64,000 nt of DNA from assembly GCA_024278935.1 (NCBI GenBank), contig JAJRSF010000048.1, positions 1 through 64,000 of the forward strand. The letters are read 5' to 3'. The position numbers were made by a program, and so were the translations under genes. Source of the DNA: Candidatus Zixiibacteriota bacterium. Its GTDB lineage: Bacteria > Zixibacteria > MSB-5A5 > GN15 > FEB-12. This document shows, in pieces, positions 1 through 64,000 of the stretch. Position 1 is the stretch's first letter; each line of letters begins with the position of its first letter. The notes under the pieces were generated by a model. That model saw only the letters and a program-made list of their open reading frames with translations. It did not search any database and was not told where the DNA came from.

Positions 1-99
1 GAATTTTCTCATGGTATCTGTCCCGATTGTTATGATGACTACTGCGAAAAAAATGATATGAAAGATGAAAAAAAGAACGAAGAAGTAATAACAAAATAA
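1..99 (+). CDS. C-terminal end of a sensor or response-regulator protein (partial)
   Basis: Only the last 32 codons are in the window, read in frame 1 to a TAA at 97-99. They contain SHGICPDCY followed by a charged tail. This SHGICP(D/E)C signature is common at the extreme C-terminus of PAS/GAF histidine kinases and response regulators that carry a Cys-rich tail, so the gene is probably a signalling protein. The domain architecture lies outside the window. A strong terminator follows 50 bp downstream, which agrees with a gene end here. The family call rests on this one short motif. Confidence 0.6.
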   Translation, partial: EFSHGICPDCYDDYCEKNDMKDEKKNEEVITK

Positions 100-151
100 G
101 TATTATAAATTGCTCTCTATTGTAAGAGATAGAGGGGGGATGCAATTGGTA

Positions 152-183
152 GGTGGGACTTTCACAGGTCCCGCCTTTTTTTT
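152..183 (+). terminator. Rho-independent terminator after the sensor gene
   Basis: GGTGGGAC at 152-159 pairs with GTCCCGCC at 168-175 (8 bp, one G-U), with an 8-nt loop and eight T's at 176-183. Confidence 0.85.
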
Positions 184-267
184 ATAAAAGAATTAAACTC
201 TGGTTGACAAATATCCTACCTTTTATACATTTATTCTCAAATTGAAAATTTCGTTACCGAGGATTTT

Positions 268-1074
268 ATGAAAATCAAATCATTAGCATTGCGAACAAAC
301 CTTATTTTTGATAAATTTTCAGGTGAAGTTACCGACCGGGGGGAATATCTCGTTATCAAAACAGTTTCACGCCCGAACTACTTTTGGGGAAACTATCTGA
401 TTATGAAAGAGCCACCATCTGACGGTGATTTAAAAAAATGGTTAGATCTCTCCGAAAAAGAAATTGGTCCAAAAGATGAACGAGGGTTTATTGCTCTTAC
501 ATTTGATAAAGTCAATGGAGAGCAAGGTGTTATACAGCCATTTATAGACTTTGGTTTTGCCGTTCAACAATCTACGGTATTAGCAACAGAAATTGTCCAC
601 CAATCTCGCAAACATAATCCAAAACTTATTGTACGTCCTTTAAGTTCAGATGATGATTGGGAAAATTATGTAGATATACATTTTCAACCTGATTGGGAGT
701 ATGGTGGCGACCAAAGTCAAAAACAGTTTTTGGCGAATGAAGCCAAAGAACACAAAGCGATGGTTGATGCTGATTTAGGTCTGCGTTTTGGAGTAGAGTT
801 GGATGGGAAGTTAGTTGGAGAAACCGGAATCTACTGGGACAAACACATTGGTAGATTCAATAATGTTGGTACCCATCGAGACTTTCGACGTCAAGGTGTC
901 TGTAGCACTTTGATATATGAAGCATCGAAAATAGTTTTTGAAACAAAAGGAATAAAAACATTGGTCATGGAAGCTGATTTTGAATCACATGCTGCCCACA
1001 TATATGAATCTGTCGGTTTCAAACCAAAAGAGAAACTTATCTCACTTGAATGGTACGACAAAACAAAGTTCTAG
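268..1074 (+). CDS. GNAT-family N-acetyltransferase
   Basis: A 268-aa cytoplasmic protein whose C-terminal half (about residues 115-265) has the GNAT fold signature. It has VGTHRDFRRQGVCSTL, the acetyl-CoA pyrophosphate-binding R/Q-x-x-G-x-G/A type loop (here RRQGVC), then the typical ending with AAHIYESVGF. Members move an acetyl group from acetyl-CoA to an amine, but the substrate cannot be told from sequence. The N-terminal ~110 residues have no motif I recognise and may be a degenerate second GNAT lobe. The ATG at 268 follows GAGGA at suitable spacing. It stands alone between a terminator upstream and a repeat-bearing gap downstream. Confidence 0.8.
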   Translation: MKIKSLALRTNLIFDKFSGEVTDRGEYLVIKTVSRPNYFWGNYLIMKEPPSDGDLKKWLDLSEKEIGPKDERGFIALTFDKVNGEQGVIQPFIDFGFAVQQSTVLATEIVHQSRKHNPKLIVRPLSSDDDWENYVDIHFQPDWEYGGDQSQKQFLANEAKEHKAMVDADLGLRFGVELDGKLVGETGIYWDKHIGRFNNVGTHRDFRRQGVCSTLIYEASKIVFETKGIKTLVMEADFESHAAHIYESVGFKPKEKLISLEWYDKTKF

Positions 1075-1112
1075 GAGTCCGACTCCCACAACGATAAAGC
1101 AACTCCAAGGTT

Positions 1113-1149
1113 GTCATTGCGAGGCAACTTGTTGCTGTGGCAATCTCAT
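1113..1149 (+). repeat. Short variant of the GTCATTGCGA...GGCAATCTCAT repeat
   Basis: It starts GTCATTGCGA and ends GTGGCAATCTCAT, with a GGCAACTTGTTGC centre that can fold back. The same ends, with a longer palindromic centre, occur at 60538-60591 and inverted at 62254-62307. It is an intergenic dispersed repeat, not coding. Confidence 0.8.
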
Positions 1150-1162
1150 CTTTTTATAATCT

Positions 1163-1186
1163 GTCACCCTGAGCGGAGTCGAAGGG
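1163..1186 (+). repeat. GTCACCCTGAGCGGAGTCGAAGGG dispersed repeat
   Basis: A copy of a short element also seen at 37649-37670 and 39843-39865 on this strand, and inverted at 41281-41306 and 42315-42342, with substitutions. All copies are intergenic. The rest of 1075-1383 shows no convincing gene. The next gene starts at 1384 after AGAGG. Confidence 0.75.
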
Positions 1187-1383
1187 TATTCCATTTTATC
1201 ATTGACAATACACACTAATTTCTCGATTTTTAAAGTATGTCAGCATATAGAAAATAGGAGAGGTCGCACTCAACCCACCGCAAGCGGATGGGGCACCCGT
1301 GCAAAAGCAACTGAAAATAAAATTAAGGATCCAAATAAAATTATATTGGGATTAACTTTAACGATAACAAATTAGAGGTATTT

Positions 1384-1740
1384 ATGACATTTAAAAATAT
1401 TCTGTCCACAATAGGTGTTATATCATTTATTACATTGGCTTTTACTTTATCCCAATCAAATGAGAATAACAAAGTTTTAAAAACTGATTATGTCCCATCA
1501 AACGGTTTTGTTCCAGATGAAACTACAGCTATTACGATTGCTGAGGCAATATGGAATCCTATTTATGGTGAAAAAAGTATAGCTAGTCAAAAACCATTTG
1601 ATGTAGAGTTAATAAATGATAGTACAGTTTGGATTGTTCAAGGTAATAGAGAATATGTAAAAGGATACAAGGGAGGGGGTGCTTATATTGCTATTCAGAG
1701 GAGTGATTGTAAAATATTAAGAGTGACTCATGGTAAATAG
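1384..1740 (+). CDS. NTF2-fold immunity-like protein (YbbC/YhhH type), exported or anchored
   Basis: A 118-aa protein. Residues about 5-25 are a hydrophobic signal or anchor segment. The rest matches the pattern of the NTF2-fold immunity family: GFVPDE at the start, AITIAEAIWNPIYG, VWIVQG in the middle, and the ending GGGAYIAIQRSDCKILRVTHGK-like block. Members usually neutralise polymorphic or Rhs toxins. No toxin gene is adjacent, so this is an orphan whose present role is unknown. The ATG follows AGAGGTATTT, a good ribosome site. Family call is by motif memory, and the immunity role here is inference. Confidence 0.65.
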   Translation: MTFKNILSTIGVISFITLAFTLSQSNENNKVLKTDYVPSNGFVPDETTAITIAEAIWNPIYGEKSIASQKPFDVELINDSTVWIVQGNREYVKGYKGGGAYIAIQRSDCKILRVTHGK

Positions 1741-1820
1741 AAATATTTGTTCCTGCAAAATTAAAAGTTGATGTTAAAATACTTGAAGTAAAAGCATTGC
1801 AATAGTAGAAAGTTGTGGGC

Positions 1821-1840
1821 GGCAGACGCCCTCGTCTGCC
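1821..1840. repeat. Hairpin element (GGCAGACG / CGTCTGCC)
   Basis: A perfect 8-bp stem with a CCCT loop, in a gap of about 420 bp without genes (1741-2164). No T-run follows, so it looks like a dispersed palindrome, not a terminator. A second small hairpin, CCCGTG/CACGGG, lies at 2072-2088. Confidence 0.6.
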
Positions 1841-1884
1841 CCTTGTTTAATACCCTCTCAAATTCCTTACAAATCTTACGCTGT

Positions 1885-2050
1885 TTCGTATTGTCTCCTG
1901 TTCTATGAGATGAATTTAATTTTTCAAGAGGAGCAGAGCATACAAAAAAACGCTATTTCGAAAAACGAACCCATTTTGCTGTAACTCTAAAACGTCTATG
2001 AGATTACAAGGGAAAAGTTGTTTTTGGGATTGTGGATAACTCTTAGGAAT
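1885..2050 (+). repeat. 166-bp dispersed repeat, copy 1
   Basis: Same length and strongly similar to 62342-62507. Shared blocks are TTCGTATT, CTGTTCTATGAGA, TCAAGAGGAG, a core with ACGCTAT then TCGAAAAACGAACCC and TTTTGCTGTAAC, then ATTACAAGG, AAAAGTTGTTTT and TGTGGATAACT. Both copies lie on the plus strand, next to the 3' end of a minus-strand gene. No open frame is conserved, so it may be a non-coding RNA or a mobile-element remnant. Confidence 0.8.
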
Positions 2051-2108
2051 TATGTTAAAACGTTTCTGGACCCCGTGTCAAGCACGGGATGACAATATAT
2101 AAATGCAA

Positions 2109-2138
2109 TAAAAAAGTCGGGATCACAGGAATCCCGAC
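2109..2138 (-). terminator. Terminator of the sdhCAB operon
   Basis: Read on the minus strand, GTCGGGAT and ATCCCGAC (2116-2123 with 2131-2138) form an 8-bp stem followed by a U-run made by the A's at 2109-2115. It lies just past the sdhB stop. Confidence 0.8.
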
Positions 2139-2164
2139 CTACAAATATATACTATGATTCTATT

Positions 2165-2911
2165 CTAATCTTTTAAGCAACTTGCTCGGAGATATTCGCG
2201 GTTCATTTTGGCGATGAACTTAACAGAAATTTCTTTCGGACAAACAGCTTCACATTCATAATAATTTGAACAGTTGCCAAAACCTTCTTCCTGCATTTGA
2301 GCAAGCATATTGATTACTCTGCTTTTACGTTCAGCATGACCTTGCGGTAAGGCTGCTAACTGGGAGACTTTTGCCGAGACAAAAAGCATCGCCGATGCAT
2401 TTTTACATGCTGCCACACAAGCACCACATCCTATACATGCGGCTGCATCCATAGCGGTCTCAGCATCATGTTTTGGAATTGGCAGAGCATTGGCATCCGG
2501 TGCACCACCGGTATTAACAGATACAAATCCGCCGGCAGCCATGATACGGTCAAAGGAAGAACGGTCGACAACTAAATCACGGAGTACCGGAAAAGCTCTG
2601 GCACGCCATGGTTCTATATAGATTTTATCGCCGTCTTTAAAGTGACGCATATGCAACTGACAAACGGTTGCACCTCGGTCAGGTCCATGAGGAGTTCCAT
2701 TGATTACAAGAGAACACATCCCGCAAATACCTTCACGGCAATCATGGTCAAAAGCAATCGGTTCAATATTGTTTAGAGCTAAGTCTTCATTGACAACATC
2801 GAGCATTTCTAAAAAGGACATATGAGAGCTAATATTTTTTGCTTCATACTGTTCCATTTTACCTGTGACGTTTTTATCTTTTTGACGCCATACATAGAGT
2901 GTAAGATTCAT
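2165..2911 (-). CDS. sdhB: Succinate dehydrogenase/fumarate reductase iron-sulfur subunit
   Basis: A 248-aa protein that passes electrons from the flavoprotein to quinone through three Fe-S clusters. The [2Fe-2S] ligands are in CREGICGMC (C58, C63, C66) plus C84. The [4Fe-4S] motif [11 protein letters not shown] lies near residues 157-167. The last cluster uses [13 protein letters not shown] near 212-224. The variant spacing and the [10 protein letters not shown] start resemble the Bacteroidetes/Chlorobi/epsilon-type enzyme. It is the last gene of sdhCAB, overlapping the sdhA stop by one base (TAATG-type junction), so translation is probably coupled. Confidence 0.95.
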
Positions 2912-4824
2912 TATTTATAACTCCTTGTTGCCAGTTCTACATTTTCAAAGACAAGGGGCTCTTTGTGTAAATTAGGTTTTTGACCTGCTCCGGTATATTC
3001 CCATGCGGAAACATACAGGTAGTCCGCGTCGTTTCGTACAGCTTCACCTTCTTCAGTCTGATGTTCTTCTCTGAAATGAGCTCCGCAAGATTCATCACGA
3101 TCTAACGCATCGTGACACATCATTTCGGCAAACTCAAGGAAGTCAGCAACCCGTCCGGCTAGTTCAAGAGATTGATTCAGCTCTTCATTTTTACCAAGTA
3201 CTTTTAAGTTCGTCCAAAACTCTTCACGAATTTTTGGAATCAACTCAAGAGCTTTTTTGAGACCAGCTTCATTACGACCCATGCCGCAATTTTCCCACAT
3301 AACTTTTCCAAGTTCACGATGGAAAGAATCCGGCGTACGGTTACCTTTGATAGAAAGGAACTTGTTCATCCGTTCGTTAACATCAGCTTCAACTTTTTTA
3401 AATTCTGCATGTTCTGTTGTAACTTCAGAAACACCTGATCGAGCATAAAAATTGCCGATTGTATATGGTATGACAAAGTACCCATCTGCGAGACCTTGCA
3501 TAAGTGCCGATGCACCCAAGCGGTTGGCACCATGGTCAGAGAAGTTTGCTTCTCCAAGAACAAAGAGTCCCGGGACAGTTGATTCTAAATTGTAATCAAC
3601 CCAGAGTCCTCCCATTGTATAATGAGAGGCAGGGTAGATACGCATTGGAACTGTGTATGGGTCTTCGCCGGTGATACGGTTGTACATGTCAAAGAGATTA
3701 CCATATCGTTCTGAAATTGTATCTTTGCCTAAGCGTTTGATAGCATCGGCAAAATCTAAATAGACACCAACTTTTGTTTCACCAACACCACGACCATCAT
3801 CGCAGGCTTCTTTTGCCGAACGTGAAGAAATATCACGAGGAGCAAGGTTACCGAAAGATGGATATTTACGTTCTAAATAATAATCCCGTTCATCTTCAGG
3901 GATTTGAGCGGCAGGTCTGTCATCGCCTCGTTTTTTCGGTACCCAAATCCGTCCGTCGTTCCGAAGTGATTCCGACATCAAAGTTAATTTTGATTGATAG
4001 TCACCTGAGAGTGGAATACATGTTGGATGAATTTGTGTGTAACATGGGTTGGCAAAGTAAGCACCCTTTTTGTGGGCGCGATATGTTGCCGTGACATTAC
4101 AACCTGTGGCGTTTGTCGATAGATAGAAAACGTTTCCGTAACCACCGGTTGCAAGAATTACCGCATCGGCAGCGTGTGATGAAATTTCGCCTGTGACCAT
4201 ATCACGAACGACGATACCTCTGGCACGGTCGTCGACAACAACTAAGTCGAGCATTTCCATACGGCTGTACATCTTAACGGCACCTTTACCAATTTGTCTT
4301 GATAAAGCAGAGTAAGCACCTAATAGTAGTTGCTGACCTGTTTGACCTCTGGCGTAGAAAGTACGGGAAACCTGCGCGCCACCAAATGAACGGTTGTCAA
4401 GAAGTCCGCCATCCTCACGGGCAAATGGTACACCCTGGGCAACACACTGATCAATAATTTCAGCAGAGACTTCTGCCAAACGGTAAGTGTTTGCTTCGCG
4501 GGACCGGAAATCGCCACCTTTGATTGTGCCATAAAAGAGACGGTAAACTGAGTCGCCGTCGTTTTGATAATTTTTCGAGGCGTTGATTCCACCTTGAGCC
4601 GCAATAGAGTGCGCTCGTCTAGGGGAATCCTGATAACAGAAACAGGAAACTTGGTAGCCAAGTTCGGCAAGCGATGCTGCCGCTGCTCCACCTGCTAAGC
4701 CGGAGCCGACAACGATAGCTTTGTATTTTCGTTTATTAGCCGGGTTGACTAATTTCATTTCAAATTTATGTTTGTCCCATTTTTCCGCTAGTGGGCCTGA
4801 AGGGATTTTTGCATCAAGTTTCAT
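2911..4824 (-). CDS. sdhA: Succinate dehydrogenase/fumarate reductase flavoprotein subunit
   Basis: A 637-aa catalytic subunit that oxidises succinate to fumarate (or the reverse). [11 protein letters not shown] (about 40-50) is the FAD dinucleotide fold. [10 protein letters not shown] carries the covalent-FAD His at residue 72. HPTC and the Arg/His-bearing blocks in the middle form the active site. [10 protein letters not shown] and [21 protein letters not shown] close the FAD domain. Length is normal for the ~640-aa type in FCB bacteria. It lies between sdhC and sdhB with no gaps, forming one operon. The direction of the reaction cannot be decided from sequence. The nearby sucCD suggests an oxidative or branched TCA cycle. 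Confidence 0.96.
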
Positions 4825-5526
4825 TTAGTGACCTCCTCCGGGAATGGTTATGATGTCCATGAGTACAGCAATCGGCATTGAAACATATCCGACAAAAATT
4901 ATGAAAGCAAAAGCCTGACTCATAAGTTTTAGTTTTTTTAGAATGCTTGGATTGGTTAAACCAAGGGTTTGGAAAAATGATGATGTCGCGTGAGAAAGAT
5001 GAAACGCCATCATAGAAATTGCGGCGATATAAATTGTCGCAATAAGTGGTTCGCTGAATCCGAGAATGACCATCGTGTAGACATCAAAGCGACCATCAAC
5101 TAACGGAAGGCTCTGATATTCAGGATGACAATCTAACAATGTGAAGTGAGAAATATGATACGCGACAAACAGAAAAATTGTAATGCCGGTATAAATCATA
5201 GTTCTCGAAGCGAGGGTTGCTTCAAGGGTGTTCTCTTTGGCATAAGAAACTGGTCTTGCTTTTTTGTTTTCAAGCCAGAGGAAAAATCCTTTCCAAATAT
5301 GAACCGCAAAGAAAAAAGCAATCACACCTCGGAATGCCCATTTGAGGGCGCCCAAACTTTGGAGCATTTCAGCATATTTGTTTAATGCTTCCTGTCCGAT
5401 AAAAATCTGAAGGTTGCCGATAAGATGCATGACAACAAACCCGACAATAGATATTCCGGTTATTGCCATCAGCACTTTTTTACCGACAGTCGCTTGTGTA
5501 AATCCTGGAGGAGAATTAGTTGACAT
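4825..5526 (-). CDS. sdhC: Succinate dehydrogenase cytochrome b subunit
   Basis: A 233-aa membrane protein with five hydrophobic helices that anchors SdhAB and holds heme b and the quinone site. The single large cytochrome b (no SdhD) fits type-B succinate:quinone oxidoreductases (Bacillus, Wolinella, Bacteroidetes). His residues in helices (VMHLIGNLQIF, AYHISHF, AFHLSHA) are the likely heme ligands. Start ATG follows AAGGATTTATAAT on the minus strand. It is the first gene of the operon, abutting sdhA. Confidence 0.93.
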   Translation of the reverse strand: MSTNSPPGFTQATVGKKVLMAITGISIVGFVVMHLIGNLQIFIGQEALNKYAEMLQSLGALKWAFRGVIAFFFAVHIWKGFFLWLENKKARPVSYAKENTLEATLASRTMIYTGITIFLFVAYHISHFTLLDCHPEYQSLPLVDGRFDVYTMVILGFSEPLIATIYIAAISMMAFHLSHATSSFFQTLGLTNPSILKKLKLMSQAFAFIIFVGYVSMPIAVLMDIITIPGGGH

Positions 5527-5910
5527 ATTATAAATCCTTAATGAATCAAAAAGGTTTTAATTTAACTTTGTGAAAGAAAATACAAGGTTCAACTTATTTG
5601 GTCAACGAAAAAATAGAAAATAAAGCTATTATTTTGAATTAGTAGGGGTTAGGAGATAAATAGTGCGTGACAAATGTCTCTAGTTATGTAGGTCAGAACT
5701 TTCCGAGACCTAACTTCTGCGTCTTCAGGAACCCCTTCCTGACAATATCATATGCCAATTGAGTGCCGTACCCTTTGGGGTACGGTAATTTTCAAAGAAG
5801 AATAGAAACCTACCCCAAGGAGTGGGCTAACTAGTTTTTTCATTGACTTTAAATCCAAATTTGCGGATTTTACAAGTGCGAATAATTGAATCAAAGTAGG
5901 GAGTTTCTTT
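5527..5910. other. Gene-free gap with repeats; sdh promoter side
   Basis: About 380 bp between divergent genes. A perfect-stem hairpin CCGTACCC/GGGGTACGG lies near 5766-5785, and a TTTCCGAGACCT fragment of the repeat seen at 39880-39934 lies near 5701. The promoters for sdhC (minus) and the lipoprotein gene (plus) must be here, but I cannot place them with confidence. Confidence 0.5.
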
Positions 5911-6567
5911 ATGTTCAATATGATAAGTAAAATAGTTATTCTTAGTTCTGTAGTCTTATTGAGTTGTAATTCAGATAAAGATAAAATGAAGACTGTCCAT
6001 CAAAAAAAGAATCAAGTAGTTGAACAGCATTTTAAGTTTGATAATGATAGCTACTTTGAAAAACGTCGCTCAATTGTTAATCGAGTATCCTTAAATGAAG
6101 ACGATAGTTTAATATTTAACACTATTTTGGATGATTGGATTTCTTATCAATACCCTAAAACTTTTTGGAATTTATTGCAAGAAAAATACACAATCAATTC
6201 GGTCTTATTAACATATGAGGTTGGAAGCGAAAATAGTCAACATTATTGGATAGGGGTTATTGTTAATTCTAAAGATAAATTTTATGTAATTAATTCAATG
6301 CGACCTCGTATAAGTGATGATATTTTAACCCATGAAATCACAAAGGACTCACTAAATTCAATTCAAAATTATTTGGAGGATTCATTAAAATTAAGTTCAT
6401 TTATCTCAAATTATAACATAGATATGTCACATGTAGCCTTATGCCTTATAACAATCAAAATGAACAACTTTGATAAAGATATCCTAATAAATGATGTTTC
6501 TAGACAATTAAAAAACAGAAATGATTCCCTAGGTAGTTATCTACATAAGATTTTTGCGAATGAGTAG
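5911..6567 (+). CDS. Putative lipoprotein of unknown function
   Basis: A 218-aa protein. The N-terminus has a short basic stretch, a hydrophobic segment and a lipobox LLSC with Cys at residue 19, so it is probably a lipoprotein on the periplasmic side. The body is rich in Asn, Asp, Ser and Lys, typical of local AT-rich accessory genes, with no recognised motif. ATG follows GTAGGGAG at good spacing. It stands alone with gaps on both sides. I do not recognise the family. Confidence 0.65.
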   Translation: MFNMISKIVILSSVVLLSCNSDKDKMKTVHQKKNQVVEQHFKFDNDSYFEKRRSIVNRVSLNEDDSLIFNTILDDWISYQYPKTFWNLLQEKYTINSVLLTYEVGSENSQHYWIGVIVNSKDKFYVINSMRPRISDDILTHEITKDSLNSIQNYLEDSLKLSSFISNYNIDMSHVALCLITIKMNNFDKDILINDVSRQLKNRNDSLGSYLHKIFANE

Positions 6568-6602
6568 ATGTATCAATATATATTGAATTCTAACTGCTAT
6601 TG

Positions 6603-6632
6603 ACTCCCCTTTTTTAAGAGGGGTCGGGGGTG
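6603..6632 (+). repeat. CCCCTTTTTTAAGAGGGG-type dispersed repeat
   Basis: A CCCCT...AGGGG stem followed by TCGGGGGTGT. Related copies are at 41112-41141 and 60607-60629. It is intergenic and may also end transcription of the upstream lipoprotein gene. Confidence 0.6.
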
Positions 6633-6784
6633 TTTCATAATTCCTTTATTCCCTAATATTTGCATCCCAGCAACCCAATTCAGCATATAATAACCAACAA
6701 AAGAGGAATTGACATATCAAACAGATTCGGCTATCTTCATATGCTTAAAGACATGTCACAAAGATTCACAAATAGGATGAACAA

Positions 6785-7351
6785 ATGAAAAAAATCACTG
6801 TATGTATACTATCTCTTTTTATTGCTACTTCAGCATTCTCAGCTACAACTGTTTCTTTAAAATTATCTGGTGAAGGTGCCAAAAATGACAGCACTATAAT
6901 TGCCGGTAAAAAAGTATCAGTTGATGTCTATTTAGAAAATGAAGGCAATTTCAAAGGGGTAACACTCGGCTTTAAAATTTTCTCAGATAATATCAAAAAA
7001 ATATCCCATCCATCGGACCCTGGTAATGGGTTGAATAAACAGGGCGATGTAAAAGGTCATAACGGATGGCAAGGTACAACTACTTGGGACATGATGAACG
7101 GCTTGTTTGTAAATGAGACCAACTGGGATGGAACCCTTCCTGACTTACTCGGTGTTGGTGGCTTTAGCAAAACCGCGGTGTACACTCCACATAAATTTGA
7201 GAAGAAGCTATCATTTGAAATTCTTGTCAACGAAACAGGTACTATCGTCATAGACTCTGCTTTTTACAAACCTGCCGGAAGATGGATGTTTGCTCCGCCG
7301 TCAACCGTACCTGAATGGAACGGTCCTTATAGTTTTAAAGTAATCAAGTAA
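6785..7351 (+). CDS. Secreted protein, FCB candidate-phylum type
   Basis: A 188-aa protein with a clear signal peptide (MKKITVCILSLFIATSAFSA). The mature part begins with an Ig- or cohesin-like pattern (VSVDVYLENEGNFKGVTLGFKI), then a WDMMNGLFV segment and a late hydrophobic strand pattern. I associate such proteins with Zixibacteria-like genomes, where they occur as exported or cell-surface proteins of unknown role. The TAA stop is one base from the TTG start of the next gene, so the two are probably translated together. Confidence 0.65.
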   Translation: MKKITVCILSLFIATSAFSATTVSLKLSGEGAKNDSTIIAGKKVSVDVYLENEGNFKGVTLGFKIFSDNIKKISHPSDPGNGLNKQGDVKGHNGWQGTTTWDMMNGLFVNETNWDGTLPDLLGVGGFSKTAVYTPHKFEKKLSFEILVNETGTIVIDSAFYKPAGRWMFAPPSTVPEWNGPYSFKVIK

Positions 7352-7352
7352 A

Positions 7353-8084
7353 TTGAAAATTTATCTATCAATATTATTACTTGCACTTTTTCTACCACAA
7401 ATAAATTATGCTCAAGATTCCACTCTTGTAGTTGAACCTAATTTTCGAATTTCAATTGAACAGAAAGAACTGTTCAGGACTTTTGAGTTTGATACAATAG
7501 CTGTTGAAATATCTCCAACAGAATCACCATTAAAAGGATTCGCTCTAAAGATTGCTACTCAAACGCAATTTTTTCATATAGATGAAATTATCCCTGGTGA
7601 TTTTTATAACGACTGCGGATGGGAATTCTTTAACTCCAGAGAAATTATCTCAGACTTTTCCGCAGAGAACTATCTACCGGTTTGGCAGGTTATCGGGCTA
7701 TCAGAACTCTTTGCTGATTCCATACGCCCAAGTTGTTATAAAACAGACAAAAAAAAACCGCTGGCAAAAATTGTTATCAGTCGTAACCAATTTTCACAAC
7801 AGCCTGATTCATTAGTGCCTCTGTTTTTCCTATGGGAAGATTGTTCTGATAATACAATTTCAGGTATGTCTGGCAATGACTTGTATATCTCAAAATCTGT
7901 ATTTCAAACATTTGTCAATCAGCCTCTGTTTCAACAAAATAAATTTCCGACTACCCAAGGCATCCCTGCTTCTTGTAGTAAACCATCTAGCTTAAACGCA
8001 CCTAAAAAAGCTATCTCTTTTATACATGGGGGAGTGATACTTAAAGAATTTGTTTTGGAAGATTCTGTTATTTCAGATAAATAA
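7353..8084 (+). CDS. Secreted protein, partner of the preceding gene
   Basis: A 243-aa protein with signal peptide (MKIYLSILLLALFLPQINYA). The start is TTG at 7353, one base after the upstream stop. No ATG gives the full signal peptide, so coupled translation is likely. Conserved-looking blocks are GWEFFNSREI, PVWQVIGLSEL, and FFLWEDCSDNTISGMSGN, near two Cys residues that could form a disulphide. I do not know a function. Its last 17 bases overlap, tail to tail, the 3' end of the convergent gene 8068-9543. Confidence 0.65.
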   Translation: MKIYLSILLLALFLPQINYAQDSTLVVEPNFRISIEQKELFRTFEFDTIAVEISPTESPLKGFALKIATQTQFFHIDEIIPGDFYNDCGWEFFNSREIISDFSAENYLPVWQVIGLSELFADSIRPSCYKTDKKKPLAKIVISRNQFSQQPDSLVPLFFLWEDCSDNTISGMSGNDLYISKSVFQTFVNQPLFQQNKFPTTQGIPASCSKPSSLNAPKKAISFIHGGVILKEFVLEDSVISDK

Positions 8085-9543
8085 GTTTTATCATCTGTGA
8101 TGATGTTTCGGACTCGAGTCTTGCGAAATAAATACCGGTCGATTGAATCAGCCCTTGGTCATTATTTCCATCCCAATAATATGCGTAGGAACCTACCGAA
8201 AATTTTGATGCTGCCAGGATTTTTATTTCTTGTCCTAAAATATTGAATATAGACAATTTTAAAAACTGATCTTCTGTGTTTGAAAACTCTAAACGGGTCT
8301 CGCCATTAAATGGGTTCGGATGATTTTGCAAGAGTGAAAATGTCTGTGGAATTTCTCTCTCAATATGTAGTTCATAAATGTCGGTCGCTATATCAAATCG
8401 ATACACTTTCAGAATATTGTCGTTCATACCTACAAGGTTCAATTGTGGTTGATTCATGCCTGTCTCAAACAAATTGATTTTTGCTAAGTCGATATCTACA
8501 AATGATGAGTCCGAAATCTGACCATTGAGATAATTAAGCATGACAACTTCATTTAATTCTCCAATACCAACAAGCATATCTTTTGTCTGATAGACATACG
8601 AGAAATCTATTCCGCCAACTTCATTATTGTACCAATTTTCTGTTGGGATTCCGTCGGCAAAAGAGTAGCAGGCGATATGATCAGCTTTGTCATAGTACTC
8701 TAGTAAATCAGCAGAGTAGGCATGAATTATAATTTCTTCAGTTGCAGAACTCGGAGCAAAGTTGTCGGCAAAGTAGGAATAGGTTTCTCTTAAGTCAGTT
8801 GTAGTGCCGATAAGAAATTCACCCGTCTCACTAAAAACTTTTTGCCGAATGAAGAAACTTTCATAATCACCAATATACCTAGTGTTCCCTTCTGAAATAA
8901 TTTCTGATATAGTGAAAATATCTTTTGAATCTTCACTTGTTAAATTAGACTCAAAAACATTACGGTATCTGTAAGTTTCTATTATGGTGAAATATTCCAA
9001 ATCTATAACGTAAGACCTTGAATAATTATCTGTTTGCCAATCGGGAAGGTTGGAAGCTATTTGATCTACATATGAAATTTCAACAATCAGATTACCGTTA
9101 TCAAACCGTAAATCCGCATAAGTTAGTTCACTCATAGTATAGCTATTAATTGGGAACACAAGTTCTTCAATAGTAAACGTCTCATCGTAGATTGAAACTT
9201 TATGAATACGTGGCGACTGTGTCCATGCAACATCCAAAGAATATAAATAGAGAGTGTCAAAGTATTCAGAATACGAATGAATCGTCTTAAATATTTTTCC
9301 ACCTATTTCAATGTCAGTAGACACATCGGCTATGATATTTTCATATATGATTTGCCCGACAACTGAATCGGTATAGACAATCCCGCTCAACTCATTATTG
9401 ATATCTAGAATCGGTTCAATATGAGAAATATTATCACCGTCGGATATAACTTTCTCATAGATAATCTGATTCGGAGCTGCGAAAACTGATGTAGATAGGG
9501 CTGTCAATAAAAGGGTTATTTTTACCAATTTATCCATAGGCAT
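8068..9543 (-). CDS. Secreted protein with C-terminal sorting (T9SS/FlgD-like) tail
   Basis: A 491-aa exported protein with a signal peptide (about residues 1-22). The middle is a long beta-rich stretch with no motif I recognise. The last ~85 residues are the FCB C-terminal domain: FSLLQNHPNPFNGET, LSIFNILGQEI, YYWDGNNDQG, STGIYFARLES and a final KLIYLK. In Bacteroidetes-like bacteria this tail directs export across the outer membrane by type IX secretion. In other FCB phyla it may be only a conserved Ig-like tail. It converges on 7353-8084. Confidence 0.75.
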   Translation of the reverse strand: MPMDKLVKITLLLTALSTSVFAAPNQIIYEKVISDGDNISHIEPILDINNELSGIVYTDSVVGQIIYENIIADVSTDIEIGGKIFKTIHSYSEYFDTLYLYSLDVAWTQSPRIHKVSIYDETFTIEELVFPINSYTMSELTYADLRFDNGNLIVEISYVDQIASNLPDWQTDNYSRSYVIDLEYFTIIETYRYRNVFESNLTSEDSKDIFTISEIISEGNTRYIGDYESFFIRQKVFSETGEFLIGTTTDLRETYSYFADNFAPSSATEEIIIHAYSADLLEYYDKADHIACYSFADGIPTENWYNNEVGGIDFSYVYQTKDMLVGIGELNEVVMLNYLNGQISDSSFVDIDLAKINLFETGMNQPQLNLVGMNDNILKVYRFDIATDIYELHIEREIPQTFSLLQNHPNPFNGETRLEFSNTEDQFLKLSIFNILGQEIKILAASKFSVGSYAYYWDGNNDQGLIQSTGIYFARLESETSSQMIKLIYLK

Positions 9544-9675
9544 TCTTTCATATTGTTGCTATAAAAAACAGACGTTTTATCGGCTTGTAAAGTTTAAACA
9601 TTCCGTAATATAAAATAATTTGCCACACTCCTGTAAGTCGTTGTCTGGTAGGCTGTATTCTTCTACCATTTGCTG

Positions 9676-9705
9676 TTGACTTTAAAACATAACTGGCTAC
9701 ATTAT
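9676..9705 (+). promoter_or_regulatory. Possible sigma-70 type promoter for sucCD
   Basis: TTGACT at 9676-9681 and CATTAT at 9700-9705 (18-bp spacing, four of six matches in the -10), about 50 bp upstream of sucC. This is weak evidence. Confidence 0.3.
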
Positions 9706-9753
9706 GTAAAATATAATAAGTTCTTTTGACTCTAATATATAAAAGGAATACGC

Positions 9754-10947
9754 ATGCGATTGTATGAATTTGAAGGGAAAAATCTCTTTAAGAAATTCAA
9801 AATTCCCGTAATGGACAGCCGTCTGGCATCAAGCCCCGACGAAGTCTATACTGCTGTTTCCGAGCTTAATATCCCTGTCGTTTTAAAATCCCAAGTCTTA
9901 ACAGGCGGACGAGGTAAAGCAGGCGGTATCAAATTTGCCGATGGAGCAAACGAAGCCCGAACTCAAGCGACCGAATTATTTAATCTCACAATTAAAGATT
10001 TCCCTGTTGAAAAAGTTCTTATCGAACCAAAGATCGATATCAAACAGGAATATTATATCGGCATCACAATCGACCGTGCCAAATACAAGTTGGTCGTGAT
10101 CGCATCGGGTGAAGGCGGAGTTGATATTGAAGAAACTGCTGAAAAATCACCGGACAAAATTGTAAAATTTCCAATTTCAATTAATGAAGATTTGTATACA
10201 TTTGATGCCCTCCTTATCGCCAAAAAAATTGGCATCCCACAAGAACTAGTCAAACAAGGTGCTGCAATTATACAGAACCTTCTCAAAATGTTTAAGGCAT
10301 ACGATGCCAAACTTGCCGAAATAAATCCGCTGTTCTTAACATCGGATGGACAACTAATCGCTGCCGATGCAAGGGTCTCTCTTGATGATGATGCTACTTT
10401 CCGTCATCCCGATTTAGCCGAACGTAATGTCGAGCATCGTCATGAAGAAGGCGAAATGACCGAGCGTGAAAAACAGGCAACCGAATGGGGTATCCCATAT
10501 CTTGACCTTGAAGGTAATATCGGTATGTTCCCGGGGGGAGCAGGTTTTGGAATCATGGGTAACGATTTCATCCATCACTTTGGTGGTAACCCGGCAAACT
10601 TTATGGATTCAGGCGGGGGACCATCCCCTGAACGTATCGCCAAAATGTTGGTACTTTTAGAAGAGAATCCAAATGTCAAAGTTATTTGTGGAGCTCGCTT
10701 CGGCGGAATCTCCCGTTGTGATGATTTTGCCAAAGGTGTCCTTATGTTTTTAAATGACCACGGACTTACCAAACCGATGGTTTTCCGAATGACAGGTAAT
10801 ATGTGGCAAGAGGGTGTCAGACTTTTTGAAGAAGCAAAAGCTGCCAACCCTGATATGTTTAAACAGATAGAATTTCACGGTATCGAAACACCGATTGAAG
10901 AAATCACCAAACGGGCAGTTGAAATTGCTCAGGAAGTAGGTGCTTAA
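9754..10947 (+). CDS. sucC: Succinyl-CoA synthetase (ADP/GDP-forming) beta subunit
   Basis: A 397-aa subunit that, with SucD, makes ATP or GTP from succinyl-CoA. It starts MRLYEFEGKNLFKKFKIP, then an ATP-grasp region with VLKSQVLTGGRGKAGGIKF (about 46-64) and AEINPLFLTSDGQLIAADAR (about 188-207). The C-terminal ligase domain has GGAGFGIMGNDF and ICGARFGGISRCDDFA. Length is normal. ATG follows AAAAGGAATACGC. SucD begins directly after the stop codon, so the genes are co-transcribed. Confidence 0.96.
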   Translation: MRLYEFEGKNLFKKFKIPVMDSRLASSPDEVYTAVSELNIPVVLKSQVLTGGRGKAGGIKFADGANEARTQATELFNLTIKDFPVEKVLIEPKIDIKQEYYIGITIDRAKYKLVVIASGEGGVDIEETAEKSPDKIVKFPISINEDLYTFDALLIAKKIGIPQELVKQGAAIIQNLLKMFKAYDAKLAEINPLFLTSDGQLIAADARVSLDDDATFRHPDLAERNVEHRHEEGEMTEREKQATEWGIPYLDLEGNIGMFPGGAGFGIMGNDFIHHFGGNPANFMDSGGGPSPERIAKMLVLLEENPNVKVICGARFGGISRCDDFAKGVLMFLNDHGLTKPMVFRMTGNMWQEGVRLFEEAKAANPDMFKQIEFHGIETPIEEITKRAVEIAQEVGA

Positions 10948-11814
10948 ATGGCGATACTCTGTGATAAAAATTCGAAAGTTCTGGTACAAGGTATCACTGG
11001 TGGTGCCGGAAAATTCCATACTGAACGTATGATAGGCTATGGTACGAATATCGTTGGTGGCGTCACGCCTGGTAAAGGTGGACAAGTTGTCTGCGAACGT
11101 CCTGTCTTTGACACCGTTGCAGAATGCGTTGAAGCGACTGGTGCCGATGTGTCCGTTATCTTTTTACCTGCACAATTTGTCAAAGAAGCAGCTATCGAAG
11201 CGATCCGTTCTGGAATCAAATTTGTAGTTGTCATCCCTGAACATATTCCGATTCATGATATGCTCTATGTCCGTGAAGAAGCTATCAAACATGGCACAAC
11301 TGTTATCGGTGGCAACACTGCCGGGCTGATTACGCCGGGCGAAGCGAACCTTGGCATTATGCCGGATATTGCATTCCAACCGGGCAAAGTTGGGACTGTA
11401 TCGCGGTCGGGTTCGATTACATATTATGTTGCTGACACGCTAACACGTACCGGCTATGGCGAAACATCTTGTATCGGTCTTGGTGGCGATCCTGTGTTGG
11501 GTTCTACCTTTGCGGAGATCCTTCTGAAATTTGAAGAAGATGAAAAAACCAAAGCAGTTGTTATGTGTGGTGAAATTGGTGGAGTCTATGAAGAACTCGC
11601 TGCCGAAGTTATCCCGAAAATGAAAACGCCTGTTCTTGCTATGATTGGTGGAGTGCATGCACCGATGGGAAAACGGATGGGACACGCAGGGGCAATTGTT
11701 GAAGGGAAGATGGGTACTGCTTTAGACAAGTTGAAAATGCTTGAGTCGGCAGGAGCGCATCCATGTAAAACTTTCTTAGACATCCCAGATATGCTGAAGA
11801 AATTAGGCGTCTAA
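10948..11814 (+). CDS. sucD: Succinyl-CoA synthetase alpha subunit
   Basis: A 288-aa subunit that binds CoA and carries the phosphohistidine. The N-terminal Rossmann part has VQGITGGAGKFHTERMI. RSGSITYYVADTLTRTGYG and GLGGDPVLGSTFAEILLKFEED follow. GKRMGHAGAIVEG near residue 245 holds the active-site His. It starts immediately after the sucC stop, and a terminator follows. Together with sdhCAB 4 kb away it shows a TCA segment. Confidence 0.96.
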   Translation: MAILCDKNSKVLVQGITGGAGKFHTERMIGYGTNIVGGVTPGKGGQVVCERPVFDTVAECVEATGADVSVIFLPAQFVKEAAIEAIRSGIKFVVVIPEHIPIHDMLYVREEAIKHGTTVIGGNTAGLITPGEANLGIMPDIAFQPGKVGTVSRSGSITYYVADTLTRTGYGETSCIGLGGDPVLGSTFAEILLKFEEDEKTKAVVMCGEIGGVYEELAAEVIPKMKTPVLAMIGGVHAPMGKRMGHAGAIVEGKMGTALDKLKMLESAGAHPCKTFLDIPDMLKKLGV

Positions 11815-11841
11815 TCTTTTAGTTATTATTTGATACAATGT

Positions 11842-11878
11842 AAGACTGGCTACGTTGCTACTTAGTCAGTCTTTTTTT
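11842..11878 (+). terminator. Terminator of sucCD
   Basis: AAGACTGGCT at 11842-11851 pairs with AGTCAGTCTT at 11864-11873 (10 bp, one G-U), with a 12-nt loop and a T-run through 11878. Confidence 0.85.
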
Positions 11879-11927
11879 ATAAATATTCTTTCTAAAAGAC
11901 AAAACATTGAAACGTAGGGAATCTCTT

Positions 11928-12512
11928 ATGCCAGTTTTAAAAGTTATAAAACATGTTACAATTTTTACTTTATTACTTTTGTTTTCTTCAAGTGTCTTTG
12001 CTGAAAAAAACGAATATCCTAAAAAACCGGATGAAGTTTTAAAAATAGCTTTAGAGGTAATGCATAAAAGAAATTATAATTTAGGTGCTGAGTATTATCA
12101 TCCTGACTTTTTTAAAAGATCATCTAAAGGGATTTGGGATAATATTAAAGATAAAAAGCCAGATGATATTTTTATGGCGGATGTAACCATTAAAGAATTA
12201 GATGGGCTAAAATTTGCTGATGGAAAACTTGTTGAACCAACTGATAGGGATTTGTTTATCAGTACACTTATAGGTTTTCAAAAAGTAATGGATAAGATGG
12301 GTTCTAACGTGTATCAAAAAGCTACAATCTTAAAGACAGATATGGTTGATGATGAGACTGCGCATGTTGAGTATCAAATTCCAAATTTAAGCCATGATGC
12401 CAGTAAGGTAACTGATACAATTATTACAAAGACTGCTATTTTGAAATTGTTAGACGGTAATTGGAAAATTTTCAGCGAAGCAATACTTGAAGGTGACAAA
12501 ATTCAAGAATAA
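11928..12512 (+). CDS. Exported protein of unknown function
   Basis: I choose the ATG at 11928 (194 aa) because AGGGA lies 8 bases upstream. The longer frame from a TTG at 11907 would put that ribosome site inside the gene. The start then reads as a signal peptide (MPVLKVIKHVTIFTLLLLFSSSVFA). The mature part is about 170 residues with alpha/beta character and ends DGNWKIFSEAIL, the kind of ending seen in small NTF2-like or DUF4878-like exported proteins. That family link is a guess. Flanked by terminators on both sides, it is its own transcription unit. Confidence 0.65.
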   Translation: MPVLKVIKHVTIFTLLLLFSSSVFAEKNEYPKKPDEVLKIALEVMHKRNYNLGAEYYHPDFFKRSSKGIWDNIKDKKPDDIFMADVTIKELDGLKFADGKLVEPTDRDLFISTLIGFQKVMDKMGSNVYQKATILKTDMVDDETAHVEYQIPNLSHDASKVTDTIITKTAILKLLDGNWKIFSEAILEGDKIQE

Positions 12513-12545
12513 TATTTTAAGAGTTGAGTGAAGCTACTATTTAGA

Positions 12546-12576
12546 AGGCAGGTCTATGGAAGGCTTGCCTTTTTTT
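12546..12576 (+). terminator. Terminator after the exported protein gene
   Basis: AGGCAGGTCT at 12546-12555 pairs with AGGCTTGCCT at 12561-12570 (10 bp with two G-U), loop ATGGA, and a T-run at 12570-12576. Confidence 0.85.
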
Positions 12577-12651
12577 ATTCACTTGAATTATTGATAAATT
12601 GTGCTATGTTGAGGAAAACATTTTAACAATACCTTAGTTTTTGGAGGGGTA

Positions 12652-14397
12652 ATGCGTATAAAATATTTAAGTAAGTTCGTTTCAGTTATTGTTCTGTTAG
12701 TTGCATCATCTGTCTCAGCACAAATTGATTTACCATTTGATTATTTTTATGGTCGGTGGGTTGAAGGTCATTATCTTAATAGTAGTTTTAGTGGAACCGA
12801 TTTAGACTTGTATCATGATGTTACTAATTATTCGTTTACTAAGAATTCCTGGCAAATAAAAGTTAATAATTTTGGGGATCATCTCCTGTGGGATAAAGAT
12901 GGGGATTATACAAAGTCAGCAAGTTTTGATATCAAATATAGGGTAAATAATCATTGGGAAGTTGGTATTACAAATATTGTATTGCTAAGAAATGAATCAG
13001 AAAATAGACAATTACAAAATTACGAATCATATAAATATGAAAAATATTTAAGTAAAAAAGTGACTTTTATTTCAAATTATTCAAAAAAAAATAATATTCG
13101 CATTTCAGGTTTACATCTACCGTATGCATATATACATAATAAATTGCTTACTAAAGGTAATCTGATAATACAAAACTCGGTTTTTTTAAATCATTCTAAT
13201 AGTTCCTTTGAATTTATTCGACTACAAAACTATAGTCCTTTTAATTTTCCTAGTTATTTGACAGGATCATTTAAATCCGATAATCGTTATGATGAGATGA
13301 AAAACAGTATTGTTTATGGGGTGAATGATGACAATAATATCTTACTTGAGATAAATCTTCGATTGTATAGTAATGATTCGCACAATACAACAAGTCGTTA
13401 TTATTGTGATAGCTTAAATACACAAGATGAATTATTGTTGGAAATTGAGAAACGAGTAAACAGTAATACCTTATTATCTTATAATATTGAATATATAACA
13501 GGCAGTTTTGCTCCTTTTTATATTGAGACATCGATTAGTCAAGCATTCGTAAAAGCTTCAAATGAATATGATAGTGAACGAATCAATCTCAAAACAGATT
13601 CCAATATAGTTTCGTATAACAATGCCACACAAAGTGATTTACAAAAATTATCAACAACATTTGGTTTAAAATTAAACTATCTTTCAAGTGGGGAGTTTGA
13701 TGGAAGAATTATTATAAATGATTATAATAATTATTATCGCAAAATGTTATTCTCAAAACAAGTTTTAGCTTCATTTAAAATAAACTATAGTGAGTATGGA
13801 TTCAGTTTTGAAAATAAAAATCAATCATCAGCAATGGATATTGTACTAGGCTATGGTATCACTAATCAGTTGAACCTCGAAAGTATTTTTGCGTATAGAT
13901 ATTGGAAAAATGCAAGTAATAATAGATGGGACAATATAATTTCAAATGAAATTATCCAGTATAATATCGGTCTGAAATATCGATCCTATCTTTTTGATGC
14001 ATCGCAAAGAAAATGGGCTTCTGATACTCAAGATGAAATTCGGTTTGGAAGCTTACTGCAAGCAAAGGAATGTTTCATCAATTTAGTATATTATCCTCCA
14101 AATTATTCTGGAAGCAGCGAAACCAATATCGATTTATTTAGTTTTACAAACCTTGAAAAAAGTAGTCATGCTAGATTGTTCCTTCAATCGAACATTGGGA
14201 TAGGTAGAAATACAGAAGTTAGTTTTAACTATGATAGAACTTTGCGTGATGGGAATGATGCCATAGTTCAACAACTTGGAATAGTAAAACGGCTCTTAGG
14301 TAAGATGAACTTCACTTTGACTTTTGAACAAAATAATGGTTCAAACAGTTTACATCACGAAACATACGTTTTTGGAAATATTGAATTGTTATTATAA
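12652..14397 (+). CDS. Putative outer-membrane beta-barrel protein
   Basis: A 581-aa protein with signal peptide (ending SSVSA), followed by repeated alternating strands rich in Tyr, Asn and Ser, such as SASFDIKYRVNNHWEVGI and IQYNIGLKYRSYLFDA. It ends in a beta strand (YVFGNIELLL), the pattern of an outer-membrane barrel with a C-terminal insertion strand. No specific family is recognised. The gene is far more AT-rich than its metabolic neighbours, so it may be fast-evolving or acquired. ATG follows TTGGAGGGGTA. Confidence 0.6.
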   Translation: MRIKYLSKFVSVIVLLVASSVSAQIDLPFDYFYGRWVEGHYLNSSFSGTDLDLYHDVTNYSFTKNSWQIKVNNFGDHLLWDKDGDYTKSASFDIKYRVNNHWEVGITNIVLLRNESENRQLQNYESYKYEKYLSKKVTFISNYSKKNNIRISGLHLPYAYIHNKLLTKGNLIIQNSVFLNHSNSSFEFIRLQNYSPFNFPSYLTGSFKSDNRYDEMKNSIVYGVNDDNNILLEINLRLYSNDSHNTTSRYYCDSLNTQDELLLEIEKRVNSNTLLSYNIEYITGSFAPFYIETSISQAFVKASNEYDSERINLKTDSNIVSYNNATQSDLQKLSTTFGLKLNYLSSGEFDGRIIINDYNNYYRKMLFSKQVLASFKINYSEYGFSFENKNQSSAMDIVLGYGITNQLNLESIFAYRYWKNASNNRWDNIISNEIIQYNIGLKYRSYLFDASQRKWASDTQDEIRFGSLLQAKECFINLVYYPPNYSGSSETNIDLFSFTNLEKSSHARLFLQSNIGIGRNTEVSFNYDRTLRDGNDAIVQQLGIVKRLLGKMNFTLTFEQNNGSNSLHHETYVFGNIELLL

Positions 14398-14478
14398 TAA
14401 AGATATTGGGTATTGAGTAAAATACAAAAATTTCAATCCTGCTTGCTTTTTGGGGCGTTCTGTGTTACATAAGTTTAT

Positions 14479-15135
14479 ATGTTTGATATAGATAAGAAAG
14501 ATAATACAGACACAACTGCGCAACTTGCAAAAATTGGTTACTGGCCGGCGACAGCATCGGTCTATCTTGCTGATAAAAAATATTCCAAAGCGGTCGCATT
14601 GTGTAATGAAAATCTCCACGGCAACAGTTCTCCACTTTCGGCTCGGTTTATTTATGCCAAGGCTCTCTATCATGCAGGGCAGTTTCAATCAGCTGAACAA
14701 CAGTTGAACCAAATATTATCAATAGATTCTGATTATATTGCTGCTTTAAAATATCTTGCCGATATTAAATTTCAAAAAGATGATCAGTTTGGAGCGGTGG
14801 CAATGTATGAACAGATACTTTCTTTGGATTCAAATTGTTCAATGCTTTATTCTTCGATCGGAAAAAAGAAAGCTCAAACAAAAACTACCACGATAACTTT
14901 GAAACGTCATAAAGAGATTGTAAAAGAACCATCAAAAAAGGATTTACGGAAAGTTCTTTTTTACTCTGAAACTATTGGCGATTTATATTTGAAACAGGGC
15001 TTTCCTCGTCTTGCTGCCGAAGTATTTGCACATTTACATGAAAAAAATAAAAACCCGCGTTTTGCTGAAAAGCTTTCGCTTGCTCGGGAAAATATAAAAG
15101 AGAAGGAACAGCATAATGTCAAAAAAACGGATTGA
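14479..15135 (+). CDS. TPR-repeat protein
   Basis: A 218-aa protein with tetratricopeptide helices: SARFIYAKALYHAGQFQSAEQQLNQIL, AALKYLADIKFQKDDQFGAVAMYEQIL-like units (about 52-115) and a last unit near 155-190 (GDLYLKQGFPRLAAEVFAHLHEK). It probably mediates protein contacts. No signal peptide is visible. The stop is TGA, followed at once by a second TGA, and it overlaps the next gene by 20 bases. This is one of only three genes here that end in TGA. The start is uncertain because no clear ribosome site precedes it. Confidence 0.7.
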   Translation: MFDIDKKDNTDTTAQLAKIGYWPATASVYLADKKYSKAVALCNENLHGNSSPLSARFIYAKALYHAGQFQSAEQQLNQILSIDSDYIAALKYLADIKFQKDDQFGAVAMYEQILSLDSNCSMLYSSIGKKKAQTKTTTITLKRHKEIVKEPSKKDLRKVLFYSETIGDLYLKQGFPRLAAEVFAHLHEKNKNPRFAEKLSLARENIKEKEQHNVKKTD

Positions 15136-16192
15136 TGAAATAAAGAAAAATCTGGTCAAAGAAAATTTGGATGGGCTTATCGTGACGCATGCTGATTTTG
15201 TTCGGTACCTTACCGGATTTACCGGTTCAGCAGGCGTGCTTGTCATTACAAAAACATCGGCAGATTTTGTATCTGACTTCCGCTATAAAGACCAGGCATC
15301 AAAACAAGTCAAAGGTGCCAAAGTTTCTATCATTCAAAATGGTGATTACCTTGGAGCATTAAAAGAGTCGCCAAAATTAAATAAAAATAATTTATGTCTT
15401 GGGTACAGTGGTTCGTATGCGACAGTTACCGAACTTGACAATTTAAAAAAGACTTTCCCCAAAGCACATTTTGTAAATGCTGATAACCTAACCTACGATC
15501 TTGGCTGGGTTAAAGACAAAGATGAACTTTCTATGATTACCAAAGCGTGCGAAATTTCTGATTTAGCTTTTGAACGGATTTTAAATATGGTTACACCCGG
15601 AGTTCGTGAATCTGAACTTGCCGCTGAATTAGAATATCAAATGCGTATGCTCGGATCAGAACGTCCTGCTTTTGAATCAATTATTGCATCGGGTTACCGC
15701 TCGGCATTACCGCATGGTATCGCATCAACTAAAAAAGTGAAAAAAGGTGAATTTATAACTTTCGATTTTGGTGCAACTTATAAAGGGTATGTATCCGATA
15801 TGACTCGTACAATCGTTGTCGGCAAAGCAACCAGTCGTCAGAACAAAATCTATAACTTAGTTTTGAAAGCTCAAAAAGCGGGAGTTCGTAAAATTAAAGC
15901 CGGAGTGACCGGAAAAGCAGTCGATGATGCCTGTCGCAATATGATTACAAAGGCTGGATATGGGAAGAATTTTGGACATGGAACAGGTCATGGTATCGGA
16001 TTTTTTGTGCATGTCGGTCCAAGACTATCTCAGCTTTCGACTGATAAGTTAAAGGTAGGCAACGTAGTAACAGTAGAACCGGGCATTTATATCTCTGGTT
16101 GGGGCGGTGTCAGAATTGAAGATGATGTCATTGTGACAAAAACAGGTGGAAAAGTTCTTAACAACTCTCCAAAAAACTTGTTGGAAGTCTAA
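15116..16192 (+). CDS. Xaa-Pro aminopeptidase/dipeptidase, M24 family
   Basis: A 358-aa metallopeptidase that cleaves bonds next to proline. The N-terminal creatinase-like domain runs to about residue 130. The M24 catalytic domain has the five metal ligands in order: FDFGATYKGYVSDMTRT (two Asp), FGHGTGHGIGF (His), VTVEPGIYI (Glu) and VRIEDDV (Glu). Length is typical of PepQ/PepP-like enzymes. In many bacteria this gene precedes efp and accBC. Here accB follows with no efp between. Confidence 0.9.
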   Translation: MSKKRIDEIKKNLVKENLDGLIVTHADFVRYLTGFTGSAGVLVITKTSADFVSDFRYKDQASKQVKGAKVSIIQNGDYLGALKESPKLNKNNLCLGYSGSYATVTELDNLKKTFPKAHFVNADNLTYDLGWVKDKDELSMITKACEISDLAFERILNMVTPGVRESELAAELEYQMRMLGSERPAFESIIASGYRSALPHGIASTKKVKKGEFITFDFGATYKGYVSDMTRTIVVGKATSRQNKIYNLVLKAQKAGVRKIKAGVTGKAVDDACRNMITKAGYGKNFGHGTGHGIGFFVHVGPRLSQLSTDKLKVGNVVTVEPGIYISGWGGVRIEDDVIVTKTGGKVLNNSPKNLLEV

Positions 16193-16286
16193 CGCGAATT
16201 TTCTATTATACAGAGTTAATTTGAGAGAATTATAATGGTTATATATATCTCTGTGGGTTGGTAAATATCTTGTCTGTGAGGATGAA

Positions 16287-16760
16287 ATGAACGAAAATTA
16301 TATTAAGAAGTTAATTAAATTAGTAGAAGAGTCAGAAATAGAATCACTTGAGATTTCAAGTTGGGGTAAGAAAGTTAAGATTACCCAAAAGCTGAACTCA
16401 GCAGTTGGCGGTCAAGCCCCTATGCAAATGTACGCTCCACCTGTGGCGGCAGCAGCTCCAGCACCTGCACCAGCGGCAGCACCGGTTGCCGATGCGGCTC
16501 CTTCTGGGAATGATAAACTGGTACCAGTAGTTTCCCCAATGGTAGGAACTTTCTATACGGCACCATCACCGGATGCTGACCCATATGTCTCATTGAATCA
16601 AAAGGTGAGCAATGGGCAAGTTGTCTGTATTGTTGAAGCGATGAAACTCATGAATGAGATCGAAGTGGAAGCAAGTGGTCGTGTGGTCAAAATACTTGTT
16701 GAAAATGGACAGCCTGTAGAATATGGGCAGACTATGTTTTTAATCGACCCTGAAGGATAA
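16287..16760 (+). CDS. accB: Biotin carboxyl carrier protein of acetyl-CoA carboxylase
   Basis: A 157-aa carrier. It begins MNENYIKKLIKLVEESEIESLEI, typical of AccB, then a flexible Ala/Pro linker (about 45-72), then the biotinyl domain with EAMKLMNEIE whose Lys is biotinylated, ending VEYGQTMFLIDP. It accepts CO2 from AccC and gives it to the AccAD transferase in fatty-acid synthesis. ATG follows GTGAGGATGAA. Unusually, accC is not next. pilT and a convergent kinase gene lie between. Confidence 0.95.
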   Translation: MNENYIKKLIKLVEESEIESLEISSWGKKVKITQKLNSAVGGQAPMQMYAPPVAAAAPAPAPAAAPVADAAPSGNDKLVPVVSPMVGTFYTAPSPDADPYVSLNQKVSNGQVVCIVEAMKLMNEIEVEASGRVVKILVENGQPVEYGQTMFLIDPEG

Positions 16761-16787
16761 AAAATAACAACTACGGAAAGGAATCCG

Positions 16788-17942
16788 ATGACGTTAAAAC
16801 AGATGTTGGTTGAGATGCTCAACCAGAGTGCTTCCGATTTACATATCAGAGTCGGTATTCGTCCGCATATTCGTGTGAACGGTAAGCTTGTACAAATTGC
16901 TACCGAAGCAGTCACTATCGATTTGATGGATCAAATCGTATCGCAAATTTTAAATGACACCCAAAAAGAACGTTTCTATCGTAAGAATGAAATGGATCTG
17001 GCATTATCTGTTGCCAAACTCGGACGGTTCCGTATCAACCTTTTCCGTCAACGGGGTACATCCGGTATTGCTATTCGTGCAGTGAATACAACGATACCAT
17101 CGTTTGATGATTTACATCTTCCTGAAGCTGTAAAAAAGATGGCACTCGAAAAACGTGGTCTTATGATTATTACCGGCACAACTGGTTCGGGTAAATCTAC
17201 CACTATGGCAGCTCTTATAGAACATATGAATTCTCATCGTACCGATAATATTATCACTGTTGAAGATCCTATCGAATATATCTATCGAGATAAAAAATCA
17301 ATTATTGCCCAGCGTGAAGTCGGAGGAGATACCGAAACATTTGCATCGGCTCTTCGCCATGCCTTCCGTCAGGACCCTGATGTTATCTTAATCGGTGAGG
17401 TTCGTGACCTTGAAACAATGTCTATCGCATTAACAGCTGCTGATACCGGTCATTTGGTTATAACAACTTTACATACTATGAATGTTGTCGAAACTATTAC
17501 GCGTATTATATCGTTTTTCCCTCCGCATCAACATCAGCAAATCCGTTTACTCTTAGCGGGAACTTTAAAAGCAATCGTATGTCAACGTCTTCTTACCAGA
17601 GGTGACCAACCGGGTCGTGTTCCAGCAATTGAAATTATGTTTAATTCGGGTGCGGTTAAAGAATGTATAATTGACCCTGAAAAAACAGCCGAGATTCCTG
17701 AACTTATGGAGCAGGGAAGAGGGCAGTATGGTATGCAGTCTTTTGATCAGTCGATAATGGATCTGCACAAAGAAGGTTTGATTTCGTTTGAAGAAGCAAT
17801 GCACCATGCTACCAACCCTGATGATTTCGATTTACGCTTGAGAGGTATAACAGGTTCTTCGGAAAGATGGCAGGATGATGGTAATGCTGAAACCGGAGAT
17901 TCTGGCTCAGTAGATTCTGAAACAGGCTTCCAAAAGTTTTAA
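16788..17942 (+). CDS. pilT: Type IV pilus retraction ATPase PilT
   Basis: A 384-aa secretion-type hexameric ATPase that drives pilus retraction. The N-terminal PAS-like domain includes SASDLHIRVGIRPHIRVNG. Walker A is GTTGSGKSTT near residue 130. The Asp box (ITVEDPIEYIY), Walker B (VILIGEVRDLET) and His box (GHLVITTLHT) follow. The C-terminus has the AIRxGR-region equivalent with an extended acidic tail. It lies 27 bp after accB and is probably co-transcribed with it. No other pilus genes are present in this window. Confidence 0.93.
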   Translation: MTLKQMLVEMLNQSASDLHIRVGIRPHIRVNGKLVQIATEAVTIDLMDQIVSQILNDTQKERFYRKNEMDLALSVAKLGRFRINLFRQRGTSGIAIRAVNTTIPSFDDLHLPEAVKKMALEKRGLMIITGTTGSGKSTTMAALIEHMNSHRTDNIITVEDPIEYIYRDKKSIIAQREVGGDTETFASALRHAFRQDPDVILIGEVRDLETMSIALTAADTGHLVITTLHTMNVVETITRIISFFPPHQHQQIRLLLAGTLKAIVCQRLLTRGDQPGRVPAIEIMFNSGAVKECIIDPEKTAEIPELMEQGRGQYGMQSFDQSIMDLHKEGLISFEEAMHHATNPDDFDLRLRGITGSSERWQDDGNAETGDSGSVDSETGFQKF

Positions 17943-17967
17943 TCTATAATACATTTATAACTGAATT

Positions 17968-20900
17968 TTAAACTGATGTGTTAGCTAATTGTCTGGCTAT
18001 GCACTCTCTGAGTAAATTCGGCATGATTGGTTTACTGATATAATCATCCATCCCAGCATCGAGACATTTTTTACGGTCACCATCGAGGGCGTTTGCGGTC
18101 ATCGCAATTATAGGGGTATGATACCCCGAAATATTTTGAAGTTCTTTAATCTTGGCAGTCGCTTCAAAACCACCCATGACAGGCATTTGTACATCCATAA
18201 ATATTAAATCAAAATTGAATGCTTTTATGTATTCAACTGCGATTTTTCCATTTTCTGCAGTCTCAACAGTTAAGCCTTCTTTTTCTAAAAGCTTTTTGGC
18301 TAAAATCATATTTACTTTATTATCTTCAACAAGAAGAACGTTATGATTGATCTCATCTAACTTGAAAGTTTCTTTTTCTGGGATTATAGCTACTTCATCG
18401 GGAAGGAGGTTTTTTTCTGATAACATTACCGGGATTGTGAAATGGAAAGTAGTCCCCGGTCCACCGATATCAGATTCGTTGGAAGGACTTTCAATCCAAA
18501 TTTCTCCACCCATTGCTTCAATAAGTTGTTTTGAAATAGTCGTACCAAGTCCGGTGCCACCGTGGGTTCTGGTTGTAGAACCGTCTGCTTGTGTAAAACT
18601 TTCAAATATTTTCTCAATTTTATCTTCAGGGATTCCCATACCTGTATCTGCAATGCTAAAGTGGAAACGAATCGGCTCAATATCAGTTTCGAGTTCTACA
18701 TGCATAGTAATCTGTCCGACATCGGTAAATTTAATTGCATTGCCTAAGATATTTATCAGAATTTGTCTGATTCTTGTTGGATCGCCTAAGAAATATTTTG
18801 GAATCAGTTGGTTTATATCTTTACTAAGTTTTAAACCTTTATCAAGCAGAGCAAACGAAAATGTTCTGGTGGCACTTGCGATAGTTTCAAAAAGATCGAA
18901 TTCGATTTCCTCCAAGGTGAGATGTCCTGCTTCAATTTTAGAGAAATCTAAAATGTCATTGATGATTTTTAAAAGGTTAACGGAAGATTCACTTACTATT
19001 TCCAGATATTCTTTTTGTTCTGCTTCAAGCTCTGTGTCTAAAACCAGATCGGTCATACCGATTATTGCATTCATCGGTGTGCGGATTTCATGACTCATGT
19101 TTGCTAAGAAGTCAGACTTAGCAATATTGGCTTCTTCTGCTTTTTCACGTGATGCTTCTAGCTCATTTATTAAAGATACGAGTTGTTCATTGTTCTGCTC
19201 GAGGAATTCTTTGGCGATTTCGATTTCTTGATTTTTTTCTTCAAGAATAACTTGTTGATTATTGATTGCTTCCTGAGATTTTGATTGAGTAATAATCGAA
19301 GATAAAATTCCTGAAACAGTCGTTAGAAAATTTATCTCTTTTTCGTTTTTTTTATGTCCATGGGCAAGATAAAGATTTAAGACACCTATGACTTCGTTCT
19401 CCCATAAGAGGGGAGTGGTGTAGTGACCGTGTTCAGTAATACCCTCATAAGTTATCTCATGATCTTTAGATAAACAACTGGAGAATTGAATTTCTTTTTT
19501 TTGTGCAGCCATACCGCAATGACATTTACCAAATGGCACTCGTGCACATTTTGTTAAAAGAGGTTTAGATAAACCTTTTTCTATCGTCAGTACAAGAGTG
19601 TCGGTGAATGGGTCACTTAAGAAAATAGAACCGACCGGGGAAAGTTTTAGAAATGGGGTTTTGATTATACAATCAAATGCCTTTGTTAATTGTTCTTTTA
19701 AACTACTTCCATCAAAACCAATTTTGAGTAATTCGTTTAAAGTATGCTGTTCGTCGATTCTTTGTTTAATATCTTGTTCAAGTAATTTACGTTCTGTAAT
19801 GTCAGCATGAGTTCCAGCCATAAGTAATGGTTTATTCGTCTCATCCCATTGTACGACTTTGCCTTTATCATGCACCCATACCCAATGACCGCCTTTGTGT
19901 TTCATCCTATATTCAATTTCAAAATGAACCGTTTGACCAGAGATATGGTTATGGAAAGTTTTTTTAATTTCTTCTATATCATCAGGGTGACAATACTCAA
20001 TCCATTTGTCAATATCTGAAGGTTGTAAGTCCTCGATAGTACACCCGATTATTTCTGCCCATCGTTCATTTATAATTGTATGTCCTGATTCTATTTCCAT
20101 ATTCCAGGTACCAACATTTGTACCTTCAATAATCATATTGAGATGTTTTTTATTCTCAAGCAAACCTTCTTCAGATTTAGTCGCCGCGATAACATGGGAG
20201 GCATGCTTGGATATATTTCTCAGGAAAGTATCGGTTTCTTCTTTGATGATGTCTTGCGAGAACAGAGCAAATACACCTATACATAACCCATGGTTGTCCC
20301 TTAATTTATAACCGGAAAAAGAAACCAGTCCTAATTCTTTTGCCCATTCTTTATTGTGCACTTTAGGATCGTTAATAACATCGTTCGTTAAAAACCTATT
20401 TTCATCAGCAGATGCAATTTGACCAATTTTGTAACATCCGAATGGAATTCGTCTATGTACTTCACCATCTATGTGTGTATATCTTCCTGAACTGGCAACA
20501 AGATGTAAACATTTTTCTCTATTGTTGCAAACATGCGGACCTTGAGTAACCTTTGCATGGATACAATTATTTTCGCACTGATCTCCTGGATTGATAAGCC
20601 AGATTCGTGCGAAGTCAGCGCCAACTATGTCAATAACAGCATCAGTTATCCAGTTCATCTTTTCAGAAAGAGCTCCCGGTTGTAGTGATTGATCATACAG
20701 TTTATTTAATTTAAGATTCCGTTCATCTAATAATTTCCTATCGGTTATGTCGGTTCTAATAGAGATATATTCTTTTGGTTTGTCATTATCTCCTAACACA
20801 GGTACGATAGTTGTCTCAACCCAATAGACTGTACCGTTCTTTTTTCTGTTACATACTTCGCCGAACCAAACTTTTCCTGATGAAATCGTATTATATAAAT

Positions 20901-22218
20901 CTTTGAAAAAATCTTTAGAGTGATAGCCTGAATTAATCATTCTATGATTTTTATCTAAAAGTTCTTGTCTACTAAACCCGGAAGTTTCAGAGAATTTATC
21001 ATTGGCGTACATGATATTCCCTTTGAGGTCGGTTATGCTGACTAGGGAGTGAGAGTCAAGAGCAAATTTTTGAGTTTCCAGTTCAATATTTGATTGAGCA
21101 AGTTCAATCTCGAATTCTTTTCTCTTTTTAACCATCGTATTAAAATGAGATGCTAATGCAGCAAATTCATCATGAGAATTAATTTCTAATACTCTGTCCA
21201 ATTTGCCCAAGGCAACTTCTTGAGTAATTTCAGTTAGCGATTTGAGCGGAGCTGTAATAGATCGTGTAATGAGAATGATACCTAATAACGAAACAAAGAA
21301 TGCAGAACCAAACAATAAATAAGAAATCAATTTTTCACGGTCAGCCATTTTTTCAATTGTAAGCAATCTTTGGTTGATGTTATAAAATTCATTTTGCGAT
21401 ATTTCATAAATGAAATCTACGGTAGCAGAAAATTTATTAAAAAGTTGGCTCCGATTTGAGTCTGTAGTTGTGAGTTCTAAGTTGTATATATACTCAATAT
21501 AAGTTTGTCGTGAAGATAGCAACTCTTTGTTAGTCGATTGGTCTGTAAGAGCTATTCTTGATTTGGATGATACAATTAATGCCGGCGATGATAAGGTAAC
21601 ATCAACAGATTCAAAAAGTTTTGTTAAACTCTTTTGTTGCATTAAAGGTTCCTGTTGGTTTGATTTATTTCGAACAGACATTAATGCTCTCAGTTTACCT
21701 GCCGCTTCTTTTGCTGATTGAATGAGAACAAGGGTTAAAAATCTTTTTCCTATTCCTTTTGTTGTCGCAGATTGACCGATAATTCCTGTCGCATAAATAA
21801 GTTTTTCAACAATGCTCGTGTATTGATTAAAAGACTGGAAATCTTCTTTATGTCGTACATGTTTTCTTATTTCTATTATTTGATTTAAAGCTAAATTGAT
21901 GTTATTTTTATCAGTAAAATTTAGCGATGAAAGTTGAATAGCTTCGTAATTGTTTTTTACAACTGAATCTACTTTTGCATGTTGTGTTTGAATTTCATGT
22001 AACTTTTCAATATTATCATAATAGAGAAGTGTGAGACCTCGTTCAATTTGTATTTCATGAATTAAATCAGAAATTGCCTGCAAGGCATTTAAGTTTGAAC
22101 GCATAAATTTCGTTTTTGCCCCAAGCTCATATTCTTTATTAATATGAACTATTGACTGTATTAAAAATATTGAAAGTGGGATTAAAGCTAAAGCTATAAT
22201 TTTATTTCGGACTCTCAT
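17968..22218 (-). CDS. Large hybrid sensor histidine kinase
   Basis: About 1416 aa from the ATG at 22218, chosen because AGAGG lies just upstream; a TTG 27 bases earlier is less likely. In order: a membrane helix, an extracytoplasmic region with IHEIQIERGLTLLYYDN like nitrate/nitrite-sensing NIT domains, a second helix near residue 310, HAMP, PAS, a Cys/His-rich GAF (CENNCIHAKV, HVCNNREKCLH, PFGCYKIG), PAS, a second GAF with GKCHCGMAAQ, a coiled coil, HisKA (SHEIRTPMNAIIG), HATPase (GTGLGTTISKQL) and a receiver (DLIFMDVQMPVMGG). No output domain follows, so it acts by phosphorelay. It converges on pilT and diverges from accC. Confidence 0.92.
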   Translation of the reverse strand: MRVRNKIIALALIPLSIFLIQSIVHINKEYELGAKTKFMRSNLNALQAISDLIHEIQIERGLTLLYYDNIEKLHEIQTQHAKVDSVVKNNYEAIQLSSLNFTDKNNINLALNQIIEIRKHVRHKEDFQSFNQYTSIVEKLIYATGIIGQSATTKGIGKRFLTLVLIQSAKEAAGKLRALMSVRNKSNQQEPLMQQKSLTKLFESVDVTLSSPALIVSSKSRIALTDQSTNKELLSSRQTYIEYIYNLELTTTDSNRSQLFNKFSATVDFIYEISQNEFYNINQRLLTIEKMADREKLISYLLFGSAFFVSLLGIILITRSITAPLKSLTEITQEVALGKLDRVLEINSHDEFAALASHFNTMVKKRKEFEIELAQSNIELETQKFALDSHSLVSITDLKGNIMYANDKFSETSGFSRQELLDKNHRMINSGYHSKDFFKDLYNTISSGKVWFGEVCNRKKNGTVYWVETTIVPVLGDNDKPKEYISIRTDITDRKLLDERNLKLNKLYDQSLQPGALSEKMNWITDAVIDIVGADFARIWLINPGDQCENNCIHAKVTQGPHVCNNREKCLHLVASSGRYTHIDGEVHRRIPFGCYKIGQIASADENRFLTNDVINDPKVHNKEWAKELGLVSFSGYKLRDNHGLCIGVFALFSQDIIKEETDTFLRNISKHASHVIAATKSEEGLLENKKHLNMIIEGTNVGTWNMEIESGHTIINERWAEIIGCTIEDLQPSDIDKWIEYCHPDDIEEIKKTFHNHISGQTVHFEIEYRMKHKGGHWVWVHDKGKVVQWDETNKPLLMAGTHADITERKLLEQDIKQRIDEQHTLNELLKIGFDGSSLKEQLTKAFDCIIKTPFLKLSPVGSIFLSDPFTDTLVLTIEKGLSKPLLTKCARVPFGKCHCGMAAQKKEIQFSSCLSKDHEITYEGITEHGHYTTPLLWENEVIGVLNLYLAHGHKKNEKEINFLTTVSGILSSIITQSKSQEAINNQQVILEEKNQEIEIAKEFLEQNNEQLVSLINELEASREKAEEANIAKSDFLANMSHEIRTPMNAIIGMTDLVLDTELEAEQKEYLEIVSESSVNLLKIINDILDFSKIEAGHLTLEEIEFDLFETIASATRTFSFALLDKGLKLSKDINQLIPKYFLGDPTRIRQILINILGNAIKFTDVGQITMHVELETDIEPIRFHFSIADTGMGIPEDKIEKIFESFTQADGSTTRTHGGTGLGTTISKQLIEAMGGEIWIESPSNESDIGGPGTTFHFTIPVMLSEKNLLPDEVAIIPEKETFKLDEINHNVLLVEDNKVNMILAKKLLEKEGLTVETAENGKIAVEYIKAFNFDLIFMDVQMPVMGGFEATAKIKELQNISGYHTPIIAMTANALDGDRKKCLDAGMDDYISKPIMPNLLRECIARQLANTSV

Positions 22219-22534
22219 GAAACCTCTAAATTCTATGATTGGCAACTACTTTTAATTATCGTCATAGTGCCTGAATTTTTTACTTGATTCATGTAGAAAT
22301 CCGACGGCTGTGAATGCTAAGTTTGAGCATTTACCTTACGAATTAAGCTTTATCTATGCCGTTGAATATGTTGCGTAGGCTAATTGACTTAGCTTCAATA
22401 GGTTAGCTCGACTGTAAGTCTGGTGGTAAATATGAAAAAGTGTCCATATTTTGTTGTGGAAAACCGTTCTTTTCCATATATTCCGAGCTTAATTGAATAA
22501 TAAGATTTTTGTGTAAAATAATAAAGGATTGCCC

Positions 22535-23893
22535 TTGTTTACAAAAGTTTTGATAGCCAACCGTGGTGAGATTGCTCTGAGAATTATTAGAGCATGTAAA
22601 GAATTAGGAATTAAAACTGTTGCAGTTTATTCGGAAGCTGACCGTGATGCTTTGCATGTACGATTCGCCGATGAAGATGTTTGTATCGGACCTGCATCAC
22701 CAACAGAATCATATCTTGATATGCAGCGGATAATTGCAGCTGCCGAAGTAACCAACGCCGATGCTATTCATCCCGGATACGGATTTTTAGCAGAGAATGC
22801 CGATTTTGCTGAAGTTTGCGAATCGTGTGGTATTACATTTATTGGGCCAACACCAACACAGATTCGTCAACTTGGTGATAAAGTAAACGCCAAAGAACTT
22901 ATGGAAAAAGCCGGGGTACCATGTACGCCAGGTTCCGAAGGAGTTGTGCCTACTTTTGAAGATGCTATCGGGATTGCCGAAGAAATCGGATACCCTGTTA
23001 TTCTCAAAGCTGTCTCTGGTGGCGGTGGGAAAGGGATGCGTGTTTGTAACGATGTCTCAGAACTTGAGCGAGGATTTCATCTTTGCACAACCGAAGCTGC
23101 CAATTCGTTTAACAACCCTGATTTATATTTAGAAAAATTTATCATCGGACCACACCATGTTGAAATTCAAATTATTGGTGACAACCATGGGAACTATTTC
23201 CATTTTGGAGAACGTGATTGTTCTATCCAACGGAGACATCAAAAATTGATAGAAGAAACACCATCACCGCTTATGACCGATGACTTACGGGAACGTATGG
23301 GTGAAGCTGCTATTCGTGGTGCCAAGATGGTCGGGTATCAAGGTGTTGGAACTATTGAATTTTTAGTCAATGAAAAACGTGAATTTTATTTTATGGAAAT
23401 GAACACACGTATACAGGTCGAACATCCTGTTACCGAGGAAGCCTTTGAAGTAGATTTAATCAACGATCAAATTCGTGTTGCAGCAGGCGAGAAGCTTACA
23501 TACAAACAGGAAGACCTTGTGCATAAATGGGCTGTGATTGAATGTCGTATCAACGCCGAAGATGTCGAAAAAGATTTCCGTCCTACGCCAGGGAAACTTA
23601 CCGGTCTGCATGTACCGGGCGGTATGGGTGTGCGAGTTGATAAAGCTGTCTACACCGGTTATTCGATTCCGCAATATTATGATTCGATGATTGCAAAACT
23701 GATTGTCAAAGCACCTACCCGTGAACTTGCAATGCTAAAAATGAGAAATGCTCTCAAAGAATTTATTATTGAAGGTGTGCCGACAACGATTCCATTTCAT
23801 GAAGAAATTTTTGAACATCCTGCTTTTATAAAAGGGGAATATGATATTGCATTTGTGGAAACCCGTTTTAAGCAAAAAGATAATTTGAAATAA
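22535..23893 (+). CDS. accC: Acetyl-CoA carboxylase, biotin carboxylase subunit
   Basis: An ATP-dependent carboxylase of biotin on AccB. I choose the TTG at 22535 (about 452 aa). AAGGA lies 7-8 bases upstream, and the protein then begins [17 protein letters not shown] like other AccC proteins. A TTG at 22529 would add two residues. ATP-grasp motifs are [15 protein letters not shown] (about 155-170) and [30 protein letters not shown] carries catalytic residues. It ends 47 bp before gcvH and is likely co-transcribed with the glycine cleavage genes. Confidence 0.95.
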
Positions 23894-23940
23894 GATAATA
23901 AAAAACGTATAAATATTATAAATTAAGTATTGAGGAATAT

Positions 23941-24318
23941 ATGAATATACCATCAGAATTAAAATACACCAAAGAACATGAATGGGTTCGTGTCGAAGGT
24001 AAGGTCGCAACTATTGGTGTTACTGATTATGCACAGGCAGAACTTACAGACATTACATTTTTTGAACTTCCGGAAATTGGTCGTAATGTGAAACAAATGG
24101 AAGAAATTGGCGTTATAGAAACATCAAAGGCAGTTTCTGAAATCTACTCACCTTTGAGCGGAAAAATTGTTGAAATAAATTCAGCACTTGATGACACGCC
24201 CGATACGTTGAACTCTGATCCGTATGGTGGCGGATGGTTAGTGAAAATTGAAATTTCTGATGACGCCGAAGTGGGCCAATTGTTGTCTGCCGATGCGTAC
24301 AAAGAACTGACAGAATAA
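23941..24318 (+). CDS. gcvH: Glycine cleavage system H protein
   Basis: A 125-aa lipoyl carrier that shuttles the aminomethyl group between P and T proteins. It starts MNIPSELKYTKEHEWVRVEG, and the lipoylated Lys is in IGVIETSKAVSEIYSP near residue 63. It ends with the usual GGWLVKIEIS and LLSADAYKEL. ATG follows TTGAGGAATAT. gcvPA begins 22 bp later. gcvT and a dihydrolipoamide dehydrogenase are not in the window. Confidence 0.96.
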   Translation: MNIPSELKYTKEHEWVRVEGKVATIGVTDYAQAELTDITFFELPEIGRNVKQMEEIGVIETSKAVSEIYSPLSGKIVEINSALDDTPDTLNSDPYGGGWLVKIEISDDAEVGQLLSADAYKELTE

Positions 24319-24340
24319 TTTTTTAAGGTAACTAAAAAGA

Positions 24341-25696
24341 ATGTCTTATATCTCACATACCGGTGATGACCGGAAAAAAATGCTCGATAAAATCGGCATG
24401 AAATCAATGGAAGAACTTTTTGATCCTATTCCAAAAGAACTCAGGTTGCAAAACCGTTTAAATATTCCGGTTCTTTCTGAAATGGAACTCTTAAACGAAC
24501 TAGAACAAATTTCAAATCTAAATGCAACCGAACTTGCCTGTTTTGCGGGTGGTGGAGTATACGATCATTTTATTCCGGCAGCTTGAGAATCTGTCTTAAG
24601 CCGTCCAGAATTTATGACCGCATATACGCCATATCAGGCTGAAGTTGCTCAAGGAACTTTACAAGTTATTTACGAATTCCAATCGCACATCTGTCGCATA
24701 ACAGGGTTAGAAGCTGCCAATGCATCGATGTACGACGGTGCCTCTGCCGCTGCGGAAGCATTGATACTTTCGATCTCTGTGACCAAGCGAAAAAAAGTGG
24801 TTGTCTCTGAAACAGTCTCGCCGATGTGGCGTGAAGTTATCAGTACCTACCTTTCCGGTAGGGATGTTGAGTTGGTTTTTGTTCCATTAAAAGATGGTAA
24901 CAGCGACTTTGAAAAAATTGCAGATGTTGTTGATGAAAATACTGCAGCACTTTTGATTTCTCAACCGAACTTTTTTGGGTTCTTAGAAGATGTCGATCAA
25001 GCTGTAGAACTAATTCATAAAGTTGGCGGGAAATTAGTAGTCGGTGTTGATCCGGTTGCTCAAGCTCTGTTGAAAACTCCTGCTGAATTTGGTGCCGACA
25101 TTGTTGTTGGCGAAGGGCAACCTTTTGGAGTTCCAATTTCGTTTGGTGGTCCTTTGGTTGGATTCTTTGCTGTTAAAAAAGAACTTATCCGTTTTATGCC
25201 GGGTAGAATTGTCAGTCGCACAAAAGACGTTGATGACAAAGAAGGTTTTGTACTAACACTGCAAACTCGCGAACAACATATCAGAAGAGAAAAAGCAACA
25301 TCGAATATTTGTACCAACCAAGCACTCTGTGCAACGGCTGTGACAATCTATCTTTCATTGCTTGGCAAAGAAGGATTCAAACAAGTTGCATTGTTGTCTG
25401 CTGAAAAAGCGCAGGAAGCATATAAAAAAATTATCGCACTTGATGGTTTTGATGCGTATTTTGATAAACCGTTTGTGCGGGAGTTTGCAATCAAAACTCC
25501 GATTCCTGCCAAACAAGTTATTACAGAACTTGCCAAAAATAATCTCCTAGCCGGTATTGATGCCGGGAGATGGTTTGTCGGCTTTGATAATTGCCTGATT
25601 ATTGCCTGCACCGAAAAAAGAACTTCAAAGGAAATTGATCGGTTAACTGAAAGTTTAAAGGAACTGTCCAAAAGTGGAATACTGTCCAGCCTGTAA
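24341..25696 (+). CDS. gcvPA: Glycine decarboxylase subunit 1, read through an in-frame UGA
   Basis: The full frame is 451 codons if the TGA at 24584-24586 (codon 82) is read, a normal length for GcvPA. Before it stands FAGGGVYDHFIPAA, and after it ESVLSRPEF then TAYTPYQAE, exactly the GcvPA order. In Thermus GcvPA, as I remember it, the UGA position is a small hydrophobic residue (Val), between IPxx and the RxEF block. If UGA ended translation, the enzyme would be split, and the next Met (24614) has no ribosome site. Downstream, NASMYDGASAAAEA and VVGEGQPFGVPISFGGP are intact. It overlaps the next gene by 23 bp. Selenocysteine, another suppression, or a true lesion remain possible. Confidence 0.8.
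24600..24621 (+). promoter_or_regulatory. Weak SECIS-like hairpin downstream of the gcvPA UGA
   Basis: GC and GTC at 24600-24605 pair with GAC and GC at 24616-24621 around one C/C mismatch. The 10-nt loop begins 19 bases after the UGA, the right distance for a bacterial SECIS. The first loop bases are CA, not G, unless A24607 pairs with T24615. I consider it only suggestive. Confidence 0.3.
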
Positions 25697-26018
25697 ATCT
25701 GAGATTCAACCGAATACCGATAGTTGTGCTATTTGCAACCATGCCTTTGACACCAATATCAAAAGCGAATGGATAAAAATAGGTTCTATCCAAGATAATA
25801 TTTCCGCAGGCTATGCCAAGGAAACTTTGGAATCATCAAAAATTCCTGTTGTGATAATTTCTAACTCCGGCATGTTCGGAGCGGCAGGTTTGTCGCTTAA
25901 TCCATTTCATGGTGAAGCACAAGGATTGTTTGATGTTTCCGTCCCCGAAGAATACGCTAAAGAAGCGACCGAGGTTCTCAATATGATTCTAGGCGATAGC
26001 TGGACAAAGAAGGATTAA
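25674..26018 (+). CDS. Zinc-ribbon protein with DUF2007-like domain (copy 1)
   Basis: A 114-aa protein. An N-terminal zinc ribbon (YCPACKSEI then DSCAICNHAF; four Cys) is followed by a domain with WIKIGSIQDNISAGYAKETLESSKIPVVI and a C-terminal VPEEYAKEATEVL, the pattern of DUF2007 (a small putative signal-transducing domain). It starts inside the 3' end of gcvPA (23-bp overlap) and precedes a paralogue by 6 bp. Placement inside the gcv operon suggests co-expression with glycine cleavage. The role is unknown. Confidence 0.75.
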   Translation: MEYCPACKSEIQPNTDSCAICNHAFDTNIKSEWIKIGSIQDNISAGYAKETLESSKIPVVIISNSGMFGAAGLSLNPFHGEAQGLFDVSVPEEYAKEATEVLNMILGDSWTKKD

Positions 26019-26024
26019 AAATAT

Positions 26025-26405
26025 ATGTACTGCCCACAATGTAAAATACGATTTGAAACCAAAGACTTTAACTGCCCGGATTGTCGCACGTTACTCGTAC
26101 TGAACTTAAACGGTCATTCATCGGCGGTAGAGCCAGACAATAGTTGGGTTGTTATCGCAGGTGTTGATGATGACTTAAATAAAGAACTTGCCAAAGGTGC
26201 GATTGACTCCGGCAATATTCCATCTTTGGTTATAAATACTGAGAATGAAAAAGATAAAGAGCTATTGGCTACTTTGATTAATAATAATTCTGATTTTGAA
26301 CTTGAAAGAAATATTATCATGGTTCCCAATGAATATAGAGTAGAAGCTTTGCATCTTCTCAAAGGTCTCTTTGGTGTAGAAATCGAAATTGAAATAAAAA
26401 GTTAA
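26025..26405 (+). CDS. Zinc-ribbon protein with DUF2007-like domain (copy 2)
   Basis: A 126-aa paralogue of the preceding gene: MYCPQCKIRF and NCPDCRTLL form the zinc ribbon, then WVVIAGVDDDLNKELAKGAIDSGNIPSLVI and VPNEYRVEALHLLKGL. The two differ enough to be an old tandem duplication. Start ATG is 6 bp after the upstream stop. Function is unknown. It may sense or bind a small ligand or metal in connection with the neighbouring thioredoxin-like gene. Confidence 0.75.
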   Translation: MYCPQCKIRFETKDFNCPDCRTLLVLNLNGHSSAVEPDNSWVVIAGVDDDLNKELAKGAIDSGNIPSLVINTENEKDKELLATLINNNSDFELERNIIMVPNEYRVEALHLLKGLFGVEIEIEIKS

Positions 26406-26438
26406 AGTTCGTTCATAAAATAATGAAAAGGAGCAACG

Positions 26439-27311
26439 ATGAAGAAAAAGATTCTCATGTTCATGATAGCAATAATTGCTGTCATAGCTGTCTCTTGTGA
26501 CAAACAAGCTGAAAAAGTTGTCGCAGAAAATGGAGATTATTATTTTGCAACATTTGCTGACGCCAAATTAAAAGCAGATGAATATGACAGAGGTATGGTA
26601 CTTGATTTTTACACCGATTGGTGATCATGGTGTAAAAAATTCGACACGGTCGTGTTGATTGACTCAAGTATGGAAAACTATTTCTCCTATGAAATGATTT
26701 TTGTGAAAGCACATGCAGAAGCTGCTGATTCTCTCACTGCTAAAAAATATAAAGTAAGTGGATTCCCGACTTTTGTTGTGACTGACAGCAAAGGAAATGA
26801 AATTGATAGAATCGTCGGTTATTTACCTGCGGAAGAATTTATTCAAACTGTTAAAGATTATAAAAATGGTATCGGTACCTTAGATGATCTACTCTCAAAA
26901 GTAGAAGCATCACCTGATAGAGAAATGTATTTTGATATTGCCGATAAATATAAATATCGTGGCGCTCCTGAAGATGCTACCAAGTGGTTTGAAAAAGTTA
27001 TCGCCGATGGTGAACCTACTGATTCACTTTCCGGTGAAGCAAGTTTCTCCCTAGCCGATATGATTTTACGTAAAAAAGAATATGACGCAGCAATTGAAGC
27101 CTTTACGGCAATCAAAAATAATTTTAAAGGGACTCAATTTGATGAAACAGCATCGATTTATATCCCTTATACCATAATGAAAAAAGGTGATACTACAAAC
27201 GCTATTGCAGGATTTGAACTATTTATTAAAGAGTTTCCTAAATCTGAAGATGTAGAGTATGCTACCAAAAAAATCAGCGAACTGAAAGGTGAAACTGTAG
27301 AAGGTAAGTAG
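26439..27311 (+). CDS. Thioredoxin-fold lipoprotein with a probable selenocysteine (UxxC), TPR-like C-terminus
   Basis: The frame is 290 codons if the TGA at 26622-26624 (codon 62) is read. It has a lipobox AVSC with Cys20, so it is likely anchored on the periplasmic side. MVLDFYTDW then UGA then SWCKKFD is a thioredoxin active site in which UGA replaces the first Cys of CxxC. The resolving Cys is residue 65. The cis-Pro region VSGFPTFVVTD and IDRIVGYLPAEEF complete the fold. Residues about 160-285 look like TPR helices (AIEAFTAIKNNF, AIAGFELFIKEFP). ATG follows AAAAGGAGCAACG. A hairpin with the SECIS shape follows the UGA. A stop here would leave a useless 61-aa stub. Confidence 0.85.
26641..26658 (+). 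promoter_or_regulatory. Candidate bacterial SECIS element
   Basis: TCGACAC at 26641-26647 pairs with GTGTTGA at 26652-26658 (7 bp, one G-U), closing a GGTC tetraloop at 26648-26651. The loop starts 23 bases after the UGA. Bacterial SECIS elements have a short stem, a loop with G (often GU) at its start and a loop distance of roughly 16-37 bases. The GGUC loop resembles the known fdhF loop of E. coli. Confidence 0.7.
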
Positions 27312-27322
27312 TAAATTAGAAA

Positions 27323-28780
27323 ATGAATAAACCAAATTTAATTTATCAAAAATCTGTTTCGGGAAGAAAAGGATTCACTCTTCCTGAAACAAAAAAATCG
27401 TCATCAGAAATTCTTTCAAACATACCTGAAAAATTTCGACGTTCATCCGATGCTCCACTTCCTGAAATTTCAGAGAGTGAAGTGATGCGTCATTTTGTTG
27501 GCTTGTCGGTGAAGAACCATCATATTGATAAAGGTTTTTATCCGCTAGGTTCCTGCACTATGAAATACAATCCAAAGCTCAATGACAAAGCAGCCGGACT
27601 CAAAGGTTTTAGCTTGCATCATCCGCTGACACCAAATGAACTTTCTGCCGGTTGTCTGAGGTTGCTCTATGATCTTTCAAAAGATTTATCTGAAGTCGCA
27701 GGTCTCGATGCGGTAACGCTTCAACCTGCCGCAGGTGCCCATGGCGAGTTTACCGGTCTGCATATTATGCGTGCCTTTCATTTGAAAAATGGCGATACAA
27801 AACGTAATAAAATAATTATCCCGGATTCTGCCCACGGTACCAACCCAGCCACGGTTACATCGGTTGGATTTAAAACGGTACAGGTAAAATCAAATGAGTT
27901 TGGCGTGATTCCTCCTGAAGCAGTTGCTGAAGTGATGGATGATGAAGTTGTTGGTATGATGATGACCAATCCAAACACACTTGGGATTTTTGAAACACAT
28001 ATTAAAGAGATCGCAAAAATTGTACATGATGGTGGCGGTCTGATGTATATGGATGGTGCCAATCTCAATGCTAATATGGGGATTTTCAGACCCGGCGATG
28101 TTGGCTTTGATGTCATGCATTTTAATCTGCATAAAACTTTCTCAACTCCACATGGCGGTGGCGGACCTGGTTCGGGTGCTGTTGGTGTGACAAAAGAACT
28201 TGAAAAGTTTTTACCATTTCCGGTACTTGAAAAAAATGATGATGGTACTTTGTTCTTTAACTATGACAGACCTGATTCAATCGGAAGAGTGCATTCATAC
28301 AATGGTAACTTTGGCGTCTTAGTTCGTGCCTATGCTTATATCAGATCTTTAGGTGGTGATGGGCTAAGAGAAGTTTCTGAAAATGCGGTTTTAAATGCCA
28401 ACTATCTCAAAGAGATCGTGCGGGAATATTATGATTTACCTTACGATGTAACCTGTATGCATGAGTTTGTGCTATCAGGGAACCGTCAGAAAAAAATCGG
28501 TGTCAAGACACTCGATATTTCAAAACGTCTTTTAGATTTTGGGGTGCATTCACCTACGAATTATTTTCCGTTGATAGTTCCTGAAGCTATGATGATTGAG
28601 CCGACAGAAACAGAAACAAGGGAGACCCTCGATGAATTTGCTGCAATTATGAAACAGATAGCAAAAGAAGCCGTGGAAAATAAAGAACTGGTCACATCTG
28701 CTCCGCATACAACTATTGTTCGTCGTTTAGACGAAGTTGGTGCAGCTCGTAAAGGTGATGTTGCCTTTTTAGAAGAATAG
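27323..28780 (+). CDS. gcvPB: Glycine decarboxylase subunit 2
   Basis: A 485-aa PLP-binding half of the P protein. It has [14 protein letters not shown] (about 72-85), [25 protein letters not shown], and [20 protein letters not shown] with the PLP Lys near residue 271. It decarboxylates glycine together with GcvPA and loads the aminomethyl group on GcvH. It starts 11 bp after the thioredoxin-like gene, so all genes from accC to here may form one unit. A terminator follows. No internal stop is present in this half. Confidence 0.96.
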
Positions 28781-28798
28781 AATATTTGAAATAACTTA

Positions 28799-28835
28799 AA
28801 AACCGATACTTATTTTTTGAGTGTCGGTTTTTTTA
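28799..28835 (+). terminator. Terminator after gcvPB
   Basis: AAACCGATACT at 28800-28810 pairs with AGTGTCGGTTT at 28820-28830 (11 bp, one G-U), with loop at 28811-28819 and T's through 28834. Confidence 0.88.
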
Positions 28836-28845
28836 TCTGAAAAAT

Positions 28846-30252
28846 ATGATACAAATAGAAAACCTGACATTTCATTATCGTGATACTATCGAAGCAGCCT
28901 TGCGGTCGATTCATCTTAATGTGCAAAACGGTGAGTCTCTTGCAATCATGGGAGCTAACGGTTCGGGGAAATCTACCTTTGCAAAAGTTCTCGCTAAAAT
29001 TCTGATTCCAGATAGAGGGAAACTACAACTCGGCGATGATGGGACTGCTACTGTCGGCTTTGTATTCCAAAACCCGGATAATCAAATGGTGGCACTTACT
29101 GTTGAAAAAGAACTCGCCTTTGGTTTAGAAAATCAAGGTCTCACACAAGATGAGATGGAATTTAAAATAACTGAAATCTTAAAACAGTTTGAACTAGCTG
29201 AATTTCGGAAGCGAATTATTTCAGACCTCTCCGGCGGAGAAAAACAAAAAGTAGCGGTTGCATCGGTCATGATAACTGAACCTGCAATTTTGATTTTAGA
29301 TGAACCGGATTCTTTTTTAGACTCGCATGGCAAAGAACTTCTCTTCACGCAACTTGAAAATATCAAAAAACTGAATCCGCAAATTATCATCCTGCATATA
29401 ACTCAGTATGCCGAAATAGCAAAACTGTATCCTCGGATGATAGTTTTTTCTCAAGGCGAAATAGTTGCCGATAAAAACCCTGATGAACTTTTTGCCGATA
29501 AACAATTTCTGATTGAAACTGGTTTGTTGTATGATAAAAAAATTCAAAACTTTGAGAGCCTTATAAGAAGTGAGTCAGCAGAATCCAAAACGTTAACTGT
29601 TGAGAATCTATCTTTTTCATACACGGAAGAGAAAGAGTTACTACACAATATTTCCCTTTCACTTTCCCAAGGCGAAGTTATAGGGCTAACAGGTAATTCA
29701 GGTTCTGGTAAATCAACGCTCGCCTCGCTATTATGCGGATTGATACCATGTAGTTTTGGTAACATTGAAATCAGCCCACAACAAAATACCAAAGAATTGT
29801 CATCACAGGTAACGATGCTTTTTCAACAACCCGAAACACAGTTTTTCCTCCAGACTGTAAAAGATGAAATACGCTTTGGTCTGCAAAATAAAGAGATCGA
29901 ATTTACAAATCAGCAGATATTAGACTTGATGAAACTCGTCGGTCTAGACTATAAAAAGCTAGCCGACCGAAATCCACAATCTCTGTCTGGTGGAGAAAAA
30001 CGACGTTTAGCTTTTGCGGTCATTTTAGCTCTTTCCTATAATTTTATCATCTTTGATGAACCGACCTGTGGTCTTGATCCCCAGGGAGTCGGGATGTTTT
30101 CTGAATTAGTCGAAAACCTGAAACTGACAAATCATGGGATTATTGTCATCAGTCATGATTTTAATCTCCTAAAAACAGTTTCAGACAAAATCATCTATTT
30201 AAAAGATAACGGTTCGACTGAAACTATGGCTCAAGCACAGTTTTTTTCATAA
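28846..30252 (+). CDS. ECF-type ABC transporter, two ATPase domains in one protein
   Basis: A 468-aa cytoplasmic protein with two complete ATPase domains, like fused EcfA/CbiO subunits that energise vitamin or metal uptake. Domain 1: GANGSGKST, Q-loop FQNPDNQMV, signature LSGGEKQKV, Walker B LILDEPDSF. Domain 2 (from about residue 240): GNSGSGKST, FQQPETQFF, LSGGEKRRL, FIIFDEPTCGLD. The FQNPDNQ/FQQPETQ Q-loops are typical of ECF transporters. The usual transmembrane EcfT and substrate-binding S component are not adjacent. It lies between the gcv terminator and the pyr leader, so it is probably a single-gene unit. Confidence 0.88.
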   Translation: MIQIENLTFHYRDTIEAALRSIHLNVQNGESLAIMGANGSGKSTFAKVLAKILIPDRGKLQLGDDGTATVGFVFQNPDNQMVALTVEKELAFGLENQGLTQDEMEFKITEILKQFELAEFRKRIISDLSGGEKQKVAVASVMITEPAILILDEPDSFLDSHGKELLFTQLENIKKLNPQIIILHITQYAEIAKLYPRMIVFSQGEIVADKNPDELFADKQFLIETGLLYDKKIQNFESLIRSESAESKTLTVENLSFSYTEEKELLHNISLSLSQGEVIGLTGNSGSGKSTLASLLCGLIPCSFGNIEISPQQNTKELSSQVTMLFQQPETQFFLQTVKDEIRFGLQNKEIEFTNQQILDLMKLVGLDYKKLADRNPQSLSGGEKRRLAFAVILALSYNFIIFDEPTCGLDPQGVGMFSELVENLKLTNHGIIVISHDFNLLKTVSDKIIYLKDNGSTETMAQAQFFS

Positions 30253-30267
30253 TTATTTGTAAGCCTC

Positions 30268-30295
30268 TTGACAGTCTGAAAGATTATAGTATCTT
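30268..30295 (+). promoter_or_regulatory. Promoter of the pyr operon (predicted)
   Basis: A perfect TTGACA at 30268-30273 and TATCTT at 30290-30295, spaced 16 bp, lie about 150 bp before pyrR and 35 bp before the PyrR-type hairpin. Confidence 0.5.
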
Positions 30296-30328
30296 GGCTA
30301 CGATTTGAAAATAACTTTCACCTTTTAA

Positions 30329-30348
30329 GGCAGTACAGTGAGACTGCT
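30329..30348 (+). promoter_or_regulatory. PyrR-binding RNA hairpin in the pyr leader
   Basis: GGCAGT at 30329-30334 pairs with ACTGCT at 30343-30348 (6 bp, one G-U) around an 8-nt loop ACAGTGAG. From 30332 the strand reads AGTACAGTGAGACT, matching 12 of 14 positions of the PyrR-binding consensus ARUCCNGNGAGGYU. The operon's first gene is pyrR. No terminator follows, and a ribosome site with a small ORF comes right after, which suggests translational control. Confidence 0.7.
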
Positions 30349-30358
30349 AAAGGAAAAA

Positions 30359-30466
30359 ATGAAATTTCTACAAATAAAAAAATTCCCCAAAAAACATACA
30401 AATAAATCAAAAAATAAATTAATAGATATACTATATATGGAGCAATTATGCCTGAAAAAAATGTAG
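30359..30466 (+). CDS. pyr leader ORF (35 codons)
   Basis: ATG at 30359 is preceded at 5-base spacing by AAAGGA, directly after the PyrR-type hairpin. The Lys-rich 35-codon frame ends in TAG at 30464-30466, overlapping the start of pyrR by 19 bases in another frame. The arrangement suggests a leader peptide whose translation opens pyrR for reinitiation, with UMP-loaded PyrR blocking the leader's ribosome site. No homology is claimed for the peptide itself. Confidence 0.5.
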   Translation: MKFLQIKKFPKKHTNKSKNKLIDILYMEQLCLKKM

Positions 30467-31032
30467 ATATCATTATGGATGAGAAGAAGATAAACCGTGC
30501 CTTGACCAGAATTGCTCATGAGATTTTAGAGCAGAATTCTGACCCAACGTCACTGGTCATTATCGGAATTATCACCCGTGGTGCTATCTTGGCAAAACGT
30601 CTTGCGAAGATTATCGCCGACTTGGAAGGTGTTGAAATTCCGGTCGGACTTATGGATATCGGGTTGTACCGTGATGATATCCAGTCAAACTTGGACCAAC
30701 CGATTGTCCAGCGAACTGACATCCTTTTTGCTGTCGTGAACAAAAATGTCATTTTGGTTGATGATGTACTTTTCACAGGTCGGACTATCCGAGCTGCTTT
30801 AAATCAGATTGTTGATTTTGGCAGACCTAAAACTATTCAGCTCGCTGTTTTAATCGACAGAGGTTTTAGAGAATACCCAATCAAAGCTGACTATGTTGGT
30901 GTCAATATCCCTACATCGAGAGAAGATAAAGTTCTTCTGCATGTGAAAGAAAAAGAGAAGTCCGACAAAGTTTCTATTGTAAGAGCAGATAAAAAAACTG
31001 CCAAAAAGAAAACTACAAAAGGAGGTAAATAA
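30448..31032 (+). CDS. pyrR: Bifunctional pyr operon regulator / uracil phosphoribosyltransferase
   Basis: A 194-aa protein of the type I phosphoribosyltransferase fold, with the PRPP loop VILVDDVLFTGRTIRAA near residues 100-116 and the hood motif LMDIGLYRDD. PyrR binds pyr mRNA when charged with UMP and also makes UMP from uracil. It has a short Lys-rich C-terminal extension after residue 175 not usual in the family. Its own ribosome site is GGAG six bases before ATG. It overlaps the pyrB start by one base. Its likely target hairpin is at 30329-30348. Confidence 0.93.
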   Translation: MPEKNVDIIMDEKKINRALTRIAHEILEQNSDPTSLVIIGIITRGAILAKRLAKIIADLEGVEIPVGLMDIGLYRDDIQSNLDQPIVQRTDILFAVVNKNVILVDDVLFTGRTIRAALNQIVDFGRPKTIQLAVLIDRGFREYPIKADYVGVNIPTSREDKVLLHVKEKEKSDKVSIVRADKKTAKKKTTKGGK

Positions 31033-31970
31033 TGAGCCGATTATCCTCCCGACATCTTTTAGGACTTGAAGATTGCCCTAAAGAAGATATCATGATGATT
31101 TTGGAAACCTCCAATTCATTCCGTGAAGTCTTAGAACGTAAAGTTAAAAAAGTACCCACCCTTCGTGGTGTCACAGTTTTAAATCTCTTCTATGAAAACT
31201 CAACTCGTACTCGTATCTCATTTGAGTTGGCAGAAAAAAGACTCTCGGCAGATACTATCAACTTTTCTACATCGACATCATCGGTAAAAAAAGGTGAATC
31301 ACTTCGAGACACCGTTGAAAATATCGAAGCGATGAAACTTGATATGGTCGTTGTGCGTCATGGTTCTACCGGAGCGCCGTACTTTTTAACACAATGTATG
31401 GATGCCAATATTATCAACGCCGGCGATGGTGCCCACGAACATCCTACCCAAGCACTTTTGGATATGTATACCATCTGGAAAAAATATGGCAAGTTCGCAG
31501 GTTTGCGAGTTGTACTAGTCGGTGATATAAAACACTCACGGGTTATCCGTTCAAATATTTGGGGACTCAAAGCAGTCGGAGCATCGGTTGCTCTTTGCGG
31601 ACCGTCGACATTACTTCCTGTCGAAGTAGAAAAATTCGGATGTGACGTTTATACAAACATTGATGAAGCCCTTGATGGTGCCGATGTAGTCAACGTCATG
31701 CGGATTCAACTTGAACGTCAGCAAGGTGGTATGTTTCCATCACAGCGTGAATACACCAACCTTTTTGGAATCACAAAAGAACGAATTAAACTTTTAAATA
31801 AAAACCATACTATCATGCATCCCGGACCAATGAACAGAGGCGTTGAAATTAGCTCCGAAGTTGCCGATGGGAAAAACTCCGTAATATTAGATCAGGTGAC
31901 CAATGGACAAGCGGTTCGTATGGCAGTGCTGTATCTCTTATCTGGCAAGCAGGAAGAGGGAGACGAGTAA
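31032..31970 (+). CDS. pyrB: Aspartate carbamoyltransferase catalytic subunit
   Basis: A 312-aa enzyme that joins carbamoyl phosphate to aspartate. It has ENSTRTRISFELAEKRL (carbamoyl-phosphate loop, about residues 55-71), GDGAHEHPTQALLDMYTI (about 134-151) and MHPGPMNRGVEI (aspartate domain). Length fits the class without a regulatory subunit, and no pyrI is seen. The start overlaps the pyrR stop. pyrC starts one base after its stop, so the genes are translated as a tight operon. Confidence 0.96.
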   Translation: MSRLSSRHLLGLEDCPKEDIMMILETSNSFREVLERKVKKVPTLRGVTVLNLFYENSTRTRISFELAEKRLSADTINFSTSTSSVKKGESLRDTVENIEAMKLDMVVVRHGSTGAPYFLTQCMDANIINAGDGAHEHPTQALLDMYTIWKKYGKFAGLRVVLVGDIKHSRVIRSNIWGLKAVGASVALCGPSTLLPVEVEKFGCDVYTNIDEALDGADVVNVMRIQLERQQGGMFPSQREYTNLFGITKERIKLLNKNHTIMHPGPMNRGVEISSEVADGKNSVILDQVTNGQAVRMAVLYLLSGKQEEGDE

Positions 31971-33284
31971 ATGACGAGCAAAAAATATGATTTAGTGATT
32001 ATAAATGGACGGGTCATTGACCCTGAATTAGGTTTTGGAAAAGATGCCCATGTCTTTATCAAAGATGGAAAGATTGCAAAAATCGAAGTGCCATCAAGCA
32101 AAACTGAAAACGAATTAAAGTCTTTTGATAAAGACCAAATTATTGATGCGACAGGTAAAATAGTAGTACCAGGTCTTATCGACGTGCATGTTCATCTCAG
32201 AGAACCTGGGCGTGAAGATGCTGAAACGATTGCATCTGGTTGTAAAGCTGCCGCAGCAGGTGGGTTTACATCGGTCTGCTGTATGCCAAACACTACGCCA
32301 CGAATTGACAATCAGGAAACGGTTAAGTTTGTACAAGACCGTGCCAAAGTTGCCGATGCTCGGGTCTATGTCGTTGGTGCTATTACAAAAAATATCGAAG
32401 GAAAAGAACTTGCCGAAATTGGTGACTTAGTAAAAATGGGATGTGTCGCTATCACTGACGATGGTCACTATGTGCAGAACCCTGAAATCATGCGTCGTGC
32501 TTTGGAATATGCCAAGATGTTTGACATTCCAATTATGCAACATGCCGAAGATCAAAATCTTTGTGGTGGTGGTGTGATGAATGAGTCGTACGAGTCTACT
32601 CGACTCGGTCTCAAAGGTGCACCGTCGGTGGCAGAAGAAATCGCTGTTCGTCGTGATATCGCTCTTACTCGAGTGGTCGGTGGACGACTGCATGTACAGC
32701 ATGTATCTTGTAAAGAAGCTGTCGATGCTATCCGTGATGCCAAAGCAAGAGGTATCAATGTTACTGCCGAAGCAACTCCGCATCATTTGGTGTTAACCGA
32801 TGAAGAGATTGGTAAAGAGTTTAATACTAACTTGCGTGTTAATCCTCCGCTTCGAACTGCCGAAGATAGAGAAGCTGTTATCGCAGGACTTGTTGATGGT
32901 ACTATCGACTGCATTGCATCCGACCACGCTCCGCATTCGATTGAATCAAAAGATTGCGAGTTCGACCAAGCTCCTCCGGGAATGATTGGACTTGAAACAA
33001 CTATCGGTCTGATAAAAACTTTTATCATCGACAAAGGCTATATGAGTTGGGCAGATGTTATTCGTAAGATGACTTCCAACCCTGCCAAGATTCTTGGACT
33101 TCCGGGGGGAACCCTTGCTGATGGTTGCGATGCCGATATTACTATCATCGACCCTGATAAAAAATGGACAGTGAAAGCAGATAAGTTTCAGTCTAAATCT
33201 GCAAACTCACCATTTATCGGAATGAAACTCAAAGGTCAGGTTTATAAAACAATCCTCGGCGGACGAGTAGTCTTCGAACGGTAG
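31971..33284 (+). CDS. pyrC: Dihydroorotase (type I)
   Basis: A 437-aa amidohydrolase forming dihydroorotate. Metal ligands are in DVHVHLREPGRED (about residues 68-80), then MQHAEDQNLC, LHVQHVSC, and the catalytic Asp in IASDHAPHS near residue 313. It ends with the usual amidohydrolase beta domain (DITIIDPDKKW). It is the third gene of the pyrRBC operon and is followed by a terminator. Confidence 0.96.
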   Translation: MTSKKYDLVIINGRVIDPELGFGKDAHVFIKDGKIAKIEVPSSKTENELKSFDKDQIIDATGKIVVPGLIDVHVHLREPGREDAETIASGCKAAAAGGFTSVCCMPNTTPRIDNQETVKFVQDRAKVADARVYVVGAITKNIEGKELAEIGDLVKMGCVAITDDGHYVQNPEIMRRALEYAKMFDIPIMQHAEDQNLCGGGVMNESYESTRLGLKGAPSVAEEIAVRRDIALTRVVGGRLHVQHVSCKEAVDAIRDAKARGINVTAEATPHHLVLTDEEIGKEFNTNLRVNPPLRTAEDREAVIAGLVDGTIDCIASDHAPHSIESKDCEFDQAPPGMIGLETTIGLIKTFIIDKGYMSWADVIRKMTSNPAKILGLPGGTLADGCDADITIIDPDKKWTVKADKFQSKSANSPFIGMKLKGQVYKTILGGRVVFER

Positions 33285-33298
33285 ATTATAATTTGTAG

Positions 33299-33324
33299 GG
33301 GCGGTTCGTGAACCGCCCTTTTTT
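33299..33324 (+). terminator. Terminator after pyrC
   Basis: GGGCGGTTC at 33299-33307 pairs with GAACCGCCC at 33310-33318 (apical pairs probably open to a larger loop), followed by six T's. A second stem (CGTTT/AAACG inside GGG/CCC, 33489-33509) with T's lies further downstream. Confidence 0.85.
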
Positions 33325-33466
33325 GTAGGTTGGTGTTCCGATTCAAAAAATATAATTGTGAGAAACCCAACAAATTTGATTGATATCCATTCTTACTTAT
33401 CCTAAAGATGTCGGGTTTCTCGATTTTGAAATCTAACGATTTCAAACCAACGGAACCGCGACCTAC
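33325..33466. repeat. Long imperfect palindrome
   Basis: Nested inverted pairs share one axis: GTAGGT with ACCTAC (33325 and 33461), TTCCG with CGGAA (33336 and 33451), GAGAAACCC with GGGTTTCTC (33360 and 33413). A side hairpin TTGAAATC/GATTTCAA lies at 33426-33445. The gap 33285-33602 holds no gene that I can support. This may be a non-autonomous mobile element or a structured RNA. Confidence 0.65.
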
Positions 33467-33602
33467 TTGATAACGATTCTTTTATGTAGGGACGTTTCGA
33501 AAAACGCCCTTTTTTCAACTTATTTTCATGCTTGCATATTTTATTCGCACAAACTATATATATGTATGTTCTATATTGTAGAATAAATAAGTGAGGATAA
33601 AA

Positions 33603-33971
33603 ATGCTTACAAAAATACATCATATTCAAATTACGATACCAGAAGGAATGATTGATTTAGCACGTGAGTTTTATATCGACAAGCTCGGGCTTGACGAAAT
33701 CAATAAACCGGATAAACTAAAACATCGTGAATCTTTTTGGGTATCACTTGGAGAAGTTGATATTCATATTTCTGTTGAAGATGGCGAACATCGTGAATCG
33801 ACCAAAGCACACATCGCCTACGAAGTTGATAATTTGGATTACCTCAGCAAACGACTTTCGCATCTTGGGCTTGAAATCGAGGAAGATGTTATCCAGTTCC
33901 CAGGTTACAGTCGTATTCATTTCCGCGACCCATTTGGCAACAAAGTCGAACTAATCCAACCGAATATGTAG
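33603..33971 (+). CDS. Glyoxalase/bleomycin-resistance (VOC) superfamily protein
   Basis: About 122 aa. I choose the ATG at 33603 because GAGGA lies six bases upstream. The longer frame begins at a GTG (33591) that includes that site. It has the VOC pattern: MLTKIHHIQITIP, FYIDKLGLDE, FWVSLGEVDIHISVEDGE and a final FRDPFGNKVELIQP with the metal-ligand Glu. Such proteins bind a metal and act on small substrates. The substrate is unknown. Confidence 0.8.
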   Translation: MLTKIHHIQITIPEGMIDLAREFYIDKLGLDEINKPDKLKHRESFWVSLGEVDIHISVEDGEHRESTKAHIAYEVDNLDYLSKRLSHLGLEIEEDVIQFPGYSRIHFRDPFGNKVELIQPNM

Positions 33972-33992
33972 AAGTTTTTTGGGGAGATATAT

Positions 33993-35054
33993 ATGAAAAA
34001 ATATGTTTTAATTATATTATTATGTCTAAGTACTAAAAATTCATTCTCTGTAGTAAATGATCAAAGCAATAAGCAGAATAATAACAAAATAAATAATGAA
34101 TTATTTATAAACAATACCAATTTAGATTCTATATTTAGTGTTGTCACAATTCCATTTGATTCAACAAATATCTTCTTGATGGGTTTGTATCATCTTGATC
34201 AAAATCAACCTGAGTCAGCGATATATTATTTTGGAGAATTACTCAAAGAAGAAACAGATAGCTTAGTACTAGGTGAGTTGTTGTACTATCAAAGTTTAGC
34301 TTATTATAATTTAGACAATATTGATTCAGCATTTATGAACTTGAAAAAATCGGTAGTTTTTAATGATTATTTTAAGTTTGCACACTCAAACCTATCCAGT
34401 ATTTATTTAGAAAAAGGATATTATAAAGATGCTCTTGAGCATAGTAATAGGGCTCTTGAATTAGATAGTAATTATGCTGATGCTTGGAATAATAGGGCAG
34501 GGGCATTAATACAATTAAATTTTATTGATAGTGCTGAAATAGCATACTTGAAAGCAATTGAAATAAAACCTGATTTCAAAAAAGTATGGTTTAATCTTGG
34601 AATAATTAAAATCAATAGCAATGAATTTGAAGAGGCAGTGCGTTGTTATAATAAAGCTTTAGAAATTGATAATAGATTTGTAGAAGCATGGATTAAACTT
34701 GCTGAAATTTCTGCATATGTTGGGGATTCTCTTATGTCGTTTTCATATTATGATACTGCCATTATTTATGCTGATAATCCTTGGTATCCATGGTCTCAAA
34801 AGAGTATGTTGCATCAAATCATGGGTAACCATGAAAATGCGTTATTATGTATTGATAGTGCGATAGTGTATGGTGAAAGACTAAGTAAGAGCGATAAATT
34901 CCTTTGGTATTTAAAAGCTTATTCTTTGAGCGTACTTTTTAGATATCCTGAATGTATAGAAGCATGTGATTCTGTTTTAAAATATGACCCTTATAATCAG
35001 GACGCATATTTGATGCGAAAAGATGCTCTTAATAGAATGGGTGTTGGTTTCTAG
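33993..35054 (+). CDS. Exported TPR protein
   Basis: A 353-aa protein with a signal peptide (about residues 1-19), then eight or so tetratricopeptide-like units, e.g. FAHSNLSSIYLEKGYYKDAL, AWNNRAGALIQLNFIDSAE and VWFNLGIIKINSNEFEEAV. It probably acts as a periplasmic or surface scaffold. ATG follows GGGGAGATATAT. AT-rich like other exported proteins here. It begins 21 bp after the VOC gene and may share its transcript. Confidence 0.75.
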   Translation: MKKYVLIILLCLSTKNSFSVVNDQSNKQNNNKINNELFINNTNLDSIFSVVTIPFDSTNIFLMGLYHLDQNQPESAIYYFGELLKEETDSLVLGELLYYQSLAYYNLDNIDSAFMNLKKSVVFNDYFKFAHSNLSSIYLEKGYYKDALEHSNRALELDSNYADAWNNRAGALIQLNFIDSAEIAYLKAIEIKPDFKKVWFNLGIIKINSNEFEEAVRCYNKALEIDNRFVEAWIKLAEISAYVGDSLMSFSYYDTAIIYADNPWYPWSQKSMLHQIMGNHENALLCIDSAIVYGERLSKSDKFLWYLKAYSLSVLFRYPECIEACDSVLKYDPYNQDAYLMRKDALNRMGVGF

Positions 35055-35091
35055 TATGATGGAGTATTGTTGGTATTCTATTTTATGTATT

Positions 35092-35124
35092 AAAAAAAGG
35101 CAGAACCGATAAACAGTTCCACCT
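35092..35124 (-). terminator. Terminator of the octaheme cytochrome gene
   Basis: On the minus strand AGGTGGAAC pairs with GTTCTGCCT (35116-35124 with 35098-35106; 9 bp with two G-U) followed by U's from the A-run at 35092-35098. Confidence 0.7.
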
Positions 35125-35171
35125 ACTATATTTTTACCGGACAAGAATGTCCGACCTACCTTGTATAAATA

Positions 35172-36401
35172 TTATTTTTTAGCTCGTAATTCAACAGCTC
35201 TTTCTTTTATTTCCGCTAAATCACGCACCATTTCAGACCATCCATACCAAAGGGCATAATCCGGATTGTTATGGAATGCACCTTGGAAAGTTCTCATACG
35301 ATGTTTCAAATGCATCTCAAATAAAATCTGTTCAATAACAGTCGGAGCATCATGGAATGTCAACAAATCAGGGAAGGCATACGAATATGATTCCGGTTGA
35401 GGTATCGAACCATCGGCATAGAGGCTTGCGATAATGCGAATTGCTTGGGCAAGAAGATGATCGGCTTCACGAATCATATCATCACCTTTAGCCATTTCAG
35501 CTTTGGCAAAGTTTTCGCTATGACAATCAGAACAGATGCCTATCATTTTGTTCCGTTCTTTGTCAAATGATGCTTGGTCTAAACGGGCACCATCGGCAGC
35601 CTTGACAACATCGAGACGAGCAGTCGGGTTACCTTCTGGGTCTAACACACCAAGTGCCTGCAAAATTGTCGCTTGATCGGCAGCCCATTGTGGGTCTTCA
35701 GGAAGAGGCAGACGTACAGCTAAAAATCCCCAAGCAGTGCGGACTTCATGGTCGCCGTTCGGCATATGACATGTCTGACATGTTGGAGCAACTGTTGATT
35801 CCGAAAGAGTACCATTTTGTTGTAATAAGAAACGGACACCATGTTTTGATGATGAGTACATTTCCCACTGTGGATGATCAAATCCCATATGACAGGTTTG
35901 ACATGCTTGTGGTTGTTGTGCTTCTTTTACAGAAAATGTATGACGTGTATGACAGGCATCACAGGCGGCATGTCCAAATTTTGAACCGGCAGCTTTGAGT
36001 TCTTTGATCTCTTCATCAGACTTAAGTCCGATTTTGTGACAACCTCCACAACCTTTCATTCCGTCTACCAAAGTAGATGGCAAGTTATGCGTTGTTGGCA
36101 TCGCTCTGAAAGATGCCCATCCAAGGGCATGTTTTCCTGCCGAATATTGTGAAACCTGAGTTTCATGACATTCGTTACATGTTGCCGGAGTTGGAAGTTG
36201 CACTTTGTCGACATCATCGGCTGATGTATGCTGGTCACCATGACAGGACGCACATCCGATTTCACTCTCAAAATGTTTACTGTTCTGCCAATCTTTGACA
36301 GCGCCCGGAGTAATTGTGTTATGACAATCAACACAATCATCAGCCGAAACATTGACTACTGCAAATAAAAGCAGCGCAATAATAGTTAGAAATTTTTTCA
36401 T
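35172..36401 (-). CDS. Octaheme c-type cytochrome, hydroxylamine oxidoreductase-like
   Basis: A 409-aa periplasmic protein with signal peptide (ends VNVSA) and eight CxxCH heme sites in order: CVDCH, CASCH, CNECH, CGGCH, CDACH, CQTCH, CQTCH, CSDCH. The number and the helical C-terminal part after the last heme (HLLAQAIRIIASLYADG, HLKHRMRTFQGAFHNNPDYALWYGW) resemble the HAO family. Bacteria with such proteins use them in hydroxylamine or nitrite turnover, but I see no proof of the substrate here. No redox partner genes are adjacent. Confidence 0.8.
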   Translation of the reverse strand: MKKFLTIIALLLFAVVNVSADDCVDCHNTITPGAVKDWQNSKHFESEIGCASCHGDQHTSADDVDKVQLPTPATCNECHETQVSQYSAGKHALGWASFRAMPTTHNLPSTLVDGMKGCGGCHKIGLKSDEEIKELKAAGSKFGHAACDACHTRHTFSVKEAQQPQACQTCHMGFDHPQWEMYSSSKHGVRFLLQQNGTLSESTVAPTCQTCHMPNGDHEVRTAWGFLAVRLPLPEDPQWAADQATILQALGVLDPEGNPTARLDVVKAADGARLDQASFDKERNKMIGICSDCHSENFAKAEMAKGDDMIREADHLLAQAIRIIASLYADGSIPQPESYSYAFPDLLTFHDAPTVIEQILFEMHLKHRMRTFQGAFHNNPDYALWYGWSEMVRDLAEIKERAVELRAKK

Positions 36402-36602
36402 CTCATACCTTTCCTCTAAAGTATATTTATGATAGCTGTTTCAAATATTCATTCAAGTTTAAAATTTGTCAATTAAACAAGATAAATTATGTCCAGTTAT
36501 CTTTGTTTTGCTATATCACATATATAGAAAAGTAAGGAAGATGTGATTGATATAAGTCAAAGAGTTGTTATTATTTAGGTTAGTAAAGATTATTTATTGC
36601 AT

Positions 36603-36663
36603 GTAGGGGCAGACCTATGTGTCTGCCCAAATAAAAAAGGCGAACACACTGGTTCGCCCCTAC
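36603..36663. repeat. Palindromic repeat with two nested hairpins in the umuD leader
   Basis: Outer arms GTAGGGGC (36603-36610) and GCCCCTAC (36656-36663) enclose hairpins GGGCAGAC/GTCTGCCC and GGCGAAC/GTTCGCC. Related sequence motifs lie in other gaps of the window. It ends 17 bp before umuD. Confidence 0.7.
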
Positions 36664-36680
36664 GAAAATGAAAGAAGAAC

Positions 36681-37118
36681 ATGGCAAAAGTAAAAATTCT
36701 GTCTCAAGTTTCAGAAAATGAACAGCCGACACAAACTGTCCCGATGTTTACCGAACAAGTTGCCGCCGGGTTTCCATCGCCTGCTGATGACTACCTCGAG
36801 GGAAATCTCGACCTCAACACATATCTGATACAGCACCCCGTCGCAACCTATTTTGTGCGGGTGACCGGTGACTCAATGATTGGTGCCGGGATTCATTCGG
36901 GTGATATACTTATAGTCGACCGTTCGCTTGAACCTGTCAGCCGTCGGGTAGTGATTGCAATCGTCAATGGCGAGCTGACTGTTAAACGGTTGATTCGAAA
37001 AAGCGACCGAGTTATCTTGATGCCGGAGAATGATCGCTATAAACCGATTGAAATCAAAGATGAAACCGACCTTGAAGTCTGGGGTGTGGTAACCTCAGTC
37101 ATCCACGGATTGATGTAA
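36681..37118 (+). CDS. umuD: UmuD-like SOS mutagenesis protein (S24 peptidase)
   Basis: A 145-aa protein with the LexA/UmuD self-cleavage fold. The cleavage site is Ala29-Gly30 in VAAGFPSP, the catalytic Ser65 is in GDSMIGAG, and Lys102 is in LTVKRL. RecA filaments trigger cleavage to UmuD', which joins UmuC as DNA polymerase V. There is no N-terminal DNA-binding domain, so it is UmuD and not LexA. ATG follows GAAAGAAGAAC. umuC is 1.4 kb away, with two genes between. Confidence 0.88.
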   Translation: MAKVKILSQVSENEQPTQTVPMFTEQVAAGFPSPADDYLEGNLDLNTYLIQHPVATYFVRVTGDSMIGAGIHSGDILIVDRSLEPVSRRVVIAIVNGELTVKRLIRKSDRVILMPENDRYKPIEIKDETDLEVWGVVTSVIHGLM

Positions 37119-37217
37119 GTATAATAAGTATAGTAGTAGGTCGGCGTTCTAAAATTGAGTCTAGTAGGGAAGAACCCTTTAGCGGTTCTGCCATGTACCT
37201 AATAGGAGAAACAATCA

Positions 37218-37643
37218 ATGCCATGTTTAGAATTATCAATGCCAAAAACCGACGCTGACACAAAAGCAAAACTAAGCGAAGCGTTGACCAAAGTGTTCGA
37301 TGACTCGAACAAATTTCCTGCCGAAATCTTTGGCATTCGCTACCATGAATACGATGCGGGTCAATCGTCAAACGGCGGAACTGTATGGGATGGGCGGAGC
37401 GGGCGACCATACCTGCACATGCTTTTATACATTCCACGTATCGACCGTCCGACCAAACAGATGTTGGTCGAAAAATTTTCTCAAGCATTTGTTGAAGTTA
37501 TCGGCAAAGCGGACTGGCTGCCGGTTATACATATCTGCGAACATCCGTATGACAATGTTGGTGTCGAAGGAAAACTTCTGTCCGACCTATACGACGCCTG
37601 TGCCAAAAGTAAATTCTATTATGACGTGGGAGATGCAGAATAA
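37218..37643 (+). CDS. Tautomerase/MIF-superfamily protein
   Basis: A 141-aa protein starting MPCLELSMPKTDADTKAKLSEALTKVF-like, with Pro as residue 2. In this superfamily Pro becomes the N-terminal catalytic base after Met removal. Downstream blocks are unremarkable, with Cys and His residues near IHICEHPYDN. Longer than 4-oxalocrotonate tautomerase (62 aa) and close to MIF size (~115). Substrate is unknown. It lies between umuD and umuC without an obvious link. ATG follows AATAGGAGAAACA. Confidence 0.65.
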   Translation: MPCLELSMPKTDADTKAKLSEALTKVFDDSNKFPAEIFGIRYHEYDAGQSSNGGTVWDGRSGRPYLHMLLYIPRIDRPTKQMLVEKFSQAFVEVIGKADWLPVIHICEHPYDNVGVEGKLLSDLYDACAKSKFYYDVGDAE

Positions 37644-37648
37644 AATAT

Positions 37649-37670
37649 GTCATACTGAGCGGAGTCGAAG
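37649..37670 (+). repeat. Dispersed repeat (GTCATACTGAGCGGAGTCGAAG)
   Basis: A variant of the element at 1163-1186. A further palindrome, GTCGGGTTC near 37718 with GAACCCGAC near 37751, follows it. The gap is about 120 bp. Confidence 0.65.
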
Positions 37671-37762
37671 TATGCACCAACAATGTCATTCCCAACTTGA
37701 TAGGGAATCCAGTGTAGGTCGGGTTCCAAGTATTCGACTTGTCGAATGCAGAACCCGACAAC

Positions 37763-38377
37763 TTATCTTTTTATGAAGTGTAGTTCCTCTTGATTGCTGT
37801 CTGGTCTAAGAATATATATGTCATCATCATTACACCCAGAAATGACATCAAATATTTGATTTTGATTTGAATTATTTAGCACACCAAAAATTAAAGATTC
37901 ATTCTCTAGATTAGCTTTTAAACGTAATTTTTTAGGTATATATTTTACTTCGTAAATCAACTTGCCAAGACTATCGTAGAATATCCAATCATCAATTCTG
38001 TAATGATAATACATTTTACATGCTGACAAGTTACAGCAATCCAAATATGAGCCAACTTTGTACTGCCCCTCTCCTTTTAGTTGTCCATTTTGATAAAATT
38101 CTCTGAAATAACCTGTTTTAAACTCATAACAATCAATATCTCCTTCTAATGGGACAGCGAATTTTCCTTCACATCTTTTATTACCATTGTCGTAATACTT
38201 CACAATTAAAGTGTCTTTATCTGGGATTCCATCTTCTATATTACCAAATAGATATTCATCTGTTATAGAAATTTTTACTTTATTTTCAACTTCTATTTTA
38301 AATGGAATAGTTTCTTCACTATGTGTGCTTACATATAATAAAATAAAAATAATTAGTAATTTAAATATCTTGTTCAC
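37763..38377 (-). CDS. Exported YwqK/MORN-like repeat protein
   Basis: A 204-aa protein with signal peptide (about residues 1-20). Two units, YYDNGNKRCEGKF and FYQNGQLKGEGQYKVG, match the G-x-x-x-x-G-x-(Y/F) repeats of the YwqK antitoxin-like or MORN family. A third, weaker one is FYDSLGKLIYEVKY. Four Cys residues (CCNLSAC, CYEF) might form disulphides. It lies on the minus strand between genes on the plus strand. Function is unknown. Confidence 0.6.
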   Translation of the reverse strand: MNKIFKLLIIFILLYVSTHSEETIPFKIEVENKVKISITDEYLFGNIEDGIPDKDTLIVKYYDNGNKRCEGKFAVPLEGDIDCYEFKTGYFREFYQNGQLKGEGQYKVGSYLDCCNLSACKMYYHYRIDDWIFYDSLGKLIYEVKYIPKKLRLKANLENESLIFGVLNNSNQNQIFDVISGCNDDDIYILRPDSNQEELHFIKR

Positions 38378-38487
38378 GATTAATATACCTCCTATTTACT
38401 ATTAAAGACGTATTAATCGAATTGTTTGTCAAACATAATATACTCTTTATGTGATTCCGAAAATTTTAGGATACTATATATTGCAAT

Positions 38488-39834
38488 ATGGAACATACGC
38501 GACAAAATATCAACATCCCCATAGAACTTGGTATACGCAAAAACGATGACGCCCTTAACTCTGTCTACGCACTCGTCGACTGTAACAATTTCTACGCATC
38601 ATGCGAGCGGGTCTTCAATCCGAAACTTGAGAACCAACCGATAGTGGTGCTTTCCAATAACGACGGATGTATCGTCGCCCGTTCCAATGAAGTCAAGGCA
38701 CTCGGCGTTGGCATGGGACAGCCGTATTTTAAATTCAAAGATATTATCGAAAAAAACAACGTGCATGTCTTCTCATCGAACTATACTCTTTATGGCGATA
38801 TGTCGAGGCGAGTGATGTCATCGCTTGCCCAGTTTGCCCCCGAGTTTGAAATCTATTCTATCGACGAAGCCTTTTTGAACCTTAAAGGATGTGACCGTGT
38901 TGACGGCTTCAAAAACCTGACCGAGTACGCCCGCCAAATCAGAGCGGCAGTTCTCAAGTGGACAGGGATCCCTGTCTCAATCGGAATCGCCCGTACCAAA
39001 ACACTTTCAAAACTTGCTAACCGTCTTGCCAAAAAATCTGCCAAAACAGGCGGCGTCCTTGACCTGCTTGACTCGCCGTACATTGACCAAGCTCTTGAAC
39101 GGGTCGAGGTCTGGGATGTCTGGGGAATCGGTCGAAAGCATGGCAAACGTTTGGTCGCACAGGGGATTGTCAACGCTCGTCAGTTGCGGGATGCCGATGA
39201 CATGTTGATTCGCAAACAGATGGGCGTTGTCGGCATGCGTCTTGTCTATGAACTGCGGGGGATTTCCTGCCAACGTCTTGAGACAGTTCCCCCCAAACGC
39301 AAGGGCGTCGTTTCGTCACGGTCGTTTGGTCGCAAAGTGACCGATGTCAACGAACTGCGTGAGTCGGTCTCGGCACATGTTGCCAATGCCGCCGAACGTC
39401 TGCGGAAACAAAACTTGGCAACACGGATGCTGACAATCTTTGTGCTGACTAATCCTTTTTCAAAACAGGATGCCCAGTATTCAAATTCGCTTACGATAAA
39501 AATTCCGAACGGAACTTCGAACACATCGGAGTTGATGCACTACGCTATGCATGGCGTTGATAAAATTTTTCGGGATGGATACAAATATAAAAAAGCAGGC
39601 GTCATGCTTGATGATTTAATTCCCGATGACCAGATACAGGCGACTCTTTTTGATAATTGTGATTCTGTCAAAAATAAAAAGATTATGACGACGCTTGATA
39701 CGCTCAATGAAAAACTTGGTTCGGGAACTTTGACTTATGCCTCGCAGGGAACAACCCGCCCTTGGAAAATGAAATGCGAAAAACGCACTCCGAAATATAC
39801 AACCGATTGGGAGCAGTTGGTCGAGGTAGGGTAG
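38488..39834 (+). CDS. umuC: UmuC-like Y-family DNA polymerase (Pol V catalytic subunit)
   Basis: A 448-aa translesion polymerase. [18 protein letters not shown] (about residues 28-45) has the first catalytic Asp. YSIDEAFL (about 124-131) has the catalytic Asp-Glu pair. [18 protein letters not shown] binds the incoming nucleotide. [11 protein letters not shown] is the thumb helix-hairpin-helix. The C-terminal DUF4113-like zone ([17 protein letters not shown]) fits UmuC rather than DinB. A 21-residue N-terminal extension precedes it, so the start could be later. The partner umuD lies upstream. Confidence 0.93.
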
Positions 39835-39842
39835 GAGAAATC

Positions 39843-39934
39843 TGTCACGCTGAGCTTGTCGAAGTGTGTTCCATGAGATGTGTTTGTTTTTGTAAGATAA
39901 CCCCGTAGGTACCGTCTCTCCGAGACCTGACAAT
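39843..39934 (+). repeat. Two dispersed repeats in tandem
   Basis: 39843-39865 is a GTCACGCTGAGCTTGTCGAAG copy. 39880-39934 (TGTGTTTGTTTT ... CGTAGGTACCGTCTCTCCGAGACCTGACAA) closely matches 41140-41194 and, in its second half, 42382-42411. Confidence 0.75.
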
Positions 39935-39939
39935 TAAGC

Positions 39940-40434
39940 TTACATATCGTATACAGAATACCAAAAAAACATATCACGGTAAGTAAAATACTCTGAGCTC
40001 GTGAGATAAACTCGATACCATCCGCCGGGAATACGATTCCCTTGTTCATCTTGAGCATTCCACTCAATAGCATGCGCTCCGGCATCCAAGGTATCCTGCA
40101 TAAAGAATACAGCCTGAGCACTTTCTACCGCAACTATAGACCCGCCACCAACATTTGTATAACCAATAGACTCATCGTTTCCATCTTTAATAGGAACAAT
40201 CCATAGCGTAACTTCTGTTCTTTCGGGAACCGAAAAAGCGATAACAGTTGATGGCTTAAGAGGGTTCAAGGCACCATAACCTACCGAAGTTATCCCAAAA
40301 TGGTTTTCAGGATAAATACCGTCTATCGGTTTCATTAGATAGGTATCTGTATTATATGGGTTCGAAGATTTCTCGCATGAAATAGAAATTATCGATAATA
40401 AAACTAATAATCCAATTAACTTTTTCATCTTCAT
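39940..40434 (-). CDS. Lipoprotein with FlgD/Ig-like C-terminal fold
   Basis: A 164-aa protein with lipobox SISC (Cys20). The C-terminal part, AGAHAIEWNAQDEQGNRIPGGWYRVYL, has the WNA/WDGxDxxGxxxPxGxY pattern of the FlgD-like Ig domain common in FCB surface proteins, but without the final sorting Lys-rich strand. It is the second gene of a two-gene minus-strand unit with the barrel-like protein, 3 bp apart. Role unknown. Confidence 0.7.
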   Translation of the reverse strand: MKMKKLIGLLVLLSIISISCEKSSNPYNTDTYLMKPIDGIYPENHFGITSVGYGALNPLKPSTVIAFSVPERTEVTLWIVPIKDGNDESIGYTNVGGGSIVAVESAQAVFFMQDTLDAGAHAIEWNAQDEQGNRIPGGWYRVYLTSSEYFTYRDMFFWYSVYDM

Positions 40435-40437
40435 TCC

Positions 40438-40947
40438 TTAAAAATAAATAGACATGAATGCTACCGAAGCAGTATTCAAAGTTGTGCCATCCGGGTTGCC
40501 AAAACGAGATGAAAATTCGTTTGACTTGGTCATATTCAGTTGTGCTTCAATGCCAAAACTGAATTTATCTTTAATAAAATACTCACCACCAAATGCAAGA
40601 CCAAACACATAGTCCGTAATAGCCTCATTGTTGTCAGGAGAAAAATATAACATCCCAACTCGCACACCTATATATGGAACGACTTCTTCAGATTTTAAAT
40701 TGTGTCGAAGCATTAGTCCGAGTCCAAGGTCAGATTGCCGTCCACCAATATCAACAAAGCTAACTGAAGGTATTACTACTACATAATTATTTGTCCAGAT
40801 TGGAATCATTATATCAAGTTGGTTACTTTGAATCCCGGTAGAAATTCCAGTGAAGCCTTTACGGTCGACCTCTTGAGCTGACAAAGTTGCAAAGATTGAA
40901 AAAATGAATAGTAAAATAACTAAAATAGATTTTTTTGCAGAATACAT
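40438..40947 (-). CDS. Small outer-membrane beta-barrel protein
   Basis: About 169 aa from the ATG at 40947, chosen because GGGAGA lies five bases upstream; a TTG 33 bases earlier gives a longer, less likely form. A signal peptide (ends LSAQ) precedes alternating strands (NYVVVIPSVSFV, LGLGLMLRHNL, VVPYIGVRVGML, FGLAFGGEYF, FSFGIEAQLNMT) and a final aromatic strand ending SIYF. This is the OmpW/OMP_b-brl style. It forms a unit with the lipoprotein gene downstream. Confidence 0.7.
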   Translation of the reverse strand: MYSAKKSILVILLFIFSIFATLSAQEVDRKGFTGISTGIQSNQLDIMIPIWTNNYVVVIPSVSFVDIGGRQSDLGLGLMLRHNLKSEEVVPYIGVRVGMLYFSPDNNEAITDYVFGLAFGGEYFIKDKFSFGIEAQLNMTKSNEFSSRFGNPDGTTLNTASVAFMSIYF

Positions 40948-41416
40948 GTATTCTCCCGATTTTTTTAAAAGTTTAGGCAAGAAGAATAGTAGATAATCTC
41001 GAATGTGTCAAGTTAACTCCGTAGGTCTTGACTGACAAGATTTGATGAAAAAAGTCAGGAGGACAGGTCTACTGACCTACAATACTGTGTTCGCAGGAAA
41101 GGAGGTTTGCTTCCCCTCTAAAAAGAGGGGATTGAGGGGTGTGTTTGTTTTACTAAGATAGTCTCGTAGATACCGTCTTGCCGAGACCTGACAAGGGACT
41201 GGATCCGTAATCAAGTTGGGAATGACATTGGGGAAATGGTTTTGTAGGGAACTGGCTTGCCTGTTCCGCCATACAAAATCTGACCCTTCGACAAGCTCAT
41301 GGTGACTCGGAGGGGGCAAATAATAAGAATATCGAATAACGATAAAAAACACTTGACAAACGATAAAGTATTGCCGATAATCATACTGTAAGATGAAATT
41401 AACGAAAGAAGGCAAT
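40948..41416. other. Gene-free gap packed with dispersed repeats
   Basis: It holds a GTAGG...CCTAC palindrome near 41020-41080, the CCCCTCT/AGAGGGG element at 41112-41141, the CGTAGATACCG...GAGACCTGACAA repeat at 41140-41194, and an inverted copy of the GTCACC...GTCGAAGGG repeat at 41281-41306. A minus-strand ORF across it (41077-41475) is made of these repeats and is not a gene. Confidence 0.65.
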
Positions 41417-42055
41417 ATGACCGAACCGACTAATTCCAAGGATTTGAAATCTCTCAAAGATTCCAAAGCACTCAAAGTATGTTACTTTTTTACAAACCTT
41501 TCATACTATCTCAGCTTGTTTTGCTTCGTTGCTGTTTTCTCAATGCTAGCAGCAGATGGTCTGTTTGGTGTGAAAGTTATTCAATATATGCAGTTGCCGA
41601 TTGAGGTCACTTATGAAGATATTGGTCGCACCCTTCCGCTTGACCAGATTCAATCAGATGGCATTATGCCCGTCGTTGGCTTTAAAAATATAACACTTGA
41701 TGTTTCCAATTTTGATAATATGGCACAAAATATGTGGATTCCGTTGATACTATTAATCGGTCTGATTTATGTTCTCTATCTGTTCCGTCTGTTTTTGAAA
41801 ACTGTTCGTGAGAACTCTCCATTTGCCCCCGAGAATCCGCAACGACTCAAGCGTATTGGGTATCTTGTTACTGCCGCAGGACCAGTTGCCGGAATTATGA
41901 ATAATATCTATGCCCGAATTTATATGCATTATATCGATTTACCGGGAGCGACTATCGAAGTGGCAAAAAATGATTATGCCTATTCAATCTTTTTAGGTCT
42001 TATGATAATCGTAATTGCCCATATTTTTGACATCGCTGTCAAGATGAAACTCTAA
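41417..42055 (+). CDS. DUF2975-family membrane protein
   Basis: About 212 aa with four membrane helices (YLSLFCFVAVFSML, IPLILLIGLIYVLYLF, YLVTAAGPVAGIM, FLGLMIIVIAHIF). I use the ATG at 41417, preceded by GAAGG; an ATG at 41393 lacks a ribosome site. DUF2975 proteins are commonly paired with a small XRE repressor, as here (30 bp downstream). The pair may sense a membrane state. Function unknown. Confidence 0.75.
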   Translation: MTEPTNSKDLKSLKDSKALKVCYFFTNLSYYLSLFCFVAVFSMLAADGLFGVKVIQYMQLPIEVTYEDIGRTLPLDQIQSDGIMPVVGFKNITLDVSNFDNMAQNMWIPLILLIGLIYVLYLFRLFLKTVRENSPFAPENPQRLKRIGYLVTAAGPVAGIMNNIYARIYMHYIDLPGATIEVAKNDYAYSIFLGLMIIVIAHIFDIAVKMKL

Positions 42056-42085
42056 CAAGACCTGACAGTCTAGGGGAGAAGACTC

Positions 42086-42295
42086 ATGGCGATAATTGTA
42101 AATCTCGATGTTATGCTTGCGAAGCGAAAAATGTCACTCACCGAGCTTTCTGAAAAAGTTGATATTACTATTGCAAATCTTTCGGTATTGAAAAAAAACC
42201 GAGCCAAGGCGATTCGGTTTTCGACTTTGGAAGCAATCTGTAAAGTTCTCGACTGTCAGCCGGGCGATCTGCTGGAATATTCAGCAGAAGATTAG
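42086..42295 (+). CDS. Small XRE-family (Cro/C1-type) transcriptional regulator
   Basis: A 69-aa helix-turn-helix protein. MLAKRKMSLTELSEKVDITIANLSVLKKNRAKAIRFSTLEAICKVL-like spacing is the YozG/HTH_26 subfamily, ending with the typical CQPGDLLEY. It usually occurs next to DUF2975 proteins, as it does here, and probably controls this pair. ATG follows GGGGAGAAGACTC. Confidence 0.85.
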   Translation: MAIIVNLDVMLAKRKMSLTELSEKVDITIANLSVLKKNRAKAIRFSTLEAICKVLDCQPGDLLEYSAED

Positions 42296-42314
42296 ATTGA
42301 GAACTACAATCTTT

Positions 42315-42411
42315 CTGACCCTTCGACTTCGCTCAGGGTGACTTGGATGCAGGATGTAATAAGAGGTTGTAAATTAAACCCAGTAGGTACCGCCTTTCCG
42401 AGACCTGACAA
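42315..42411. repeat. Two dispersed repeats
   Basis: 42315-42342 is an inverted copy of the GTCACCCTGAGCG...GAAGGGTCA element. 42382-42411 is GTAGGTACCGCCTTTCCGAGACCTGACAAG, the same family as 39904-39934 and 41165-41194. Confidence 0.7.
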
Positions 42412-42512
42412 GACGACTACTTTGTTAAATAAGAGCAGATTATACTCCTGTTTTATTTGACGTTGACTTTCCCAAAATATCGGTTATCTTCTTTGCTTAC
42501 AAAGGAATAGCT

Positions 42513-43610
42513 ATGCAAATAAAATACTTAGATTTACAAGCACAATACAAAACTATCAAAGAAGATATCGACACAGAAATCCACAAAATTCTCGACTCAT
42601 CTGCCTACGTACTCGGCAAATCAGTGGCTGATTTTGAATCAAATTACGCTCAATACTGCCAAACATCGCATTGTACCGGAGTTAATAATGGCACCAACGC
42701 TTTGCTTTTAGCACTCAAAGCTCTCGATGTTGGACCGGGCGACGAAGTCATCACGGCTGCCAATACATTTATCGCAACCATTTCGGCAATCGTACAGTCG
42801 GGTGCCAGACCTGTTTTGGTCGATGTTGACCCGATCTCCCGCAACATAGATCCGTTGCTTTTGAATATGGCAATCTCAAATAAAACAAAAGTTATCATTC
42901 CCGTACATCTGTTTGGACGAGTAGCAGACATGGATCTGATTATGAAAATCGCCGATGAACATAATATCAAAGTTCTCGAAGATTCCTGTCAGTCGCATGG
43001 TGCCAAATACAAAGGCAAACGTGCCGGTTCGTTTGGACATGCTGCCGCATTTTCATTCTACCCGGGGAAAAATTTAGGTGCCTATGGTGAAGCAGGGGCA
43101 ATCGTAACCAACGATGCAACCCTTGATGCGGAAGTTAAAAAATTACGGGACCATGGTTCTGCAAAAAAATATTATCATGACATTATCGGGTACAACGCTC
43201 GCATGGAAGGATTCCAAGGGGCAGTTCTCGGAGTAAAGTTAAAGCATCTTGATAGGTGGAACGCTGAACGTCGCAGAGTTGCCAAAATTTATAACAGTCT
43301 GCTCAAAAATGTTACGAAACCAGAAATTCACCCTGATTACCAACAGGTCTTTCATCTCTATGTAATCGAAACGGACAAACGTGATGCGCTTATGAATCAT
43401 CTCAAAGATGAACATGGTATAGTCTCGTTGATTCATTATCCGATACCAACACATCTGCAGAAAGCTCTCGATTATCTTGGCTACAAAAAAGGAGATTTCC
43501 CGGTAACAGAACAACTCGCTGACCAAATTTTGTCTTTACCGATTTATCCTGAAATGCCTGATGAACATGTTGCTTTTGTGGCAGAGAAGATAAATGAATT
43601 TTATCTCTAA
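42513..43610 (+). CDS. DegT/DnrJ/EryC1/StrS-family sugar aminotransferase
   Basis: A 365-aa PLP enzyme that aminates nucleotide-linked keto-sugars. It has GVNNGTNALLLALKAL (about residues 56-71), GDEVITAANTFIATISAI, and AFSFYPGKNLGAYGEAGAI with the PLP Lys near residue 186. Length is typical. It opens a cluster of glycosyl transferases, and the next gene overlaps it by 17 bp. It probably makes an amino sugar for a surface glycan. The exact sugar is unknown. Confidence 0.9.
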   Translation: MQIKYLDLQAQYKTIKEDIDTEIHKILDSSAYVLGKSVADFESNYAQYCQTSHCTGVNNGTNALLLALKALDVGPGDEVITAANTFIATISAIVQSGARPVLVDVDPISRNIDPLLLNMAISNKTKVIIPVHLFGRVADMDLIMKIADEHNIKVLEDSCQSHGAKYKGKRAGSFGHAAAFSFYPGKNLGAYGEAGAIVTNDATLDAEVKKLRDHGSAKKYYHDIIGYNARMEGFQGAVLGVKLKHLDRWNAERRRVAKIYNSLLKNVTKPEIHPDYQQVFHLYVIETDKRDALMNHLKDEHGIVSLIHYPIPTHLQKALDYLGYKKGDFPVTEQLADQILSLPIYPEMPDEHVAFVAEKINEFYL

Positions 43611-45717
43611 TCTTACAGAGAAACAAAAAAGAAGATATGAAATAATCATTGCGATTGTTTTATTGTTTGTCATGTTTGAGATGCGTGGCTACAAGCTTGA
43701 TGCTGACCCGCCGATAGGACTGTCATATTCGACCGACGTATACACCGACCCAACTCAGTACACACTTTTTGCCAAGCAAAAAGTGCTTACCGACGATTTT
43801 AATCCATACAATGAAAACAGGTTTGTCTTTTTCTTGAAATCTGCGGTGACTGTTTTAGCTCTTCTGATATTTAAAATCTTTGGAGTTTCTTTTTTAACTT
43901 CTAATCTTGTTGGCTTGTTTTACTCGTTTGGTGCTTTGCTTCTGTTTTATCTTATCTTGCGAAAGACAACCAACAGTCTGACAGGTTTTATTTACCTTTT
44001 TCTTATAGCGATTAATTACAATCAGATCTTTTTCGGACGACTTCCGTTTTTAGAACACGCCATGACATTCTATGCATTTTTGTCACTCACGCTTTTACTC
44101 TACTGCAAACGTTCGTTCTGGTATCTTTTTGCGGGAGCAAGTTTAGCAGTTGGTCTTTTCTTTGGTAAAATTATCGGGATAGTTTTCTTATCGCCGTTCG
44201 TAGGATATTTTTTATACCAATATATTATAGAAGAAAAAAAGAATCTTCGTGAGGTACTGTTTTTCTCATCAGGATTTGTCGGTCTATTTCTCTTTTGGCT
44301 TTTCTTCTCATATTTCCCTATGAAAGAACAGGTGGCATCGTATGTTGGCGAACAGGCATTCTCACTCTATGGTTCACCCGACGCATTAAAATCGTTCGAT
44401 AACTTTGCATGGAAATATCTTTCATTCGGCAACGAGTCGAAACTTTTCACACGCATGCGGATCCCATGGTTGTTTGCGGCAATTTTCTTATCACTGTTTA
44501 GCTTTCGTTTTTTCAACAAAGGAACCCTTCGTGAAAAATTTGCAAAGTTTAACAGCGGACAGTTTTTTATAATTCTTATGATGGTTTCTTTTTATGGTGC
44601 CTTGATGATTTGGAACTACCGACCACTTCGCTACCAACTGGTACTAATATATCCTATCTATGGGGCAGCATCGATTATCCTTGCATCCTGTTTCATAAAA
44701 CTCAAAGATGTCGAGATCAAGAAAACTTCGTTTGGCTATGTTCCATTAATCTTTTTAATATTTGCTCCGCTTGTCTATCAATTTTACAGTAAATATATTT
44801 CAGAGATGGATGGTTCTTTTTTCTATGATGATTACAAATTCATTACAACCGGATGGTCAATTCTGGTAACTCTGCTTATCTTTGGCGGAATAATCCTTTT
44901 CAGGAAATACCGACATATGATGCACCCCTATCTCAGTTATGCAATACCGATTCTTACAATTATTATAATTTATTTTGGTAATATCGGCGGCTATCTCTTT
45001 TGGACAGAACGTCCGACATTTACCGCTCGCGATAATTCGATTGATTTAAGCCTGGTCTTATCTGAAAATGCTGTTGTCTCTGGTCCGTATTCCGGGTTGT
45101 TGACGACAGAAAATAGGATTGGCTCGATTATTCATATGTTTGGCGTAGCTCACGCTGATACAAATCTCTTCAAAAATCGCCCGATAACTCATCTTCTTAT
45201 TGACAGTGGCAATGAAACACGGGCAAAAGAAGATTATGAGAATATGATGGATTCGGCAAAACTTCTGATGACCTATCATGTTGGGCTAAAGAAAGTTAGG
45301 CTATACCGTATTGCTGGCTATACAGGTAACAATATTGCAGATAGCTACCAACTTTCACCATTTGAACGGCTCGTAGATGAATACGATAATGGCAATGGAG
45401 CAATAAATAATGATTTAGCAGTTGAAATTATCTCCGAAAGTCCCGATAATATAGCATGTTACACATTTTTAGCAGAGGCAGCAGAACAAGATTCAATTTT
45501 TCAACTTTCTGAAATGATGTTTAAAAAAGCGGTTGAGTTTTCACCAACAAATTATAATCTTAATGCACGCCTTGCCAAGTTGTATCAGGATAGATACAAC
45601 CAAACTAAAAGTGAGATGTATAAGGCTGAAGGAAAACATTATTATGAAGAAGCAATTAAATTTGCTCCGACAACAGGCCGATTAAAACAGAAACTACGAG
45701 AGCTAAATGCGAGTTAA
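43594..45717 (+). CDS. Membrane glycosyltransferase (GT-C, PMT/ArnT-like) with C-terminal TPR part
   Basis: A 707-aa protein. Residues about 15-480 hold a dozen membrane helices. An early acidic loop (MRGYKLDADPPIGLSYSTDVYTDP) fits the GT-C catalytic Asp region, and GRLPFLEHAMTFYAFL fits later family blocks. The last ~90 residues (IACYTFLAEAAEQ, YNLNARLAKLYQDRY) are TPR-like. It likely transfers a sugar from a polyprenyl-phosphate donor at the outer face of the membrane. The donor may be made by the DPM1-like enzymes downstream. Confidence 0.7.
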   Translation: MNFISNLTEKQKRRYEIIIAIVLLFVMFEMRGYKLDADPPIGLSYSTDVYTDPTQYTLFAKQKVLTDDFNPYNENRFVFFLKSAVTVLALLIFKIFGVSFLTSNLVGLFYSFGALLLFYLILRKTTNSLTGFIYLFLIAINYNQIFFGRLPFLEHAMTFYAFLSLTLLLYCKRSFWYLFAGASLAVGLFFGKIIGIVFLSPFVGYFLYQYIIEEKKNLREVLFFSSGFVGLFLFWLFFSYFPMKEQVASYVGEQAFSLYGSPDALKSFDNFAWKYLSFGNESKLFTRMRIPWLFAAIFLSLFSFRFFNKGTLREKFAKFNSGQFFIILMMVSFYGALMIWNYRPLRYQLVLIYPIYGAASIILASCFIKLKDVEIKKTSFGYVPLIFLIFAPLVYQFYSKYISEMDGSFFYDDYKFITTGWSILVTLLIFGGIILFRKYRHMMHPYLSYAIPILTIIIIYFGNIGGYLFWTERPTFTARDNSIDLSLVLSENAVVSGPYSGLLTTENRIGSIIHMFGVAHADTNLFKNRPITHLLIDSGNETRAKEDYENMMDSAKLLMTYHVGLKKVRLYRIAGYTGNNIADSYQLSPFERLVDEYDNGNGAINNDLAVEIISESPDNIACYTFLAEAAEQDSIFQLSEMMFKKAVEFSPTNYNLNARLAKLYQDRYNQTKSEMYKAEGKHYYEEAIKFAPTTGRLKQKLRELNAS

Positions 45718-45739
45718 ACAGATAAAGAAATTGATATAA

Positions 45740-46669
45740 ATGGAAAATTACAATTTTATTGTTTCCACAATTGTTCCCGCTTTTAACGAAGAGGGGAATA
45801 TTGAAGAGTTTTGTCGACAATATGACGAAATGGTTAAAAAGGCACCGTTTAAATCGGAAGTTGTTTTTATTGATGATGGTTCTTCTGATAATACTTTAGA
45901 AGTAATCAAACAATGTGCCGAAAAATATAGCTTTGTCCGCTATGCTATTCATCCGAGAAACCGTGGCTTAACTGCTGCTTTGCAGACCGGTTTTGATACT
46001 GCAGAGGGAGAGGTCTTTGTTTTCTATCCTGCCGATTTGCAATACAAACCTGAAGATATTCCATCGCTTATCAAACCGATTGCCGAGGGTGCCGATGTTT
46101 GCACCGGATGGAAACAAGGTGCCTACAATAAAAAATTTGTTTCAAGTGTCTATAACTGGATATCCCGAAAAATTTTCAATCTGAAAGTGCATGACCTTAA
46201 CTCGGTCAAAGCGTTTAAGCGTGAAGTTGTCGAGCATATATTTTTACGCGAGGATTGGCATCGCTACATAGTAGTCTTGGCATCCAATGAAGGTTTCAGA
46301 GTTGAAGAAGCAAAGATACCACTTTATGACCGAGTATGGGGTGAGTCGAAATTCTCGATCTGGCGGATTCCAATTGGAGTCTTAGATATGGTCGCAGTGA
46401 AATTTCAGATCTCATTTTTGAAAAAACCACTTCTGTTTTTCGGCTTAATAGGATCAATTTCAATTTTCTTTAGTTTTCTTGTTGGGTTATGGGCAATATA
46501 TTTAAAATATTGGCTTAATGAATTACAATTACCATTGTTGTATTTGGTGATCCTTTTAGTAGGGCTAGGGTTTGGACTTTTTCTCATGGGCTTCATGGCA
46601 GAAGGTCAGACTGCGATCAAAGAAGAACTCACTGATCTACGACGAAGAATGATCAAAAGAAAAAAGTAA
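45740..46669 (+). CDS. GT2 glycosyltransferase with C-terminal membrane helices (ArnC/GtrB-like)
   Basis: A 309-aa protein. The GT-A domain has STIVPAFNEEGNIEEF (nucleotide binding), VFIDDGSSDNTLEVI, and FVFYPADLQYKPEDIPSL (the DxD-like site is D-L-Q). The C-terminus has two membrane helices (FFGLIGSISIFFSFLVGLW and YLVILLVGLGFGLFLMGF). Such proteins attach a sugar to undecaprenyl phosphate. It sits between the GT-C protein and the YfhO-like protein. Confidence 0.85.
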   Translation: MENYNFIVSTIVPAFNEEGNIEEFCRQYDEMVKKAPFKSEVVFIDDGSSDNTLEVIKQCAEKYSFVRYAIHPRNRGLTAALQTGFDTAEGEVFVFYPADLQYKPEDIPSLIKPIAEGADVCTGWKQGAYNKKFVSSVYNWISRKIFNLKVHDLNSVKAFKREVVEHIFLREDWHRYIVVLASNEGFRVEEAKIPLYDRVWGESKFSIWRIPIGVLDMVAVKFQISFLKKPLLFFGLIGSISIFFSFLVGLWAIYLKYWLNELQLPLLYLVILLVGLGFGLFLMGFMAEGQTAIKEELTDLRRRMIKRKK

Positions 46670-46722
46670 TAACTTATTTTAAGATTTAGCTGATACAAAA
46701 GAACATAAGAACGGAGCATAGA

Positions 46723-49191
46723 TTGGCAAAAACACAAAAACCAAAAGTAAGCAGTTTAAAAAAATCAAATTCATTTGATCCTGAAAAATCTGTCTATTTT
46801 ACACCGATTGTCTTTGCCTTGTTAGGTCTTTCGTTAATCGTTCTCTTTTGGGATTTTATCGCATCCGATGATATGCTTCGTGGTTCCGATACTATTCAAG
46901 CAGGTATGTTCTTTCGGTCAATGCTTGTCGATCATTTACATCAATTTGGACAAGTGCCTCAATGGAACCCTTATATCTTTGGTGGTATGCCGTTTGTAGA
47001 AGCGTTCCATGGAGATATTTTCTATCCTCTGTCAATTTTAAAATACCTTATGCCGATTCATCGAGCCTTAGGTTATGTACTCGTACTTCATGTTTTCTTA
47101 GCCGGTCTGTTTATGTATTTCTGTGCGAGACAATTCAAACTTCTCAAAATTCCATCTCTATTATCAGCAATCGGTTATATGTATGCTGCCTACTTGATAG
47201 GTATGGTTGCTCCGGGGCATGATGGTAAGATGTTTGTTACTGCTTTATTCCCATTGACGATTCTATTTTTGGATAAAGGTTTTGATGCACAGACATTTTT
47301 GAAATCACTATTTAACTTCTCTCTTATGGGAATTGTTATTGGTGTTATTATTATTTCACCACATATTCAGATGGCGTATTTCTCGCTATGGGCATTAGGC
47401 TTTTATACGATATTTAAAGTTGCTGTCTTATATAAAAACACAAAATCAATCTCGGCTCTTATTCGTCCCGGTTCATTAGCACTCTATGCTGTTATTATAG
47501 GTTTGACACTTTCTGCTATCCAGTTTTATCCGGGATATAAATACACCAATGAGTTTTCACCTCGTACAGATTCTAAGTCATGATGGGAATGGGCAACATC
47601 GTGGTCACTTCACGAAGAAGAAGCCTTCTCGTTAATCATTCCTGAATTTTCCGGCACACAGACATCTAATAAAGAGTATGAAAGAAAATCTTACTACTGG
47701 GGTAAAAATGCATTCAAAGATAATTCAGAATCTGTCAGTACCGTTGTACTCTTCTTAGCATTGCTGGGACTTTTTATAGTCAGAAAAAAAGAATCGTATT
47801 TCTTTGGAGGAATTGCACTCTTTGCACTTATCTATGCCTTAGGTGCAACTACGCCTCTGTTTCAAATATTCTTTTATCTGATACCAAAAGTAAAATCGCT
47901 TCGAGCGCCATCGATGATTATGTTTTTATTCTCATTCTCAATAGCTCTTATAGCAGGCATGGCTCTCCAAAAGATAATTGAAGAAAGCCGTTCATTTAAA
48001 GAGAAAAACTTAAAACGGTTTCAAATCATACTCTATGGATTCCCGGGATTCCTCTTTGTATTGGCACTGCTTTTCAGTATGGGTGGCAAAGGGATGTTGG
48101 ATCTTTGGACATCAATTTTGTATTCCGGTGCTGCGACAAAGTTACCACAAGGATACAGCAAACTTGATCTTGCCTACGCAAATTTACCGTCTATACAATC
48201 CGGTGCATGGTTCTCGTTTTTGTTTGTTGCTTTAGCGGCACTTTGTATATGGCTGTACCAGTCAAAAAAATCAGGACTCATGGTTCTTTGTGCGATGCTT
48301 GCTCTTCCGGTTATCAATGGTGTCCGTTTTAATGATCGCTTTGTGGAAACATATGACCATCGCCCTGAATGGAATGGTAACCAGATGACAAATTTCTTCC
48401 AGCAGGATAAAGAAAAATTTAGAGTTATGAATTTTGTTCCAAACATAATCAGAGAAGATTATCTACCGCACTTTGGTATTGATGTTGTCGTTGGGTATCA
48501 CGGTAACCAACTCAAATGGTATGACAAATTACTCGGTGGTCCTGCCAAGAAAAATCAAGCCAACCGAAATTTCCTTAATTTAGTCGGTGCTAAATATCTT
48601 CTTTTGCCAGCGAATCAAGCTTTCCCTGATGGCTATTTTGGTGACAAACCGGTCACTTCGGTTACAAAAACCGGACAGTTACAAATTTTTAAAAATGAAA
48701 ACGCGTTCGACCGAGTCTATTTAGTTGATTCATTCAAAATCTTTCCAATAGTTGACAATTCGAGCTTTAATCAGATAGTATCAGGTGAGTTTGATCTGCA
48801 AAACGTTGTCCTGCTTGAAGAATCACCTGAATTAACATACCAAAAAGACTCTCTTTCGACAGATTCTACCTGGATTTCAGAATATAATACCGATTCTTTG
48901 GTCGTAAAATTTGATGTTTCGCAAAATAAAATACTTGTACTGACCGATAACTATTACGATGCTTGGCATGTCACTCTCGATGGAAAACCGGCTAAAGTCT
49001 TACGGGCGTACGGTACATTTAGAGCGGTGGAAATACCTGCCGGCACAAAAGAAGCAGTTTTTAAATTTGAATCAGAACGGTTTGCTGTAGGAAAACTAAC
49101 GACGAACTTGACTATGATATACCTGACACTTATAATTGGTTTTTACTTTGTGTCTGAATACAGAAGAAAAAAGAAAGAAGTGGTAGCATAA
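46723..49191 (+). CDS. YfhO-like multi-span membrane protein, read through an in-frame UGA
   Basis: 822 codons if the TGA at 47581-47583 (codon 287) is read. TTG start at 46723 follows ACGGAG. Before UGA come about seven helices and FSPRTDSKS. After it come WEWATSWSLHEEEAFSLIIPEF, then more helices, SLRAPSMIMFLFSFS, and a C-terminal Ig-like domain ending in a helix. The ATSWS block is conserved in YfhO proteins, and the UGA position is usually Gly in those I recall. The two halves are in one frame with no gap and belong together. YfhO proteins are thought to handle lipid-linked sugars or lipoteichoic glycosylation. Selenocysteine, suppression, or a point mutation are the options. Confidence 0.78.
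47599..47615 (+). promoter_or_regulatory. SECIS-like hairpin downstream of the YfhO-like UGA
   Basis: TCGTG at 47599-47603 pairs with CACGA at 47611-47615 (5 bp), enclosing the loop GTCACTT that starts with GU. The loop begins 20 bases after the UGA, within the bacterial SECIS range. The stem also encodes the conserved TSWSLHE residues, so it may be coincidence. Confidence 0.45.
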
Positions 49192-49194
49192 ATT

Positions 49195-49923
49195 ATGTCA
49201 CAATCAAAACGTGCATTAATCATATGTCCGACCTATAATGAAATTGACAATATTGAAAAAATTGTCCACGCTGTTCTTCCGTTAGATGCAAGAATTCATG
49301 TCCTCATCGTAGATGACAGTTCACCTGATGGTACCGGTGAAATTGCCGACAAACTTGCTGCCGCTGAAGAAAAAGTAAATGTCTTACACCGTGCCAATAA
49401 AGAAGGTCTCGGCAAAGCATATATTGCCGGATTCAGATGGGCGCTTGAACATGGCTATGATTATATATTTGAAATGGATGCTGATTTCTCACACGGACCT
49501 GAATATATCAGAGACTTCTTAAGAGAAATTCAAGAGCACGATTTAGTCTTAGGTTCTCGTTATATCTCCGGTGTCAATGTTATCAACTGGCCGATGTCTC
49601 GACTTTTATTATCATACTTTGCCAATAAATACACCCAAATTATCACAGGTCTGCCTATCAAAGATGCTACCGGTGGATTCAAATGTTTCCGAAAAGAAGT
49701 TCTCGAATCTATCAATTTAGACGACGTGAAAGCATCGGGATATTCTTTCCAAATCGAAATGACAATGCGGGCTTGGAAAAAAGGATTCAAAATCAAAGAG
49801 ATTCCAATTATCTTTATGGACCGTGTAGCGGGTACGTCAAAGATGTCGAAAAAAATTATGCGTGAAGCAATCTGGATGGTATGGATGTTACGTGTGAAAT
49901 CTATCTTTGGAAAATTAGGTTAA
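49195..49923 (+). CDS. Polyprenol-phosphate mannose/glucose synthase (DPM1-like)
   Basis: A 242-aa soluble GT2 protein: ICPTYNEIDNIEKI, VLIVDDSSPDGTG, GLGKAYIAGFRWALE, EMDADFSHGPEYI (DAD metal site), VLGSRYISG and DATGGFKCFRKEVL. This is the classic dolichol-phosphate mannosyltransferase pattern without membrane helices. It would supply a lipid-linked sugar to the GT-C transferase at 43594. ATG is 3 bp after the YfhO-like stop. Confidence 0.92.
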   Translation: MSQSKRALIICPTYNEIDNIEKIVHAVLPLDARIHVLIVDDSSPDGTGEIADKLAAAEEKVNVLHRANKEGLGKAYIAGFRWALEHGYDYIFEMDADFSHGPEYIRDFLREIQEHDLVLGSRYISGVNVINWPMSRLLLSYFANKYTQIITGLPIKDATGGFKCFRKEVLESINLDDVKASGYSFQIEMTMRAWKKGFKIKEIPIIFMDRVAGTSKMSKKIMREAIWMVWMLRVKSIFGKLG

Positions 49924-49929
49924 TTAATT

Positions 49930-50787
49930 TTGAGCGACGTAAGCGATACGAATAATCCGATCGAACTTTCGATAATTATTATAACATTCAATTCGTTACC
50001 ATCTTTAGAACCGTCACTCGTTTCGCTTACCAACTCTTCATTTCAAAATTTTGAATTGATTGTCGTAGATAATAACTCTACTGATAGTTCTATTGAAACT
50101 GCTCTGACATATTTTCCTCAAGCATCTGTTATCAAAAACAAATATAATGCGGGTTTTGCCAAAGCGTGTAACATAGGTGCTAAACAAGCAAATGGTGATA
50201 TCCTTCTGTTTTTTAATCCCGACTTAGAAGCTGATGAAAATGCTTTGGATGAAATAGTTACATTCATACAAGAGACGCCAGATGCCGGTGCGGTCTCGGG
50301 GCGAATGCGATTCCCCGATGGTTCTTTTCAGGCGACATCTCGTAAATTCCCTGACATGACAAATATCTTTTTGTCCCGAGGTTCAGCTCTTTCAAAAATT
50401 ATTTCTACTAATAAAACATATACTTTACCCGACTATGATGTTGTCACAAAAGTCGATGCTGTCGCGGGGACATGTATGGCAGTGAAAAGAAATATGTTTG
50501 AACAAGTTGGTATGTTTGATGAGCGGTTCTTTATGTATATGGAAGATACCGACTTATCGTATCGGTTGTCATTGCTCGGGCTGTCTAACTATTTTCTACC
50601 GCAAGCAGGAGGGGTGCATCTTTGGGGGAAAGGAAGCTCGGGCGGGAGAATAATTCGAAGCTGGTACCATCATTTATCAGTTTGGAAATATTTTTTGAAG
50701 CATTTTCCCGGAGGTTTCTCTATATTGTTCTTACCTTTTATTTTAACAATGAATTTTATTATTTCAATTTTTTTACCAAAAAGATAA
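49930..50787 (+). CDS. GT2 glycosyltransferase (rhamnosyltransferase-like)
   Basis: A 285-aa protein. IIIITFNSLPSLEPSL and LIVVDNNSTDSSIETAL bind the nucleotide sugar. NPDLEADENALDEIV follows DxD-like, and GMFDERFFMYMEDTDLSYRL is the acceptor region typical of WbbL/rhamnosyl transferases. It has one C-terminal hydrophobic stretch. The start is TTG (49930) just past the DPM1-like stop; no ATG lies near. Confidence 0.88.
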   Translation: MSDVSDTNNPIELSIIIITFNSLPSLEPSLVSLTNSSFQNFELIVVDNNSTDSSIETALTYFPQASVIKNKYNAGFAKACNIGAKQANGDILLFFNPDLEADENALDEIVTFIQETPDAGAVSGRMRFPDGSFQATSRKFPDMTNIFLSRGSALSKIISTNKTYTLPDYDVVTKVDAVAGTCMAVKRNMFEQVGMFDERFFMYMEDTDLSYRLSLLGLSNYFLPQAGGVHLWGKGSSGGRIIRSWYHHLSVWKYFLKHFPGGFSILFLPFILTMNFIISIFLPKR

Positions 50788-50796
50788 GAACGCAAA

Positions 50797-51867
50797 ATGC
50801 CCTATATGTTTGAAATTGTATCTCTCGCAATAAGTATGGTTACCGCAATTATACTCATTCCATTTATCATAAAAATTTCTCACAGATATAAAATCTTAGA
50901 TTTCCCCGGTGAACATAAACGCCACAAAAAACCTGTCCCGCTTCTTGGTGGAGTTGTCTTGTTTGCTTCTGTTTGGTTGACCGTTTTTGTTGGCATATTT
51001 TTATTCCCTGATACTTTTAAAGAATTTTCGGATATGATTATATATATTTTCTTCGGTGCCTTAATGATCTTATTGGTAGGACTCTCCGATGATTTAAAAC
51101 CGCTCTCTGCATGGATACAACTTCTCGCTCAAATCGGAGCAGGACTACTTTTATTTCTCGGCGGGGTAGATGTCGAGTTTCTTACAACGCCGTTCGGCGC
51201 AGTTGACTTAGGTAACTACTCTGTCATCATCACAATCGTTTGGGTGGTTATGCTGACTAATGCGATAAATTTAATCGACGGTCTTGATGGTCTCGCAACC
51301 GGTGTCTCACTCATAGGGGCAGTCACAATGTTAGTCATCGGACAGCTCTATCAAATCGGTGGTATACTTGTTTTTCTCTTGGGGCTGATTGGCTTCTTTG
51401 TCGTATTTCTTTTTTACAACAGATACCCTGCAAAAATATTTTTGGGCGATTCAGGCTCACTGCAGATCGGTTATTATTTTGCAGTTTTCTCACTTCTGTT
51501 TCCGCTCAAATCATTCACTGTTTCGGCTCTTTATCTGCCATTGCTTGCTCTCGGCGTTCCCCTTCTTGAAGTAATTTCATCCTTTACCAGACGCTTGATG
51601 AGCGGAAAAAATATTATGAAAGCCGACCGTCGCCACCTTTTTCATTATTTAGCACTTTTTGGACTGTCGCCATCTCGGGTTGTCCTCGTATTCTACGTTC
51701 TGGCAATCGTTTACGGTATGTGTGCAGTCGCTATGTATTTCTGGGACAGGGTCATAGTCTTTTCTCTTTTAGTCTTTTTTATGGTTGTTATTTTCAGTAT
51801 TTTCTATATCTTTATAACCAAATTAAGCTCAAGGAAAAGTTCTTTTGGGCAATCTGAAACGAAATAA
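50797..51867 (+). CDS. UDP-sugar:undecaprenyl-phosphate sugar-1-phosphate transferase (WecA/TagO/MraY family)
   Basis: A 356-aa protein of about ten helices that starts lipid-linked glycan synthesis. KRHKKPVPLLGGV, LVGLSDDLKPLSAW (DD Mg site), TNAINLIDGLDGLATG, AKIFLGDSGSLQIG and ADRRHLFHYL (the HxRH-like loop with RRHLFH) are family marks. Most likely it transfers GlcNAc- or related phosphate to undecaprenyl phosphate. It may be the initiator for the glycan built by the neighbouring transferases. Confidence 0.9.
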   Translation: MPYMFEIVSLAISMVTAIILIPFIIKISHRYKILDFPGEHKRHKKPVPLLGGVVLFASVWLTVFVGIFLFPDTFKEFSDMIIYIFFGALMILLVGLSDDLKPLSAWIQLLAQIGAGLLLFLGGVDVEFLTTPFGAVDLGNYSVIITIVWVVMLTNAINLIDGLDGLATGVSLIGAVTMLVIGQLYQIGGILVFLLGLIGFFVVFLFYNRYPAKIFLGDSGSLQIGYYFAVFSLLFPLKSFTVSALYLPLLALGVPLLEVISSFTRRLMSGKNIMKADRRHLFHYLALFGLSPSRVVLVFYVLAIVYGMCAVAMYFWDRVIVFSLLVFFMVVIFSIFYIFITKLSSRKSSFGQSETK

Positions 51868-51884
51868 TTTTTGGCGGAAAATAA

Positions 51885-52844
51885 ATGGGTACCGGACCTT
51901 ATTTAGAATTTGAAAAACCAATAGCAGAACTTGAAAAAAAGATTTCTGACATGAAAGATTTTTCAGTCGGAAGTGATGTTGAGTTAAGCAGCGAGATTGC
52001 ATCGATGCAAAAGAAACTCGATAAACTCCGAACCGAAATTTATGACAATCTCTCCCGATGGGAAAAAGTCCAACTTTCCAGACATCCTAAAAGACCATAC
52101 ACGCTTGAGTATATTCACACCATGTCGACCGAATTTGTCGAACTGCATGGTGACCGATATTTTGGCGATGACAATGCTATGATCGGTGGCTTTGGACTTA
52201 TTGATAATCAAAAAGTTATGTTTATCGGACAGCAAAAAGGTCGCAACACAAAAGAAAAATTACATCGCAATTTTGGTATGGCACATCCTGAAGGATACCG
52301 CAAAGCTCTCAGACTATTTTATCTCGCAGAAAAATTTAATGTTCCTATCGTTGTGCTAATTGATACACCGGGTGCATTCCCGGGAATCGCTGCCGAAGAA
52401 CGCGGACAAGCCGAAGCAATCGCCCGAAACATTCGTGAGATGTCACGTATCAAAGTTCCGATTGTTGTTATCATCATCGGTGAGGGTGCTTCCGGTGGAG
52501 CTTTGGGTGTTGGTGTTGGCGATGTTGTCATGATGCTTGAGTATGCTTGGTATTCGGTTATTTCACCGGAAGGCTGTGCGTCTATTTTATGGAGAGATCC
52601 TGTCTATGCTCCCGATGCTGCCGATGCTCTCAAAGTGACATCACCTGATTTAATAAATTTGAAAATTGTAGATAAAGTTATCAAAGAGCCGCCAAGTGGT
52701 GCACATAATAATTTAGAACAAATCGCCCAGTCTGTCAAAGAGGCGATCTTAAGTGCTATCGAAGAACTTAAAGAAGTTCCTGTTGATATATTACTGTTAG
52801 ATAGATTACAAAAATATCGCAATATAGGCGATTTTGACGAATAG
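51885..52844 (+). CDS. accA: Acetyl-CoA carboxylase carboxyltransferase alpha subunit
   Basis: A 319-aa subunit. It starts YLEFEKPIAELEKKI, then SRHPKRPYTLEYIH, ELHGDRYFGDDNAMIGG, VVLIDTPGAFPGIAAEERGQAEAIARNI, IGEGASGGALGVGVGD and SPEGCASILWRD. Together with AccD it transfers CO2 from biotin to acetyl-CoA. accD is not in the window; accB and accC are 29-36 kb away. A Trm112-like gene follows closely. Confidence 0.96.
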   Translation: MGTGPYLEFEKPIAELEKKISDMKDFSVGSDVELSSEIASMQKKLDKLRTEIYDNLSRWEKVQLSRHPKRPYTLEYIHTMSTEFVELHGDRYFGDDNAMIGGFGLIDNQKVMFIGQQKGRNTKEKLHRNFGMAHPEGYRKALRLFYLAEKFNVPIVVLIDTPGAFPGIAAEERGQAEAIARNIREMSRIKVPIVVIIIGEGASGGALGVGVGDVVMMLEYAWYSVISPEGCASILWRDPVYAPDAADALKVTSPDLINLKIVDKVIKEPPSGAHNNLEQIAQSVKEAILSAIEELKEVPVDILLLDRLQKYRNIGDFDE

Positions 52845-52858
52845 AAATGGAGATACAA

Positions 52859-53026
52859 ATGGCACTTTCTAAAGACCTCTTAGAAAAGCTGGTTTGTCCG
52901 AGCTGTAAAAATAAAATGAATTATGAAGAGAAGAATGACAAACTCATTTGTGAGCATTGTGCTCTGTCGTATAAGATTAATAATGATGTACCGGTTTTGT
53001 TAGCTGACGAAGCCGAGAAAATATAA
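52859..53026 (+). CDS. Trm112-like zinc-ribbon protein (UPF0434/YcaR type)
   Basis: A 55-aa protein. MALSKDLLEKLVCPSCKNK and LICEHCALSYKI give four zinc-ligand Cys (two CxxC), and INNDVPVLLADEAE is the usual C-terminal motif. Such proteins are small partners or stabilisers of methyltransferases or lipid-A pathway proteins. ATG follows AATGGAGATACAA, overlapping the region just after accA. The gene is too short to be found by length-filtered gene calls. Confidence 0.85.
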   Translation: MALSKDLLEKLVCPSCKNKMNYEEKNDKLICEHCALSYKINNDVPVLLADEAEKI

Positions 53027-53041
53027 TAAAAGGTAAAAAGA

Positions 53042-53494
53042 ATGAAGTTATCAAAGTTTTGCGATGAAAATCTTATTACATTCAACTTGAACGCATCTTC
53101 TAAAGATGACGTTATCAAAGAACTCGTTGATACGGTTGCAAGTTCGAATATGGTCAATAACGCCGAACAACTTTTCACAGATGTTATCGAAAGAGAAAAT
53201 CTGGTCACAACAGGTGTTGGCTATGGCGTTGCTTTCCCGCATGCCAAAACAAAAGCTGTCAAAGGTATTGTGATCGCATTTGGTCGTTCAACAGAGGGTG
53301 TTGATTTTGATGCGATGGATCACAAACCGGTCAAACTATTTTTCTTGATTGCTGCTCCTGAAGATGCTATCGGCGCACATTTAAATGTCATGGCTCGTCT
53401 TTCATTTCTAATGAAATCTGAAGAGAACAGACAAAAACTACTTGAAGCAACCTCCCCGGGCGATGTTCTGGCATTGATGGATAACGTTGAATAG
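53042..53494 (+). CDS. PTS EIIA-type (PtsN-like) phosphocarrier
   Basis: A 150-aa protein of the fructose/nitrogen EIIA family. TGVGYGVAFPHAKTKAV contains the phospho-accepting His in FPHAKT near residue 66. The FLIAAPEDAIGAHLNVMARLS block follows. No EIIB/EIIC or HPr gene is next to it, so it is more likely regulatory (EIIA-Ntr) than sugar-transporting. It lies 16 bp after the Trm112-like gene and 34 bp before mreC. Confidence 0.88.
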   Translation: MKLSKFCDENLITFNLNASSKDDVIKELVDTVASSNMVNNAEQLFTDVIERENLVTTGVGYGVAFPHAKTKAVKGIVIAFGRSTEGVDFDAMDHKPVKLFFLIAAPEDAIGAHLNVMARLSFLMKSEENRQKLLEATSPGDVLALMDNVE

Positions 53495-53527
53495 ATAATT
53501 TTTTACCGGCAAGGATGCCACTGAAGT

Positions 53528-54322
53528 ATGAATAAAATAAACAGTCTTGTTACCAAACATTTTCGTAATTTTCATTTTGTCTCGATTATTCTGATTATTA
53601 TTATTTTATTCGTTGGAGATACGGTTATCAATCCGTATCTCAACCAGACAGTCTCGACGGTTTTTTATTCCCCATTTGCAAAAGTTAAAATCGGATACTT
53701 AGAACTCAAATCTGTCTCCGAAGACAACGCACTTCTCTCCCAAACATTGATAGACCTTTCTATGAAGATGGCGTTCTACGAAGAAGCTGCTTTGGAAAAT
53801 GATCGCATGCGGTCGATTCTCAGTTTTAAACCTCCCCAAAATTATGCCTTAGTTCCCGCTAAGGTTGTTTCTATCTCTGGTGAATATACACCAATCACGG
53901 CAACGATTAACAAAGGGAGTAACGATTCGATATGGGTCGATCAACCGGTTATAAATCAGCAAGGTCTCATAGGCAGAATCAGTTCTGTTTCACCTGACTA
54001 TTCTGTTGTACAATTATTAACAGACCCCGCCAACAGAGTAGCCGCGCGAGTTGTAGCAAGCAGAGAAATGGGAATCATAAAGTACAACATTAGCTCCGGG
54101 ATGTATCTGGACAATTTTCCGATTCAAGGTGAGATTAAAGTAAATGATAAAATTATTTCATCCGGCTTAGGTGGTGTCTATCCTGCAGGCTTGACTGTTG
54201 GAGTCGTAACAGAAGTTATCAAAGAAGAGCTGGCAGCTTTTGATAAAGTCAAAATTTTACCGGCTGCTAATTTTTATTCGCTTGAAGAACTTTTTGTCCT
54301 AAGGGATACTATTATACAATGA
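53528..54322 (+). CDS. mreC: Rod shape-determining protein MreC
   Basis: A 264-aa bitopic protein: a short cytoplasmic tail, a membrane helix (about residues 19-38), a coiled coil (EDNALLSQTLIDLSMKMAFYEEAALENDRM) and a beta-rich periplasmic part with VINQQGLIGRISSVSPDYSVVQLLTDPANRVAARV and ISSGLGGVYPAGLTVGVV. It links MreB to the wall synthases. It ends TGA overlapping the mreD start (ATGA). mreB is not in the window. Confidence 0.92.
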   Translation: MNKINSLVTKHFRNFHFVSIILIIIILFVGDTVINPYLNQTVSTVFYSPFAKVKIGYLELKSVSEDNALLSQTLIDLSMKMAFYEEAALENDRMRSILSFKPPQNYALVPAKVVSISGEYTPITATINKGSNDSIWVDQPVINQQGLIGRISSVSPDYSVVQLLTDPANRVAARVVASREMGIIKYNISSGMYLDNFPIQGEIKVNDKIISSGLGGVYPAGLTVGVVTEVIKEELAAFDKVKILPAANFYSLEELFVLRDTIIQ

Positions 54323-54807
54323 CAAAATTATTACCTTACTTCATCTACTTTTGGCTTATAGCGATGCATCAGGTTTTTCTAGCCGATGTGCTTTCTATCT
54401 TTGGTGCGAAAATAAATCTTGTTGCTATGATTGTGCTTCTTGTTGCAATGTATAAAACAGAAATTTCGGCAACATGGTTTGGCTTGTGTGTCGGTATAAT
54501 TGGCTTTGGAGGTATTACAGAAATTTCAGCTTGGCAGGCATTGATCATGGCACTCTTCGGTCTGATAGGATTCAATATTAAAGAAACGTTGAATCTCGAT
54601 TCTCTCTTTGCTCGGTTGTCATTAGTCTTTAGTGGTGTTTTGCTGCATAATATTATTATGATACTCATTGAACTAAATGAAAACATTTTAATTTCAATTT
54701 TAAATTCTGCCATAACCGGTGCGGTCTATACTACCTTGGTTTGTTCTCTGTTTTTTCTTATAAAAGACGGCATCTTTACTTTTGAGAAAACTAAATCTAT
54801 CTTCTAA
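54319..54807 (+). CDS. mreD: Rod shape-determining protein MreD
   Basis: A 162-aa integral membrane protein with about five helices and almost no soluble loops, the normal size for MreD. The family has low sequence similarity, so the assignment relies on size, topology and position between mreC and PBP2. It shares ATGA with mreC. Confidence 0.85.
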   Translation: MTKLLPYFIYFWLIAMHQVFLADVLSIFGAKINLVAMIVLLVAMYKTEISATWFGLCVGIIGFGGITEISAWQALIMALFGLIGFNIKETLNLDSLFARLSLVFSGVLLHNIIMILIELNENILISILNSAITGAVYTTLVCSLFFLIKDGIFTFEKTKSIF

Positions 54808-54810
54808 ATT

Positions 54811-56646
54811 ATGGATCAATTTAAACTTTCAATAGACAAACGGGAAAAACTAAGCTATATCTTTTTAGTACTCTTGTTTATCACTCTCTTGTTTGGTTTG
54901 GTCAAACTGCAAATTGTTGAACATACTGTCCTAGCAAAACAATCTGAGAATAATCGTATCCGCGTTGTATCTATTATTCCAAGACGAGGTATTGTCTCAG
55001 ATAGGAATGGGCAGGTCATTATTGATAACCGACCATCGTATACTGTCTCTGTTGTGCCATCAGAAATTGTCAAAGGGAAGACTATCGAAAATTTGTCCGA
55101 ACTAATTTCGCTTGATACAACCCAGATTAGAAAACGAATCCGTCGTAATATGATTAGCAAGTACCAACCAACTCCGGTAAAAAGAGATATTTCTTTTGAA
55201 GTTGTTGCAATCTTAGAAGAACAGTATAAAAAATTTCCGGGTGTTGTGTATCAGATGGAAAGAGTCCGTCAATACAATCGACAACTCGGTGCCGAAACAT
55301 ATACCGGCTATGTGGGTGAAGTTTCTGAAAATGAACTGAATAAAATTACCGATGCTGAACTTCATCTTGGGTCTATCATTGGTAAAAAAGGTATTGAAAA
55401 AAAATATGATAACGTCCTTCGCGGAAGAGAAGGTACAAAGTATATCGAAATCACTGCCTCTGGGCAACTGGTCGGAGAGTATGCCGGCAAAAGTATAATT
55501 CCGGCAGACCCCGGAGCGAACATAACTCTTTCAATCGATAATGACTTACAAATTGCCTGTACACAGGCACTCGATACTTTCTGTTGTGGTGCTATCGTTG
55601 CGATGGATCCACGCAATGGTGAAATTTTGGCGATGACTTCATACCCGGGTTATGATGCCAATATCTTTTCATCAGTTATTCCTGAATCTTTGTGGAATGA
55701 AATTCGTGATGACACTACTCATCCATTGTTAAACAGACCGCTCAAAGGGCTTTATCCTCCCGGTTCAACAGTCAAATTTGTTGGCGTAGGTGCAGGGCTC
55801 GAAGAGGGAGTTATCTCTGAAAATTCAAAGTTCAAGCCATGCATTGGTGGCTATCAATTTGGTAACCGTTTCTTCGGATGTTGGAAAGAGAGTGGACACG
55901 GAAGTTTGAACGCTGTTCACACATTGGAACAATCATGTGATACCTATATGTACCAACTTGGATTAAAACTTGGTATTGATAAATTAAGTGAATATTACCA
56001 AGCATGTGGATTCGGATTTAAAACCGATGTTGACCTACCGCAGGAAGCATCCGGCTTAAACCCAAATACAACATATTATGATAAAAGATATGGGAAAAGA
56101 AAATGGACTATTGGTTTAGTTTTAAACAACGTTATCGGACAGGGTGAACTACTGGTCACACCACTACAACTTGCTCGTTTTTTCTGTGGACTTGCCAATG
56201 ATGGAATTGTGTACCGTCCTCACATCGTCAAAAAAATTGAATTCTTTGATCAACAAGAAATTCTTATACAACCCGAAGTTGCTTTCACACTTCCGTTTTC
56301 AAAAAACACAATGCGAATTCTCAAAGAAGGACTCACAATGGTTGTAGAGGGTGAGCATGGAACCGCTAAAAGATTGAAAAATAAATATTATACTATTGGC
56401 GGTAAAACTGGTACAGCAGAGAATTCCCATGGGGAAAACCATTCTTGGTTTGGTGCTGTGGCTCCGCTTGAAAATCCTGAAATCATTGTTATTGCGATTG
56501 TTGAAAATGCAGGGCATGGCTCCGAAGTTGCCGCTCCTCTTGTAGGACAAATCATTGAATCATACATGATGAAAAAATTAGGACTTCAAACTCCCGAAGA
56601 TAAAACAGACAGCACCAATATCGCCTTGGTAGGGGAGACTGAATGA
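54811..56646 (+). CDS. mrdA: Penicillin-binding protein 2 (elongation transpeptidase)
   Basis: A 611-aa membrane-anchored transpeptidase. One N-terminal helix, a dimerisation domain (RGIVSDRNGQVIIDNRPSYTVSVVPSE), then the penicillin-binding domain: active Ser in YPPGSTVKF near residue 318, SxN-type motif SCD in EQSCDTYMYQ, and KTG in GGKTGTAEN near 531. It cross-links side-wall peptidoglycan with RodA. The stop TGA overlaps the rodA start (ATGA). Confidence 0.95.
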   Translation: MDQFKLSIDKREKLSYIFLVLLFITLLFGLVKLQIVEHTVLAKQSENNRIRVVSIIPRRGIVSDRNGQVIIDNRPSYTVSVVPSEIVKGKTIENLSELISLDTTQIRKRIRRNMISKYQPTPVKRDISFEVVAILEEQYKKFPGVVYQMERVRQYNRQLGAETYTGYVGEVSENELNKITDAELHLGSIIGKKGIEKKYDNVLRGREGTKYIEITASGQLVGEYAGKSIIPADPGANITLSIDNDLQIACTQALDTFCCGAIVAMDPRNGEILAMTSYPGYDANIFSSVIPESLWNEIRDDTTHPLLNRPLKGLYPPGSTVKFVGVGAGLEEGVISENSKFKPCIGGYQFGNRFFGCWKESGHGSLNAVHTLEQSCDTYMYQLGLKLGIDKLSEYYQACGFGFKTDVDLPQEASGLNPNTTYYDKRYGKRKWTIGLVLNNVIGQGELLVTPLQLARFFCGLANDGIVYRPHIVKKIEFFDQQEILIQPEVAFTLPFSKNTMRILKEGLTMVVEGEHGTAKRLKNKYYTIGGKTGTAENSHGENHSWFGAVAPLENPEIIVIAIVENAGHGSEVAAPLVGQIIESYMMKKLGLQTPEDKTDSTNIALVGETE

Positions 56647-57863
56647 CTATAAAATATTCCGCTCTCGATTGGAAACTTATTTTCGCAGCGTTGCTTTTAA
56701 CTCTCATAGGTGTTGTGCTAATTATGTCGGCGCAACATAACGCATCAACGGAGTATCAACAAAACTATTATCAACGGCAACTTATCTGGTTTGCGATAGC
56801 ATTCTTTATTTTTTCGGTAATAGTTCATATACCACCAAAATTATTTGATCTCTTAGCATACGTTATATATGGATTTTCGATTCTGCTTTTAATTCTTGTC
56901 TTGTTTGTAGGGTCATCAAAGATGGGAGCATCGAGATGGTTCTCTTTTGGACCTGTAAGTTTTGCACCATCTGACTTGGCAAAAGTTGCCGTTTTGTTTG
57001 CACTCTCACGGTTCTTAGCATACACCAAGTTATCGGTCGCAAGTAAAAGACGGATGGCGATCACTGCCTTTATGGTAGCTATTCCGTTCATGTTAATTCT
57101 CAAACAACCTGACTTAGGAACCTCGCTTGTATTTATAGTTTCTTTATTCGTCCTCTGGTTTTGGTCAGGACTCTCACCAATGTATCTCTTACTAATCATC
57201 TCTCCGATAATTTCGCTTGTGACTGCATCACATTGGTTGGCGTGGGCAATTTATTTTGTTCTCCTGCTCATATTTTTATTCTCAACAAGACCCGGACTCA
57301 TGTTTGGTGTTATTACAGTTATTACCAACCTTGCCTTTGGTTCTGTCATGCCCTTTCTATGGATCAAATTAGCAGAGTATCAAAAATTACGAATTCTCAC
57401 CTTCCTTGATCCTGGTCGTGACCCACGTGGAGCAGGTTATCAGATTATACAATCAAAAATTGCTATCGGCTCAGGCGGAATATTTGGGAAAGGCTTGCTC
57501 AATGGCTCGCAAACAAGACTCGACTTTCTACCCGAACCGCATACCGATTTTATCTTCTCAGTATTGGGCGAAGAGTTCGGACTCTTTGGAGCTTTGATAT
57601 TACTCTTTTTGTTCGGCGTTATTTTTTATAGAGCAATCCAAATTGCGATACATTGTAGGTCTAAATTTTCATCACTCTTAGTGATGGGCTCCGCAGGCAT
57701 CATCATGTTTCAATTTATTGTAAATATCGGAATGGTCATAGGCATTATGCCTGTGACAGGATTGCCACTTCCGTTTGTCTCCTATGGGGGAACGTCGTTG
57801 GTTCTCTTCTGGTCGCTTATCGGATTCATGGTCGCTGCCGAAGCACGCTGGCAAGAGTACTAA
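56643..57863 (+). CDS. rodA: Rod shape-determining glycosyltransferase RodA (SEDS)
   Basis: A 406-aa SEDS protein with about ten helices. Family marks: GASRWFSFGPVSFAPSDLAKVA, PDLGTSLVFI, LDPGRDPRGAGYQIIQSKIAIGSGG, LPEPHTDFIFSVLGEEFG and the C-terminal TGLPLPFVSYGGTSL. It polymerises glycan strands during elongation with PBP2. It is the last gene of the mreCD-mrdA-rodA set. The EamA gene follows 3 bp later. Confidence 0.95.
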   Translation: MTIKYSALDWKLIFAALLLTLIGVVLIMSAQHNASTEYQQNYYQRQLIWFAIAFFIFSVIVHIPPKLFDLLAYVIYGFSILLLILVLFVGSSKMGASRWFSFGPVSFAPSDLAKVAVLFALSRFLAYTKLSVASKRRMAITAFMVAIPFMLILKQPDLGTSLVFIVSLFVLWFWSGLSPMYLLLIISPIISLVTASHWLAWAIYFVLLLIFLFSTRPGLMFGVITVITNLAFGSVMPFLWIKLAEYQKLRILTFLDPGRDPRGAGYQIIQSKIAIGSGGIFGKGLLNGSQTRLDFLPEPHTDFIFSVLGEEFGLFGALILLFLFGVIFYRAIQIAIHCRSKFSSLLVMGSAGIIMFQFIVNIGMVIGIMPVTGLPLPFVSYGGTSLVLFWSLIGFMVAAEARWQEY

Positions 57864-57866
57864 ATT

Positions 57867-58763
57867 ATGAACAGCCAATCATCTCTCAAATATCTTTTTG
57901 CCCTCGCCTTTGGAGCTTTGTGTATAAGCTTCGCACCGATTTTTGTCAAGATGATAGACTCGTCGACCTTAGGTCCGACAGCTATTGCATTTTGGCGTAC
58001 ATTGATTGGGGCAGGAATTTTGTTTGCATTTGCCGCTGTAAAAAGAGAATCTATTATACTTCCAAAAAAAGTAATGCTGTTTGCTTTGATTGCCGGATTT
58101 ATTTTTTGCTGTGATCTTTTTGTATGGCATAAATCTATTCTGTTTGCAGGAGCAGGAATCGCAACGATACTCGGGAACACGCAAGTTTTTTGGATGGCAC
58201 TTATTGGCGTTGTTCTGTTTTCAGAAAAATTATCACCATCATATTTAGTGTCAGTCTGCATGGCGTTTGTGGGAGTAATGCTTTTGATTGGGGTAGGTTC
58301 GATGCAGGAGTTTAGCAACGAATATATCTATGGCATAGTTTTTGGTTTATCAACCGGGGTCTTTTATAGCGGATATATTACAACGATAAAAAAAGCAGGG
58401 CATTCAGGGTTCTCGTTTTCGTTCTTAACTCTGATGGCGTGGGCGTCGTTGTTTTCGGCTCTCTTTTTGGGGATGGCAATGCTCGCTGAGTCTGACCCAT
58501 ATATGCCGGCTGATTCGTATACATGGATGGTTCTCTTTGGTGTTGCATTTGTAGCTCAATCGCTAGGATGGTATGTTATTTCATCGGTGCTTCCAAAAAT
58601 CAAAGCGTCACAAAGCGGGATGGTGCTATTGTTACAACCTACACTTGCGACTGTATGGGGAGCTTTGTTCTTTGCGGAAAGTATGACGGCACTGCAAATT
58701 CTCGGAGCAGGGCTTACGCTTATCGCTATCTATTTTGGCTCGGTACGAAACTCTAAACAATAA
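57867..58763 (+). CDS. EamA/DMT-family transporter
   Basis: A 298-aa protein with ten predicted helices in two five-helix EamA repeats. Each starts with a helix and ends with a WGALFFAESMTALQILGAGLTLIAIY-like strand-helix. GPTAIAFWRTLIGAGILF matches the RxxxA/G helix of the family. The substrate is unknown. It starts 3 bp after rodA and is closed by a terminator that also serves the convergent aminotransferase gene. Confidence 0.9.
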   Translation: MNSQSSLKYLFALAFGALCISFAPIFVKMIDSSTLGPTAIAFWRTLIGAGILFAFAAVKRESIILPKKVMLFALIAGFIFCCDLFVWHKSILFAGAGIATILGNTQVFWMALIGVVLFSEKLSPSYLVSVCMAFVGVMLLIGVGSMQEFSNEYIYGIVFGLSTGVFYSGYITTIKKAGHSGFSFSFLTLMAWASLFSALFLGMAMLAESDPYMPADSYTWMVLFGVAFVAQSLGWYVISSVLPKIKASQSGMVLLLQPTLATVWGALFFAESMTALQILGAGLTLIAIYFGSVRNSKQ

Positions 58764-58766
58764 AAA

Positions 58767-58792
58767 AGCGAAGTTCTTAATAGAACCTCGCT
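58767..58792. terminator. Bidirectional terminator between EamA and rocD
   Basis: AGCGA and GTTCT at 58767-58777 pair with AGAAC and TCGCT at 58782-58792 (10 bp with one A/C mismatch; loop TAAT). A's lie on one side and T's on the other. Confidence 0.75.
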
Positions 58793-58823
58793 CTTTACGT
58801 TTATATAAAAGTAGCATCGCTAC

Positions 58824-60101
58824 TTAGTCGACTAATACTTTTTCAAGTCTTTCAACAATATAATCTGCTTCTGCTTCAGTTAATACCAAAGGAGGCGAGA
58901 TACGAATTGTATGACCATGAGAATCATTACAAAGCATTCCAAGTTCCAGAAGTCTTTCGCAATATCCCATAGCATCACCATTGTTCACTTCGATACCAAT
59001 GAATAAGCCACGACCGCGAACTTCTTTTACATGAGATGAACGTGCAGCGATATCTTCAATCCGTTTTTTCAACTTACCACCAACTTCTGCAGAACGTTCA
59101 GCTAATTTTTCGTTGACGATAACGTCGATAGCTGCGTTTCCTGCGACACAAGCAAGAGGGTAACCGCCATAGGTAGAACCTTCTTGACCGGGTTGGAAAC
59201 AGATGTCCATAAGTTTTGCGTTAGTCATGAAGATTGAAAGAGGAACTAAACCGCCGGAGATTGCTTTACCTAAGATAAGACCATCAGGGATTACATTTTC
59301 ATGTTCAAAACAGAACATCTTACCGGTACGACCAAGACCAACTTGAATTTCATCAAAGAGTAAAATTATATTTTCATTATCACAGATTTCACGAAGACCT
59401 TGTAAGAATCCTGCAGGTGGTTGATACATCCCGCCCTCACCTTGCATAGGCTCTACTAAGATACCGCAAGTGTTTTTGGTGATAGCTTTTTTGACCGCAT
59501 CAAGATTTCCATATTCAACACAGTTGAACCCTTGGGTGCGAGGACCATAGCCACGATAATATTTTTCAGTAGATGAGAAAGAAACTGTCGTAACCATACG
59601 TCCGTGGAAATTGTTTTCAAATACGATACTTTCCTGATTGCCGTCTTCGATACCTTTTTCTTTCCAACCATAGTAACGTGCAAATTTAATAGCAGTTTCA
59701 ACAGATTCAACACCACCATTTTTAGGAAGAACCTTGTTACCGTTTTCGCCAAATTTCGGTGCAAGTTGTGGTGCAAGTTTAGCAGCTTTGTCTAAAAAGA
59801 GTGCAAGTGAATCGGTATAGACAACGTTTGAAATCACAGAAGCATAATTATTGTTTAAAGCATCGGTGACTGCTTTAACGATTGTTGGGTTATGATGCCC
59901 TTGGTTTGCGGCGGAGTAGGCGGCAAGGCAATCTAAATATTTGTTACCGTCGGCGTCGTATAACCAGGCACCTTCAGTTTTGCGAACGACTAATTCGACC
60001 CGACCATAATGATGCGCTCCGCTTTTAGATTCCATTGCGATGACATCTTTGTCGGAGACTTCTGAAAAGCCGATTGTTTGTTTTTTTGTTGCTTCAGACA
60101 T
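58824..60101 (-). CDS. rocD: Ornithine aminotransferase
   Basis: A 425-aa class III PLP aminotransferase that transfers the delta-amino group of ornithine. YDADGNKYLDCLAAYSAANQGHHNP near the N-terminus favours RocD over acetylornithine aminotransferase. ILLFDEIQVGLGRTGKMF binds PLP, and the catalytic Lys is in LILGKAISGGLVP near residue 279. STYGGYPLACVAGNAAIDV follows. ATG on the minus strand is preceded by GAAAGGATAGTACA. A fully assured substrate call needs phylogeny. Confidence 0.85.
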   Translation of the reverse strand: MSEATKKQTIGFSEVSDKDVIAMESKSGAHHYGRVELVVRKTEGAWLYDADGNKYLDCLAAYSAANQGHHNPTIVKAVTDALNNNYASVISNVVYTDSLALFLDKAAKLAPQLAPKFGENGNKVLPKNGGVESVETAIKFARYYGWKEKGIEDGNQESIVFENNFHGRMVTTVSFSSTEKYYRGYGPRTQGFNCVEYGNLDAVKKAITKNTCGILVEPMQGEGGMYQPPAGFLQGLREICDNENIILLFDEIQVGLGRTGKMFCFEHENVIPDGLILGKAISGGLVPLSIFMTNAKLMDICFQPGQEGSTYGGYPLACVAGNAAIDVIVNEKLAERSAEVGGKLKKRIEDIAARSSHVKEVRGRGLFIGIEVNNGDAMGYCERLLELGMLCNDSHGHTIRISPPLVLTEAEADYIVERLEKVLVD

Positions 60102-61123
60102 TGTACTATCCTTTCTATTTTTTTGTTTTTCAAAATTCTATAATTGAGATAGTATACTATTTTAAATTCTCTCGTCAAGAGGGGCGTTGGCACTTTTATT
60201 TGTTTGTAAGGTACTGATGTATCAAGAGTTAACTGTACGAGCAAAAATAGTACAGAAACTGAAGAATTAATTACAGAATTAGTTTCAAAAACAATCGAAT
60301 ATTCACTAAAAAGAACTTTAATTGAAATAATATCACGATAAAACTGAAAAATCTGCATTATAAGTCATGAAAAAGTTATTATAAGCGAAGTCAAAGTCAT
60401 AATTTCTGTAAATATTACTTTGTTGTGCTAGGTGCTTTCATGCTTTAGCATGATACACCTGGCACTATGTAGTCCTGTCAGTTCACAATTTGCTTTTAGC
60501 AAATCAGGAACCGACAGAACGGTAACGGTAATATTCTGTCATTGCGAAGCCAACTTGTCACATTGTGACTTGTTGGCTGTGGCAATCTCATGTTTTACAC
60601 ACCACTTAATCCCCTCTTTCAAGAGGGGACAGCCTGCAGGCTGGGAAATCAATTATAAAAATCATTTCTTTTGAACTCCTTTCCGGCTTTAGACGGAATC
60701 CAGAACAGAAACCCAAATAGCACCATTCACTATTTTTATCAATACCTCATTAAATGTCAATCCCAATTCTACCAATGTCAGCATGGACTAGACTCAGAAA
60801 CTAACATTGTCGGTTTCAAAATGGCATCAGTCCCATTTCAAAAATGGGTTCAGCCTCATATAAAACAAACATCTTTTTAATTGCTGTTTTTGTCACTCAA
60901 ATTCTCTCTATATTATTATTGGTCATGGTGATATAGCGAAATGGCTTTGCCTGAAAAAATGGCTTAAAGCCATTGTCGTTTATTATAGTGGTAGTGTTTT
61001 TGTTCACAGTTTTTCTCTCTTTTATTAAGTCGTTCATGCATAAAGAGAATTTAGTTTTAGGGGAGAAGGTGTAGACAAATTGTAGAGTGTACTAATTTAA
61101 ATGCAAGAGGTGGGACACATGTA
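60102..61123. other. About 1 kb without a supported gene, rich in palindromes
   Basis: It includes the AGGTG...TCATGC/GCATGA...CACCT hairpin (60430-60460), a CCTGTC...ATTTGC/GCAAAT...GACAG hairpin (about 60474-60518), the 54-bp repeat (60538-60591), a CCCCTCT/AGAGGGG element (60607-60629), a CCCATTT/AAATGGG stem near 60826-60846, and a paired ATGGCTT/AAGCCAT element near 60950-60978. Short ORFs here lack ribosome sites. It looks like an insertion-prone region. Confidence 0.55.
60538..60591 (+). repeat. 54-bp repeat, left copy
   Basis: Identical over all 54 bases, in inverted orientation, to 62254-62307. The centre GCCAAC..GTCACA/TGTGAC..GTTGGC is itself a hairpin. A shorter relative is at 1113-1149. 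The two copies flank a 1.7-kb stretch that contains the SIR2-like gene. Confidence 0.85.
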
Positions 61124-62140
61124 CTACCTTACTTTAAGTTGTTCGTTCCCCAATGGATGAGTTTTATAAGAAAAATAATATTTTTCAGCATTAGTAAACA
61201 AATTATTAAATTTTCTTTTCTTTTCTTTGATCTTATCCAAATTATCATCAGAATGGTAAATGGAAATTGCAATTTTTTTAACCTTACCTTCTAATGCTTT
61301 ATAAATATGTAAGTCTTCATCAGAAAGAGAATGTCCGTAAATAACTATATTTTCATTTCTCGTTTTCAATTGTTCATATGCAAATTGTAAATAATCCGAC
61401 CTTTGAATTGCGTTTAGCTTCTCTTGCCAACTTCCTTCTGTTACCATTAAAGGAACAGCTTCAATTCCATTTTCAAATTTATCACCAAAAATTTCTAACA
61501 AGTTTTTCGTTCGAGTTTTTCTCCTTTTTATAGTATTACCAAAGGTAGGTTTATACAAATGTATTCCACCATGAAGATATAAGATTTTTGTAATTCTTTC
61601 ATCCCATATATCTACATTTGACAAATCAAAATCATCAGAAAAAAAATAATCCCTAAACCCATCAGGTGGGTACTTATGCATAATTGACCAGTAAAGAATT
61701 AGATCATAATTTGTAGTAAAAACAAACTCGTAATTCCTCAACTCGTTACGAATAATTTCGAACGATTCTGCAGGAATATCACTCCAAGGGATATGAATGG
61801 AATGAATAGAGTGAATTAAACAATTTTTGATTCTTTCATAAATTTCAATAAATTGAGTAGAATCTTGACCAAAAGTTTTCAAAACTTCAATTGCAATGTT
61901 TAGTAAAGATAAAATCTTTTCATAGTTATGAGTGTCGTATTTTTTGAACAAAGCAATTTCAGCTTCTAACAAATTAAAATCATGTGCACTTGAACAACCT
62001 ATTTCAAACAATGATTTATAGCTATACTTACTCCATATTGATTGACTTAAACCATTTCCAATTAAAATCGAAGATTTATTGAAATTTTCTTTAATTTCAT
62101 CCCATGTAAATAAAGAATCGTCATTATAGTGATTGCTCAT
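61124..62140 (-). CDS. SIR2-like domain protein (DUF4917-like)
   Basis: A 338-aa protein. ILIGNGLSQSIW (GNG at residues 28-30), VFTTNYDLILYW (TTNYD, 142-146), LYLHGGIH (189-194) and IVIYGHSLSDEDLHIYKAL (265-283) are the ordered marks of SIR2-like NAD-binding domains, including those of several phage-defence proteins. I also recall the DUF4917 family as having this order. No partner defence gene is adjacent. It stands alone among repeats and is more AT-rich than the neighbouring metabolic genes, which suggests horizontal gain. Defence is inference. Confidence 0.7.
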   Translation of the reverse strand: MSNHYNDDSLFTWDEIKENFNKSSILIGNGLSQSIWSKYSYKSLFEIGCSSAHDFNLLEAEIALFKKYDTHNYEKILSLLNIAIEVLKTFGQDSTQFIEIYERIKNCLIHSIHSIHIPWSDIPAESFEIIRNELRNYEFVFTTNYDLILYWSIMHKYPPDGFRDYFFSDDFDLSNVDIWDERITKILYLHGGIHLYKPTFGNTIKRRKTRTKNLLEIFGDKFENGIEAVPLMVTEGSWQEKLNAIQRSDYLQFAYEQLKTRNENIVIYGHSLSDEDLHIYKALEGKVKKIAISIYHSDDNLDKIKEKKRKFNNLFTNAEKYYFSYKTHPLGNEQLKVR

Positions 62141-62253
62141 CTAATTCTCCAACTATCATTTACCGCTAGTGGTAATTAAATACCTCGCCACATTTCTACT
62201 CAGTTTGGTTAACTTAAAATCGCATAATTTGTCTTGTTTGCCAATCACAAAAG

Positions 62254-62307
62254 ATGAGATTGCCACAGCCAACAAGTCACAATGTGACAAGTTGGCTTCG
62301 CAATGAC
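62254..62307 (-). repeat. 54-bp repeat, right copy (inverted)
   Basis: A perfect inverted copy of 60538-60591, 114 bp upstream of the start of the minus-strand SIR2-like gene. Confidence 0.85.
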
Positions 62308-62341
62308 TGTGTTTACATTTCCTCTACAACTTTATAGTATA

Positions 62342-62507
62342 TTCGTATTCCTTACTGTTCTATGAGAAGCTTTACATTTTATCAAGAGGAGAAGATGCAC
62401 ATAAAAAAACGCTATATCGAAAAACGAACCCATTTTGCTGTAACGTTATGAGATCGGTTCAATTACAAGGAAAAAGTTGTTTTGAGATGTGGATAACTTT
62501 TAAGAAT
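62342..62507 (+). repeat. 166-bp dispersed repeat, copy 2
   Basis: Aligned with 1885-2050. The core ACGCTAT.TCGAAAAACGAACCCATT and the TGTGGATAACT end are nearly unchanged, while the segments between vary. As in copy 1, it is followed by the terminator of a minus-strand gene. Confidence 0.8.
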
Positions 62508-62536
62508 ACCTTTAGACTCCACTCAAGATGACTAAT

Positions 62537-62565
62537 AAAAAAGGCAGGTCTCGGAAAGACCTGCC
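62537..62565 (-). terminator. Terminator of the NuoG-like gene
   Basis: GGCAGGTCT at 62543-62551 pairs with AGACCTGCC at 62557-62565 (9 bp, loop CGGAA). On the minus strand a U-run follows, from the A's at 62537-62542. Confidence 0.85.
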
Positions 62566-62588
62566 CTACTATATATATAAAAGTCTAC

Positions 62589-64000
62589 TTACACATTAAT
62601 CTCTTTGGTGCGGTCGGCGATGCGGGAGTCTATCTCCAAAATATTCGCAGCGTTCGCCGAAGTAGTCGATACATCGGTAGTGTACATCACAAATTGTGCT
62701 TTGCCATCGGAAGTAGCAAATGGTGCCGACAATGGAACCGCGACGCCTGCTTTTTCCTGCATGTATGTAATCTCACTGGTCAACTCTTCAAAGGTGTTAA
62801 TCGCACGATCGTAGCCAACGATAGACATCAACTTGGTAATGATTTCGATATTCGATTTACCGTTTAATGGTTCGCCAATTGGATTGGTAAACTGTTTCAT
62901 ACCTGCCCAGTTTGTCAAGTGACCTTTCGACTCAAGGTATGATGACAACGGCAAGAAGACATCAGCCATCTGCACCGTTTCGTTTTTGAACATATCACCA
63001 ACAACTAAGAAATCAAGATGGTCAACAAATGCATTATACTCAGGGTCCTTGGCAGGGTTCTCGCCAAAGATAAATGCTGCCCGAATTTTATTGTCACGCA
63101 TCTTACGATTTATGTTCTGACCAGATTTCTCAATCGTACCTGAAATATCTTTTTGCCAAATCGCAGAAATTTCTTTCATCGCTTCTGTATCAGAAACAGG
63201 TCGTCCGCCCGGAAGAAGATGACGGTCATAGCCAGTGATTTTCATTCCTGTCTGATTACACTGTCCCGATGTTATCGCAATACCTGACCCATTAACACCA
63301 AGTTTACCAAGCATCAGCATAAGAGTGCCGAGTGCTTTGAGGTCATTGGTAGCACGGTCAATGCGACTATCCATATTATAGTAGGCGACAATTTTTTGCG
63401 ATGAGTCCGAAAGAACTTCAACAATCTTTTGAATTGTCTCAGCAGTCACACCTGAAATAGATGCTGCTTCATCGAGATCATGTTTCAAAAGTTCAGCTTT
63501 TACTTGTTCAAAGTTTGTAGTCTTGTCAGCGATGAAAGACTCATCAATTTTACCGGCTTTAATAAGTTCAGCCATGATAACATTGAGAAGAACTGTCGAT
63601 GTGCCACGCCGAGGGTCAGCCCAAGCCGATGCATATTGTACCAAATCAATTTCAGTAGAATTGATAACAATTGCTTTGGCACCATTTCGCATCCGACGTT
63701 TCATCTGCCATCCAAGTACAGGGTTCTCCGCAGTTGGGTTGCCACCGAGGAAAATATATAGGTCAGCGTTTTCAACATCTTTATTTGAAACAGTCGATGC
63801 TGTCGCACCGAGTATATTATCTAAAGCATGGTAGTCTGCCTCGGTGGTCAAACGTTGGAACGATGTAATATTATTTGTTCCAACTGCAGCACGAGCAAAC
63901 ATACCGGTAAGGTAGAGTTCTTCATTGGTAAGTTTAGGTGATGCCGTAATCAAAGTTTGGTCACGATCGGCATGTTCGTAAACATTTTCGATACCAGTTT
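62589..64000 (-). CDS. NuoG-like molybdopterin oxidoreductase, C-terminal part (5' end beyond the window)
   Basis: About 470 codons lie in the window, and the frame stays open to base 64000, so the true start is outside it. An apparent start at 63953 is a TTG inside the frame. The part seen is a molybdopterin-oxidoreductase domain: ADLYIFLGGNPTAENPVLGWQMKRR, VINSTEIDLVQYASAWADPRRGT, GSGIAITSGQCNQTG and FGENPAKDPEYN followed by MADVFLPLSSYLESKGHLTNWAG. This matches NADH dehydrogenase subunit G and relatives such as formate-dehydrogenase-linked proteins. Fe-S domains expected at the N-terminus are not visible here. It may be part of a larger respiratory operon on the minus strand. Confidence 0.75.
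   Translation of the reverse strand, partial: TGIENVYEHADRDQTLITASPKLTNEELYLTGMFARAAVGTNNITSFQRLTTEADYHALDNILGATASTVSNKDVENADLYIFLGGNPTAENPVLGWQMKRRMRNGAKAIVINSTEIDLVQYASAWADPRRGTSTVLLNVIMAELIKAGKIDESFIADKTTNFEQVKAELLKHDLDEAASISGVTAETIQKIVEVLSDSSQKIVAYYNMDSRIDRATNDLKALGTLMLMLGKLGVNGSGIAITSGQCNQTGMKITGYDRHLLPGGRPVSDTEAMKEISAIWQKDISGTIEKSGQNINRKMRDNKIRAAFIFGENPAKDPEYNAFVDHLDFLVVGDMFKNETVQMADVFLPLSSYLESKGHLTNWAGMKQFTNPIGEPLNGKSNIEIITKLMSIVGYDRAINTFEELTSEITYMQEKAGVAVPLSAPFATSDGKAQFVMYTTDVSTTSANAANILEIDSRIADRTKEINV

Follow-up and report, generated by a model that had tools for sequence, protein, structure and literature searches.

A probable exported selenocysteine-containing thioredoxin–TPR protein encoded in the glycine cleavage gene cluster of Zixiibacteriota

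Introduction

Thioredoxin-like selenoproteins with selenocysteine (Sec) at the first position of the CxxC motif (UxxC) have already been catalogued. They include a family of thiol:disulfide interchange proteins with the PF13098 domain, represented by WP_011366075.1 (Table 1 of PMC13188914). TPR tails, lipoproteins and Zixibacteria do not appear in the catalogue's description of this family, on which our comparison is based. E. coli CnoX (YbbN; PDB 3QOU), which carries no Sec, has a TPR domain C-terminal to its thioredoxin domain. The TPR domain serves as a holdase, and the protein works alongside GroEL/ES and DnaK in the cytoplasm; its motif is SxxC, and it does not reduce insulin (PMC8129009). 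The C-terminal thioredoxin domain of DsbD and the selenoprotein TsoB are of the periplasmic reductant type. BamD/YfiO and CpoB-type proteins have TPRs but no thioredoxin domain.

Here, we analyse a gene of a Candidatus Zixiibacteriota bacterium that standard gene calling stops at an in-frame UGA. It lies in a stretch of 64,000 nucleotides that we call the window (GCA_024278935.1, contig JAJRSF010000048.1, positions 1 to 64,000, forward strand), which belongs to a metagenome-assembled genome (MAG) of 3.4 Mb, 95% complete. A first-pass annotation, made from the window alone, had proposed that the UGA encodes Sec in a membrane-anchored extracytoplasmic protein whose arrangement it did not know as a described family.

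Results

An interrupted thioredoxin gene within the glycine cleavage cluster

The gene is flanked by genes of the glycine cleavage system and by two small zinc-ribbon genes:

23941-24318, forward strand: gcvH, same gene cluster (Pfam PF01597)
24341-25696, forward strand: gcvPA, same gene cluster; in this MAG a TGA at 24584, not taken as Sec, breaks the frame (Pfam, relatives)
25674-26018, forward strand: DUF2007-like zinc-ribbon protein, a conserved neighbour (Pfam, 24.8 bits, slightly below the cut-off; synteny)
26025-26405, forward strand: second zinc-ribbon protein (CxxC..CxxC; no Pfam match; synteny)
26429-26433, forward strand: AGGAG ribosome-binding site, 5 nt upstream of the ATG (read from the sequence)
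26439-27311, forward strand: putative selenoprotein gene, exported thioredoxin–TPR protein (290 aa, Sec as residue 62), ending at TAG
27323-28780, forward strand: gcvPB, beginning 11 nt downstream of the selenoprotein gene (Pfam GcvP2_C; synteny)

Matches at E ≤ 1e-20 were found in 120 of 132 genomes of the phylum, and we retrieved and aligned the loci of 107 copies from Zixiibacteriota (most of those with names being Candidatus Zixiibacteriota MAGs). In 91 of these copies the gene follows gcvPA and precedes gcvPB, the exceptions being mostly cut contigs or a paralogous group. The tie with glycine cleavage may be one of co-transcription only.

The first-pass annotation described a frame that stays intact past the UGA, and this is what we find: a single in-frame TGA at codon 62 (...VLDFYTDW-TGA-SWCKKFDTVV...), then the TAG. 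With Sec at this codon, the translation runs MKKKILMFMIAIIAVIAVSC..VLDFYTDW-U-SWCKKFDTVVLIDSS.., with the following features:

26439-26498, forward strand: signal peptide with lipobox (..IAVSC; Cys20), read from the sequence
26586-26855, forward strand: thioredoxin domain (PF13098 / PF00085) with the UxxC active site and the invariant cis-Pro110 (Pfam, alignment, AlphaFold, PDB match)
26622-26624, forward strand: TGA read as Sec, residue 62, first residue of UxxC (codons of the phylum copies)
26631-26633, forward strand: resolving Cys65 of UxxC
26934-27263, forward strand: TPR / YfiO(BamD)-like helical region (Pfam; AlphaFold helices 148-282; PDB profile search)

Domain architecture and comparison with known families

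The best Pfam match is Thioredoxin_2 (PF13098; 53.7 bits for a cut-off of 27), accompanied by Thioredoxin, both over residues 50-139. With its UxxC motif, the protein shares the domain and the Sec position that characterise the catalogued PF13098 family. The cis-proline is kept in all 107 copies and Cys65 is Cys in 102. Matches to YfiO/TPR begin beyond residue 166. The AlphaFold model, built with 29 aligned sequences (pLDDT 90.1, pTM 0.82), consists of a thioredoxin fold followed by helices up to residue 282.

The nearest NCBIfam profiles, DsbD and TsoB, reach 54 and 53 bits, far short of their curated cut-offs of 330 and 805 bits. The DsbD match (54.1 bits) covers the C-terminal domain only, and the window protein differs from these reductants in lacking a transmembrane domain and in having a TPR tail. 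BamD/YfiO and CpoB-type proteins match only the TPR part, in the C-terminal half. In a full-length PDB search, E. coli YbbN/CnoX came first (E 2.4e-9), above DsbD-gamma, thioredoxins and BamD. Because the superposition is poor (TM 0.30) and identity is 13%, the two proteins agree in domain order rather than in arrangement. There is also no YbbN profile among the Pfam matches, and the window protein has a signal peptide or hydrophobic N-terminus where CnoX is cytoplasmic.

These comparisons bear on the main rival to a role in disulfide exchange, namely that the Sec-containing product acts as an exported CnoX-like chaperedoxin, combining holdase activity with redox protection. It would fit the best full-length structural match and the precedent of a thioredoxin domain joined to a TPR holdase (PMC8129009). 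Yet the described CnoX works in the cytoplasm with GroEL/ES and DnaK, through an SxxC site that leaves insulin unreduced, whereas the present family retains UxxC and the cis-proline, which argues for catalysis. Together with the poor superposition and low identity, this leads us to regard the chaperedoxin as possible but unlikely, and we favour a catalytic thioredoxin.

The lipobox and the TPR-like tail noted initially are both present in the window protein; the membrane anchor does not extend to the family as a whole. A hydrophobic N-terminal segment occurs in 106 of the 107 copies and a lipoprotein pattern in only 41, so that export, and not lipid anchoring, is the conserved trait.

Three copies have Ser at the Sec position (genomes G070, G114, G117; loci L163, L161, L166), and in two of them the motif is SxxS. 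Redox function was apparently lost in these copies, yet the gene kept its place in the gcv cluster, a hint that the TPR part is of value by itself.

The hairpin of the window and the spurious stops of its genome

The 7-bp stem with a GGUC loop that had been reported 16 bases after the UGA is there:

26641-26658, forward strand: SECIS hairpin, stem 26641-26647 / 26652-26658, loop GGUC 26648-26651 (folding, shuffles, covariation)

This hairpin (UCGACAC-GGUC-GUGUUGA, −7.8 kcal/mol) starts 16 nt past the TGA, with 23 nt between TGA and loop, and satisfies the published limits of bacterial SECIS elements (PMC13188914). An Rfam search with it returned no matching family. The hairpin's folding energy, taken alone, is unremarkable: its z-score is 0.47, and 135 of 200 shuffled sequences fold equally well. 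Scored as a SECIS-type hairpin at the proper distance, however, it outdoes almost every codon shuffle encoding the same protein (p 0.003). By itself, the hairpin in the window sequence would not convince.

The genome also calls for caution, as several of its conserved genes are interrupted. In gcvPA, an in-frame TGA (24584-24586, forward strand; DHFIPAA-TGA-ESVLSRPEF) replaces a TTA Leu codon of same-genus relatives; we take it as a consensus error or a private mutation, not as Sec. The only selA of the genome (L046, G000:C64:9741-11075) has a TGA at C64:10710, also at a Leu position (TTA in the nearest relative, G003); this TGA is not present in any relative searched. Further interruptions in a 464-kb sample of the genome (G000) are a TAG in valyl-tRNA synthetase (L242:1735), a TAA in a Band-7 gene (L249:16415) and a TAA in a carboxyl-transferase gene (L250:7091). 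The simplest reading is that consensus errors, or scattered real mutations, explain these stops, and not a changed code. The MAG consensus thus appears to hold spurious stops, gene calls in it need care, and a selenoprotein finding would not be trustworthy from this genome alone. With shuffles folding as well as the lone hairpin, and with spurious stops elsewhere in the MAG, the case depends on the relatives.

A reassignment of UGA in the lineage, for example to Trp, Gly or Leu, would account for the single in-frame UGAs at Leu positions of gcvPA and selA. We rejected UGA-for-Leu, as other genes are interrupted by TAA and TAG, and relatives have TTA at these positions. Moreover, 25 of 232 long frames in the 464 kb terminate at TGA, the UCA anticodon occurs only on tRNA-Sec in the scanned loci (the two tRNA-Leu seen have UAA and CAA), and homologues carry Cys, not Trp, Gly or Leu, at codon 62. 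We consider a reassigned code extremely improbable, and read the UGA of codon 62 as Sec.

Sec and Cys at codon 62 across the phylum

In homologues, the codon matching the UGA is Cys or TGA and the frame is conserved on both sides, which places the UGA exactly at the first Cys of the CxxC motif, as the first-pass annotation had it. Codon 62 is TGA in 69 of the 107 copies, Cys in 35 (24 TGC, 11 TGT) and Ser in 3. This bears directly on the rival view that the gene encodes a plain CxxC thioredoxin and that its TGA arose by nonsense mutation or through faulty sequencing or assembly. The MAG lends it some credence, with its stops in gcvPA, selA and the valyl-tRNA synthetase, Band-7 and carboxyl-transferase genes. 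But the stops of gcvPA and selA, when compared with relatives, are private to this MAG and fall at Leu positions, whereas the TGA of codon 62 is always at the catalytic Cys position and is followed by a SECIS under selection. A sequencing error at this codon is excluded because the TGA is shared by 69 copies from independent assemblies, and an error or nonsense mutation is, overall, a very improbable account of the gene.

On a tree built by a quick method without the active-site columns, Sec and non-Sec must have switched 19 times, with no fewer than 10 of the switches on strong branches. Sec thus seems to have been swapped with Cys many times across the phylum, often leaving a decaying RNA signal.

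Other observations concern related genes. Three distant copies contain TAG or TAA, which we rejected as Sec recoded to other stops: they lie at the C-terminal end, and the active-site codon is Cys or Ser. One family, f19 (L205-L210, G125-G130), is a paralogous UxxC thioredoxin–TPR selenoprotein outside the gcv cluster, with a strong hairpin (GGACUCU-GGC-AGAGUCC); some of its genomes additionally carry a Cys copy within the cluster. A further selenoprotein family may exist in the phylum, since some longer frames (about 390-446 aa) match thioredoxin weakly and contain a single TGA (G019:C7:5068-5526, G024:C255:11121-11567, G053:C235:10421-10810, G043:C25:32272-32679).

The hairpin is selected and covaries

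In the window's family, the 32 TGA copies use nearly invariant codons along the hairpin: Thr70 is ACG and Val71 GTC in all 32, Val72 is GTG in 31 (97%), and residue 73, wherever it is Phe, is always TTC. Codon identity is 97-100% at the hairpin codons vs a mean of 56% over 125 codon columns of the gene. The 31 distinct TGA sequences all preserve the loop and the 7 pairs (217 of 217 cells paired). Two pairs show two-sided compensating changes: the second pair is G-C in 22 sequences and C-G in 9, and another changes from C-G to U-A. The reversal of the second pair tracks residue 73, with Leu (TTG) accompanying a 5'-side C and Phe (TTC) a 5'-side G. None of 500 shuffles reaches the observed covariation, which is lost when the partner is moved by 1-3 columns. 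On these alignments, the hairpin is under strong selection and covaries.

Tests of individual sequences give a similar contrast between codon types. The best SECIS-type hairpin compared with codon shuffles has a median p of 0.033 in TGA genes (41 of 69 at p ≤ 0.05) vs 0.449 in Cys genes (5 of 35). Folding compared with dinucleotide or codon shuffles is weak per sequence, and only the difference between groups is clear (Mann-Whitney p 0.003). Among the Cys copies of the window's family, the hairpin is intact in G005 and G017 and retains 3 of 7 pairs in G014 and G036. We read these intact-to-decayed hairpins as probable relics, the intact ones marking recent replacement of Sec, since graded decay is expected if Sec was replaced.

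Different hairpins are similarly placed in other families of the phylum, including UCGAUAC-CGUGAC-GUAUCGA (f2), a 10-bp form with a GGA loop (f13) and that of f19. In about ten TGA copies of distant families, no hairpin fits the simple SECIS model.

Selenocysteine machinery and other selenoproteins

The first-pass annotation suggested looking for selA, selB, selC (tRNA-Sec) and selD, and all four are in the genome. A single tRNA-Sec scores above the gathering score (64.5 bits, anticodon UCA), and selB (314 bits), selA (505 bits, with the TGA described above) and selD (372 bits) exceed the curated cut-offs. The selA TGA, if real, would mean that selenoprotein synthesis is off in this strain. 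The selD gene carries an in-frame TGA of its own (KLTAEVSCAG-TGA-ASKL). So does a DUF3179 gene (L243:2260-3189, G000:C33:42260-43189; TVTW-TGA-PLCYTG; 193 bits when read through), a family catalogued as selenoproteins (PMC13188914). For formate dehydrogenase, no match in the genome reaches the cut-off, and the matches lack TGA. A covariance model of the SECIS scanned across the genome finds this gene alone convincingly (57.6 bits; next 18.6), so its other selenoprotein genes must use other hairpins.

In the window's family, tRNA-Sec passes the cut-off in 21 of 23 genomes with TGA vs 7 of 12 with Cys (Fisher p 0.033). No such difference is seen when all 57 scored genomes are taken together (p 0.75), because many Cys genomes keep the Sec machinery; MAG incompleteness blurs both comparisons.

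Discussion

The homologous Cys and TGA codons, the tRNA-Sec with selA, selB and selD, and the selected, covarying hairpin support the Sec reading proposed initially, and the gene very likely encodes an exported Sec-containing thioredoxin. SelB with Sec-tRNA(Sec) would bind the hairpin just past UGA 62 and allow Sec to be inserted. Sec62 would be the nucleophile of the UxxC site, with Cys65 resolving. The signal peptide, of lipoprotein type here, would export the protein, and the selenolthiol pair would act outside the cytoplasm. There, it may reduce or isomerise substrate disulfides, the direction of the reaction being our supposition; we put such a role somewhat above even. Re-reduction could come from a DsbD-type membrane protein, one of which is encoded elsewhere in the genome, and the TPR domain may hold a protein substrate or partner. 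The UGA at a Cys position, the selected SECIS, the Sec machinery, the domain order and the gene cluster can be read from the sequences; what we infer from them is the likeliest function, that of an enzyme which reduces or isomerises disulfides, draws its electrons from DsbD and holds its substrate with the TPR.

As to novelty, the initial claim of an arrangement outside described families stands in part: the UxxC thioredoxin-like kind is known, and the architecture and operon are undescribed in PMC13188914. The exported thioredoxin–TPR form in a gcv operon is absent from that 2026 catalogue. The terms "lipoprotein" and "Zixi-" are absent from the selenoprotein catalogues of 2026 and 2022, as are TPR from the former and tetratricopeptide from the latter. 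A literature search, with most subscription papers outside its reach, found no such selenoprotein arrangement in a gcv operon and no link between selenoproteins and Zixibacteria.

These results point to selenium use through an extracytoplasmic thiol-redox protein whose gene belongs to a cluster conserved across an entire uncultured phylum. The occurrence in close relatives of TGA, TGC/TGT and Ser forms with intact-to-decayed SECIS, at one nearly fixed position, makes the exchange of Sec and Cys testable by enzymology on natural pairs. More speculatively, and with considerable doubt, the family could be a phylum-wide exported seleno-chaperedoxin, with a catalytic UxxC thioredoxin and a substrate-holding TPR. 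Its synthesis would be built into the glycine-cleavage operon and couple extracytoplasmic redox repair to one-carbon metabolism. If so, the 19 inferred switches and the graded SECIS relics would be a natural record of the loss, and perhaps regain, of Sec.
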